Assembly (NCBI GenBank): GCA_019637895.1
Contig: JAHBUU010000008.1
Location: 1 to 36,828 of the forward strand
Direction: 5' to 3'
Length of the DNA stretch: 36,828 nt
DNA from: Pseudobdellovibrionaceae bacterium
GTDB lineage: Bacteria; Bdellovibrionota; Bdellovibrionia; Bdellovibrionales; Bdellovibrionaceae
How positions within the stretch are numbered: the first letter of the stretch is position 1; the number at the start of each line of letters is the position of its first letter. Positions 1-36,828 of the stretch are shown here, one piece after another. The translations under genes and the position numbers were made by a program. Below the pieces are notes generated by a model. It did not search any database. It was not told the DNA's origin and saw only the letters and a list, made by a program, of their open reading frames with translations.

Positions 1-1
1 C

Positions 2-304
2 GAGGCGACTTTTGCCAAAGCCCTGCCGACGGATATCGGGACCCCCCTGTACGAACAACTGAAGTTCAAACTGGATCGTCGCACGCTGAGTTCAGAAGCC
101 TTGATCGAAAGAGGACGGCGCATGGTCGCCGATGGGGTCGCAACGCCAGATATTTTCCGAATCTTGATCGAACTCCTCGCCAAAACCGGCAAAGAGACTC
201 TGGCCGAGAGCCTGATCGCCAGGGCCGTTGAGTCACATCCCGACCTCAATCTCGAACTTTATGAAATTCTTCAGACGAATTTGAAGCCGTCAGACGGCGC
301 ATGA
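2..304 (+). CDS. C-terminal part of an unidentified protein
   Basis: The reading frame is open from the first bases of the window to a TGA at 302-304, so only the last ~100 residues are visible and the start lies upstream. The visible part is helical in character, with leucine and alanine spaced as in TPR-like repeats (residues around RILIELLAKTGKETLAESL). I do not recognise a family. It is convergent with zur and overlaps its 3' end by about 15 bases. The in-frame TTG at 101 is not needed as a start because the frame continues upstream. No function can be assigned from this fragment. Confidence 0.6.
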   Translation, partial: EATFAKALPTDIGTPLYEQLKFKLDRRTLSSEALIERGRRMVADGVATPDIFRILIELLAKTGKETLAESLIARAVESHPDLNLELYEILQTNLKPSDGA

Positions 305-730
305 TGTGCAGATACCGCGTAAAAAAAGCGGCTGATTGTCTCCGAAAAAACGAAATCCCCCCAGAGCCGACATCAAGGTATCGATTTTCTGGTGATCCTT
401 CACTTCCTGATGACGATGGCACTTGAGGCAGAAAAACAAAAGATGCGGATGGGCTTCGCACTCGTGAGAGCAGCACACGTAGCTATTCACGTCCACTTCG
501 TGAACGAGGCCCGCCGCTTTCAACAGATTCAGATTTCGATAGACGGAAACCCGGTCCACGTTTTCGAAAACCGTACCCAAGGTCTGAATCAATTCACCTT
601 GGCTCAAGGGACCCTTCTCGCTCATGAGCGCGCAGACGATCTCTCTCTTCAAAGGAGTCTTTCTCATGGAATGTTTGTCCATGAGGCGTTCCGCTTTTTC
701 CACGAGCTTCATTCGTTCTTGATTCGTCAT
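290..730 (-). CDS. zur: Fur-family transcriptional regulator, probably zinc-responsive Zur
   Basis: The 146-aa protein has an N-terminal winged helix (residues ~10-80, with the DNA-reading segment VSVYRNLNLLKAAGLVHEV) followed by a metal-rich dimerisation domain. Cysteines C101/C104 and C141/C144 form the structural zinc site. Their spacing (CxxC, 40 residues, CxxC) equals that of E. coli Zur C103/C106/C143/C146. The stretch HEVDVNSYVCC resembles the regulatory site of Zur, where an NSYV segment precedes a metal-binding Cys, and this favours Zur over Fur or PerR. The ATG at 728-730 was chosen because AAGGAGA lies 7 bases upstream. A longer upstream extension would only overlap the preceding gene. 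It overlaps the stop of the upstream thioredoxin-like gene as ATGA, so the two are translationally coupled. The neighbouring His-rich proteins and TonB receptor support a zinc role. A peroxide or iron sensor is the main alternative. Confidence 0.8.
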   Translation of the reverse strand: MTNQERMKLVEKAERLMDKHSMRKTPLKREIVCALMSEKGPLSQGELIQTLGTVFENVDRVSVYRNLNLLKAAGLVHEVDVNSYVCCSHECEAHPHLLFFCLKCHRHQEVKDHQKIDTLMSALGGFRFFGDNQPLFLRGICTSCAV

Positions 731-1155
731 GGCTGCATCTCCTTGATCTCTTTGCAGGACAGCGGCCCCACCTTGAGTCCCTTCCGACTCTGAGTGGTCG
801 GTGTGGCCATCAGAAATGAAAAATCTTTCCGGTTCTTCATCAGATACACCTGGGACCCCTCGGGCAAAGACCTGGCCCATCTTTTCGCACGGGACGCCGG
901 ATCCGTCGAAACATATCGCAGGCTCGCAGTGATCTCAGGGCCACACTCGCGCAAAGCCCGCAGGTAGCCCTTGCAGGGCACACAGTCCTCCTCGGCATAA
1001 ATCAACAGCAGCCCCTGAGAGAGCAGCTCCTCAGAAGCTGTCACCGCCCCGCTCCGAAGCTCAAAAAGCACCCCGGCTGACGCCGAGAAACTCGCCAAAG
1101 AACAAAGAGTTAACAAAAGCAGGGGGACCCCCTGACGGACCTTCCTCAAAAGCAT
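727..1155 (-). CDS. secreted thioredoxin-like protein with CVPC motif
   Basis: The 142-aa protein starts with a signal peptide (hydrophobic core PLLLLTLCSLASF, likely cut after ASA near residue 27). A short thioredoxin-like segment follows: strand LLLIYAEED, then C58-V-P-C61, then a helix, as in periplasmic redox proteins. Two more cysteines lie at 71 and 134. It is much shorter than a classical DsbA and lacks a visible cis-Pro signature that I can place with certainty, although a proline occurs in the MATPT segment near 119. It is the first gene of the minus-strand transcript, and its stop overlaps the zur start by four bases. Its location suggests handling of cysteines in the metal-binding exported proteins encoded divergently, which also carry two conserved cysteines each. 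That role is inference. Confidence 0.65.
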   Translation of the reverse strand: MLLRKVRQGVPLLLLTLCSLASFSASAGVLFELRSGAVTASEELLSQGLLLIYAEEDCVPCKGYLRALRECGPEITASLRYVSTDPASRAKRWARSLPEGSQVYLMKNRKDFSFLMATPTTQSRKGLKVGPLSCKEIKEMQP

Positions 1156-1178
1156 TCCCTTTCATTAACGCAAATCCC

Positions 1179-1201
1179 TTGCAACTGCAACTATGTTGCA
1201 A
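1179..1201. promoter_or_regulatory. palindrome in the divergent promoter, candidate Zur operator
   Basis: The 72-bp gap between the divergent starts at 1155 and 1228 contains a perfect inverted repeat, TGCAAC-TAT-GTTGCA (1186-1200). It is extended by an extra half-site TTGCAAC at 1179-1185, which itself pairs with GTTGCAA at 1195-1201. It is the only clear dyad in this gap and is placed to control both the thioredoxin-zur arm and the His-rich/receptor arm. Half-site spacing is typical of Fur-family boxes, but the sequence is not the enterobacterial Zur consensus, so the assignment rests on context. Confidence 0.5.
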
Positions 1202-1227
1202 TATTTAGCTCTCCTCGGAGGTATTCA

Positions 1228-1674
1228 ATGATTCGTTTCCTAATCGCTTTCTCTTTGCTGGCCCTGAGCCCCTTTGCCCTGGCCAATGACCACGACCATG
1301 ACGACCATGATTTTCCAGAAGGCACCCTGATCGCCCTCGAAGGCCAGGACGCCGTCACCAAGAAAGAGTGCGCTCTGTTCGTGACTGACCTGGGAACCGT
1401 GGATGGTCGATTCTACGCCAAGGTCATCACCAGCTATATGCACGACCACGATCAACCGCAGGAAATTCTGGTCGGTGTTTCGCCAGAACGTCCAGACGTG
1501 CTGGTTGGAACCGGCGACAACGGCAAAGATCAAATCGCGATCTTCCTCGAATCCACCGAAGCCGACCTGCAAACGGCGCGCTCTTTCAATCTGAAGTGGT
1601 GGCACGTCAATCACTTCCACAGCTATCGCTGCGTGAACCTGAAGGTTCATGACCACGATCACGACGAACACTAA
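1228..1674 (+). CDS. secreted histidine-rich protein with KWWHVNH motif (paralog 1), probable metal-binding
   Basis: The 148-aa protein has a signal peptide (residues 1-19, cut after FALA) followed at once by an acidic His cluster NDHDHDDHD. The body contains HDHD at 72-75, a conserved block KWWHVNH at 123-129 and a C-terminal tail HDHDHDEH (141-148). Cysteines 48 and 135 are also conserved in the next gene's product and could form a disulfide. The alternating His/Asp clusters are typical of low-affinity zinc or nickel buffering regions. I do not recognise the family. The start has GGAGG (1217-1221) seven bases upstream of ATG. It is the first gene of a plus-strand operon with its paralog, a TonB receptor and TonB, divergent from zur. 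A periplasmic metal chaperone, or a partner on the periplasmic face of the receptor, is the best inference. Confidence 0.85.
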   Translation: MIRFLIAFSLLALSPFALANDHDHDDHDFPEGTLIALEGQDAVTKKECALFVTDLGTVDGRFYAKVITSYMHDHDQPQEILVGVSPERPDVLVGTGDNGKDQIAIFLESTEADLQTARSFNLKWWHVNHFHSYRCVNLKVHDHDHDEH

Positions 1675-1684
1675 GGAGAACCCG

Positions 1685-2077
1685 ATGCGCATCGCTCTTT
1701 TCTTGCTCGCCTTTTTTCCCGTCCTTTCGGCTCTGGGTGATCCATCCCGTGCCCTGATGATTTTCGAAGGAATCGATACGACCTCGAAAGAGCGCTGCCA
1801 TCTGTTCGTTTTGGCTGTCCAACAAAACTCGTCGGGACTGCAGAGCCTGGTCGTCACCACGGGGTATGGCCATGATCATGACCGCCCCCAGGCCCTGACG
1901 TTGGTTCCCCAGTCCTCACAGGTCTTCATGGGTTCCGCCAACGGAGGCCAGGATCAACTGGCCCTCTTTCTGGGAACACCATTCGATCTAAGATCCGCGC
2001 GGAATTTCAATTTCAAGTGGTGGCATGTGAATCATGCCCACACCTTCCAGTGCGCTCGTTTGCGCCAGATCAAGTGA
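1685..2077 (+). CDS. secreted KWWHVNH-motif protein (paralog 2)
   Basis: The 130-aa protein is clearly a tandem duplicate of the preceding one. Shared blocks in the same order are EG.D...K..C.LFV, HDHD.PQ (63-66), G.DQ.A.FL, AR.FN.KWWHVNH (111-117) and a final Cys at 123. It has its own signal peptide (about 17 residues) but lacks the N- and C-terminal His tails of paralog 1, so it keeps only the core HDHD and KWWHVNH motifs. The ATG at 1685 follows AAGGAGA, which directly abuts the upstream stop. A longer reading frame from 1649 was rejected because it overlaps paralog 1 and would destroy the signal peptide. The split into a His-tailed and an untailed copy suggests division of labour, for instance buffering versus specific binding. 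That is inference. Confidence 0.85.
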   Translation: MRIALFLLAFFPVLSALGDPSRALMIFEGIDTTSKERCHLFVLAVQQNSSGLQSLVVTTGYGHDHDRPQALTLVPQSSQVFMGSANGGQDQLALFLGTPFDLRSARNFNFKWWHVNHAHTFQCARLRQIK

Positions 2078-2087
2078 TCCGTTCCGC

Positions 2088-4214
2088 ATGAAAAACGCCT
2101 TTTTTGCTCTCAGCTTTCTGTTGTCGCTTTCCTTCGCCCACGGCCAGGAAACGACGGATCTCGTTCCTGAAATCGTCGTCTCGGAAAAACCCGAGGCGGA
2201 TCTCAGAATCAAAAAGTACGAGATCAATCGCATCGAGACTTTGAAACCGAAAGCCATCGAGAAAAAACAGGCGCAAACTTTCGCTCAAGCCATCGACAAC
2301 GAAAAAGGCATCGACACGCAAATATCCTGCGCCTTTTGCGGAGCCAAACGCATCACGATCAACGGCTTGAAGGGCGAACACACGACGATCCTCATCGACG
2401 GCTTGCCTCTGCACTCGACCGTTTCCGGTTTCTATGGGGTCGAAGCGATCCCTTTGGGTGGAGTCGATGCCATCGATATTTATCGAGGAGCCGGAGCAGC
2501 CCTCGCGGCTCCCGAGTCCATCGGTGGCGCCATCAATATCGTGACCCGTGAAATCGTCGCCAACGAACGTGAAATCAATCTCTCCCTGGCCGACGACGGC
2601 CAAAGGAATGTTTCCGCCCTGGTGACTCATAAAATTTCTGAACGAACCGGCGTTCTGCTCGGCGTTCAGTATGGCCAGATGTTCCCTTTGGATCTTGATC
2701 ACAATGGAATCGCCGAACTGCCCAGACAGACGACCTCCAGCGCCCTGGCCAAGATCTCTCACCGCCTGAATGAAACCGACGAAGTCAGCTTGCGACTCAG
2801 TTATGGAAAGCTGAAAACCATCGGTGGCACGATGTCGGAAACTCGCGTCGATGACGTTGTTCCTTCGGTTGCTCGTTCGGATGATTTTCAGGATCGCGAT
2901 GTGCGCAAAAAGTTCATCGGAGACGAAAGAAAAATCACCGACAATGTCGGGCTCGATCGTTTCGAGATCGCGGGCCTCTATCGCCGTCAACTCGACGAGA
3001 ACTCAAGCTTGAAGCTGAGCCTGGGTGGTGCCTATCAGGATCAGCGTGCGATCTACTCGCATGGTTACGACTATGACAATTTAGACCGGCTCTGGGTCGG
3101 CCTCGTCGAATACCAAAGAGCTCTGAATGACTCGCATCTGTTGACGGTGGGATTGGACTCGAAAAACCAGGATATGGATTCGACGTCGGACAGTCTGTAT
3201 CGTCAGCGGGGGCTTGCCCAGGATGACCTCAGATATCGCTCGATCGGCGGCTATCTGCAGGACACCTGGGTGATCGACGACGCCAACGAACTGTCGGCTG
3301 TTCTGCGCATCGATCACATCCAAACCCGTTGGCTTGATCTGGATAAAACTCTTGATCGCTCCGTGATCGCGCCACGCCTTTTGTACAAGCATATTCACAA
3401 TGAGGTCCTGACTTCGCGACTGGGTCTGGGCCTTGGCTATCGCTCACCGCTGACTTTGTTTGAAAGCATGCACGGGACCGACCACGAAGGCTTCTTGATC
3501 GACATCGATCGGCTCGAAACCGCACAGTCCCTCGTTTACTCGCTGGCCGGCCAAAGGCAGGATGACTTTTTCGAGGCGGGCCTTCATGTAACTCGACTCG
3601 AAAATATGGCCTACGGGGTGGATCAGGCGATCATTGCGGCACCGACCCTGTTCAAAAATGCGAACGAGGCCTATACCCTTTCGACCTACGATCTGAGCTA
3701 TGGCCGTCGTTTGACACCGAACTGGACAATGGAAGGAATTCTCGAGGTCTTCGACTTTCCTGCGGGCTATAAAGAAAAGCTTCCCGTCGCCGCCATCGAA
3801 AAGCGCCTGTCGGTGACTTCGGACCTCGAACTGGGGCCATGGACACTGTCACAGCGATTGAATGTGGTGGGCGAACGGGATCTGTCGGCCTACGGCTATG
3901 ACGATCACTACAATATCATCTTTCTGGATGAGGACGTTTCCAGTCCCACCTTCGATCAGCTGTTCCCCGAGTCCCAAAAGCGCCAAAAGTCGCCGACCTA
4001 CTTCACCGTGGATCTGACCTTCAGTCGGACCCTGACTGAATCTCTTTCACTCGGGTTGTCGGTTCTGAACCTCTTCGACTATACTCAGACCGGCGCGGGC
4101 GATAGCCCCACGACCTGGCATCTCCATGGGAAAGAATATCACCTCGATAACTTTCACATCTGGGGGCCCTTACGAGGACGACAGGTCTTCGTGAGTTTGA
4201 AAGGACTGTTTTGA
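2088..4214 (+). CDS. TonB-dependent outer-membrane receptor, probable metal (zinc) or metallophore receptor
   Basis: The 708-aa protein has a signal peptide (1-19) and a possible TonB box near residues 28-33 (EIVVSE). A plug domain (about 45-160) carries the typical segments ITINGLKGEHTTILIDGLPL and IDIYRGAGAALAAPESIGGA. A long beta-barrel follows, ending in an aromatic residue (LKGLF), as expected for insertion by the Bam machinery. The plug contains an unusual C81-A-F-C84 pair just before the ligand-facing loop. The ATG at 2088 gives a clean signal peptide. It lacks a strong ribosome-binding site but lies 10 bases after the upstream stop, suggesting coupled translation. It is followed directly by tonB. 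Gene order points to uptake of zinc or a zinc complex. A nickel, cobalt, copper or haem ligand cannot be excluded. Confidence 0.9.
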   Translation: MKNAFFALSFLLSLSFAHGQETTDLVPEIVVSEKPEADLRIKKYEINRIETLKPKAIEKKQAQTFAQAIDNEKGIDTQISCAFCGAKRITINGLKGEHTTILIDGLPLHSTVSGFYGVEAIPLGGVDAIDIYRGAGAALAAPESIGGAINIVTREIVANEREINLSLADDGQRNVSALVTHKISERTGVLLGVQYGQMFPLDLDHNGIAELPRQTTSSALAKISHRLNETDEVSLRLSYGKLKTIGGTMSETRVDDVVPSVARSDDFQDRDVRKKFIGDERKITDNVGLDRFEIAGLYRRQLDENSSLKLSLGGAYQDQRAIYSHGYDYDNLDRLWVGLVEYQRALNDSHLLTVGLDSKNQDMDSTSDSLYRQRGLAQDDLRYRSIGGYLQDTWVIDDANELSAVLRIDHIQTRWLDLDKTLDRSVIAPRLLYKHIHNEVLTSRLGLGLGYRSPLTLFESMHGTDHEGFLIDIDRLETAQSLVYSLAGQRQDDFFEAGLHVTRLENMAYGVDQAIIAAPTLFKNANEAYTLSTYDLSYGRRLTPNWTMEGILEVFDFPAGYKEKLPVAAIEKRLSVTSDLELGPWTLSQRLNVVGERDLSAYGYDDHYNIIFLDEDVSSPTFDQLFPESQKRQKSPTYFTVDLTFSRTLTESLSLGLSVLNLFDYTQTGAGDSPTTWHLHGKEYHLDNFHIWGPLRGRQVFVSLKGLF

Positions 4215-4852
4215 TGAAGGACCCTCGAATCGCACCGACAGCAGCTTGGCTTTTCAGCCTCGTTCTTCATGCGGTTCTTTTCGGTCTGCTGTTGTTGCCG
4301 TCGATGAAATCATCCTCTGATGAAATCAATATTGATCTCATTTCGCTTCACGAGGTGGGCACTTCGGCATCAGTTTCCTCTCCGGCCGTTCGGAAAAAAC
4401 AAGTGGCTCTGCCGAAACCCGAAACAGCAGCGGATGCCTCATCACCTGTCGAAAAAGCAGCTCCGAACGAAACGACGTCCGTTCTCGCTCCCGACAGCCA
4501 AGCCCTCGAAGGAGACTCGGACCTCAGCAGCACCGTCGCCGGCCAAGCCCCCAGAAACTCCAAAGAAAGATACCTGGCTGGACTGAGAGACCAAATCGCC
4601 AGACATCAAATCTATCCGCAAGCTTCACGATCATTCCAAGAAGAAGGCATGGTCAAAATCCGCCTCACCCTCGACCGAAGCGGCTCGTTACTCAAAGTCG
4701 AACTCGTCGAATCCTCAGGCCACAAACGCCTCAACGACGCCGCCATCCGAGCCGCCGCCAAAGCCGCCCCCTACTCAACCTTCCCCGAAGACATCTCTTT
4801 CCAAACCTGGAAAATCCTAGTCCCCGTCCGCTTCACTCTCGCACAAAAATAA
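4214..4852 (+). CDS. tonB: TonB-family energy transducer
   Basis: The 212-aa protein has one N-terminal membrane segment (about residues 12-30, WLFSLVLHAVLFGLLLLP). A periplasmic linker rich in Ser/Ala/Glu follows, rather than the usual Pro-Lys-Pro repeats. The C-terminal domain (about 110-210) has the family pattern GMVKIRLTLDRSGSLLKVELVESSG..LNDAAIRAAAKAAPY. It transmits inner-membrane proton-motive force from an ExbB/ExbD complex, not encoded here, to the receptor's TonB box. The ATG at 4214 overlaps the receptor's TGA by one base (TGATG), indicating coupled translation and a dedicated pairing. A TTG at 4211 is a possible alternative start one codon earlier. Being the last gene of the operon, it ends just before a region with a very large hairpin. 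Confidence 0.9.
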   Translation: MKDPRIAPTAAWLFSLVLHAVLFGLLLLPSMKSSSDEINIDLISLHEVGTSASVSSPAVRKKQVALPKPETAADASSPVEKAAPNETTSVLAPDSQALEGDSDLSSTVAGQAPRNSKERYLAGLRDQIARHQIYPQASRSFQEEGMVKIRLTLDRSGSLLKVELVESSGHKRLNDAAIRAAAKAAPYSTFPEDISFQTWKILVPVRFTLAQK

Positions 4853-4920
4853 AAAAATCGGACCCACGCAAGCCCACGAAAATGCAGGCCTAAGAGTCAC
4901 GCAAAAGAACGCAAACTCCC

Positions 4921-5094
4921 ACAACCTGCAAGACCTCCAGGTTTTGAATCGGGGGCCGGACAGGCCATCCGGGATGCGAGTTTTGGATTGGCGCGAGCTT
5001 GCGCACGCAAGCGAGTGCCAAGACAAGTGTCTGAGACAGCCCGGTTGGCCTGTTCGGCCCCCGATTCAAAACCGGGTAAGGGCCTGCAGATGTT
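4921..5094. repeat. large nested inverted repeat (possible REP/MITE-like element, structured RNA or bidirectional terminator)
   Basis: Two 34-base arms (4940-4973 and 5040-5073) are complementary except for one G-T pair and one mismatch. Each arm begins or ends with the GGTTTTGAATC/GATTCAAAACC block next to a G/C-rich GGGGGCC/GGCCCCC block. Outside these arms, weaker complementarity continues (CAACCTGCA at 4922-4930 with TGCAGATGTTG at 5086-5096). Inside the loop a second hairpin is formed by TTGGC/GCCAA (4988-4992, 5017-5021) and CTTGCG/CGCAAG (4998-5003, 5006-5011), and AGACA/TGTCT (5021-5031) could form a third small stem. It sits between the convergent ends of tonB and a methyltransferase gene. 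No coding potential is evident. There is no T-run of the kind expected of a simple intrinsic terminator. Confidence 0.75.
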
Positions 5095-5115
5095 GAGAGG
5101 AAAAGTTCGAAAAGG

Positions 5116-5943
5116 CTACTTCTCAGCGACCAAATAAGCGATCCAGGACAAGCAAGCCTCGCCCTCTTGAACCCGACGGAAAACACCGTTGCCGGTTCCA
5201 TCTTTGGCCGTGCCTTCCCAGTAGACATGAACTTTCGAAAAGCCCGCTTCAGCTAACAGCTCGCGCAGCTCCGGAATCGACCAGAGTCTCCAGTCATAGG
5301 AAAAAACCCGCTCGATTTTTTTTCCACCCACACGGAAGTGAATATGAAATTGAGCTTCGTTCGAAACCGGATCGAACCCGGTTTGTTCCCAATAGTAAGT
5401 GAAGCCCGCATGACGAGTCTTGTCCTCGATGGCGTCGTAACACTGGCTTCCGCCAAAGACGTCAAAGAACGCGACCCCTCCGGATTTCAAAGCCTGATGA
5501 GCATTGGCGAAATAAGCCCGCAGGTCGTCTCGTTTCTTGAAGAGGAAATAAGAAAAATTCAACCCGACGGAAATGTCCGCGTGCGGAACATCTTTCGAAA
5601 GAACGTTTTTCTCGTCGAGGAGAATGCGTTTCTTCTGATCCGCAGTGAGTTTCGAAACATACCGACTGCGTCCGTAATCCAAAGGCTCGGGATCCAGGTC
5701 CACACCGAAGGCCTTATGCCGACCGTTCAGCTTGACCCACTCGACGCACAAAGCGCCAGTTCCACAAAAATCCTCTCGCAAGATGGACGCCTGCTTTCCG
5801 CGGATCTCCTGATAGACCCGTCCGAAAAACCTCGCGTCGTTCTTTGGGGACTGAACGGCGCGACTGTAAAGCTCGTATTTGTCGAAGTTGGACGTCTTCG
5901 ATTTTTTCTTGCGGCTCGAAACTCGGGACCTTTTGATCGTCAT
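5116..5943 (-). CDS. class I SAM-dependent methyltransferase, substrate unknown
   Basis: The 275-aa protein opens with a basic, probably disordered stretch (KRSRVSSRKKKSK). A Rossmann-type methyltransferase fold follows: motif I EDFCGTGAL (57-65), an acidic end of strand 2 at GVDLDPEPL (80-88), ADISVGLNFSYF (about 122-133) as the motif-IV-like strand, and ALKSGGVAFFDVFGG as the next strand. The C-terminal half carries a WRLWSIPELRELLAEAGF segment common in small-molecule methyltransferases, where a helix closes the active site. It is the last gene of a minus-strand group behind the E1 pair, with 9 bases between them, so it may be co-transcribed. Nothing in the sequence identifies the acceptor substrate. 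Confidence 0.8.
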   Translation of the reverse strand: MTIKRSRVSSRKKKSKTSNFDKYELYSRAVQSPKNDARFFGRVYQEIRGKQASILREDFCGTGALCVEWVKLNGRHKAFGVDLDPEPLDYGRSRYVSKLTADQKKRILLDEKNVLSKDVPHADISVGLNFSYFLFKKRDDLRAYFANAHQALKSGGVAFFDVFGGSQCYDAIEDKTRHAGFTYYWEQTGFDPVSNEAQFHIHFRVGGKKIERVFSYDWRLWSIPELRELLAEAGFSKVHVYWEGTAKDGTGNGVFRRVQEGEACLSWIAYLVAEK

Positions 5944-5952
5944 GCGGCGCCT

Positions 5953-7008
5953 TTACGGAACTTCCGCAAGGCATTCGCGGATCTGTTGTTCGATTTCATG
6001 TTTCTGCGGCACCGAGGCATCCTCGAGAGAAGCGTGCAACCCAATTCCCGGCAGATGTTTTCCGGCCAAGACGCGAGGCTTCGCCATCAGTTCGTAGAAA
6101 AGCTCCTGAGTCGTGCGATAAGCCAGATGCTCTGCGAAGTTCGTCACTTCGGTGTCCTCGTTCACGAAAAGAACCCGGCCTGTTTTGCGAACCGAGGCCG
6201 AGATCATCTGCCAGTCATATGGATAAATCGAACGCAGGTCGATCACCTCGACGGCGATCCCTTCTTCGCGCAGTTTGTCCGCGACTTCGTTGCACAACAA
6301 CAGATGGCGTCCATAGGAAACGACGGTCATGCGATCACCCTCGCGAGTGATTTTGCCTTGGCCGATCGGAACCTGGTACTTGCTGAGTTCCGGCCAGCGG
6401 GCCTTCCATTTCGAACGATCACCGATGGGCGCATCGATCATCGCCTTCAGATCCTTTTCGCTTTCAGGTTCTCCAGGAATCAAGTCTTCGCCGCGAACAC
6501 GCATCAAAGCTTTTGGCTTCAGATAAAGAACCGGATTCGGGTCCTCGATGGCCGACAGCAAAAGACCATAGGCATCCAGAGGGTTCGAAGGCATCACGAC
6601 TTTCCAACCGGCTAAGCGCGAAGCCCAAGAGTCCACCGAGTGCGAGTGATAAACCGATCCGCGGATCCCCGCTCCGACCGGCGTCATCACCACCATGGGC
6701 AGTTGAATCTGACCGTTCGTGCACCACAGGGTATTGCCCGCAATTTTCAAAAGATCGATCGTATTGAAGATGTAATCACAGAACTGGATCTCGGCGACGC
6801 AGCGGTCACCGGCCATCGCGATTCCCATGGCAACGCCGATGATTCCACGTTCATCGAGCGGAGTGTTCCAGGCATTTTTCAAACCTTGAGTCGCCGTGAA
6901 AACGCCGCCCAGCGGGGCTCCCACGTCCTGACCAAAGATATCCTTCACGCCCATTTCGGATTCGCCGTAATGAAGAGCCATGCGGATGGCTTGTGCCATA
7001 TTTGCCAT
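5953..7008 (-). CDS. 2-oxoacid dehydrogenase E1 component, beta subunit
   Basis: The 351-aa protein matches the E1-beta (transketolase pyrimidine-binding plus C-terminal) architecture. It has DIFGQDVGAPLGGVFTATQGL near the N-terminus, GIIGVAMGIAMAGDRCVAEIQFCDY (family signature around the cofactor pocket), PVGAGIRGSVYHSHSVDSW, and the C-terminal MTVVSYGRHLLLCNEVADKL and GRVLFVNEDTEV blocks. With E1-alpha it decarboxylates a 2-oxoacid on thiamine diphosphate and passes the acyl group to lipoyl-E2 in the cytoplasm. The branched-chain type is the nearest guess because of the two-subunit form. The ATG at 7006-7008 overlaps the E1-alpha stop (TAATG) and has GGAGGA upstream, so the two are coupled. 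No E2 or E3 gene is adjacent. Confidence 0.85.
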   Translation of the reverse strand: MANMAQAIRMALHYGESEMGVKDIFGQDVGAPLGGVFTATQGLKNAWNTPLDERGIIGVAMGIAMAGDRCVAEIQFCDYIFNTIDLLKIAGNTLWCTNGQIQLPMVVMTPVGAGIRGSVYHSHSVDSWASRLAGWKVVMPSNPLDAYGLLLSAIEDPNPVLYLKPKALMRVRGEDLIPGEPESEKDLKAMIDAPIGDRSKWKARWPELSKYQVPIGQGKITREGDRMTVVSYGRHLLLCNEVADKLREEGIAVEVIDLRSIYPYDWQMISASVRKTGRVLFVNEDTEVTNFAEHLAYRTTQELFYELMAKPRVLAGKHLPGIGLHASLEDASVPQKHEIEQQIRECLAEVP

Positions 7009-8117
7009 TAGAACTTCCTCCAGTCCGCATTTTCGCTGCCGACATAAACATTGTCCCAAACGCTTTCAGCGGTTGGCACGCCTTCGCCACGAGCCTGTTC
7101 GGCGGCTGCGATCCCTTCGGCTTCGTATTTCGCCCAGATCTCTTTGGCCGCAGCTTCTTTGAGCACACCGGATTTCAAAAGTTTCTTTTCGAAATCCATC
7201 AACGCATCAACTTCACCTTCGACACGATTCGCGCCGCTGGCGGAACTATGGCCGTACAAACGAGACACCATGGACTCGATGAACGCGGGTTTTCCGGTTT
7301 TACGGATGTAGTCCATCTGCTCTTGGATTTTCAAGTAAGACTCGACCGGGTCATTGCCGTTCACAACGATCGAACGAATACCAAAGGCTTTCGCGCGATC
7401 CGCGATTTGCGATTCCCCGTGCTGCCCGTGATAGGACGTCGAAATCCCCCAACGGTTGTTTTGCACGGTGATCAGAACCGGAAGCTCTTGTCCCTGACGT
7501 GAAGACCAGATCAAGCAGCTGGCGAAATCGCCTTCCGCTGTTCCGGCATCCCCACCACTGACGATACTGATCCCGCCACCTTTCACACGTTTCTGCGCAT
7601 GAGCGGTTCCACAAGCGATCGGATATTGAACCTCAATCGGAGAGGTGACCGGAGCCACGTTCCACTGAGGGAAGCAGTAATGGTTTGAAAAGTTCCGGCC
7701 GCCCGTCGAGGGATCCGTCACCTTGTTCATCATCAAACGGATGGAATCGATCATCTCCATGCCCAGAGCGATCAGAGTCGGCGTGCAGCGATAGTGCAGA
7801 TGCCACCAATCGTGCTGCAAGCCCTGGCCTTTTTTACCAAGCAAGCCGAGCGGAACTCCCCAAGCCTCTTCACCGGGTCCGCCGATCCAGAAGTACGACT
7901 CACCAGCGCGATAAATTTTAATCAGACGCTCTTCCAACACCCGGGATTTCACCATCAGATCGTGCATCTGAAGCAAAAGCTCTTTCGGGAGCCCCGAAAA
8001 AATCTTGGTTGAGGGAGCCGCTTTTTTGGAAGGGGCCGCTGCCTTTGCAGGAGCCTTCAGGGGGCGTTTCGACCCGCGTGAAGACCCGGCTGATGTGGCC
8101 GTGGATTTCGTCGCCAT
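7008..8117 (-). CDS. 2-oxoacid dehydrogenase E1 component, alpha subunit
   Basis: The 369-aa protein has the thiamine-diphosphate motif GGDAGTAEGDF (from about residue 188) closing with NN at 220-221. It also has the substrate-channel region HYRCTPTLIALGMEMIDSIRLMM and the late RLYGHSSASG segment seen in E1-alpha phosphorylation loops. It forms the alpha2beta2 E1 with the next gene. The first ~39 residues are an unusual Lys/Ala/Ser/Pro extension resembling histone-H1-like tails of other proteins in this window. It may be a flexible E2-binding arm, which is inference. It is the first gene of the transcript, with a Shine-Dalgarno (GGAGG) immediately upstream, and is divergent from a lipoprotein gene. 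Branched-chain or acetoin substrates are possible. Specificity cannot be read from the sequence. Confidence 0.85.
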   Translation of the reverse strand: MATKSTATSAGSSRGSKRPLKAPAKAAAPSKKAAPSTKIFSGLPKELLLQMHDLMVKSRVLEERLIKIYRAGESYFWIGGPGEEAWGVPLGLLGKKGQGLQHDWWHLHYRCTPTLIALGMEMIDSIRLMMNKVTDPSTGGRNFSNHYCFPQWNVAPVTSPIEVQYPIACGTAHAQKRVKGGGISIVSGGDAGTAEGDFASCLIWSSRQGQELPVLITVQNNRWGISTSYHGQHGESQIADRAKAFGIRSIVVNGNDPVESYLKIQEQMDYIRKTGKPAFIESMVSRLYGHSSASGANRVEGEVDALMDFEKKLLKSGVLKEAAAKEIWAKYEAEGIAAAEQARGEGVPTAESVWDNVYVGSENADWRKF

Positions 8118-8208
8118 ATTTCCTCCGATGACAGCTGGTAATTAAGCAAAAACAGAGGCTTTTGTCTTCTTTTGCCACGAGAACTGACGCAGATACGCCA
8201 GATCGTGA

Positions 8209-9078
8209 ATTTTCCCCCTGCTCCTTGCACTGACCGCTTGCGCCCCCGGCGGAGGCGATCAGGACGCCCGGGTCCCCGACACGCTGGAGTTCAGCCTTCC
8301 CCCTTCCCAGAAGCTGACGGACGAGGAAAAAGCCAACTTCCTGAAGGTCATGAAAGAAAAACAGTCGACCGACCTCAGCCGCTTCCTTTTGATCGATGCC
8401 GAGGAGTCCTCCGAGGACCGCCAAGAACGTGAAAAAGAGCTCCGCGAAGCCAGCACCCTGGTTCGTGAGGCCGTCACCCGAGCCCAGCAAGCCTGCAAAA
8501 TCCAACAGCCGCGCCTCGAAGAGACCACCACCGGCACGGGCAAAGACGTGGTCATGTCTAAAACCTCAAAAGGTTCGGTTTCTGGAGCGGAGTGCCCGAT
8601 TTCTGCGGACGAGTCTTCCCTGGAAAAAACCTGGCCCGAGAAGCTGACGTCGATGTCCCCGGTTCGCGGTCTTTTCCGGACCACCAAGACGAATTCTTCG
8701 ACCTATCGCCTTCTGGATCAAGCCTTGGCTCAAGAGCTCAACATGACCTTCCAGACCTCGACAACCAAAGCGAATACGCTGACCGACACGACGACGGGGG
8801 CTTTCAAAACGAAAAGCGATCTGCAGATGGTCGCAAGATCGGAATACCTGGATGGTCATCCGATGACCATGAACGCCAAGATGACGATTCTTGGTTTTGG
8901 AAATGAACGGATGGAACTGAAATCCCTCCGCCTGGTCGGACATGTCACGATCGTCTACCAAGAGAAAACCTATGTGCTCTCGGTGAACGCCACCGAAGCG
9001 GACGGCAAGAAAACGACTCAAGCCTATCTGAACGGCGACCCGATCGACGAAAACGCCTTCAAGATGCCGACTCAATAG
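8209..9078 (+). CDS. putative lipoprotein with non-canonical or frameshifted start
   Basis: The frame ending at TAG 9076-9078 runs back through an excellent lipobox (LLALTAC, Cys at 8239-8241) but reaches a TGA at 8206-8208 with no ATG, GTG or TTG in between. Only ATT at 8209 or CTG at 8218 could start it in frame. A GTG at 8205 sits in another frame that would join this one if one base of the C run at 8214-8218 were removed. The mature part (about 279 aa from the Cys) is Lys/Glu-rich at first, then beta-strand-like with Thr-rich stretches (KTNSSTYRLLDQALAQELNMTFQ). I do not recognise it. A start at the internal ATG 8350 would discard the lipobox. The gene is convergent with prc and shares its terminator. 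Start and intactness are uncertain; the body is convincingly coding. Confidence 0.65.
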   Translation: MFPLLLALTACAPGGGDQDARVPDTLEFSLPPSQKLTDEEKANFLKVMKEKQSTDLSRFLLIDAEESSEDRQEREKELREASTLVREAVTRAQQACKIQQPRLEETTTGTGKDVVMSKTSKGSVSGAECPISADESSLEKTWPEKLTSMSPVRGLFRTTKTNSSTYRLLDQALAQELNMTFQTSTTKANTLTDTTTGAFKTKSDLQMVARSEYLDGHPMTMNAKMTILGFGNERMELKSLRLVGHVTIVYQEKTYVLSVNATEADGKKTTQAYLNGDPIDENAFKMPTQ

Positions 9079-9090
9079 ACCTTTCAAAGA

Positions 9091-9122
9091 AAAAGCCCGC
9101 ATCTTTTAGGATGCGGGCTTTT
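9091..9122. terminator. bidirectional intrinsic terminator between lipoprotein gene and prc
   Basis: The arms AAAAGCCCGCATC (9091-9103) and GATGCGGGCTTTT (9110-9122) pair perfectly around a short T-rich loop. A T-run follows on the plus strand, and the A-run in front becomes a T-run on the minus strand. It lies 12 bases beyond the lipoprotein stop and 25 bases beyond the prc stop, so it serves both convergent genes. Confidence 0.9.
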
Positions 9123-9146
9123 TTTATTTCTGAATGAGAAAACGTC

Positions 9147-11174
9147 TTAGTTGTTCCGAGCCTGAGGGCCTGTGCTTTGGCCGTTCTCGAGCTGGATCAG
9201 ATCCACCAGAACATTGGCCGCTTCTTGGACATCGGCCCGCTTCAGGTATTCTTTGTCCCGGTCGGACTTTTTACCGTAGCGAAGCGCCTTGTCTTTTTCT
9301 TTCTTCTCTTTTTTCTCGGCCTCTTTGGTTTCATCCATGACTTCGGAAACCCGGATCAGTTTTCCACGGTCTTTGGCCTTCACAAGATCCTCTTTGATCT
9401 TTTTGAAGTCGTCGCTTTTCTCGACACGAGCTTGGGATTTTTCTTTCAGAGTCTTCACCCATTCGGGCTTGAGCGGAGCCCATGCTTCAGCGCCGTCTTT
9501 GACGTAGGCATTCGGAGACAGGAATCCAGAAATGGTCTTCGGAGGAAGGCTGTAATCCAAGGACTTTTCACCCACTTCGTCCGTGCTGTAAGGACCCGGC
9601 AAGATCACGTCCGCATCAACACCGCGATGCTGAGTCGAGTTCCCGCCCGGAACGAAGAACATTCCCACGGTGACTTTGATTGCGCCAAGATTGCTCGGCA
9701 TCGGAAGAACCGATTGTACCGATCCTTTTCCGAAAGTGTGATCGCCACCGACGATGATCGCGCGTTTGTAATCCTGCAAAGTTCCCGCAACGATCTCGGA
9801 AGCAGAGGCCGAGATCCGACTTGTCAGAACGACCAATGGACCTGACCAATCGACCTTGCCATCGACATCCGCCAAGGTCTGCTCGCCGGACTCACCTTTT
9901 GAGGACTGCTTCACGACGTTTCCAGTCTTAAAGAAAAGCCCGGCGATTTTCACTGCGTCTTCGAGGCTTCCGCCGCCGTTGTTCGACAGGTCGAGCACGA
10001 GGCCCGAAACTTTTTTCTCGCGGGCTTCTTGAATCAATTTTTTCAGATCGGCTGCAGAAGAACGACCGCCACGACGAGAATCCGCATAGAACGATGGGAA
10101 ATCGATCACGCCGATTTTTTGTTTTTTCCCGCCGATCTCTTTGTCCATGTACAGAATGGAAGCCGCCTGATCTTCGAGGTTCACCTTTTCACGGACCAGG
10201 GTGACTTCGAGACGGCGTTTCTTGTCTCCATCCTTGCGCAGGATGCTCAAGCGAACTTTGGTTCCTTTGTCGCCGCGGATTTTTTTGACGACGTCTTTGA
10301 GGTCTTGATCGATGACGTTTTCCATCGGGCCTTTTTCCTGGCCGACGGCGACGATTTTATCCTGAGGCTCGATCTGACCGGACTTCGCGGCTGCCCCACC
10401 CGGGACAAGAGCTTCGACCACGGTGAATCCGTCTTCCGAAGACAGCGTTGCGCCGATCCCTTCCAGGGACAAGGACATCTGGATGTTGAAGTCAGCCAAA
10501 ACATCACGAGAGAAGAAGCTGGAGTGCGGATCCAGAGCGCGCGCGAAGCTGTCCAGGTATCCGGCATACAGATCGTCTTCGCTCGTCTCCATGGTCCGGC
10601 GAACGATGCGTTCGTAGTTTTTGATCACGCGGTCTTTCGCTTCGTCGATTTTCATGTCGGTCGCGAGATAGTTGGCGATCTGGAAATTCAGATATTTTTT
10701 CAGGAAGGCTTCGGCATCAGCGTCGGTCTTCGGATAAGGAGCTTTGTCCGGCTCGTAAACGAATTCAGCTTTCGAGTCGAATTTGAAATCCTTGCCGAGG
10801 AATTTTTTGACGAACTCCGCACGGGATTTCACCTTGTCCAACAGCAACGCCTGGATTTCAGGAAGGAATGAACAATCCTGTTTTTTGGTTTTTTCAAAAA
10901 CATTCTGCATGAGAGAGCGAACTTTGTTCGCCTCGACCTGGGTCAGATAGATCTTCGAGGGATCGACTCGTTTCAAATACTGATCGACCACCCGGCCCGC
11001 CAGCTCAGCGTCTCGTTGGGAGTATTTGATGTGGTAAGTGAGGAAGCCTTGTTCGATGGTCGGCAGATACTTGCACGCCATTCCAGGCTGCTGCTCGGTC
11101 TTCAATTGTGCCGAAGCGAAGCCAATCAGACCGATGAACGTTCCAAAGACCAAAGCACCAAAAAGTACTCGCAT
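9147..11174 (-). CDS. prc: C-terminal processing peptidase, S41 family (Prc/Tsp-like)
   Basis: The 675-aa protein has a signal peptide (1-22, FASAQ). An N-terminal helical domain follows (about 35-225, containing DPHSSFFS), then a PDZ domain (about 228-330, LSLEGIGATLSSEDGF and VPGGAAAKSGQI), then the S41 catalytic domain. The nucleophilic Ser lies in SASASE (455-460) and the general-base Lys is K483 in FGKGS. The C-terminal ~120 residues are Lys/Glu-rich with a run of EKKEKKEKDK, as in Prc. It degrades or trims periplasmic proteins after recognition of hydrophobic C-termini. In E. coli, Prc acts with the adaptor NlpI on peptidoglycan hydrolases. No adaptor is adjacent here. It is transcribed alone and ends at the shared terminator. 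Confidence 0.93.
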   Translation of the reverse strand: MRVLFGALVFGTFIGLIGFASAQLKTEQQPGMACKYLPTIEQGFLTYHIKYSQRDAELAGRVVDQYLKRVDPSKIYLTQVEANKVRSLMQNVFEKTKKQDCSFLPEIQALLLDKVKSRAEFVKKFLGKDFKFDSKAEFVYEPDKAPYPKTDADAEAFLKKYLNFQIANYLATDMKIDEAKDRVIKNYERIVRRTMETSEDDLYAGYLDSFARALDPHSSFFSRDVLADFNIQMSLSLEGIGATLSSEDGFTVVEALVPGGAAAKSGQIEPQDKIVAVGQEKGPMENVIDQDLKDVVKKIRGDKGTKVRLSILRKDGDKKRRLEVTLVREKVNLEDQAASILYMDKEIGGKKQKIGVIDFPSFYADSRRGGRSSAADLKKLIQEAREKKVSGLVLDLSNNGGGSLEDAVKIAGLFFKTGNVVKQSSKGESGEQTLADVDGKVDWSGPLVVLTSRISASASEIVAGTLQDYKRAIIVGGDHTFGKGSVQSVLPMPSNLGAIKVTVGMFFVPGGNSTQHRGVDADVILPGPYSTDEVGEKSLDYSLPPKTISGFLSPNAYVKDGAEAWAPLKPEWVKTLKEKSQARVEKSDDFKKIKEDLVKAKDRGKLIRVSEVMDETKEAEKKEKKEKDKALRYGKKSDRDKEYLKRADVQEAANVLVDLIQLENGQSTGPQARNN

Positions 11175-11271
11175 AGTAACCCCTTCTCAAGTCCGACTAG
11201 GATATCAGAAAGATGGCTAGGGGCATGCAAATAACACAGCGCTAGACTCTCGTGAGCAAGGCAAAATCGAC

Positions 11272-12171
11272 CTAGACTTCCGTCCGTGATTTCTCAAAAA
11301 GGGACATCTGCGGAACGCCGTCGCTTTTTTGCGAACTGACACCGCTCAGCGTGATTTCGTGCTTCAAAAAAGAACCTTCATGGGTCTCGATCATGAAGAA
11401 AGACATCTCAGGATAGTCGTTTTTAAGACGCGTCATTTCCTCGACAATCAGCTGGATATTTTTGGGATCATCATCGGACATTCCGAACCGGTGGTGGGCA
11501 CTATAGCCATACAGCTCGAGGGCCTTTTCCACACTGGCCCGAATCGCCCGTTGTTTGAGTTCAGCAACAGACAAGATCAACTCACCGTCCCCGAGGGCCT
11601 GGCGGGTCGAAACATTGCTGACCGGATAAATGGAAAGATAATTCGGTTCCAGGGGCAAAATGCGACGATCCACGAAAAGGCGGATTCCATCTTTCAAGGT
11701 GTCGGGATGGTGACCTCGCGCCGTGATCAAAGAGACCGGCCGCTGGTTGAAAGCCGCATGATAAAAGCATTCCCAGGAAGGTCCCTTCCACTGCAGATCA
11801 GGAACGCCCATCGCCGCAGCGACATCTTCGACGAAAAGCTGGCGCTGCCGTCCCAGCTTCATCAGTTCTTCGGGGTGGTGATCCCGGAAGTTCCGGAAAC
11901 TCCCCGTCTGATCATCAAAACGGATTTCGTAGTCCTTGAATGGACCTTGTTTGCCGATGGTGTGATGGAACCGCGCCCAATCACCGCTCGTCAGCAACAG
12001 CTCGTCACCGGTTTCTTTGTGAAAAATCACCAGAGAGGTCGAAAGGAAAACGATATTGTCGTCGAAATCAAAGAAATAGAACGACCGGCCTCCAAGATGG
12101 AAGTTCCGATCTCTCTCGGGATTGCGTTGAATCCCCAGCTCCATTTGTCCTTTGAAACCGTCGTAGGTCAT
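11272..12171 (-). CDS. HAD-superfamily-like protein, unknown substrate
   Basis: The 299-aa protein shows a degenerate HAD pattern: FFDFDDNI at 33-40 as motif I (DxD), VSLITARGH at about 146-153 as motif II, a lysine around 206 as possible motif III, and MSDDDPKN at 231-238 as motif IV. That is the full set needed for an aspartate-nucleophile phosphohydrolase, although a large cap insertion separates motifs I and II. No phosphatase subfamily is recognisable. The C-terminal 30 residues (SQKSDGVPQMSLFEKS) look flexible. It is a single gene between prc and the 12289-12705 gene, all on the minus strand. The start has no strong ribosome-binding site. Confidence is fair for the fold and low for function. 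Confidence 0.65.
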   Translation of the reverse strand: MTYDGFKGQMELGIQRNPERDRNFHLGGRSFYFFDFDDNIVFLSTSLVIFHKETGDELLLTSGDWARFHHTIGKQGPFKDYEIRFDDQTGSFRNFRDHHPEELMKLGRQRQLFVEDVAAAMGVPDLQWKGPSWECFYHAAFNQRPVSLITARGHHPDTLKDGIRLFVDRRILPLEPNYLSIYPVSNVSTRQALGDGELILSVAELKQRAIRASVEKALELYGYSAHHRFGMSDDDPKNIQLIVEEMTRLKNDYPEMSFFMIETHEGSFLKHEITLSGVSSQKSDGVPQMSLFEKSRTEV

Positions 12172-12288
12172 AGCGCCTGATGTTTTACCACAAAGGCAAA
12201 CCCGGCGCGCCTGTCACTTTTACCTGTCAAAAATCTCGACAAAAGCACCCACGGAAAGGCCCAAAGCCCTCTCGAAATGGGTTTTATT

Positions 12289-12705
12289 CTAGAAGGGGGC
12301 GACCATCACAGTGACCGACTTGGAATCGCTTCGCTTGTCAGAGCGGCGGCGAATCTCGACGGTCATTTCGCGGGTCTCTGCTCCGGTGTTTTTCACTGAA
12401 ATGCTGTGCTTGTAGCGCTTCATCTTTTTGATCCGGCCTCGCCAGTGGCGCTTCTTGGTCAGGATCTCGAGGTCCGAGGATCCCGACGTCGCGGAAACGG
12501 CCAGCTCCTGGGCATCCCGATCATTGCTCCAAACTTCGAATGTCACGGTGTAGGTCTTCGTCGCCACATCCTGGTTTTCACTCAAAAGCTGATAACCAAT
12601 GGCGGTTTGCGCCTCTGCTCCGAGAGGGGCCAAAACCAAAAGACTCAAAAGCCCCATGAAAAGAACCGAGAGAAAACCGCGTCTTGTTTTTGCGATCTGG
12701 ATCAT
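12289..12705 (-). CDS. secreted beta-rich protein, function unknown
   Basis: The 138-aa protein has an N-terminal signal peptide (1-32, with core FLSVLFMGLLSLLVLAPLG and cleavage after AEA). A short, strand-rich, basic domain follows (YTVTFEVWSNDRDAQELAVSATSG..., ending SKSVTVMVAPF). The alternation of hydrophobic and polar residues suggests an immunoglobulin-like sandwich, but no family is recognisable and there are no cysteines in the mature part. It lies 28 bases downstream of topA on the same strand and is probably co-transcribed with it. The pairing with topA suggests no common function. Confidence 0.65.
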   Translation of the reverse strand: MIQIAKTRRGFLSVLFMGLLSLLVLAPLGAEAQTAIGYQLLSENQDVATKTYTVTFEVWSNDRDAQELAVSATSGSSDLEILTKKRHWRGRIKKMKRYKHSISVKNTGAETREMTVEIRRRSDKRSDSKSVTVMVAPF

Positions 12706-12733
12706 CCGACATTCCTTCCCAAAGAGCCTTGCC

Positions 12734-15427
12734 TTACTTTTTTTTGGCCGCTTTCTTGCGAGTGATCACCTTCTTGACGCCAAGGACTTCCGCTTTTGCT
12801 TTCGGAGTCGCTGCCACCTTGAGTTTTTTCTTGGGAGCCGCGGATTTTTTTGCCGCTCCCGACTTTTTCCCGCCGCCGGTGACGCCCGCTTTGTCGCGCA
12901 GCCACTCGATCGCCTGCTCTTCGGTCACCGTTTCGGGCGCCGTGCCCTCAGGCAACGAGACATTGACCTTGCCGCATTTGAGATACGGCCCATACGGACC
13001 ATTCAGCAACTGCATGACCGTACCCAGATCCGGGTGTTCTTTGAATTCCTTCAAAGGAGCCGCACGTCCGCGGCCTTTTTTCGGCTGATTCAACAACTCG
13101 ACGGAACGTTCGAACGTCATATCGAACAAACTCTCGCCCTTCGGAATCGAACGGAAATCCCCGTCGTGAACGACATAAGGACCGAAACGACCGATGCCGA
13201 CTTTGATGTCTTTTCCGGAGGTCGGGTGCGCCCCGAGGGTTTTCGGCAAAGACAGCAAATTCAGGGCTTCTTGCAAAGTCACCTTTTCAGGCTCCATGCC
13301 CGCAGGAATCGACTGCCGCTTCGGCTTGTCGTTTTCTTCGCTGACATCACCGAGCTGAACGTAAGGACCGTAACGGCCACTCAGCACATAAACCGGCAGA
13401 TCCGAAACCGGATCTTTTCCAAGCGCATCGGCTCCGTTGATTTTCTGATCGATCAGTTTTTCGATGACTTCCGAAGTGGTATCCGCCGGGGACTCATTGT
13501 CCGGAATCGACGCACTGACCGGCTGGCCATCACGTTGAGTGGTGACATAGGCTCCATAGCGCCCGACGTGGAAGCTGTACTTGTCGAGACCTTCCAACTT
13601 AATGGTCCGAGCTTCGTCCGGATCGATCTTCTTTTCCTGAACGGTCACTTGCTCCTTCAGACCCTGAGGCCCGAAGTAGATCGATTTCAGATATTTTTCA
13701 TGATCCAGATCGCCTTCAGCGATGGTGTCCAGGGACTCTTCCATGCCGCTCGTGAAACCAAGATCCACAAACTGCGGCAGATGCTTCGACAAAAGTTTCG
13801 AGACGACCATGGCGGTGAAGGTCGGGACCAAGGCCGTTCCATTTTTGCGAACATAACCGCGATCGATGATCGTTCCGATGATGCTCGCATAGGTGGAAGG
13901 ACGACCAATGCCTTCTTTTTCCATGGTCTGAACCAAAGAGGCTTCCGTGAATCTGGCCGGAGGTTTCGTCTCGTGGCTGGTCGGCTCGAGGCTCGAACAA
14001 CTGACGACCTCTCGGGCTTTCAGAGCTGGCAACCGAACTTCGCGTTCTTGCAGTTCTGCATCCGGATCGTCACTGCCCTCGACATAGGCGCGCAGATAGC
14101 CGGGGAATTCGATCGTCATTCCCGTTGCATTGAAAAGAGCGTCGCCCGATTGGATTTTCGCCGAAACTTGCTTCTGACGGGAATCCGTCATCTGCGAAGC
14201 CATGGTTCGTTTCCAGATCAGATCGTAAAGTTTCAACTGATGTCCCGACAGCCCCGTTTCCTCGGGATCTTGGAACTCGCTCCCCGCAGGACGAATCGCT
14301 TCGTGCGCCTCTTGAGCGCCCTTGGCTTTTTTGCCTTCGTAAGTGCGTGGTGCCGCTGGCAGGTACTCTTTGCCGTACTTCGCGGAAATACACTCGCGAG
14401 CGGCCTTGATCGCCTCGGTCGACAGGAAGGTGGAGTCCGTCCTCATGTAGGTGATGAAACCCTGTTCGTAAAGCTTCTGGGCCACCTGCATGGTTTCCCG
14501 CGAGCTCAATCCCAACTTCCGGTTCGATTCCTGCTGAAGCGTCGATGTGATGAACGGAGGGGATGGACGACGGGTCGTCGGTTTTTCTTCGACATCGGTC
14601 ACGGTCCATGGACCGGCCTTCACGCGAGCGACCAGCTCCTTGGCGGATTTTTCATCCAGAATCTTGACGTCTTTACCGGCTTCCAGTTTTCCCGTCAGCC
14701 CGTCGAAGTCTTTTCCGGTTGCAACCCGCTTCTCCTGCAAGGACAGCAGTCGGGATTCAAACTCGACCCCATCTTTTTTGAGATTCGCGAGCACGCCCCA
14801 GTATTCGGATTTTTTGAAACGCACGCGTTCTTGTTCACGCTCGACGATCAAACGAACCGCGACGGATTGAACCCGGCCTGCGGACAAACCGTAAGCGACT
14901 TTTTTCCATAAGAGCGGAGAGATCGTATAACCAACCAAACGATCGAGAATCCGGCGAGCTTCCTGCGCGCGGACCAAATTGAAATCGATCTCGCGAGTGT
15001 CATCGAGAGCTTTTTGGATCGCTGTCTTGGTGATCTCATGGAACACCATCCGCTTGATCGGAATCTTCGGTTTGAGCACCTCAACGAGATGCCAACTGAT
15101 GCTCTCTCCTTCGCGGTCTTCGTCCGTCGCGAGAATCAGCTCATCCGCCGCTTCCATTTTATCGCGCAGGTTTTTGACAACCTTCTGCTTGTCGCGAGGA
15201 ATGGTGTAAAGAGGCTCAAAGTTCTTGTCGACGTTCACGCCCAGTTGGGCCCATTTTTCTTTTTTCAGCTTCTCGGGGATGTCTTTCGCGGATTGGGGCA
15301 GATCACGAACGTGCCCCATGCAGGATTCGACGATATAATCTTTGCCGAGAAATTTACGGATCGTCTTTGCCTTCGTCGGTGACTCAACCACGACCAGCTT
15401 GACGCCGTCTTTAGATGCTTTTGCCAT
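12734..15427 (-). CDS. topA: DNA topoisomerase I (type IA)
   Basis: The 897-aa protein relaxes negative supercoils by single-strand passage in the cytoplasm. The Toprim domain has E15 in VVVESPTKAKTI and the metal-binding TDEDREGE at 101-108. The active-site tyrosine is Y327 in FITYMRTDS, and the SAGRVQSVAVRL block (182-193) is also present. The C-terminus holds four glycine/tyrosine-rich repeats (GRYGAYV, GRYGPYV, GRFGPYV, GPYGPYL) in place of the Cys4 zinc ribbons of E. coli TopA, and ends in a ~60-residue Lys/Ala tail (TRKKAAKKK). The ATG at 15427 gives the usual MAKxxKxxVVVES start. ATG 15439 and TTG 15454 are alternatives, none with a strong Shine-Dalgarno. It is divergent from a HAD phosphatase gene. 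Confidence 0.95.
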   Translation of the reverse strand: MAKASKDGVKLVVVESPTKAKTIRKFLGKDYIVESCMGHVRDLPQSAKDIPEKLKKEKWAQLGVNVDKNFEPLYTIPRDKQKVVKNLRDKMEAADELILATDEDREGESISWHLVEVLKPKIPIKRMVFHEITKTAIQKALDDTREIDFNLVRAQEARRILDRLVGYTISPLLWKKVAYGLSAGRVQSVAVRLIVEREQERVRFKKSEYWGVLANLKKDGVEFESRLLSLQEKRVATGKDFDGLTGKLEAGKDVKILDEKSAKELVARVKAGPWTVTDVEEKPTTRRPSPPFITSTLQQESNRKLGLSSRETMQVAQKLYEQGFITYMRTDSTFLSTEAIKAARECISAKYGKEYLPAAPRTYEGKKAKGAQEAHEAIRPAGSEFQDPEETGLSGHQLKLYDLIWKRTMASQMTDSRQKQVSAKIQSGDALFNATGMTIEFPGYLRAYVEGSDDPDAELQEREVRLPALKAREVVSCSSLEPTSHETKPPARFTEASLVQTMEKEGIGRPSTYASIIGTIIDRGYVRKNGTALVPTFTAMVVSKLLSKHLPQFVDLGFTSGMEESLDTIAEGDLDHEKYLKSIYFGPQGLKEQVTVQEKKIDPDEARTIKLEGLDKYSFHVGRYGAYVTTQRDGQPVSASIPDNESPADTTSEVIEKLIDQKINGADALGKDPVSDLPVYVLSGRYGPYVQLGDVSEENDKPKRQSIPAGMEPEKVTLQEALNLLSLPKTLGAHPTSGKDIKVGIGRFGPYVVHDGDFRSIPKGESLFDMTFERSVELLNQPKKGRGRAAPLKEFKEHPDLGTVMQLLNGPYGPYLKCGKVNVSLPEGTAPETVTEEQAIEWLRDKAGVTGGGKKSGAAKKSAAPKKKLKVAATPKAKAEVLGVKKVITRKKAAKKK

Positions 15428-15493
15428 TCGCTGCCCCATCTGTATTGCGCTCAAGCGTCGACCCGCGTCAGCCTTCCCAGGTGAGGAACTGCT

Positions 15494-15527
15494 TTGCGCA
15501 CACGACGAAAGAGGTCATATATATAAA
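15494..15527 (+). promoter_or_regulatory. possible promoter for the HAD phosphatase gene
   Basis: TTGCGC at 15494-15499 is followed 17-18 bases later by an A/T tract TATATATAAA (15518-15527) that could supply a -10 element. It lies in the gap divergent from topA. The match is weak at the -35 box. Confidence 0.3.
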
Positions 15528-15543
15528 GAGGAGTTTATGGGTT

Positions 15544-15599
15544 GAACGCAAGGAGGGATTTTGACTTTGCGTTCCAGAATTTCCAGTGAGACTTTTTAA
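15544..15599 (+). promoter_or_regulatory. 5' leader with hairpin-enclosed ribosome-binding site and 12-codon leader ORF
   Basis: A stem GAACGCAA (15544-15551) / TTGCGTTC (15567-15574) encloses a strong Shine-Dalgarno, GGAGGG, in its loop. That site serves a TTG at 15561 that opens a 12-codon ORF ending in TAA at 15597-15599, in frame with and 3 bases before the ATG of the HAD gene. A still earlier start-Gly-stop (ATG GGT TGA, 15537-15545) follows GAGGAG. The HAD gene itself has no obvious ribosome-binding site, so its translation may depend on re-initiation after the leader. Confidence 0.4.
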
Positions 15600-15602
15600 A
15601 AC

Positions 15603-16391
15603 ATGAGAAATCTGTCCGAATTTCAAGCCTCCGTCGACTTTGTCCTGACTGATATCGATGACACTTTGACCGACGAGGGACGGCTCCATGGCGCGGCTTA
15701 CGATGCCCTTTGGAGGCTGCATGACGCTGGCGTCAAGGTCATTCCCATCACGGGACGACCTGCCGGATGGTGCGAAATGATCGCACGCATGTGGCCCATC
15801 GCCGGTGTCGTCGGCGAAAACGGCGGCTTTTGGTTTCGCTATCATCAGAAAAAAATGACGAGGGACTATTTCCTCGATCCAAAAACCATCGCGGACAATC
15901 GCCGAAAACTGGATGTCCTTGCGACAGAGATCCCCCGAAAAATTCCCGGCTCGGCCATTGCGAGCGATCAATTCTGTCGACAAATGGATCTGGCGATCGA
16001 TTTCTGCGAAGATGTTCCCGCACTTCCAGCGAGCGACGTTCAAAAAATTGTCCAGCTCTTTCAAGAAGCCGGCGCGCAGGCCAAGGTCAGCTCCATTCAC
16101 GTGAACGGCTGGTTTGGAACTTACGACAAGCTCACGATGACCTTGAGATTCCTGGAAAGCCAATTCGGAATGAGCGCCACGGACGCGCAAAAAAAATGCG
16201 CCTTTTCCGGCGACTCTCCCAATGATGAACCTATGTTTCAGTTTTTCCCGAACAGCTTTGGTGTCGCGAACATCAGCGATTTCGCGACCAGCCTGAAACA
16301 CCCGCCCCGCTTCGTCGCCGATCGACGTGGAGGCCAGGGTTTCGTTCAAATCGCGACCCAAATTCTGAACGCTCGTTCACCGAAAAAATAG
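15603..16391 (+). CDS. HAD-IIB (Cof-like) phosphatase
   Basis: The 262-aa protein has motif I DIDDTLTDEGRL (17-28) with the nucleophile/acid pair DxD, and motif II as T in IPITGRPAGW. The C-terminal motif III/IV region CAFSGDSPNDEPMF carries GDSxND. An alpha/beta cap sits between motifs II and III, as in the mannosyl-3-phosphoglycerate, sucrose-6-phosphate and Cof phosphatases. It would hydrolyse a sugar phosphate or similar metabolite in the cytoplasm; the exact substrate is unknown. Upstream is the leader described at 15544-15599. Its stop lies 3 bases from the convergent stop of ddl with no visible terminator between, so antisense read-through into ddl is likely. Confidence 0.85.
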   Translation: MRNLSEFQASVDFVLTDIDDTLTDEGRLHGAAYDALWRLHDAGVKVIPITGRPAGWCEMIARMWPIAGVVGENGGFWFRYHQKKMTRDYFLDPKTIADNRRKLDVLATEIPRKIPGSAIASDQFCRQMDLAIDFCEDVPALPASDVQKIVQLFQEAGAQAKVSSIHVNGWFGTYDKLTMTLRFLESQFGMSATDAQKKCAFSGDSPNDEPMFQFFPNSFGVANISDFATSLKHPPRFVADRRGGQGFVQIATQILNARSPKK

Positions 16392-16394
16392 AAT

Positions 16395-17534
16395 CTATTC
16401 GGACTCGTTTGGATCGAAACTGGTTTTCAACAAGTTCTTTTCGGCGTGGCGCTCAAGAGCCAAGCGAATCAGCTCGTCCAGCAGACCGGCATAGGTCATT
16501 CCGCTCGCCATCCACAACTTTGGATACATGCTGATCTGAGTGAAGCCAGGAATGGTGTTCACTTCGTTCAGATAAACCTGCCCTGAATTTTTATCGAGGA
16601 AGAAATCCACCCTCGCCAAACCCTTAAGTTCCAAACACTGAAAAGCGCCAAGAGCCATCTGTTGAATGGTTTTGATCTGATCCGCCGTCAAATTTTCCGC
16701 CGGGATTTTCAGATGAGCGCCATTCTCGTCCATGTACTTGGCTTCATAAGAATAGAACTCGTGCGTCGGGATGATCTCGCCCACGACCGAGGCCTTCGCC
16801 TGATCATTGCCAAGCACCGCCACTTCAAGTTCCCGGGCCGCAACGGCCTTTTCGGCAAGAACCTTCACATCGTAAGAAAAGGCATCCTTCAATTTCACGA
16901 CCGCTTCTTCGGCGGTTTTCACTTTGTGAACACCGACCGACGAACCCATATTCGCAGGCTTCACGAAAAACGGCAGGCCCAGCTCTTTGATCAAATTCTG
17001 AATGATCGTGTCAGCAGACTTTTCAAATTCGTGACGACGGATCACCTTTGTCGGCACACAAGGAATTCCCGCCTGAACCAGCAAGCGACGGGACACATCC
17101 TTGTCCATTCCCACGGATGAGCCCACGACACCAGATCCCACATACGGCAGATTGGACAGCTCCAACAGCCCCTGAATGGTCCCGTCCTCACCGTAGGTTC
17201 CGTGAAGGATCGGAAGGATCACATCAAAGCGTGCGGCTTGAGCCGACGAAGACGTTGGATCCGTCGGCACCAAAGAGCGCTCGTCCTCGAAAGGGACCAA
17301 GCACACCGACTTTTGCTCTTTGTTCAATTTCACGAGTCGCGGATTTTTTGCGTTCGTCAGCAGAATCGACTGGTCCGGCAACAGCCATCGACCCGTTTTG
17401 TCGATCCCGATCAAGGTGACGTCGTATTTATCAGGATCCAGCGCCTGAGCCACATTGGTGGCCGAAACCACGCTCACTTCATGCTCGCCGGATTTTCCAC
17501 CAAAAAGAATTCCGACCTTCAGCTTTTTTTTCAT
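16395..17534 (-). CDS. ddl: D-alanine--D-alanine ligase
   Basis: The 379-aa ATP-grasp enzyme makes the D-Ala-D-Ala dipeptide of peptidoglycan. Visible signatures are the N-terminal GGKSGEHEVS (12-21), LHGTYGEDGTIQGLLELSNLPYVGSG (substrate and dimer region), LPFFVKPANMGSSVGVHKV (ATP binding), EFYSYEAKYMDE (omega loop with Tyr, the D-Ala rather than D-lactate type), and C-terminal RVDFFLD....YLNEVNTIPGFT with the metal ligands. The length is typical of DdlA-type enzymes. Its ATG overlaps the pmbA stop by four bases (ATGA), so it is the third gene of a tightly coupled tldD-pmbA-ddl operon. This is unusual, since ddl more often sits with mur genes. Confidence 0.96.
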   Translation of the reverse strand: MKKKLKVGILFGGKSGEHEVSVVSATNVAQALDPDKYDVTLIGIDKTGRWLLPDQSILLTNAKNPRLVKLNKEQKSVCLVPFEDERSLVPTDPTSSSAQAARFDVILPILHGTYGEDGTIQGLLELSNLPYVGSGVVGSSVGMDKDVSRRLLVQAGIPCVPTKVIRRHEFEKSADTIIQNLIKELGLPFFVKPANMGSSVGVHKVKTAEEAVVKLKDAFSYDVKVLAEKAVAARELEVAVLGNDQAKASVVGEIIPTHEFYSYEAKYMDENGAHLKIPAENLTADQIKTIQQMALGAFQCLELKGLARVDFFLDKNSGQVYLNEVNTIPGFTQISMYPKLWMASGMTYAGLLDELIRLALERHAEKNLLKTSFDPNESE

Positions 17535-18886
17535 GCGCCTCCCGCGACGCTTAAATCAGAGACAAGGACATCGGGAATCAAAAGACTCGATGCCTTTTGA
17601 TCATAGGCATCACCCAACGCCACCACGTTTTTCAAAAGCTCGAGAACGTTGCCCGAAAGGACGAACTGATCGACGGCTCCCGTGATCTCACCATTCTCGA
17701 CGAGAAATCCTTCCGCAGGCAAAGAGAAATCTCCGGAAGCGGCCCGATACCCGGCATGCAGCCCACCGGTCAGATCCGTCAGCAGCAACATCCGCGGAGC
17801 CTTCTTCAAAAGTTCATCCCGTGAGCTCGTGCCAAGCCCGACGACCAGATTCGAGGACCCCACGGACATCGAGCTGCCCGGAGACCGAGAAGCATTTGCG
17901 GTATGGGGCATCTCGAGCTTTTGCGCCACTTCAAGATTTGTCAGAAAGGATTTCAACTCGCCCTTTTCGATCAAAGTGGTTTTCTGCGAAACACAGCCTT
18001 CGCTATCGAAAGGCCGAACACCCGCGCCCCGGCGATCGAAAGGATCATCCATCAAACTGAACAAGGAACTGGCGATCGTCTGATTCAGACGCCCCTTCAA
18101 AAGTGACGTGTTCTCGACCAGGCTCTCACCCGACAAAGAATCCTCCAGCATCTGAAGGATGGTGCGCGCCACCCGACGATCCCACAGAACCATCATCTTT
18201 TCGGTTTTTGCCGGGCGAGCCGCCAAACGGGCCGTTGCTCGACGAGCCGCCTCGGAGGCCAGCTCTGGGATATCGATTTTTTCGAAATCACGCTCATAAA
18301 AGGACTCGCCGCTGATCTTTGAGACTTCGCCCTCTTTCGCCAAGGCATAAGCATGCCCCGAAAAAGACGTTCGGCGATGGGTCAGATCCAGTCCCGCTGA
18401 ATTCATGACTCTCACCCAGCCGTCAGACTCGGAAAAGCCCGAGTAAGGAACCTTGTGCACCCGCGAGTCGGCGGCGATCGTCAAAGCTTCGAGGTCCCTG
18501 GCCACAGCGAGCTTGCGATCCATGGAGACATCCTGCGGGCGATAGAGATCCTCCATGAGGTCCGCAATCTTTGCTGTCTTTGCCAAGGGAATCGGTGCTT
18601 CGGACTTTTTGTCCACGAGCATCCGTGCATTTTCCAAAGCCGCGGAATAAGTGCGACGAAAGGCCTCTGGGGAAAAATTCTCGGTCGAAGCATAACCTTG
18701 CGCGCCCCCGTCGATGACACGAATGCCAGCGCTCTGGGTTTGACTCGATTCGAACTCGTCCATCTTGCCGCCCTGATAGCACAACGAAAGGCTTTCGCCC
18801 CCCACAACTAAGAGCTCGATCTGGACGCCGTCTTTTTGAGCCTGCGTTTTCAACTCGTCGAAACGTTCTTTCAGAAGATCGCTCAT
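17531..18886 (-). CDS. pmbA: TldE/PmbA metalloprotease partner subunit
   Basis: The 451-aa protein is the PmbA/TldE half of the TldD/TldE heterodimeric protease, which in E. coli trims the microcin B17 leader and degrades CcdA. It shares the long GxR and DDPF.RRG.GVRPFDSEG segments and the C-terminal SGDFSLPAEGFLVENGEI...VDQFVLSGN block with the family. It lacks HExxxH, as expected for the non-catalytic subunit. The start at 18886 (MSDLLKER) was chosen because it overlaps the tldD stop as ATGA; the longer frame would run into tldD. Its own stop overlaps the ddl start by four bases. No peptide precursor gene is visible nearby. Confidence 0.9.
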   Translation of the reverse strand: MSDLLKERFDELKTQAQKDGVQIELLVVGGESLSLCYQGGKMDEFESSQTQSAGIRVIDGGAQGYASTENFSPEAFRRTYSAALENARMLVDKKSEAPIPLAKTAKIADLMEDLYRPQDVSMDRKLAVARDLEALTIAADSRVHKVPYSGFSESDGWVRVMNSAGLDLTHRRTSFSGHAYALAKEGEVSKISGESFYERDFEKIDIPELASEAARRATARLAARPAKTEKMMVLWDRRVARTILQMLEDSLSGESLVENTSLLKGRLNQTIASSLFSLMDDPFDRRGAGVRPFDSEGCVSQKTTLIEKGELKSFLTNLEVAQKLEMPHTANASRSPGSSMSVGSSNLVVGLGTSSRDELLKKAPRMLLLTDLTGGLHAGYRAASGDFSLPAEGFLVENGEITGAVDQFVLSGNVLELLKNVVALGDAYDQKASSLLIPDVLVSDLSVAGGA

Positions 18887-20271
18887 CCGGCACGCCCTCC
18901 CACCAACAGACTTGAAACCAAAATTTGCGGCTGACCAACAGCCGCTGGGATGGATCCACTCACCGAACCACACATGCCCGTTGCCAGCTGCAGATCGGAA
19001 CTGACTTTTTCAATTTTCTTCAGAGCGTCGATCCCCCGACCGATCAGGGTCGCCCCTTTGACCGGCTCTTCGATTCGACCGTTGCGAACGATATAGGCCT
19101 CAGCAACAGCAAAGTTGAAATCCCCGGTTCCGGGGTTCACCGAACCTCCGCCCATTTTCTTGGCGTAAATTCCATAGTCCACATCGCGGACCATGTCTTC
19201 GAAACGATCCGTGCCAGCCGCGATATACGTATTCCGCATTCGTGAGGCGGGCGCGTACTTGTAATTTTGTCGACGCCCGCTGCCAGTCGGTGCAAAGCCC
19301 GTCTGCCGCGATCCCATCTCGTCGACGATATAGGATTTCAAAATTCCTTTTTCGATCAAAACCGTTTTTTGCGTCGGGCGACCTTCGTCGTCGATGTTCA
19401 ACGAACCCCAACCTTGCGGGATCGTTCCGTCATCGATGGCGGTGACCGACTCATGCGCCACTTTTTGTCCCAACATTCCACAAAACACCGAAGCGTCTTT
19501 CGCAACGGCCGTGGTTTCCAAACCATGCCCGCAGGCTTCGTGGAAAATCACGCCACCAAAGGCGTTGTCGATGAGGACGGGCATCTCGCCCGCCGGAGCA
19601 AACTTTGCCGTGGTCAACATCACGGCCTTGTCCGTCACATTTTCTGCCAAACCTTTGGCATCGTAACTTTCAAAAAGTTCAGAGGTCCCCATGTGGCCGA
19701 CATTGTCGTGAAAGCCTTCCTTCACTCCCTGGTTTTCGACATGCACCTGCATGCCCATGCGCGAATACGCCCGCTCGTCACTGGCGAGCAGGCCTTGAGA
19801 GTTCGCGACCTGAATCCGCTGGAACTTCTCAAGCAAGCTTGGACTCACTTGGGTCACAAGAGAGCTCCGCTGCCGAGCGATCTGATCCAGATTCTGCAAC
19901 CATTTGATTTTCTGCTGACGATCGCGCTCCCAGGGTTTCATCCCAAACCGGTGCACATTCGAAAACTGCGACTCATGAAGCGCCTGCGGAGAAACCGAGG
20001 CCTGCGAAGTTTTTGTCTGCGCCGCTTTCTTCGCGGCACGGATCAGACCCGCTTCCGAAAGATCATTGGTCGTCACATAGACGATCTCATGACCGAAAAA
20101 GAGCCTAACACCGGCACCGTAAATCTCGCCGACCAGGGCCCTGTCGGGCTTGCGATCCATGAAGGACATGGAACTTGACCAGGTCTCTTCGATAAAAATG
20201 TCGGCGAAATCGGCACCCGTACTCAGGGCCGCATCGAGGGCTTTTTGGAGAATGGATGGCTGTATGATCAT
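18883..20271 (-). CDS. tldD: TldD metalloprotease catalytic subunit
   Basis: The 462-aa protein carries the zinc motif HEACGH at 244-249 in GVIFHEACGHGLETT. It also has the late cysteine in TGMCGSVSGSIPAAVGQP, which in E. coli TldD supplies the third metal ligand. The N-terminal half (DFADIFIEETWSSSMSFMDRK) and the block GRRQNYKYAPASRMRNTYI are typical of the family. With PmbA it forms a chamber that degrades unfolded peptides. The start at 20271 was chosen over the longer frame because GAGG lies just upstream of ATG and the family usually begins near here. It is the first gene of the tldD-pmbA-ddl operon. Confidence 0.94.
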   Translation of the reverse strand: MIIQPSILQKALDAALSTGADFADIFIEETWSSSMSFMDRKPDRALVGEIYGAGVRLFFGHEIVYVTTNDLSEAGLIRAAKKAAQTKTSQASVSPQALHESQFSNVHRFGMKPWERDRQQKIKWLQNLDQIARQRSSLVTQVSPSLLEKFQRIQVANSQGLLASDERAYSRMGMQVHVENQGVKEGFHDNVGHMGTSELFESYDAKGLAENVTDKAVMLTTAKFAPAGEMPVLIDNAFGGVIFHEACGHGLETTAVAKDASVFCGMLGQKVAHESVTAIDDGTIPQGWGSLNIDDEGRPTQKTVLIEKGILKSYIVDEMGSRQTGFAPTGSGRRQNYKYAPASRMRNTYIAAGTDRFEDMVRDVDYGIYAKKMGGGSVNPGTGDFNFAVAEAYIVRNGRIEEPVKGATLIGRGIDALKKIEKVSSDLQLATGMCGSVSGSIPAAVGQPQILVSSLLVGGRAG

Positions 20272-20363
20272 GTCCTCAATTGTAGACTTGAGGCTCTCCC
20301 GCTCCAAACGGATTCCATGCGTCGAAATCAAGGAGGGGTCTAGGATTTCAAGGGATCATTTCC

Positions 20364-20392
20364 CGAGACCGCTTCTCAGCGAAACGGCCTCG
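20364..20392. terminator. strong stem-loop downstream of the tex-microprotein genes
   Basis: Twelve consecutive base pairs (two of them G-U on the minus-strand RNA) form between 20364-20375 and 20381-20392 around a 5-base loop. It begins 13 bases beyond the stop of the 29-aa gene on the minus strand. There is no T-run after it, so it may be an mRNA 3'-end stabiliser or a factor-dependent end rather than a classic intrinsic terminator. Confidence 0.45.
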
Positions 20393-20405
20393 AGAGGTTT
20401 TCGAA

Positions 20406-20495
20406 TTAGCGCTTGTTTTTGTTGCGATTCATTCGCTTTTTCTTTTGCAGACGCTTTTTCTTGTGACGAACGCCTTTTTTTGCTTTGGCTGCCAT
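20406..20495 (-). CDS. 29-aa extremely basic microprotein
   Basis: ATG at 20493-20495 is preceded by AGGAGAT at ideal spacing and followed by 29 codons to TAA. The product begins MAAKAKKGVRHKKK and ends NRNKNKR. Eleven Lys, five Arg and one His make more than half the residues basic, and there are no acidic residues. The ribosome-binding site overlaps the tex stop, so it is likely coupled to tex. Size and composition recall very small ribosome-associated proteins such as the bTHX or COX24/AURKAIP1-like families, but the match is by character only. It is too short for most gene callers. Binding to rRNA or another nucleic acid is the inference. Confidence 0.75.
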   Translation of the reverse strand: MAAKAKKGVRHKKKRLQKKKRMNRNKNKR

Positions 20496-20503
20496 GTGAT
20501 CTC

Positions 20504-22918
20504 CTATTTCTTTTGGTTTGAATTCGTATTCAACAAAGCTGCGAATGGATTGTTAAACGGCTGACCGCCACCGCGAGAAGCCGGAGCCCCACCGCCCGAC
20601 CGGTTGCCACCGCCACCGAAACCGCCACCACGGTTGTCGCGATCTCTTGGACCAGCACCTTGGCGAGGGCCTGCGCCCTGACGAGGACCTGCTCCACGAG
20701 GTGCATCCTGACGACGCTCTCCTTGAGGACGGCTGGCTCGCTGTTCTTGGCTTGCCTCCATCTTCATGGACAAAGAGATCTGGTTTCTCTCGCGGTCGAC
20801 CTTCAGAACACGGACGGTCACTTGATCACCCGGATTCACGACCTTGCGAGGATCATCGACGAATTTGTTCGAAAGCTCGGAGATATGAACCAAGCCATCC
20901 TGATGAACACCGATATCAACGAAAGCACCGAAGTTGGTGACGTTCGTCACGATCCCTGGGCAGATCATTCCATCCGTCAGATCTTTCACTTCAAAGATGT
21001 CTTCGCGGAATTGGAAGATCTTGAACGGATCGCGAGGATCACGGTTCGGTTTTTCAAGTTCTTTGACGATGTCATCAAAAGTAAATTCACCGACCAGTGC
21101 CGCCCACTTGGTGCGTGCTTGGAGCATTTTTTTTGCGCCTTCGCCAATCAAGTCAGAAATCGCCACGTTCAGATCCTGAGCCATGTCCTTCACCGCCTGA
21201 TAGCGCTCAGGGTGAATCCCCGTGCTATCAAGAACCGTGCGACCGTTGATCACGCGCAAGAAACCGGCCGCCTGTTCGTAAACCTTGGCCGAGAATTTCG
21301 GAACTTTCAAAAGCTCTTCGCGGTCCGTGAAAAGACCCTTGGTTTTACGATGCTCAACGATGGCTTTCGCCAACGCAGGGCCGATTCCAGAAACATAGGA
21401 CAAAAGCGGAGCCGAAGCCGTGTTCAAATCGATTCCGACTTGGTTCACACAGGATTCGACCACGGCCTCGAGAGACTTTTTCAAGTTCCCTTGGCTGACA
21501 TCGTGCTGGTACTGACCGACACCGATGGATTTGGGATCGACTTTCACCAACTCGGCCAGAGGATCTTGCAAACGACGAGCGATCGAGATCGCGCCTTTCA
21601 CTGTCACATCCAGCTCTGGGAACTCTTCACGGGCCACGTCCGACGCCGAGTAAACCGAAGCACCCGCCTCGTTCACCATGATGATCGGAACGTTTTCGCC
21701 AAGGTCCTTCAGGATTTTGCGCAGGAACACTTCGGTCTGACGACCAGCGGTTCCGTTTCCGACGGCAATCGCGTCGATCTTGATCTGTTTCATCACTTCG
21801 CCAAAGAGCTTTTTGCCCTTGGTTTCCGCATCATCCCCGAGGATCTGCAAAACCGTGTGTGAAATGAAGTTCCCACCCTTGTCGATCAAGGCGACTTTGC
21901 AACCAGTCCGCAAGCCAGGATCAACACCCAAGACGCAACGAGGGCCATAAGGGGATGCCAACAACAATCGGCGAACGTTTTCCGCGAAAACCTTGATGGC
22001 ATCTTCGTCGGCTTTTTCCTTGAGAACACGGTGAACTTCGTTCGTCACCGAAGGAACAACATAGACGTTCAAAGCCAACTTCGCAGCGGCTTTCAGGAAC
22101 TCAGCGGCCGGAGTATCCGACTGCGAGGTCGCAAAATTTTCGTAGGCTTTGAGCAGCTCGGCATCGTCGCCTTTGACCTCGACAGAAAGCTCCTCTTCCT
22201 GCCAGCCGCGGCGCATGGCCAGATAACGGTGAGAGGATTTCGCGTCCTGAAGGCTCTTCACGGGCTCTTCGAACTCTTTGTACATCTCGAACTTGGAGTG
22301 AGGCTTGTAACCCTTCGCCGCTTTCGAGGCAATCCGGCCCTTTTCAAAGTAGTTTTTCACCACCATTGCACGAAGGTCGGCATCGTTGGCGACTTTTTCG
22401 ACGAGAATATCCTGAGCGCCCTTGAGGGCCTCTTCGTAGGTATTGATCTTGGCGGCGGCATTCAGGAAGTCTTTCGCTTTCACTTCCAGAGTCGTCTCGT
22501 CCTTCAGAGTGCCATGACCCAGATCCCAGATCCATTGAGACAACGGCTCCAGCCCTGCTTCGCGAGCGAGAGTCGCCTTGGTTTTCTTTTTCTTTTTGAA
22601 AGGGCGATAAATTTCCTCGAGCTCGCCAAGATCCCAGGAGGTCTCGATCCGCTTTTTGATTTCGCCAGTCAGGTTTCCCTGCTCCGAGATTTCCTTGATC
22701 AAGAAGGCTTTGCGCTTCACGACTTCGTCGAAAGTGCCTTTCGCTTCGATCACGGCCCGGATTTTGACTTCATCCAGATTGCCAGTGCGCTCTTTGCGGT
22801 AACGAGCAATAAAGGGAACGGTGGCGCCTTCGGCGGCCAATTCGATCACCGCTTCAGCGGATTTTGCAGGAACGTCGGGTGTGACACGGGCAAGATAACC
22901 CTGGAGAGTCAATTCCAT
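20504..22918 (-). CDS. tex: Tex-family RNA-binding transcription accessory protein
   Basis: The 804-aa protein has the canonical Tex order. The N-terminal helical domain has VPFIARYRKERTGNLDE. A YqgF-like RNase H fold carries VLGVDPGLRTGCKVALID. Helix-hairpin-helix repeats include ASAPLLSYVSGIGPALAKAIVEHR, and a C-terminal S1 domain (about 650-715) contains GIVTNVTNFGAFVDIGVHQDGLVHISEL. Unusually, about 80 residues follow the S1 domain, rich in Gly, Arg and Asn, with three GAGPR repeats and RGG-type clusters. Tex binds nucleic acid and affects transcription and RNA handling; the tail would add RNA affinity. It lies 38 bases downstream of infA, on the same strand, and is followed by the 29-aa basic microprotein. 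Confidence 0.95.
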   Translation of the reverse strand: MELTLQGYLARVTPDVPAKSAEAVIELAAEGATVPFIARYRKERTGNLDEVKIRAVIEAKGTFDEVVKRKAFLIKEISEQGNLTGEIKKRIETSWDLGELEEIYRPFKKKKKTKATLAREAGLEPLSQWIWDLGHGTLKDETTLEVKAKDFLNAAAKINTYEEALKGAQDILVEKVANDADLRAMVVKNYFEKGRIASKAAKGYKPHSKFEMYKEFEEPVKSLQDAKSSHRYLAMRRGWQEEELSVEVKGDDAELLKAYENFATSQSDTPAAEFLKAAAKLALNVYVVPSVTNEVHRVLKEKADEDAIKVFAENVRRLLLASPYGPRCVLGVDPGLRTGCKVALIDKGGNFISHTVLQILGDDAETKGKKLFGEVMKQIKIDAIAVGNGTAGRQTEVFLRKILKDLGENVPIIMVNEAGASVYSASDVAREEFPELDVTVKGAISIARRLQDPLAELVKVDPKSIGVGQYQHDVSQGNLKKSLEAVVESCVNQVGIDLNTASAPLLSYVSGIGPALAKAIVEHRKTKGLFTDREELLKVPKFSAKVYEQAAGFLRVINGRTVLDSTGIHPERYQAVKDMAQDLNVAISDLIGEGAKKMLQARTKWAALVGEFTFDDIVKELEKPNRDPRDPFKIFQFREDIFEVKDLTDGMICPGIVTNVTNFGAFVDIGVHQDGLVHISELSNKFVDDPRKVVNPGDQVTVRVLKVDRERNQISLSMKMEASQEQRASRPQGERRQDAPRGAGPRQGAGPRQGAGPRDRDNRGGGFGGGGNRSGGGAPASRGGGQPFNNPFAALLNTNSNQKK

Positions 22919-22956
22919 CTGGGCCTCATCTTAAGAAAAGTTTGTAGGTTTCACGA

Positions 22957-23178
22957 CTACTTGTGACGGAACATGATGAGGCCATGAGTCGGATCGTAGG
23001 GAGAAACCCCGACGGAGACTCGATCGCCAACCACCACGCGAATATTGAAACGACGCATCTTCCCGCAAAGTTTTGCGCTGATTACGAAGTTATTGCTGTC
23101 CAGCTGAACCTTGTAAAGGCCACCGGCCAGAGCATCAATTACCTTACCATCTACTTGTGCGAGATCGTCTTTTGCCAT
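22957..23178 (-). CDS. infA: translation initiation factor IF-1
   Basis: The 73-aa single S1/OB-fold protein matches IF-1 along its whole length: MAKDDLAQVDGKVIDAL, YKVQLDSNNFVISAKLCGKMRRFNIRVVVGDRVSVGVSPYD, and C-terminal GLIMFRHK. It binds the ribosomal A site during initiation. There is no clear Shine-Dalgarno in the bases before the ATG, so translation may use a leaderless or structure-dependent route. It is first in the infA-tex-microprotein group on the minus strand, away from the usual spc ribosomal operon. Confidence 0.95.
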   Translation of the reverse strand: MAKDDLAQVDGKVIDALAGGLYKVQLDSNNFVISAKLCGKMRRFNIRVVVGDRVSVGVSPYDPTHGLIMFRHK

Positions 23179-23297
23179 GTTCTGTCGGTTTTAGGCGCTT
23201 CCTAGGGCCATGGCAACCGAAAAGCGCCGAGCCGGGCCGTGGATCACGCCCGAAAAGACTGCAGATCAAGGCCTTTCGGCCCTGTTTGAAATCAGGA

Positions 23298-23939
23298 TTA
23301 GCGATTCGGATTGTAGTTGCTGATCAGGGTTCGGCGGCCGTCTTTGAACAGAACTTCCAAGCGATCGTTCTCGTTGGAAATGATCCATCCCCAGCCCAAA
23401 ACTTTGTGCTGCAACGGTTTGCCCGCTTCGAAAGCGCTCTTCATGTCATAGACCTGAGCTTTTTCACTGCGAAACTTCTCGTGCAGATCCTGCCAGTGCG
23501 AGGAATCGTCACCACTCTTGTCACTCTTGAGAAGCTTGAGCGTCGCTTTCAACGACTTCGGAGCTTCCGCTTTTCCCGCATCGGCTTTGGGAGCCTTTTC
23601 CGCTTTTTTCGCAGGGGTTTTCGCAACAGGTGCTTCGGTTTCTTCGATGACGGCTTCGACCACCGGAGGAGCCAATTTCAAATTTGGCTTTTCCTTGACG
23701 GGCTTTGTCGCTTCCGCTTTTGGAGCGGGCGTGGCCGCGACCACCTTTTTAGGGGTCTCTTTGGTTTTTTTTACGACCGGCGCCGGTTTGGTCGCTGGTT
23801 TTTTGGCAAGCTTCGCCGCAGCCTTAGCGGGCTTTGCAGCCGCCTTTTTTGCAGGAGCAGCCTTCACTGGTTTCGACTTCGCGGCCGGTTTCTTGGCGGC
23901 CTTCGTCGCTTTCGCGGCCTTCTTTGCCATCGACGCCAT
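23298..23939 (-). CDS. histone-H1-like Lys/Ala/Pro-rich protein with C-terminal Tudor-like domain
   Basis: The 213-aa protein has two parts. Residues 1 to about 140 are low-complexity Lys/Ala/Pro (AKKPAAK, KPAKAAAK repeats), like the bacterial H1-like tails. The last ~65 residues form a compact domain (WQDLHEKFRSEKAQVYD, then HKVLGWGWIISNENDRLEVLFKDGRRTLISNY). Its G-x-G-x-hydrophobic / VLF-DG-R pattern resembles the Tudor/KOW-like C-terminal module of UvrD/PcrA, a binding platform for RNA polymerase or nucleic acid. A nucleoid or transcription-associated role is inferred. The start may be 23939 or the ATG at 23930, since GGAGGAGG precedes both. It is divergent from lpxD. Confidence 0.75.
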   Translation of the reverse strand: MASMAKKAAKATKAAKKPAAKSKPVKAAPAKKAAAKPAKAAAKLAKKPATKPAPVVKKTKETPKKVVAATPAPKAEATKPVKEKPNLKLAPPVVEAVIEETEAPVAKTPAKKAEKAPKADAGKAEAPKSLKATLKLLKSDKSGDDSSHWQDLHEKFRSEKAQVYDMKSAFEAGKPLQHKVLGWGWIISNENDRLEVLFKDGRRTLISNYNPNR

Positions 23940-24065
23940 CCTCCTCCGGAGCTGTTTCTCTCCGGAAACTCGTGATTCTCACGATGATCTATACTAGATT
24001 GCCCCTGGTTGGCAGTAAGTTTTGCTCGGATTTTACGCAAGGCAAAACAAGCGAAAAGGACTCCC

Positions 24066-25118
24066 ATGATTCTGGCCCAAGACATCGTCCATCAATTCAG
24101 GAGCCTCCTCGAGCCCTGGCATGGCAATCCTCCTCCAGGAACCCTCAAGGCCGCCCCCGTCGAAGACTGCGGACCCGGCGATCTCGTTTTTGCATCCAAA
24201 CAAGAGCAATTGAACCAGGCCTGCGAGAAACAAGCATCCGTCATCGTGACTTCGGGGAAACTGACTCTCCCCGCTGGCCTCAGCACGGAAACATTCGTTC
24301 TTAAAACAGCTCATGTGGGACTCGCCATGGCGCAGGTCCTGCCACTCTTTGATTCCAAGCGGTCACGCTGGCAGTTCGCGGGCCTGCATCCGATGTCATC
24401 CATTCATCCGACCGCCCGCCTTGGGAAGAACGTCACCGTCGAAGCCTTCGTCTCTATCGGAGAAAATGTTCAGATCGCCGATGATTGCTTCATTGCCTCG
24501 AACTCGGTGATCGAACGAAATGCCGTGCTCGGGGAAAAATGCCGCATTCATCCTCAGGTTTTTATTGGTTCGGACAGCGTCCTTGGACGCGAGTGCGAGA
24601 TCCATCCCCATGTCACCATCGGAAGCGATGGGTTCGGCTATGCGCAGGACGCTTCCTTTCAGCACCATAAGCTCCCTCAACTGGGAAGGGTGACAATCGG
24701 AGATCGTGTTGAAATCGGCGCCGGAACCACCATCGACCGTGCCGCCTTCACCGAGACCAAGATCGGCTCGGGAACTAAATTTGATAACCTCTGCCATGTC
24801 GCCCATAACTGCGAAATCGGCGAGAACGGTATTATGGCCGGAGGGTTCATGGTGGCCGGTTCCGCAAAAATCGGCGCTCGCTTTATGTCCGGTGGCTCGA
24901 CGGTCGTTGCCGACCACGTCCACATCACCGACGGCGTTATTCTGGCAGGACGCTCATCCGTCACCGGCAATGTCGACAAACCGGGAGCCTATGGCGGATA
25001 CCCGCTTGTCCCGATGAAAGAACATCTGCGAACCATCGCCAGCCTGCCGCATGTGGTTCGCCTTCGAAAACAAGTCAGCCGAATACTCAAACACCTGAAT
25101 CTGCAAGAGGAGGAATAA
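24066..25118 (+). CDS. lpxD: UDP-3-O-(acyl)glucosamine N-acyltransferase
   Basis: The 350-aa protein adds the N-linked acyl chain in lipid A synthesis. An N-terminal uridine-binding domain (about 1-105, with [18 protein letters not shown]) is followed by left-handed beta-helix hexapeptide repeats (from [20 protein letters not shown]). The diagnostic [27 protein letters not shown] and [18 protein letters not shown] segments are present, the last carrying the catalytic His equivalent to H239 of E. coli LpxD. A C-terminal helix follows. ATG 24066 follows AAAAGGA. The gene stands alone rather than in the usual bamA-skp-lpxD-fabZ-lpxA cluster. It proves an LPS-type outer membrane. Confidence 0.95.
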
Positions 25119-25120
25119 GA

Positions 25121-25486
25121 ATGAGCTACGAGTTTTACAAGATCATGCACGTCACGGGATTCATCATGGTCTTTCTCGGCCTCGCGGGCGTTCTCGCTTT
25201 ACGCATGGCCGGACCGAATCTCCCAAAACGTGCCTATATGCTCTTTGTGATCACCCATGGAATCGGCCTTCTCATTGCCTTCGTGGCAGGCTTCGGACTG
25301 GCCGCCCGTCTGAATATGTTCCAGAACCTGCCAATTTGGGTTTGGGCAAAAATCGCCATCTGGCTCGTGCTCGGCGGAGCCATGGCTCTCGCGAAACGAC
25401 GAGGTCAGATTGGAACACCGATTTTGGTTCTCCTGATCGGTCTCGGCGGAACCGCCGCTTGGTTGGCGATCACCAAGCCGTTCTAA
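25121..25486 (+). CDS. small integral membrane protein, four predicted TM segments
   Basis: The 121-aa protein has four hydrophobic helices (about 12-28, 42-60, 70-86 and 97-115) joined by short basic loops. Conserved-looking histidines occur in helix 1 (KIMHVTG) and helix 2 (THGIG), a pattern shared with haem-binding small membrane proteins such as HemJ or SirB-like families, but I cannot place it. It starts 2 bases after the lpxD stop, within an AGGAGG-containing context, so it is co-transcribed with lpxD. It is followed by a strong terminator. Confidence 0.75.
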   Translation: MSYEFYKIMHVTGFIMVFLGLAGVLALRMAGPNLPKRAYMLFVITHGIGLLIAFVAGFGLAARLNMFQNLPIWVWAKIAIWLVLGGAMALAKRRGQIGTPILVLLIGLGGTAAWLAITKPF

Positions 25487-25509
25487 ACGAAAAGCGTTCC
25501 ATCAAAAAC

Positions 25510-25535
25510 AAAAAGCCCGCGAAAGCGGGCTTTTT
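25510..25535. terminator. bidirectional intrinsic terminator
   Basis: AAAAAGCCCGC (25510-25520) and GCGGGCTTTTT (25525-25535) pair perfectly around a GAAA tetraloop. It lies between the convergent ends of the lpxD operon and the rRNA methyltransferase gene and can serve both directions. Confidence 0.93.
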
Positions 25536-25555
25536 GTTTTCTGGAAACTCTTATT

Positions 25556-26680
25556 TTATCTCATCGTGTACTTGAGGAAACGGCATTCAATCGAGCCGTT
25601 GTAAATCATGAAACGCCGAGAAGCCTTGAGTTTCAAATCCCCGATCAAATCCTTGTTGCCGGACAAGATCCAGGCATCCCACCCTTGGAAGCGATGCTTG
25701 AGCGTATATCCGAGATCTCGGTAAACGTCTCGCAGGTTGTCCTCGTCACCGATCCGAGCGCCATACGGAGGATTCACAACGATCAGACCTTTTTCAACCG
25801 GAGGAGCCACGGTCGCAACAGACTCGGCCTTGAACTGGATCACATGATCGACACCGGCCCGCTTCGCATTGTCTTTGGCGATCGTAATGGCACGGCGATC
25901 AATATCAAAACCGAAGAATTCAAAAGGGATCTCTTCTTTTTCAGCGGCAATCGCCTCGTCCACCAGTTTGTCCCAAACAGCCCGATCGAAATTTTCGAGC
26001 TTCATGAAACCAAAGGTCTTGCGATGAATACCGGGAGCGATATTCAAAGCCATCATGGCGGCTTCGATCAGAAAGGTTCCCGAGCCGACAAAGAAATCCA
26101 CCAAGGATGACTGTCGATCCCACTCGCTCAGTTTCAACAAACCGGCCGCCAGATTTTCTTTCAAAGGAGCCTCGACGACATCACGACGGTACCCACGCTG
26201 AAACAGGCTGGAGCCGCTGGTATCGATCGAAACCGAGAATTGGTTTTTCACCGCGCGAACCTGGACTCGCAGATCCGGACGGGTGTTATCCACATCGGGA
26301 CGCACATCGAACTTTTCACGGAATTGATCGACGATGGCATCTTTCACTTTCATCGCGACGAATCGCTGATCGTGCATACGCCCGTCACGAACGCTGGCAT
26401 CGATGGTCATTGTCTGGTTTGGTTTGATGTATTTGGTGAAGTCGTGCTTTTGAATCGCGTTGTACAACTCTTCAGGTTGATAGGCCGTGAAATCCAAGAT
26501 GGGTTTCATGATCCGACTGGCGATGCGGGAATGCAGGTTGGCTTTGTAGCAGCCTTCCCAGTTGCTTTCGAACATGACGCCCGATTGCGATTTCTCGGTG
26601 ACGTTCAGTCCGAGTTCCTTGAGTTCGATTTCGAGCGCGTCGGAAAGGCCCTTCGGGGCCGAGGCGAAAAACTGAGGCAT
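25556..26680 (-). CDS. THUMP-domain rRNA guanine-N2 methyltransferase, RlmL-like
   Basis: The 374-aa protein begins with a ferredoxin-like/THUMP region (MPQFFASAPKGLSDALEIELKELG..., about 1-155). A Rossmann methyltransferase domain follows, with motif I FFVGSGTFLIEAA, the acidic FFGFDIDRRAI, and the catalytic NPPY in VVNPPYGARIGDEDNL typical of N2-guanine or adenine amino methylation. This is the short YpsC/RlmL-N type that modifies 23S rRNA near G2445, not the RlmL-RlmK fusion. The start at 26680 follows AAAGGAC and gives the standard N-terminus; a 63-codon upstream extension is overlapping noise. It is downstream of the ETF-QO gene, separated by a terminator. Confidence 0.88.
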   Translation of the reverse strand: MPQFFASAPKGLSDALEIELKELGLNVTEKSQSGVMFESNWEGCYKANLHSRIASRIMKPILDFTAYQPEELYNAIQKHDFTKYIKPNQTMTIDASVRDGRMHDQRFVAMKVKDAIVDQFREKFDVRPDVDNTRPDLRVQVRAVKNQFSVSIDTSGSSLFQRGYRRDVVEAPLKENLAAGLLKLSEWDRQSSLVDFFVGSGTFLIEAAMMALNIAPGIHRKTFGFMKLENFDRAVWDKLVDEAIAAEKEEIPFEFFGFDIDRRAITIAKDNAKRAGVDHVIQFKAESVATVAPPVEKGLIVVNPPYGARIGDEDNLRDVYRDLGYTLKHRFQGWDAWILSGNKDLIGDLKLKASRRFMIYNGSIECRFLKYTMR

Positions 26681-26754
26681 GGTCGTCCTTTCGGTTTTTA
26701 TTCTTTCGGACTTCCATCGTCCTGCCGCGAACCGGAGGATTGCGTTCCGAAAGA

Positions 26755-26776
26755 AAGCCCGCCTCAAAACGGGCTT
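26755..26776 (-). terminator. intrinsic terminator after ETF-QO
   Basis: AAGCCCG (26755-26761) and CGGGCTT (26770-26776) form a 7-bp stem with an 8-base loop. On the minus strand it is followed by a T-rich TTTCTTT stretch. It lies 24 bases beyond the ETF-QO stop. Confidence 0.75.
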
Positions 26777-26799
26777 CCGAGAAAAACGACCGGGGTCGG

Positions 26800-28530
26800 T
26801 TAGGTCTCCTGATACTGAGGGCCGCCGCCACCTTCTGGCACTGTCCAGTCGATGTTCTCGAAGGGGCACTTAATATCACAGGTCTTGCAGTGAATACAGT
26901 TCGTGAAGTTGATCTGTAAATCGTACTGACCCTGGTGTTTTTGGGATGGCAACATCTCATACACACTGGCTGGACAGAAACGAACACAAGGCGACTTATA
27001 TTGCGGTTCGCAGACGGTTCGGCAGATGTCGCCATCCCCCAAGAGCAGGTGGTTGGGGCTGTCCTCGTCGTGCATGGTTCCGGTCAGATAAACGCTCGAA
27101 AGCTTGTCGAAAAACAGCGTTCCATCCGCCTTGGGAAGCTGGTTTTCAGGGTGCTGAAGGCCCTCGGGACCCCAAACATCCACCACCTTTTCCGTGGTCC
27201 CCGCGTCTTTATGGACGGGCATATGATCGAACAAACCTCGGCCGCCGGTGATCTCCTGAAGGGCCAACAAAGGCATGCTGGCATACATCCCCTTGGACAG
27301 GGTCTGGTGGAAATTCCGAACCCGGTAGAGCTCTTTGGCCACAAAAGAGTCGTGAATTTTCTTTTCGTAGCCCGAGAGAACCTCGGCACTGGTGTTTTGT
27401 GCGATCAGTCCGGCCAAGGCGGTCTCGGCCGCGAGCATCCCCGACTTCATGGCCAAGTGGATGCCCTTCAGTTTTTGAACATCCACCATCGAGGCGGAAT
27501 CGCCGCAAACCATCCAACCGTCACCCGCCAGGCGCGGCATCGAGTAGTACCCGCCCGCAGGCAAGGTTTTGCCTCCGTAGGCGATCACCTTTCCGCCCTC
27601 GATCATCTTGCGAACGAAGGGGTGGGTCTTGAGTTTCTGCAGTTCACGGTGCGGATCCAAAAGCGGATCGTGAGTATCCAGATAGGCCACAATCCCCAAG
27701 ATGATTTTGTCGCCGGGAATGGTGTAGATGAAGGTTCCACCAATGGATTTTTTCAGCGGAAAACCAAGAGTGTGAATAACCTGTCCGGGCTCGACGGTTC
27801 CCGGAGGCATCTGGATGATTTCCTTCACGCCCTCTTCGAAAACCTCGGCATTTTTGCCGTCGCGCAAATTCAATTTTTTCTGAACCTGCTTGAAGAGGGA
27901 GCCTCGGGTTCCTTCGGCGAAAACCACGAGCTTTGATTTCAAAATCATTCCGGGTTCAAAGTTCGACTTGGGTTGTCCGTTCTTGTCGCGACCCTTGTCG
28001 CCGGTGCGAACACCGACGATTTTATCACCCTCGTAAATCGCTTCGACGGCGGCGAAGCCAGGGAAGATATTGATCCCCTTCTCTTCGCACTTCTGTCCGA
28101 GCCAGCGATTGAGTTTAGAAATGGAAACGATGTGGTGACCAATATTGTGAAAAGGCGGAGGCGTGATCGGCAACTTAAAGGCAAAATCCGATCCGAGATA
28201 GTAGACCGCATCTTTTTTGACGTCCGAATCAATCGGGCAGCCCTGCTCTTTGTAGTCAGGCATGAGTTCGCGCAAGGCCGATGGGTTCAAAACCGCGCCC
28301 GAAAAACTGTGGGCACCGACCTCGGCGCCTTTTTCCAGAACAACGATCATCGGATCGACGATGGGTTCACCTTGAGCCGTGCCGGCCGCGATGTCCGCAT
28401 TGTGTTTTTCGATTTGATTCGCCAAATGCAAGGCGCAGGACAAACCGGCGGAACCACCGCCCACGATCAGGACATCGACGTCCATCGTTTCTCGAGTCAC
28501 GCCTTCCGGCAGATCGTTGTAAACACTCAT
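26800..28530 (-). CDS. electron transfer flavoprotein:quinone oxidoreductase (ETF-QO)
   Basis: The 576-aa protein passes electrons from reduced ETF to the quinone pool at the inner membrane. FAD binding is shown by DVLIVGGGSAGLSCALHL near the N-terminus. The body has AHSFSGAVLNPSALRELMPDY and the quinone-binding region GGYYSMPRLAGDGWMVCGDSA. The 4Fe-4S ligands are in the C-terminal SPCVRFCPASVYE and TNCIHCKTCDIKCPFENIDW. The length equals the family norm. It has its own ribosome-binding site (GGAGAC before ATG 28530). The ETF alpha and beta subunits are not in the window. It would serve fatty-acid or amino-acid oxidation, matching the branched-chain-type E1 pair in the same window. Confidence 0.94.
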   Translation of the reverse strand: MSVYNDLPEGVTRETMDVDVLIVGGGSAGLSCALHLANQIEKHNADIAAGTAQGEPIVDPMIVVLEKGAEVGAHSFSGAVLNPSALRELMPDYKEQGCPIDSDVKKDAVYYLGSDFAFKLPITPPPFHNIGHHIVSISKLNRWLGQKCEEKGINIFPGFAAVEAIYEGDKIVGVRTGDKGRDKNGQPKSNFEPGMILKSKLVVFAEGTRGSLFKQVQKKLNLRDGKNAEVFEEGVKEIIQMPPGTVEPGQVIHTLGFPLKKSIGGTFIYTIPGDKIILGIVAYLDTHDPLLDPHRELQKLKTHPFVRKMIEGGKVIAYGGKTLPAGGYYSMPRLAGDGWMVCGDSASMVDVQKLKGIHLAMKSGMLAAETALAGLIAQNTSAEVLSGYEKKIHDSFVAKELYRVRNFHQTLSKGMYASMPLLALQEITGGRGLFDHMPVHKDAGTTEKVVDVWGPEGLQHPENQLPKADGTLFFDKLSSVYLTGTMHDEDSPNHLLLGDGDICRTVCEPQYKSPCVRFCPASVYEMLPSQKHQGQYDLQINFTNCIHCKTCDIKCPFENIDWTVPEGGGGPQYQET

Positions 28531-28581
28531 GCTGTCTCCTTCACTCTCAAAACTCGGCCCGGGACAATGACGGGAGCCGTC

Positions 28582-28821
28582 TTAGTCTGCCGATGATTCC
28601 TCGCGGGGCTCTTCGACCACCGGAGCAACCTTACGAACAGGAACGGGAAGAGGCTCTTGCACTTTGAGTTCGCTCTCGTCAGCCCCACCTGGATACAGGC
28701 GACGCTTGGCCCGAACGGCGACTTCTTCATCACGGTCGTTTTCCGCCTGAGGCGAACGAACCTCGTCCGCAACGGCCGAAAAACCCACCAGCAACGCCAA
28801 AAGAACGAAGATCCTTTTCAT
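28582..28821 (-). CDS. small secreted acidic/basic protein, unknown
   Basis: The 79-aa protein has a signal peptide (1-18, IFVLLALLVGFSAVA). The charged mature part contains RRLYPGGADESELKVQ and a Pro/Glu/Val tail (PLPVPVRKVAPVVEEPREE). The mature part has no cysteine and looks disordered. The ATG at 28821 follows GGGAGGAT. It is 51 bases upstream of ETF-QO on the same strand and may be co-transcribed, but no functional link is evident. I do not recognise it. Confidence 0.6.
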   Translation of the reverse strand: MKRIFVLLALLVGFSAVADEVRSPQAENDRDEEVAVRAKRRLYPGGADESELKVQEPLPVPVRKVAPVVEEPREESSAD

Positions 28822-28946
28822 TCCATCCTCCCCTCGAGTTCCCACTCAAGTTTCGTACTAGAAAGTTATGTCACGATTCTCAGTTCGTTCGCAACTAGGC
28901 TCTGAAAAACAATTGAAAGAAGCAGGGGCTCAACTGAGAGTGATTT

Positions 28947-29795
28947 TCAGTGACTGGTTCCGAAATCGACGGGCAGCCGCCGATGATCTTTCATCGGGAT
29001 CTGGCGGCGGACTTTGTCGATTTCGTCGCGTTGCAAAGTCTGGATGTCCACACCCGGCCCCCGCTCGACAAGACGGCTGACCACACGCCCCCACGGATCC
29101 ACGATCAGACTATTCCCGTGAGTTTCTCGAAACCCTGACGAGGAAGCCCCTTGATGAACTCCGCCTTGGGCCGGAGCAATCACATAGCACTGACTCTCGA
29201 CTGCCCGAGTCCGCACCAGCAGGTCCCAATGGGCCTCTCCGGTTCGGGTCAAAAAGGCAGAAGGGATCAGGATCGCATCCACTTCCTGACGGGCATAGAT
29301 CGAGTAGAGCTCGGAAAAGCGGACGTCATAGCAGATCGACTCGCCGAATCTCCAACCGTCAATTTCGATCACCGAAGGTCCACCACCATGACGAAAGACA
29401 TCGGATTCGCGAACACTTGGCCCGTTCGCCAACGAGATGTCGAAGAGATGCATTTTTTGATAAGTGGCTCGCAGAGCACCTTGATCGTTGATCCACACCG
29501 AGGAGTTATAAAGATGCCCCTCGAGGCGAAGAGGAACCGTCAGATGCAGGTTCATCTTCCGACGAACAGCCAACTCACTGAGCGCGGCAAAAGCCTCATC
29601 CTGGAGCATGAGACCGCGAAGGCTCTCGCCTTCCTGAAGTCGCAGATAGAGAGAGTTTTCGGGAAAGAAAGCAATCCGCACACCCGCCGATTCTGGAATG
29701 CGCTCGACGAGCTCTTCGATTTGCATGACGTTGGCATCGACATCGTCCACCGAGGTCATCTGGCAGAGCGCGATGGTCAGACTGTTCGAGTCCAC
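28947..29795 (-). CDS. carbon-nitrogen hydrolase (nitrilase superfamily, Nit/omega-amidase type)
   Basis: The 282-aa protein has the catalytic Glu-Lys-Cys triad: E in FFPENSLYL, K in TYQKMHLFDI, C in ESICYDVRFSELY. A second conserved Glu occurs in TGEAHWDLLVRTRAVE. These are the signatures of NIT1/NIT2-like amidases that clear deaminated glutathione or 2-oxo-acid amides. The start is a GTG (29793-29795) immediately after the TAA of the upstream gene, with GGAG about 9 bases before, so translation is coupled. No downstream partner is evident. Exact substrate is inference. Confidence 0.88.
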   Translation of the reverse strand: MDSNSLTIALCQMTSVDDVDANVMQIEELVERIPESAGVRIAFFPENSLYLRLQEGESLRGLMLQDEAFAALSELAVRRKMNLHLTVPLRLEGHLYNSSVWINDQGALRATYQKMHLFDISLANGPSVRESDVFRHGGGPSVIEIDGWRFGESICYDVRFSELYSIYARQEVDAILIPSAFLTRTGEAHWDLLVRTRAVESQCYVIAPAQGGVHQGASSSGFRETHGNSLIVDPWGRVVSRLVERGPGVDIQTLQRDEIDKVRRQIPMKDHRRLPVDFGTSH

Positions 29796-30149
29796 TTACT
29801 GAACTCCGGAGGTGAGGTCCGAGACTCCTGAACTTTGAACGGCCCGGCACTTCCAGCCGGCGCCCTCGAGGGTGGTCTTCACACGACCCAGAATATCTTC
29901 GCAGGAGGAGTGGTTTTGCGCCTCTCCGACATTCTGGTCTTTGCCGTATTTATTGTAGATGGCCAGGCACTTGCCTTCTTCTTTTTGAATTCGCAGAGTG
30001 CGGACTTCTTTATCCAGTTTGCAAAGGGAGTAAGCCGCATCATCGGCATGGGCGGAAGAAGCGAACGCCAGAAACACAAAAACCGGGAGCGCGATCAGAA
30101 GGCGCAAACCCGGTTTCTGGAATTTTTTCGAATTTTCGGAACCGCGCAT
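29796..30149 (-). CDS. small secreted four-cysteine protein, unknown
   Basis: The 117-aa protein has a long n-region (RGSENSKKFQKPGLR) and a signal peptide cleaved near SSAHA (about residue 35). A helical mature domain has four cysteines (C43, C61, C83 and C100), which could form two disulfides. No family is recognisable. ATG 30149 follows AAGGAGG at good spacing. Its TAA directly abuts the GTG start of the nitrilase gene, so the two form an operon. Confidence 0.7.
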   Translation of the reverse strand: MRGSENSKKFQKPGLRLLIALPVFVFLAFASSAHADDAAYSLCKLDKEVRTLRIQKEEGKCLAIYNKYGKDQNVGEAQNHSSCEDILGRVKTTLEGAGWKCRAVQSSGVSDLTSGVQ

Positions 30150-30238
30150 GTAACCTCCTTCTGAGCTGTGAGGACGTACAAGAACGGTTCCATTGTAATC
30201 GGTCTCGAAAGTCGAACAAACCGTTACAAAAGGGCCTC

Positions 30239-30257
30239 GTCCAAACTTGGACTTTTT
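30239..30257 (+). terminator. possible terminator adjacent to rplX
   Basis: GTCCAA (30239-30244) and TTGGAC (30247-30252) form a compact hairpin followed on the plus strand by TTTTT (30253-30257). It lies immediately beyond the rplX stop. Its T-run faces plus-strand transcripts rather than rplX itself, so it would mainly stop antisense transcription. On the minus strand only a distant TTTT follows. Confidence 0.35.
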
Positions 30258-30524
30258 CTAGGCCGACTTTTGTTTGGTTGTCTTCTTCGAAGTCTTTTTC
30301 GCTGTTTTTTCAGCAGGACCCGACACGAGTTTCACGTTCGAGTAATCGATGAAGCCTTCTTTTTTCAGAAGTCCTTCTTTTTTGTCATAGTGAGTTTGCA
30401 CTTTGACGCCGCCGACTTTGATTCTCAAAGCGTTGCGATCGATCTCGAGAACTTCGCCTTTTTTGCCTTTGTCGGAACCAGTGATCACTTGAACAGTGGC
30501 GCCTTTTTTAATTTTCAGTTTCAT
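30258..30524 (-). CDS. rplX: 50S ribosomal protein L24
   Basis: The 88-aa protein carries the KOW motif of L24 (VQVITGSDKGKKGEVLEIDRNALRIKVGGV), followed by VQTHYDKKEGLLKKEGFIDYSNVKLV, the usual bL24 second strand set. It is shorter than E. coli L24 (about 103 aa) and ends in a Lys/Thr-rich tail. It lies 11 bases downstream of rpmB on the same strand with AAGAGG as ribosome-binding site. L24 normally sits in the spc operon, so this is either a relocated single copy or a second paralog. Confidence 0.88.
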   Translation of the reverse strand: MKLKIKKGATVQVITGSDKGKKGEVLEIDRNALRIKVGGVKVQTHYDKKEGLLKKEGFIDYSNVKLVSGPAEKTAKKTSKKTTKQKSA

Positions 30525-30535
30525 CGCGAAGCCTC

Positions 30536-30829
30536 TTAGTTCTTCTTCTTAGATTGAAATTTCTTTTTGATGCGGCCTTTGACGGCCAACGCACGCTTCG
30601 AAAGGACGCTGTCGTCCGTTTGAAGCATAAAGTTGTCAAAACCACCCATATGTTCCATATCGCGGATGGCGCTGGTTGCAACTTGCAGACGAACCATCTG
30701 ATTCAAAACGCTGCTAAACATGCGTTTTTTCTGGATATTAGGCATAGCAATGCTCTTCGTCTTGATATTCGAGTGGCTGACGAGGTTCTTAACCACGACG
30801 CCTTTTCCAGTGACTTCACAACGGCTCAT
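30536..30829 (-). CDS. rpmB: 50S ribosomal protein L28
   Basis: The 97-aa protein matches bL28: MSRCEVTGKGVVVKNLVSHSNIKTKS at the N-terminus, then PNIQKKRMFS and VRLQVATSAIRDMEHMGGFDNF. It has only the single N-terminal Cys and no CxxC pairs, so it is the zinc-free form. The C-terminus is Lys-rich (KGRIKKKFQSKKK). AAGGAG precedes the ATG. It is first in an rpmB-rplX transcript, divergent from rpsR across 129 bp. Confidence 0.93.
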   Translation of the reverse strand: MSRCEVTGKGVVVKNLVSHSNIKTKSIAMPNIQKKRMFSSVLNQMVRLQVATSAIRDMEHMGGFDNFMLQTDDSVLSKRALAVKGRIKKKFQSKKKN

Positions 30830-30891
30830 GTTGCGCTCCTTAAAAAGCTCAGATTCAAAAAGGGAACAAACCTCTTACAGAAAAAAGACAC

Positions 30892-30920
30892 TTGATGGCA
30901 AGGCCTTTTTTGGGTACACC
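30892..30920 (+). promoter_or_regulatory. possible rpsR promoter in the rpmB-rpsR divergent gap
   Basis: TTGATG (30892-30897), 17 bases, then TACACC (30915-30920) is an imperfect sigma-70 arrangement pointing at rpsR. On the opposite strand TTGCCA and TGTAAG give an equally imperfect rpmB promoter overlapping it. No palindrome like the one near zur is present here. Confidence 0.3.
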
Positions 30921-30958
30921 ACTCATCTCACAAGAACTGAACCTGAGGAAGAGGACCC

Positions 30959-31228
30959 ATGAAAAAGACAACTCGTAGCAAATACCGCCAGGAATTCACC
31001 GGAGACCACGTTTTTGATTACAAAGACCCTGTTTCCCTGACTCGTTTCGTTGGCGATGGTGGCAAAATCACTCCTGCCCGTATCTCCAAACTGAGCCTTT
31101 CCCAGCAAAAACGCGTTGCTGCGGCTGTTAAAAAGTCCCGCAATCTCGCTTTGTTGCCAAACGGGATGCCAGCTTACGATGTTTTCAACCGTGTTGAAAC
31201 CATCTCTCCTGCTCCGTTCGAAGTCTAA
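30959..31228 (+). CDS. rpsR: 30S ribosomal protein S18
   Basis: The 89-aa protein contains the S18 core: FDYKDPVSLTRFVGDGGKITPARISKLSLSQQKRVAAAVKKSRNLALLP. It has no cysteine, so it is the zinc-free form. It is somewhat longer than E. coli S18 (75 aa), with an extra C-terminal segment NGMPAYDVFNRVETISPAPFEV. GAGGAAGAGG lies just before the ATG. It is monocistronic here instead of sitting between rpsF and rplI, and is closed by the terminator at 31260-31286. Confidence 0.9.
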   Translation: MKKTTRSKYRQEFTGDHVFDYKDPVSLTRFVGDGGKITPARISKLSLSQQKRVAAAVKKSRNLALLPNGMPAYDVFNRVETISPAPFEV

Positions 31229-31259
31229 GACCTTCTGAAATTCGAAAAGGTTCAGTGAC

Positions 31260-31286
31260 AAAAAGCCAGCTTCTAGCTGGCTTTTT
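31260..31286. terminator. bidirectional intrinsic terminator after rpsR
   Basis: AAAAAGCCAGC (31260-31270) and GCTGGCTTTTT (31276-31286) pair perfectly around TTCTA. The minus-strand gene's stop codon (31273-31275) lies inside the loop, so the hairpin also terminates that convergent gene. Confidence 0.92.
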
Positions 31287-31704
31287 GCTTTTGGGCGGCC
31301 GTCATTTGAGCCCAGGCCCAGCCATGAGAGGCCAAAATCAAGAGCAGCATCAGCATATAACTCTTGCTCGAATAGCGATGCCAGTCGGCTCCGCTCTGGC
31401 CAAAAAATGTAAACTCTTCAAAGGCCGTCTCCCAAAACAGGAGCCGGGCGCCCAGGATCGGCAGCGCGAACAGCAGCCAAAACTGCAGAACACCCGTCCA
31501 CCACAAGGTTCGAGGTCCGCGGGAAAACCCCGGCCCGCCCTCTTTCCAACGCAAAACCATCAGCGCCAAAGGCACCAGCACGAAAAGCAGGCCGGCACAG
31601 GTAGCGGCGATCTTGCGATCAGGGATGACTCGGAAAAAGGTCATGACCAGAAGGATGACAAGGAGAAGCGGCACAAACTCTCTAAGGATTGTCTTGATTC
31701 TCAT
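31273..31704 (-). CDS. small integral membrane protein, unknown
   Basis: The 143-aa protein (from ATG 31704) has about four hydrophobic helices: FVPLLLVILLVMTFF, TCAGLLFVLVPLALMVL, TGVLQFWLLFALPILGARLLF and SYMLMLLLILASHGWAW. The conserved-looking FGQSGADWHRYSSK lies between the last two. I do not recognise the family. An alternative ATG at 31728 would add eight residues; neither start has a strong ribosome-binding site. It is divergent from the 67-aa gene at 31814, and its stop lies in the rpsR terminator loop. Confidence 0.6.
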   Translation of the reverse strand: MRIKTILREFVPLLLVILLVMTFFRVIPDRKIAATCAGLLFVLVPLALMVLRWKEGGPGFSRGPRTLWWTGVLQFWLLFALPILGARLLFWETAFEEFTFFGQSGADWHRYSSKSYMLMLLLILASHGWAWAQMTAAQKQKAS

Positions 31705-31813
31705 TTTTTGGACTCTAGCTTTGGACATCTTGAGCGGCAAGACCCGCCATTTCCAAGCCTCACAGAGCTGAGCCAGGCTCGCCTCTTGATAAGGCCCTCC
31801 GCCAGGAGGAACC

Positions 31814-32017
31814 ATGACGAAAACCAATTCCCTACAAATCCTGAAGAACCAACTGAAACACTTTGGCCTGAATCCCAACGAATGGACGATGACCCCACAG
31901 GACAGCCGCCGCTGCCTGATCACGCACCGAACGGACAAGGAGCTGTCTTTCTTGGGTTACACGAATCTTCGCAAGCCGCGCCCCGAATGGACAACGCTGG
32001 CTCTGAGATCGCTTTGA
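31814..32017 (+). CDS. 67-aa hypothetical protein
   Basis: AGGAGG five bases before the ATG is a near-perfect ribosome-binding site. The product (NSLQILKNQLKHFGLNPNEWTM...ELSFLGYTNLRKPRPEWTTLAL) is a soluble, mixed-charge small protein with three tryptophan or tyrosine landmarks. It has no recognisable family. It is convergent with the 32019 gene, with one base between stops, and divergent from the 31704 gene. The ribosome-binding site and the compact fit between neighbours argue that it is real. Confidence 0.6.
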   Translation: MTKTNSLQILKNQLKHFGLNPNEWTMTPQDSRRCLITHRTDKELSFLGYTNLRKPRPEWTTLALRSL

Positions 32018-32018
32018 A

Positions 32019-32786
32019 TCAGCGGAAATAGTCGCACGGAGCCGAGAGCAGGCTTCGTTCGTAGATGTCGTTCTCGCGGAAAACCTGGGTGGCTTTTCGC
32101 GGGATCGTCGCCCGCAGCCCCGATCCGGCGATGTCTCGCTGAACCGCTTCTCCGGGAAGCTTGGGATAGATCTTTTTGGCAGTACTCATGAAGCCCTGCC
32201 GCCCTTTCGCCCGCGTCAAAACGTCCCGGACGTGGCAGAAACTGTTCATTTCACTCTCTTTGAACCAGCCGAAACGCTGAGCTCCGGGCTCGGGAGGAGC
32301 TTCTCCCCAGGCCTTCTGCACCATGATCTCGAGACCGTCCCACAAAACCCGCTCGAGGTTGACCTCTTGGTAGCTGACCGAAGCCAGCTCCTCACGAATT
32401 TTCTTTCCGTCGCGAACTTCTTGGTACTGCTCCATCTTGGCGTACTTCTGGATTTTTACTCCGAGCAGGCTCCCCGTGCATTCCTCGGAAACCGATTTCA
32501 CCGATTGGGCGGCTCGACGGAGGATCTCGAAGTACTCATAGCAGGCGCCGCCACTGTTCCCGAAAAGGCAAACTTCCATGGCCTTGTGCACACGGCCCGG
32601 GATCATGTCCTTGCCCATCTTGGTGGGGAACAGAACGCCAGCCAGGTTGGTTTGAATGTTGTCTTTTTGAGCATCGCAGATGGTGTACGGCGGCTTCAGG
32701 ATGAACAACAGGATGATCGCCCCAAAAATAGCGAGCCCGGCCAGGACAGGTTTCGGAAGTTGTTTGAGCTGATCCTCGAGAGTCAT
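32019..32786 (-). CDS. membrane-anchored periplasmic protein, unknown
   Basis: The 255-aa protein has a single N-terminal membrane anchor (about 13-30, PVLAGLAIFGAIILLFILKPP) and a mature domain with seven cysteines, including TICDAQ, EVCLFGNSGGACYEYF, EECTG, SFCHVRD and a final APCDYF. That implies disulfides outside the cytoplasm. It is mixed helical and carries no recognisable motif. It is transcribed alone, away from the tRNA-Pro gene. Nothing around it suggests a role. Confidence 0.7.
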   Translation of the reverse strand: MTLEDQLKQLPKPVLAGLAIFGAIILLFILKPPYTICDAQKDNIQTNLAGVLFPTKMGKDMIPGRVHKAMEVCLFGNSGGACYEYFEILRRAAQSVKSVSEECTGSLLGVKIQKYAKMEQYQEVRDGKKIREELASVSYQEVNLERVLWDGLEIMVQKAWGEAPPEPGAQRFGWFKESEMNSFCHVRDVLTRAKGRQGFMSTAKKIYPKLPGEAVQRDIAGSGLRATIPRKATQVFRENDIYERSLLSAPCDYFR

Positions 32787-32849
32787 GCTTTTAAGTGTAA
32801 CGACTTCAGGGAAACCCTCAATAGTTGCTTTGCGTCAGTTGAGACTTCT

Positions 32850-32879
32850 TTGACAAACGTGGGGGAGATTCTCTATCTT
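32850..32879 (+). promoter_or_regulatory. promoter of tRNA-Pro
   Basis: A perfect -35 box TTGACA (32850-32855) is followed after 18 bases by TATCTT (32874-32879), which places transcription start about 10 bases before the mature tRNA 5' end. Confidence 0.65.
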
Positions 32880-32897
32880 CCCGGATCTACGTCGCGT

Positions 32898-32974
<77 letters not shown>

Positions 32975-33262
32975 ATTTTTGAATACCGCAGTCGCAGAAA
33001 AACTAAAAATCCCAAGAATCATAAACACTTGAAATCATTGAAAAGGGCCTTGCGGCCTTCTCTTAAATCTTTCGTGAAATCTCACGAAATGTCCTGAGTT
33101 TGCTACTTTTTTGCTACTTGATTGCTACTTGCGCCCAGAGGGAAAAACCCGATTTTCTAGGCTTTTCTCCTCTGAAATGCAGATTCCAAAGGTCGCTGTC
33201 CTAGCGGCTCAAGATCATCATTCTACAAATCAAACCCATCATCCGTAACCGAGGAGGTTCCT
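32975..33262. other. non-coding border region behind tRNA-Pro, possible integration (att) region
   Basis: This 288-bp stretch has no gene that I can support. It contains a GGGCC/GGCC stem near 33043-33059, an 8-bp inverted repeat TTTCGTGA-AATC-TCACGAAA (33070-33089), and three direct repeats at 33101-33133 listed separately. Base composition changes from GC-rich to A/T-rich shortly after. A repeated copy of the tRNA 3' end, which would mark the far island boundary, is not in this window. Confidence 0.45.
33101..33133. repeat. three direct repeats with 11-bp period, TGCTACTT core
   Basis: TGCTACTT occurs at 33101, 33112 and 33123, exactly one helical turn apart, each followed by three variable bases. 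Tight in-phase repeats of this kind behind a tRNA 3' end resemble arm-type integrase binding sites of phage-like att regions. This identification is inference. Confidence 0.6.
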
Positions 33263-33436
33263 ATGTCTATTCCTAACAAACTTATTCAAGCCGCCGTCGC
33301 TGCCGCTCTTGTTGCCGCCGCCACCGGACAACTACCGAAGTTCATCCAGCAGGTGCGTGTGGCTCAATATCAGCTCCTCAAGGACTCGCAAGCGTCCAAG
33401 TGGGGCAAGCCCATGCTCTTGCCCGTGAGGAAGTAA
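33263..33436 (+). CDS. 57-aa alanine-rich microprotein
   Basis: GAGGAGG (33251-33257) lies at ideal distance before the ATG. The 57-aa product starts MSIPNKLIQAAVAAALVAAA, an alanine-rich hydrophobic helix that could be a membrane or signal-like segment. It ends in a basic portion with KWGKPMLLPVRK. Codon use is GC-rich like the chromosome, unlike the genes that follow. I do not recognise it. The strong ribosome-binding site argues for a real gene that length cut-offs would miss. Confidence 0.6.
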   Translation: MSIPNKLIQAAVAAALVAAATGQLPKFIQQVRVAQYQLLKDSQASKWGKPMLLPVRK

Positions 33437-33476
33437 TCCATGCGCCGCATATTTCTTGCGGAAATTTTCTATTATA

Positions 33477-33504
33477 TAACGAAATTCGATAACGATATTC
33501 GTTA
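33477..33504. promoter_or_regulatory. candidate PadR operator
   Basis: Two direct repeats of 13 bp (AACGAAATTCGAT and AACGATATTCGTT, 33478-33503) also form dyads. TAACGA-TAT-TCGTTA is perfect at 33490-33504, and outer arms TAACGAA/TTCGTTA span 33477-33504. They sit just downstream of a TATTATATAA stretch that could be the -10 element and 25 bases before the padR ATG, which suits autorepression. Confidence 0.55.
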
Positions 33505-33528
33505 ATAATCTAAAAGTAAGAAGAGCTT

Positions 33529-33846
33529 ATGGAAAAGCGCGACGATCAATTCCTATATTCCGGCCTTATTCGGCTACATATCCTGCATCACGCAGTGAAA
33601 GAGCCTTTTTATGGTTTGTGGATGAAAGAGGAACTGGAAGAACACGGATACAGAATCAGTCCTGGCACTCTCTATCCGTTGCTCCACGGATTGGAAAAGA
33701 AAGGTCTTGTGACCTCCTTTGAAAAACGTGAGGGAAAAACATCTCGTCGCTTTTACAAAGCAACTCCGGCTGGGCGCGCGGCACTTGCCGAAGCAAAGAA
33801 AAAAGTGAAGGAGCTTTTCGATGAAATCTTTAAAGTTAAAAGCTAA
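33529..33846 (+). CDS. PadR-family transcriptional regulator
   Basis: The 105-aa protein is a minimal PadR winged helix: DQFLYSGLIRLHILHHAVKEPFYGLWMKEELEEHGYRISPGTLYPLLHGLEKKGLVTS, then the wing (REGKTSRRFYKATPAG) and a C-terminal dimerisation helix. PadR proteins repress until an often phenolic, drug-like or stress ligand is bound. It is first in an A/T-rich operon and overlaps the start of the cytochrome gene by 26 bases. A double palindrome at 33477-33504 lies directly upstream and is its probable autoregulatory operator. Confidence 0.9.
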   Translation: MEKRDDQFLYSGLIRLHILHHAVKEPFYGLWMKEELEEHGYRISPGTLYPLLHGLEKKGLVTSFEKREGKTSRRFYKATPAGRAALAEAKKKVKELFDEIFKVKS

Positions 33847-34378
33847 ATCACTTAAAGTCTTAGCCGTTTTATTTCTTTCGGCTGCGATTTCCTTCGTATC
33901 TGGCTGTACCGACAAAAAACAGGTTGAGCAGAATCCAGAGAAATCAAAAGACTGGCTTGCCTCTGGAGCAACGGAGGAGCGCTTTTCAAAGGTATCAAGG
34001 CACTTGCGCGGCTTCGATATGGCTATGGCCGAAGTGGGCTATCGCTTTTCTGAACTCTATTGGGCAGGACAGGATAAAAACTGGGAATTTGCCAAGTATC
34101 ACTTAGAAAAGATTCGTACCACCATTAAGAACGGAATTGAGAGGCGACCCAAGCGCGCTCAATCCGCTCAGATGATCTATCCATCTCTCGATGCGCTTGA
34201 AAAAACTGTAATTCTAAAAGACCCAATCCAATTCAAGTCGGCAATGAAAGGCCTGAAGAACACCTGCAATGCCTGTCATAGTGCCGAGAAAGTTCCGTTT
34301 ATCCATGTGGAGTTTCCTCTTCAGCGACTTTCGCCAATCAAATTCTCGGCGGAAAGCGGAAAAGATAAGGAGCAATAA
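33821..34378 (+). CDS. c-type cytochrome lipoprotein (single haem)
   Basis: The 185-aa protein has a lipoprotein signal (VLFLSAAISFVSGC, Cys29) and one haem motif CNACH at 149-153 near the C-terminus. The rest is mostly helical (FDMAMAEVGYRFSELYWAGQDKNWEFAKYHLEKIRTTI), consistent with a four-helix cytochrome c'-like fold with the haem on the last helix. The ATG at 33821 lies inside the padR 3' end with AAGGAG upstream. Its TAA overlaps the doxX ATG by one base. Periplasmic electron transfer or ligand (NO, CO) binding is the inference; no partner oxidase is visible. Confidence 0.8.
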   Translation: MKSLKLKAKSLKVLAVLFLSAAISFVSGCTDKKQVEQNPEKSKDWLASGATEERFSKVSRHLRGFDMAMAEVGYRFSELYWAGQDKNWEFAKYHLEKIRTTIKNGIERRPKRAQSAQMIYPSLDALEKTVILKDPIQFKSAMKGLKNTCNACHSAEKVPFIHVEFPLQRLSPIKFSAESGKDKEQ

Positions 34379-34821
34379 TGCTGAATTGGCGGTTTGTACT
34401 TAAAACGAAGGACTGGAACTCCATCATCTTAATACGAATCCTAGTTGGATGTGTTTTTCTATCGGAAGGAATCCAGAAATTCCTCTTCGCGGAAAGCGTC
34501 GGCGCTGGTCGATTTGAAAAGATCGGTCTTCCGGTCCCTGAAATCACTGCCAGCTTTGTTGGCTCCGTTGAAATCGTGTGCGGGATTCTCGTTCTACTCG
34601 GCCTATTTACTCGTATCGCCGTAGTCCCACTGATTTGCATAATGTTAACGGCTATTGCTACTACGAAAATTCCTATCCTCTTAGAATCAGGGTTTTGGAA
34701 AATGGCACATGATTCGAGAACCGACTTTTCAATGCTGCTTTCCTCGATCTTTTTACTCGTTAACGGAGCGGGTCCTCTTTCTCTTGATCGAATTATTTTG
34801 AATAGGAAAAATCTGAAATGA
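34378..34821 (+). CDS. DoxX-family membrane protein
   Basis: The 147-aa protein has four hydrophobic helices with the DoxX signature: LIRILVGCVFLSEGIQKFLF, then IGLPVPEITASFVGSVEIVCGILVLLGLFTRIAVVPL, and a last helix LLSSIFLLVNGAG. DoxX relatives are linked to membrane redox and oxidative stress. It is coupled to the upstream cytochrome (TAATG) and downstream permease (ATGA), so the four genes from padR form one operon. Its partnership with a c-type cytochrome suggests a redox function. Confidence 0.9.
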   Translation: MLNWRFVLKTKDWNSIILIRILVGCVFLSEGIQKFLFAESVGAGRFEKIGLPVPEITASFVGSVEIVCGILVLLGLFTRIAVVPLICIMLTAIATTKIPILLESGFWKMAHDSRTDFSMLLSSIFLLVNGAGPLSLDRIILNRKNLK

Positions 34822-36095
34822 AAAATGTGGCAATCTCATCCACCATTGAATCCACGCGGCTTGCGCGTCGTCTAAACACTAAGGACGCCGTTATTCTCGG
34901 CTTAGGTTCGATGATTGGAGCAGGTATTTTCGCTGCTGCTGGCCCTGCAACTGCCGCCGCAGGGAGCGGCATTCTCATCGGTGTATTGATCGCAGGATTT
35001 ATTGCCTACTTGAACGCCACGACGATGGCGCAGCTTGCAGTGCTTTATCCCGAGTCTGGCGGCACTTATGTTTACGGGCGGAAACAGCTTGGAAGAATTT
35101 GGGGATTTTTAGCGGGCTGGGGATTTGTTATTGGGAAGCTCGCAAGCTGTACGGCAATGGCGCTTACCTTCGCATTCTATGCGGCCCCAAATTATGCAAA
35201 GCCTTTAGCCATCGCTTCAGTTCTTCTTTTGACTTTGGTGAACTATCTGGGAGTTAAAAAGACCGCCTTCGTTACAAAAGTTCTGGTTTCGATTGTCCTT
35301 TTATCGTTGGCAATCGTTGCCTTTGCCGCTTTAGGCGGTGGAGCAGCGGATACATCAAGGCTTTCTGGATGGATGGATCGCGGCGGTATTGCAGGTATTC
35401 TTCAATCTGCTGGAATCATGTTCTTCGCTTTTGCCGGCTACGCTCGAATCGCCACACTCGGTGAAGAGGTTATTTCCCCGCAAAAAACCATTCCAAGAGC
35501 CATCCTCATCGCTCTCGGAATTACCCTCATTATCTATATAACGGTCATAACAATTACAGTTCTTTGTGTTGATATTGGAAATCTAGCCCACGCCAAAGCT
35601 CCCTTGGTGTTGGCTGTGGAGTCAGGATCATACAGCTATTTGGCTCCAGTTGTACGAATTGGTGCGTGTTTCGCATCACTCGGTGTTCTTTTATCTCTCA
35701 TGGCTGGAATCAGCAGAACCACATTTGCAATGGCCGCCAATAGAGACATTCCTCACTGGTTTAGCGCTGTTCACCCTATCCATAAAGTTCCTCATCGAGC
35801 GGAACTTGCTGTCGGGCTTATCATTGCGTCAGTCGTTGGAGTAGCTGATCTGAGATCAGCGATTGGCTTTAGCTCCTTTGCTATTCTCGTCTACTATGCG
35901 ATCGCTAATATTGCGTCTTGGACACTGAAGCCTGAGCAAAGACGATTCCCGCGTTGGATGTCTGCTGCGGGAGCCATTTCCTGCGCAGTTGTCGCATTCA
36001 ATTTACCTTTAATTTCAGTTATCGGCGGAATTCTACTCTTCGGGCTTGGCTTACTTATCTATTTTTTAAGCCACCGAGATATTCGCCAATCTTAA
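34818..36095 (+). CDS. amino-acid/polyamine transporter, APC superfamily
   Basis: The 425-aa inner-membrane protein has about 12 hydrophobic helices and the APC signatures LGLGSMIGAGIFAAAGPA in helix 1 (unwound substrate site), ALYPESGGTYVY-like LAVLYPESGGTYVYGRKQLG between helices 2 and 3, and FAFAGYARIATLGEEVISPQKTIPRAI in helix 6-7. It would import amino acids or polyamines by cation coupling or exchange; substrate unknown. The start overlaps the doxX stop (ATGA). It is the last gene of the PadR operon, with A/T-rich codons. Confidence 0.9.
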   Translation: MKNVAISSTIESTRLARRLNTKDAVILGLGSMIGAGIFAAAGPATAAAGSGILIGVLIAGFIAYLNATTMAQLAVLYPESGGTYVYGRKQLGRIWGFLAGWGFVIGKLASCTAMALTFAFYAAPNYAKPLAIASVLLLTLVNYLGVKKTAFVTKVLVSIVLLSLAIVAFAALGGGAADTSRLSGWMDRGGIAGILQSAGIMFFAFAGYARIATLGEEVISPQKTIPRAILIALGITLIIYITVITITVLCVDIGNLAHAKAPLVLAVESGSYSYLAPVVRIGACFASLGVLLSLMAGISRTTFAMAANRDIPHWFSAVHPIHKVPHRAELAVGLIIASVVGVADLRSAIGFSSFAILVYYAIANIASWTLKPEQRRFPRWMSAAGAISCAVVAFNLPLISVIGGILLFGLGLLIYFLSHRDIRQS

Positions 36096-36161
36096 GACGG
36101 CCTCTTTTCCGCTCAAAACCATAATCGAAATCTTAATCCACTCAATGAGTCAGGAGAACCG

Positions 36162-36828
36162 ATGCAATCGGAGAACCTTCAGGAACCATTGTTTCCAGTA
36201 TTCGTCTGGGAGCACGGTATCGTCGAAATATTCAAAGGCGCGCTTTACAATCAATACGTTTACGAAGGAATGAAATTTCTTTCGGACTTTAGCTCCACTT
36301 GGTGGCTGATTCTCATACCGTTAATAGCACTCGTCAAAAAATATGGCTCCAAGATTGGATTTAGCCTTATAGGTTTAACAGGAGTCGCCGTCTTAGTTTG
36401 CGATATGATTTCTTATCGTCTTATCAAAGCTATGGTCGCCAGGCAGCGACCGGATTTTTACGGAGAAATTTGTGCTGCATCCGAATGTTGGGGGTTCGTG
36501 AGTTCCCATGCCTCAAATACTTTTTGTGCGGCGACGCTACTAACTGCCTATCTTGGCAGAAAATGGGCAGTCCCTTTCTACTCACTGGCGACACTTATTT
36601 CATTTTCAAGAGTTTATCTAGGAAAGCATTATCCTCTCGATGTGGTTGGTGGTGCATTGCTAGGCTTACTTATTGGGGTGGGTGCGCTAGCCCTTTTTGA
36701 CTGGTTAAAAGAGCGATGGAGACAGAAAGTGAACAAAGTACAATTCCAAGAAAAGAAAGCATTCGCACGCCATACATTCTTCGTGGTGGTCTTTACTGCC
36801 ATCTTTTGCTTAATCAGCATTTTTTACT
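36162..36828 (+). CDS. PAP2-family membrane phosphatase, 3' end outside window
   Basis: AGGAGA precedes ATG 36162, and 222 codons are visible before the window ends with the frame still open. All three PAP2 motifs are present: KX6RP at 89-97 (KAMVARQRP), SSH at 114-116 (the PSGH position, with Val-Ser-Ser-His), and SRX5HX3D at 149-160 (SRVYLGKHYPLD). Several hydrophobic helices flank them. Family members dephosphorylate undecaprenyl pyrophosphate, phosphatidate or other lipid phosphates at the periplasmic face. It is 66 bases downstream of the permease and could be part of the same transcript. Confidence 0.88.
   Translation, partial: MQSENLQEPLFPVFVWEHGIVEIFKGALYNQYVYEGMKFLSDFSSTWWLILIPLIALVKKYGSKIGFSLIGLTGVAVLVCDMISYRLIKAMVARQRPDFYGEICAASECWGFVSSHASNTFCAATLLTAYLGRKWAVPFYSLATLISFSRVYLGKHYPLDVVGGALLGLLIGVGALALFDWLKERWRQKVNKVQFQEKKAFARHTFFVVVFTAIFCLISIFY

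Follow-up and report, generated by a model that had tools for sequence, protein, structure and literature searches.

A probable Zur-controlled, TonB-driven zinc-uptake module with a family of exported partner proteins in Bdellovibrionota

Six genes of a Pseudobdellovibrionaceae bacterium, at positions 290-4852 of the window (the whole 36,828-nucleotide stretch analysed, one contig, C214, of a 2.97-Mb draft assembly), form two divergent, tightly packed transcripts flanking one palindrome (Table 1). They very probably constitute a module for zinc uptake under zinc starvation, controlled by Zur, driven by TonB and equipped with exported partner proteins, here called H1 and H2. From the gene order, the conserved motifs, the linkage and the shared DNA box, all read from the sequence, we infer the repression, the transported ion and the roles of H1, H2 and a thioredoxin-fold protein; zinc as the ion is supported indirectly. 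Zur-controlled, TonB-driven zinc uptake is the preferred reading because it explains the regulator, the box, the co-regulation with znu genes, the CobW neighbors and the receptor together.

Table 1. Predicted features of the cassette, in window coordinates
Feature	Coordinates	Strand	Basis
Predicted Zur, FUR-family repressor of zinc uptake, 146 aa	290..730	-	Pfam, NCBIfam, structures, orthologs
Exported thioredoxin-fold CVPC protein (pTFP-like)	727..1155	-	Family profile; signal peptide by inspection
Putative Zur box TGCAACTATGTTGCA in the divergent promoter region	1186..1200	.	Sequence pattern, recurrence in relatives
H1, exported partner protein	1228..1674	+	HDHD tails, KWWHVNHFH hairpin (residues 123-131), invariant C48/C135
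H2, paralog of H1 without His-rich tails	1685..2077	+	Hairpin and cysteines as in H1
TonB-dependent receptor (TBDR)	2088..4214	+	Plug and beta-barrel domains
Dedicated TonB	4214..4852	+	TonB_C; N-terminal hydrophobic helix by inspection

The minus-strand transcript is a trx-zur pair and the plus-strand transcript an H1-H2-receptor-tonB operon, with 72 bases of divergent region (1156-1227) between them. The layout proposed in the initial annotation, two divergent transcripts around one palindrome, agrees with the six reading frames and the palindrome itself, and so do its details of close packing: the trx stop overlaps the zur start in an ATGA (730-727), the receptor stop overlaps the tonB start in a TGATG (4212-4216), and the H1-H2 and H2-receptor gaps are 10 bases each. 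A sigma-70 scan of the divergent region, uninformative in this setting, returned no promoter.

The regulator contains a FUR domain (PF01475, E 1.1e-9, above the Pfam cut-off), and its best NCBIfam model is Zur, at 55 bits and below the model cut-off of 167. Among solved structures, its profile matches the FUR-family regulator 7dh7 best and Escherichia coli Zur (4mtd) at 3e-10. When aligned with 4mtd, whose sensor ligands we take to be H77, C88, H96 and E111, the sensor residues of the regulator are H77, C87, H94 and E109; these are invariant in three orthologs, as are the two structural CxxC pairs, C101/C104 and C141/C144. Both the Zur-like character of the protein and its cysteine spacing, as initially claimed, are thus sustained. 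The genome encodes four FUR-family proteins, and this one has the full Zur sensor set. Its orthologs adjoin the cassette in two other genomes (G022 and G023, E about 1e-78), while in a third (G011) the ortholog (E 3.2e-39) opens a zur-znuC-znuB-znuA operon.

The exact sequence of the palindrome occurs once in the 2.97-Mb assembly. Its relaxed form, TGCAAN5TTGCA, sought by pattern match only, occurs three times, against none for the reversed control: one copy is that of the cassette, a second, the only other intergenic one, lies 5' of znuC-znuB-znuA, and the third falls within a reading frame. Across the Bdellovibrionota the box is exact in 19 of 40 cassette promoters and has at most one mismatch in 27 of the 40, which come from related loci and are therefore not 40 independent events; receptor identity between families amounts to only about 33-41%. 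The best of 59 other permutations of the half-site gave no exact match in the same promoters, and among all other 1024 half-sites none gave more than two. A near-consensus box also lies about 50 bases upstream of the zur-znuCBA operon of G011 (locus L093), and G022 has the run zrgA-box-znuC-znuB-znuA-cobW (L100 1150-5427), with the box just 3' of zrgA (ZrgA match E 1.9e-25, a gene separate from the H family). The box is likewise shared with a znu operon in G001, at a weaker score. These observations support TGCAA-N5-TTGCA as a candidate Zur box common to cassettes and znu operons, and, with the operon of G011, they link the regulator at the sequence level to a ZnuABC-type importer. Counted against zinc are four f13 cassettes (L018-L021), which have no good box. 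In genome-wide scans of relatives, many matches to the pattern lie within reading frames; these were set aside as chance occurrences. A site in G049, before a MarR/OhrR-like gene, looks like that of another regulator.

The neighborhoods of the receptor loci also speak for zinc. A match to the Zur profile lies within the regions of 10 of 40 such loci, six of these being an adjacent trx-zur pair. In G023 (L014 9838-12426), two genes for CobW/COG0523-like GTPases directly follow zur (PF02492 at 9.4e-60 for the first), and CobW-like genes are also found near the cassettes of L070 and L072. Zinc as the ligand, offered at first as an inference, gains independent, if indirect, support from the box common to cassettes and znuCBA and from the Zur and CobW neighbors. 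A ZnuA-family gene was not found in six of the seven cassette-bearing f13/f18 genomes tested (G167, G173, G187, G274, G275 and G290), suggesting that in these genomes another route across the inner membrane is used or that the ion is a different one.

It is improbable, on this evidence, that the module imports manganese or iron and that its FUR-family protein senses another metal. ZnuA relatives include manganese and iron binders, but in the ZnuA of this genome histidine occupies the third ligand position (VSHEAFGYF), which counts against them if the residue at that position is, as we assume, what distinguishes their ligands. The regulator belongs to the FUR family, with an intact Zur sensor set, and is not an MntR, and znuCBA carries the same box, which is also found next to zrgA and cobW genes. 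What also speaks for manganese or iron is the MntR-controlled pair of Stenotrophomonas, a published module that likewise combines a receptor with a CxxC in its plug and a thioredoxin-fold CxxC protein and is induced by combined manganese and iron limitation (PMC13217887).

The receptor has Plug (PF07715, E 1e-14) and beta-barrel (PF00593, E 7.1e-8) domains, and the TonB encoded after it has the C-terminal domain PF03544 (TonB_C, E 6.9e-14), in accordance with the initial description of a TonB receptor with a dedicated TonB; TonB homologs also lie beside the cassettes of relatives. The plug carries SCAFCG (C81 and C84), that is, CAFC where an exact CQNC is absent, and CxxCG is present in every intact plug among the 40-odd loci compared. 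Conserved columns, taken from 16-17 relatives, include H325, H350, H462, H680 and H685, invariant in the 16 complete receptors aligned first, and a C-terminus of the form HxHLDNxHxWGP (HxHLDNFHIWGP in the window). No ZnuD chain is among the 18 PDB matches of the receptor at E <= 0.001, and its AlphaFold2 model, built from four sequences, is too poor (pLDDT 49) to locate a metal site. A sister branch of receptors (L132-L136) has CSIC in the plug and a thioredoxin-like neighbor, without H partner or box; it perhaps serves a different metal. Separately, in Parabacteroides distasonis, a small, unrelated His-rich exported protein (L089 4188-4541) precedes a receptor with an NCQNCG plug, a possible parallel arrangement in Bacteroidota.

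H1 and H2 share 42% identity over 110 residues (E 6.8e-25) and the KWWHVNH hairpin. Of the initial claim that they are two paralogous His-rich exported proteins, the paralogy stands, while the epithet suits H1 better, as H2 lacks its HDHD tails. Neither protein matches a Pfam, NCBIfam or PDB family. With 20 members of the family compared against Pfam, the best chance match has an E of 0.038, and ZinT and ZrgA are unlisted at E <= 0.1; DUF5130 and other Pfam matches (E 0.04-0.08) were likewise rejected as chance. The 20-member alignment reveals invariant C48 and C135 and nearly invariant G39, W124, H126, H129 and H131. In its AlphaFold2 model (pLDDT 84), H1 is a beta-strand protein in which K123-H126 are predicted to end one strand and H129-H131 to start the next, which would place the three histidines on one hairpin. 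Comparison of folds retrieved only weak lipocalin/avidin-like barrels (best E 0.069), and no fold family is claimed.

A search of 369 genomes of the phylum with the H-family profile gave 20 matches in 18 genomes. All but one of these members lie directly upstream of, or in tandem before, one receptor subfamily, and in the lone exception (G039) the histidine motif has been lost as well. As the search used the H profile alone, this linkage is not built in. Together with the Zur and CobW neighbors, the 19-of-20 linkage bears out the earlier expectation that the receptor and His-rich genes would be found near Zur or other metal genes in related genomes. H1 itself, used to search genome contigs, recovered three loci only; among named records with the cassette, the closest (L022) is a metagenome assembly labeled "Bdellovibrio sp." In a receptor-based search, loci without an H match mostly have a longer upstream neighbor, often a lipoprotein, that ends in an H-x(2-3)-H...C pattern of the same type, and several of these give weak but significant scores with the H profile (about 5e-4 to 1e-7). 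H1 and H2 appear to be exported partners of this TonB-receptor subfamily. Among the distant partner proteins, many begin with a lipobox, and three (L117 784-1431, L139 1379-2140 and L141 1595-2407) have long Asp/His-rich tails (DHDHDHDD...).

A variant of the zinc-uptake reading, to which we give somewhat less than even chances, takes H1 and H2 for surface proteins that capture zinc, as a lid or a scavenger, in place of periplasmic chaperones. A lipobox is present in the partner of 12 of 33 relatives examined, implying a membrane anchor there, and the partner gene immediately precedes that of this receptor subfamily and hardly ever occurs apart from it; against this, the signal peptides of H1 and H2 in the window are plain ones that lack a lipobox. 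Dedicated partners encoded beside a TonB receptor are familiar from TbpA/TbpB and SusC/SusD. By this comparison, the H partner resembles TbpB and SusD in its position beside the receptor and in being a lipoprotein in many relatives, but the H proteins are much smaller and no sequence relation was found. ZrgA (PF10986) and ZinT of Zur regulons are also exported, histidine-bearing proteins in a zinc-regulon context, yet the H family matches neither model.

The exported CVPC protein was initially called thioredoxin-like, an assignment that is weak from the single sequence (E 0.016) and becomes firm only with the family profile. The 16 members of the family have invariant C58, C61 and P119; their profile matches disulfide isomerases and thioredoxins at 3.6e-5 and weaker, and individual members match Thioredoxin_2 at up to 1.4e-7. 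A homolog stands beside 16 of the 17 cassettes first compared, the remaining one being truncated where its contig stops. A rival reading would make H1/H2 and the CVPC protein a pair that deals with metal stress or copper and has no more than its regulation in common with the receptor. In its favor, copper handling often involves CxxC thioredoxins and His-rich proteins, and redoxin-like and YceI-like genes occur near the cassettes L023/L024 and L066/L067. We consider this reading very improbable: the linkage to the receptor is near-universal, whereas that to redoxin-like and YceI-like genes is confined to that one branch, and the promoter box is the znu box.

Under the preferred reading of zinc uptake, zinc-loaded Zur would occupy the box and repress both transcripts, including that of zur itself, and zinc scarcity would lift this repression. 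The co-encoded TonB would then power the outer-membrane receptor to bring zinc into the periplasm, from which the separately encoded ZnuCBA, with the same box, would carry it to the cytoplasm. H1 and H2 most likely bind zinc through their three-histidine hairpin (H126, H129 and H131) and may either act as its carriers between the receptor and ZnuA or trap it at the outer membrane. For the CVPC protein, the most likely task is to keep the plug CxxC, or the H-protein disulfide, in its proper redox state. A bolder proposal, that the H proteins make up a novel class of partners for TonB receptors, taking zinc via a three-histidine hairpin, combined with a redox-gated plug CxxC set by the thioredoxin-fold protein, is advanced as a tentative and rather doubtful one. 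The plug-reductase role is carried over by analogy from the manganese module, whose authors suggest it for their thioredoxin-fold protein (PMC13217887).

That module, the TBDR-pTFP pair orf2357-orf2358 of Stenotrophomonas maltophilia, described in 2026 in connection with MntR and manganese/iron limitation, is the closest described system, and its synteny was reported for Lysobacterales, Sphingomonadales and Opitutales, not for Bdellovibrionota (PMC13217887). Both systems pair a plug-CxxC receptor with an exported CxxC protein of the thioredoxin fold, under the control of a metalloregulator. However, the regulator here is of the FUR family and goes with the znu box, whereas there it is MntR and no Zur is described; the H-family partner present here is likewise undescribed there (PMC13217887). 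Zur-regulated receptors as such are known in many bacteria (PMC6103462, PMC4176598). ZnuD of Neisseria (PMC4557270) and ZnuK/ZnuL of Caulobacter (PMC4176598) resemble the present case as Zur-controlled outer-membrane zinc receptors with an ABC importer in the regulon, but the portions of these accounts consulted mention no H or thioredoxin partner, and the Caulobacter Zur sites given there are of the TGTTA..TAACA kind (PMC4176598), as against TGCAAN5TTGCA here. Thus, Zur-regulated receptors were already known, as was, from 2026 and for manganese, the combination of receptor and thioredoxin-fold protein. A partial literature search came upon no account of the H family, the TGCAAN5TTGCA box or the combination seen here, and literature searches found no such zinc-uptake system for Bdellovibrionota. 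The present analysis defines a putative Zur box and zinc-uptake cassette, both recurring across the phylum, for a group known for its predatory bacteria, and it provides a clear setting for a protein family that had no name. It also indicates that the receptor/thioredoxin pairing reported for manganese exists under zinc-type control too, so that the need of a metal receptor for an exported thioredoxin of its own becomes a testable question.

Two further features of the window lie outside the cassette. Shortly after tonB, positions 4925-5085 form an extended inverted repeat with nearly perfect arms, whose RNA folds at -105.6 kcal/mol (z -11). The genome contains 21 matches to it, the window's own copy among them, and several stand at contig ends; it is a hairpin element repeated between genes, possibly of the MITE or REP-like kind. 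A tRNA gene is found by Rfam at 32898-32971.

Follow-up and report, generated by a model that had tools for sequence, protein, structure and literature searches.

What do two small proteins do that are encoded in tandem directly in front of a TonB-dependent receptor (TBDT) gene and match no recognized family? The pair, P0001 and P0002, lies in a 36,828-nt stretch of DNA from a Pseudobdellovibrionaceae bacterium, referred to here as the window. A reading of the letters and translated ORFs (the sequence-only reading) had described two related, exported proteins sharing two cysteines, HDHD and a KWWHVNH block. The genes and the site that surround the pair are as follows.

290–730, minus strand: Fur-family regulator, Zur-like (FUR PF01475, 38.9 bits; NCBIfam Zur PRK11639, 55.3 bits against a cut-off of 167)
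727–1155, minus strand: small exported CxxC (CVPC) protein, thioredoxin-like, divergent from the operon (AhpC-TSA, 15.6 bits, below the 26-bit cut-off)
1186–1200, no strand assigned: Zur-box-like palindrome TGCAACTATGTTGCA in the divergent intergenic region
1228–1674, plus strand: P0001, exported compact member of the KWWHVNH family, 148 aa, His/Asp runs at both ends, motif HVNHFHSYRC
1685–2077, plus strand: P0002, tandem paralogue without His tails, 130 aa, motif HVNHAHTFQC
2088–4214, plus strand: TBDT, 708 aa (Plug PF07715, 55.4 bits; barrel PF00593, 33.2 bits)
4211–4852, plus strand: TonB-like energy-coupling protein (TonB_C PF03544, 52.5 bits), likely start ATG 4214

Beyond the TonB-like gene, and before a methyltransferase-like gene, positions 4935–5085 (151 nt) fold into an almost perfect hairpin (DNA fold -57.5 kcal/mol, z -11.1). 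Blastn located it at 21 places in this genome, a number that includes its own copy on each strand; it is a repeated palindromic element.

The tandem pair and its predicted fold

The two ORFs proved to be related, as had been read from their sequences: BLASTP aligned P0001 and P0002 with 45 of 111 residues identical (41%, E 4e-31), a score that shows the likeness is not due to chance. Judged by eye, both carry a hydrophobic export signal at the N-terminus and neither has a lipobox. The ATG at 1685, with AGGAGA just 5' of it, is the preferred start of P0002; the mechanical ORF, which runs from 1649, overlaps P0001. His/Asp runs were confirmed at both ends of the mature P0001 chain, and P0002 has none. 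No family had been recognized for the pair, and no Pfam or NCBIfam model exceeded its cut-off for either protein; the sole sub-threshold row, DUF5130 (E 0.052, 14.3 of 27 bits), was rejected as chance. Searches of PDB sequences with profiles of 6 and 19 rows returned chance rows only (E 1.1), and P0001 had no relative among plasmids up to E 1.

The mature chains were modelled by AlphaFold with 6 sequences. The models of P0001 (m082d9903d777; pLDDT 84.3, pTM 0.79) and P0002 (m9ee69ae6933b; pLDDT 86.4, pTM 0.81) are each a single small barrel of eight strands. The motif occupies strands 7 and 8, the last hairpin, whose two-residue turn separates H126 from H129 in P0001. Structure prediction had been proposed as a way to see whether the conserved histidines can meet; in both models the HVNHxH histidines flank the hairpin turn and so can meet, and the strand register would place H126, H129 and H131 on one face. 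Foldseek returned a best E of 0.086. In VIA, the best match had Z 7.6 for P0001 (rmsd 4.2, 103 aligned) and Z 8.8 for P0002 (rmsd 3.2, 101 aligned), where avidins, GID4, designed barrels and a domain of unknown function scored nearly alike, with the small-barrel antigens fHbp and NHBA among the weak matches. These matches suggest a common small-barrel arrangement rather than kinship, and point to no specific relative.

In the family tree, P0001 and P0002 are sisters (support 88/82), and the branch leading to P0002 is about ten times as long as that of P0001 (1.61 vs 0.16). Such a branch is expected if the histidine-less copy changed its role or lost constraint; the proposed duplication is borne out by the tandem sisters. 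The second tandem pair, in G023, has a long-branched second copy that found no place in the tree, and may represent a separate duplication. His-rich ends occur in five compact members, and both second tandem copies are without them.

A wider family with a short conserved core

With P0001 alone as the query, matches were obtained in 4 of 59 related genomes, its own included. The profile search that had been suggested for the pair revealed a wider family: a 6-row profile matched 17 of the 368 genomes of the phylum, and a 19-row profile matched 20 of 368, those in G276, G255 and G026 being weak. Pfam gave nothing over cut-off for any of the 19 compact members. A single scan of 84,980 named species genomes with a narrow peptide pattern yielded 46 stretches, of which 4 were confirmed relatives, hosted by two Bdellovibrio or Bdellovibrionales and by two entries named 'Proteobacteria bacterium'. 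Our literature search, which included the four motif strings, found no description of the family.

Across the 19-row alignment (P0001 numbering), G39, C48, W124 and C135 never vary, H126 and H129 hardly do, and position 131 reads as His in 17 of the 19 members. The features on which the sequence-only reading had built the family were therefore retained in part: both cysteines are present in 19/19 members, G188 included, but HDHD and the literal KWWHVNH are not conserved, and HDHD is absent in most members. A shared site built from HDHD, KWWHVNH and the cysteines can therefore not be general, and HDHD was dropped as a family-wide site. The conserved core of the family is two cysteines plus H-x2-H-x-[HD]-x(0-6)-C.

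The G188 member (L038, 6674–7102) retains both cysteines, has lost all three motif histidines and has no adjoining receptor gene; perhaps it has taken on a new role.

Besides the compact form, partner proteins occur in a long form (about 230–270 aa) and a third form. The long form has an invariant N-terminal cysteine that looks like a lipobox in 10/10 members, and usually a His/Asp-rich tail. Profile comparison linked compact to long with a probability of 95.7 over 33 columns only, and compact to third with 90.4 over 107 columns; long against third gave 5.0. On these values, the three forms are likely to constitute one superfamily.

Receptor, redoxin and partner genes across the phylum

We then consider the receptors with which these proteins are encoded. 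A search of the phylum with the window receptor as query, at E 1e-40 or better, found 43 places in 40 of 368 genomes; two of the places are pieces of one broken gene, which leaves 42 receptor genes. A gene with H-x2-H-x-[HD]-x(0-6)-C lies directly upstream of 30 of these. Four further loci (G253, G252, G250 and G057) have an upstream gene that by eye looks related but departs from the exact motif, and seven (G152, G144, G139, G145, G138b, G011b and G056) have no partner upstream; at G234 the contig ends upstream of the receptor gene. The weak family match G026 has no receptor at the cut-off used. Within the receptor regions, the motif is specific to partner genes: it was found in 34 of 604 ORFs of 80–330 aa, of which 32 are partner genes (the 30 upstream genes plus two tandem copies) and the remaining 2 encode Fur proteins. 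That the window pair forms part of a metal-uptake module coupled to the receptor is well supported, and the partner family is a new element of an otherwise known kind of receptor module.

Redoxin-like genes, detected by an HMM seeded with 12 genes, most of them from the same receptor regions, lie near 34 of the 42 receptors; TonB-like genes lie near 20 and Fur genes near 14. Because all seven partnerless receptors, broken G056 included, keep a redoxin-like gene in their region, the redoxin and the receptor seem to form the core of the system, with the partner as an add-on. At the G056 locus (L164), the receptor gene is divided over two reading frames; either the gene is broken or the assembly is in error.

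A second receptor type, with plug CSICG and no His partner, was seen in G144, G139, G145, G138 and G011 (L135–L138, L139). A CxxC redoxin gene overlaps directly downstream of it, in a two-gene module like TBDR-pTFP, a known system discussed below.

C-x2-C-G is present in the plug of every receptor whose plug is visible (41 of 42), in the variants CAFC, CANC, CSNC, CVNC, CATC and CSIC; none reads CQNC, and the G011b plug, CSICG, misses the longer pattern used. In the window receptor it is CAFC, at codons 2328–2339. From alignment with known receptors, we take this CxxC to lie in the substrate-facing segment of the plug. NCBIfam lists selenocysteine forms with CxxU (see also the selenoproteome study PMC13188914), and NCQSCG occurs in a receptor encoded on a Bacteroidota plasmid, indicating that the CxxC plug is a wider feature.

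A rival reading has the partner act through its cysteines instead, exchanging electrons with the CxxC redoxin or serving as its substrate, with histidines that are structural. The redoxin gene adjoins the operon, and both cysteines persist in all 19 members, including G188 with its lost histidines. The cysteines, however, occur singly and at a distance from each other, as they would in a structural disulfide, and the redoxin stays with partnerless receptors, making the plug its more likely target. We regard such a role as highly improbable.

The receptors that come with a partner also carry histidines near their C-terminus. Just before the last strand, HxH[LFYI]D occurs in 30 of the 31 partner-bearing receptors that can be read to the C-terminus (three others end before this point and were left out of the count). 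The remaining one is that of the window genome, G000, which has the variant YHLDNFH; the His-rich segment before its last strand reads YHLDNFHIWGPLRGR. Five of the 7 partnerless receptors lack the cluster, and G152 and G056 keep it. Because the five are probably one clade, the association of cluster and partner is suggestive only. As proof of direct contact between receptor and partner, the cluster was weakened by that probable clade and by the two partnerless receptors that keep it.

A further rival reading places the partner on the outer face of the outer membrane, where it would hand metal to the receptor, as TbpB and HpuA do for theirs. TbpB/TbpA and HpuA/HpuB have the gene order of the window, with the accessory gene directly before that of its TonB-dependent receptor; TbpB and HpuA are surface lipoproteins for host iron proteins. 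Capture at the surface would fit the partner-then-receptor order seen wherever both genes are visible, the lipobox-like cysteine of all ten long-type members, the His cluster or its variant in 31/31 partner-bearing receptors against its absence from 5/7 partnerless ones, and fHbp and NHBA among the fold matches. These accessories are lipoproteins, whereas by eye P0001, P0002 and most compact members have no lipobox, so that the periplasm is the default; moreover, the cluster association rests largely on one partnerless clade, and the fold matches are not specific. We consider surface capture unlikely, although it deserves more credit than the cysteine role. Which side of the outer membrane the partner occupies is the least secure point of our preferred reading, set out below, with the periplasm distinctly the likelier location.

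Metal, proposed mechanism and known systems

Which metal does the module serve? From 17 upstream regions we read off the palindrome pattern TGCAAnTnAnTTGCA, which precedes most partner operons. The best site upstream of the 32 partner genes has at most 1 mismatch in 18 cases and at most 2 in 25; among 14 long- or third-type operons that were not used for the pattern, the numbers are 9 and 13. The loci of G325, G279, G280, G188 and G125 have no box nearby. The window's own genome has 4 sites with at most 1 mismatch, compared with 1 for a control pattern, and the window site at 1186–1200 is one of the 4. The only perfect copy in this genome precedes znuC-znuB-znuA (contig C190, locus L050, 694–3049). 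Two further weak sites show no visible link to zinc.

Across 39 genomes, three sites matched the 17-bp pattern perfectly, and each stands before znuCB; in two cases a Fur gene comes first (zur-znuCB). At 4 of the 29 loci kept from this search, tblastn found ZnuB together with ZnuC. In one relative, a ZrgA gene (L065, 1518–2006; PF10986, 90 bits) stands directly before a perfect Zur-like box, followed by zur-znuC-znuB. The own genome has four Fur genes; the divergent Fur neighbour in the window is Zur-like, as a candidate only. Genes of the cobW type lie near the operons of G023, G325 and G065. A search for ZinT in the own genome found none. The window palindrome also resembles ATGCAACnnnGTTGCAT, which a 2004 study predicted as the ZUR box before znuABC-zur in Desulfovibrio (PMC545781, in the portion of that account concerned with this box). 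The Zur-box-like palindrome, znuCBA, the Fur/Zur-like gene and the cobW-type genes in relatives together make zinc the likely metal, and the zinc link entertained in the sequence-only reading is thus upheld by context.

ZnuA-type transporters can also carry manganese, and the module might serve manganese, iron, copper, nickel or cobalt, the partner binding that metal. The closest published pair of a CxxC-plug receptor and a thioredoxin-fold protein is under MntR (PMC13217887, as described there in part), a CbiM-like ORF was noted by eye near the G325 operon, and cobW genes are not zinc-specific. Against this stand the match of the box to the predicted ZUR box (PMC545781, same portion), its position before znuCB(A), zur or zrgA beside the box in relatives, and the neighbouring Fur protein, whose best family-level row is Zur. 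We judge another metal to be quite improbable, rather more so than surface capture.

The explanation that we favour, and hold to be probable, is that P0001 and P0002 are Zur-controlled accessory zinc-binding proteins of a CxxC-plug TBDT module for uptake under zinc starvation, and pass zinc to ZnuA. At low zinc, a Zur-type repressor would leave the palindrome at 1186–1200, and the operon would be turned on along with znuCBA, which lies at another place in the genome. The zinc site of the receptor would involve the plug CxxC, and probably histidines of the barrel as well, and TonB energy would move the metal into the periplasm, while the small exported CxxC redoxin would keep the plug cysteines reduced. 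P0001 and P0002 would then take zinc through the H-x2-H-x-H histidines of the hairpin, helped in P0001 by the flexible His tails, and pass it on towards ZnuA; a role as periplasmic carriers in this hand-over is our best guess. The seven receptors without a partner count against this explanation, as the partner is not obligatory. So do the G188 and G026 members, which come without a receptor, the five loci that lack a box, the two weak box sites with no zinc link, the manganese carried by some ZnuA-type transporters and the manganese link of the closest published module.

A bolder version is tentative, and we lean against it: a redox-gated zinc importer of new make, in which plug CxxC and last-loop histidines would form a Cys2His2-like zinc site readied by its own redoxin, and the barrel-domain family, in its compact, long lipoprotein and third forms with their terminal H-x-x-H...C or something close to it, would be the receptor's dedicated zinc carrier across Bdellovibrionota. 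Little is known about the passage of zinc and other bare metals across the outer membrane via TonB-dependent receptors, or about what receives them beyond it. The partner family offers a specific candidate for this carrier, linked to a single receptor type by where its genes lie, and the module gives the CxxC plug and redoxin a testable role. The phylum, which counts predatory bacteria among its members, would thereby gain a defined module for zinc uptake.

The closest known system is TBDR-pTFP of Stenotrophomonas maltophilia, described as manganese-linked, MntR-controlled and having a CQNC-type plug (PMC13217887, in part). Both systems combine a CxxC-plug receptor, an adjacent small exported CxxC protein and a metal-responsive repressor, putative in the window. 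The TBDR-pTFP protein has a thioredoxin fold; the window protein is thioredoxin-like, with an AhpC-TSA match (15.6 bits) below the 26-bit cut-off. The window plug is CAFC rather than CQNC; and the window box and neighbours point to Zur, with a Fur-family regulator, rather than to MntR. What is described of TBDR-pTFP mentions no His-rich partner (PMC13217887), whereas in the window a partner gene precedes the receptor.

Three exported zinc proteins are also comparable. ZepA, as characterized in part of its report, is Zur-linked, carries H-X2-9-H-[FY]-H and sometimes has TBDT neighbours (PMC10957091). HVNHFH of P0001 fits this motif and HVNHAH of P0002 does not. P0001 was considered as a ZepA for this reason and set apart by the ZepA description: ZepA has two domains, an Ig-like sandwich and a second fold, with its motif at precursor residues 80–91, whereas P0001 and P0002 have one eight-stranded domain and the P0001 motif is on the last hairpin.

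ZinT, a calycin-type barrel, is described in outline as a Zur-controlled periplasmic zinc protein that assists ZnuA. Its profile (PF09223) gave no row up to E 1 for P0001 or P0002, which matched small barrels only (Z 7.6 and 8.8); that ZinT and ZepA are missing from the fold-match lists carries no weight as evidence. ZrgA/PA4063 is a small exported His-rich zinc protein of zinc-uptake loci, a setting like that of the window pair. The ZrgA profile PF10986 gave no row for either protein, and the NCBIfam ZrgA model reaches 3 of the 10 long-type members (best E 1.5e-4), perhaps by way of their His tails; PA4063 is reported, in the part of its description that treats the fold, to be ferredoxin-like (PMC8561739). 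By the tests made, P0001 and P0002 are not members of the ZepA, ZinT or ZrgA families, but they may work like them.
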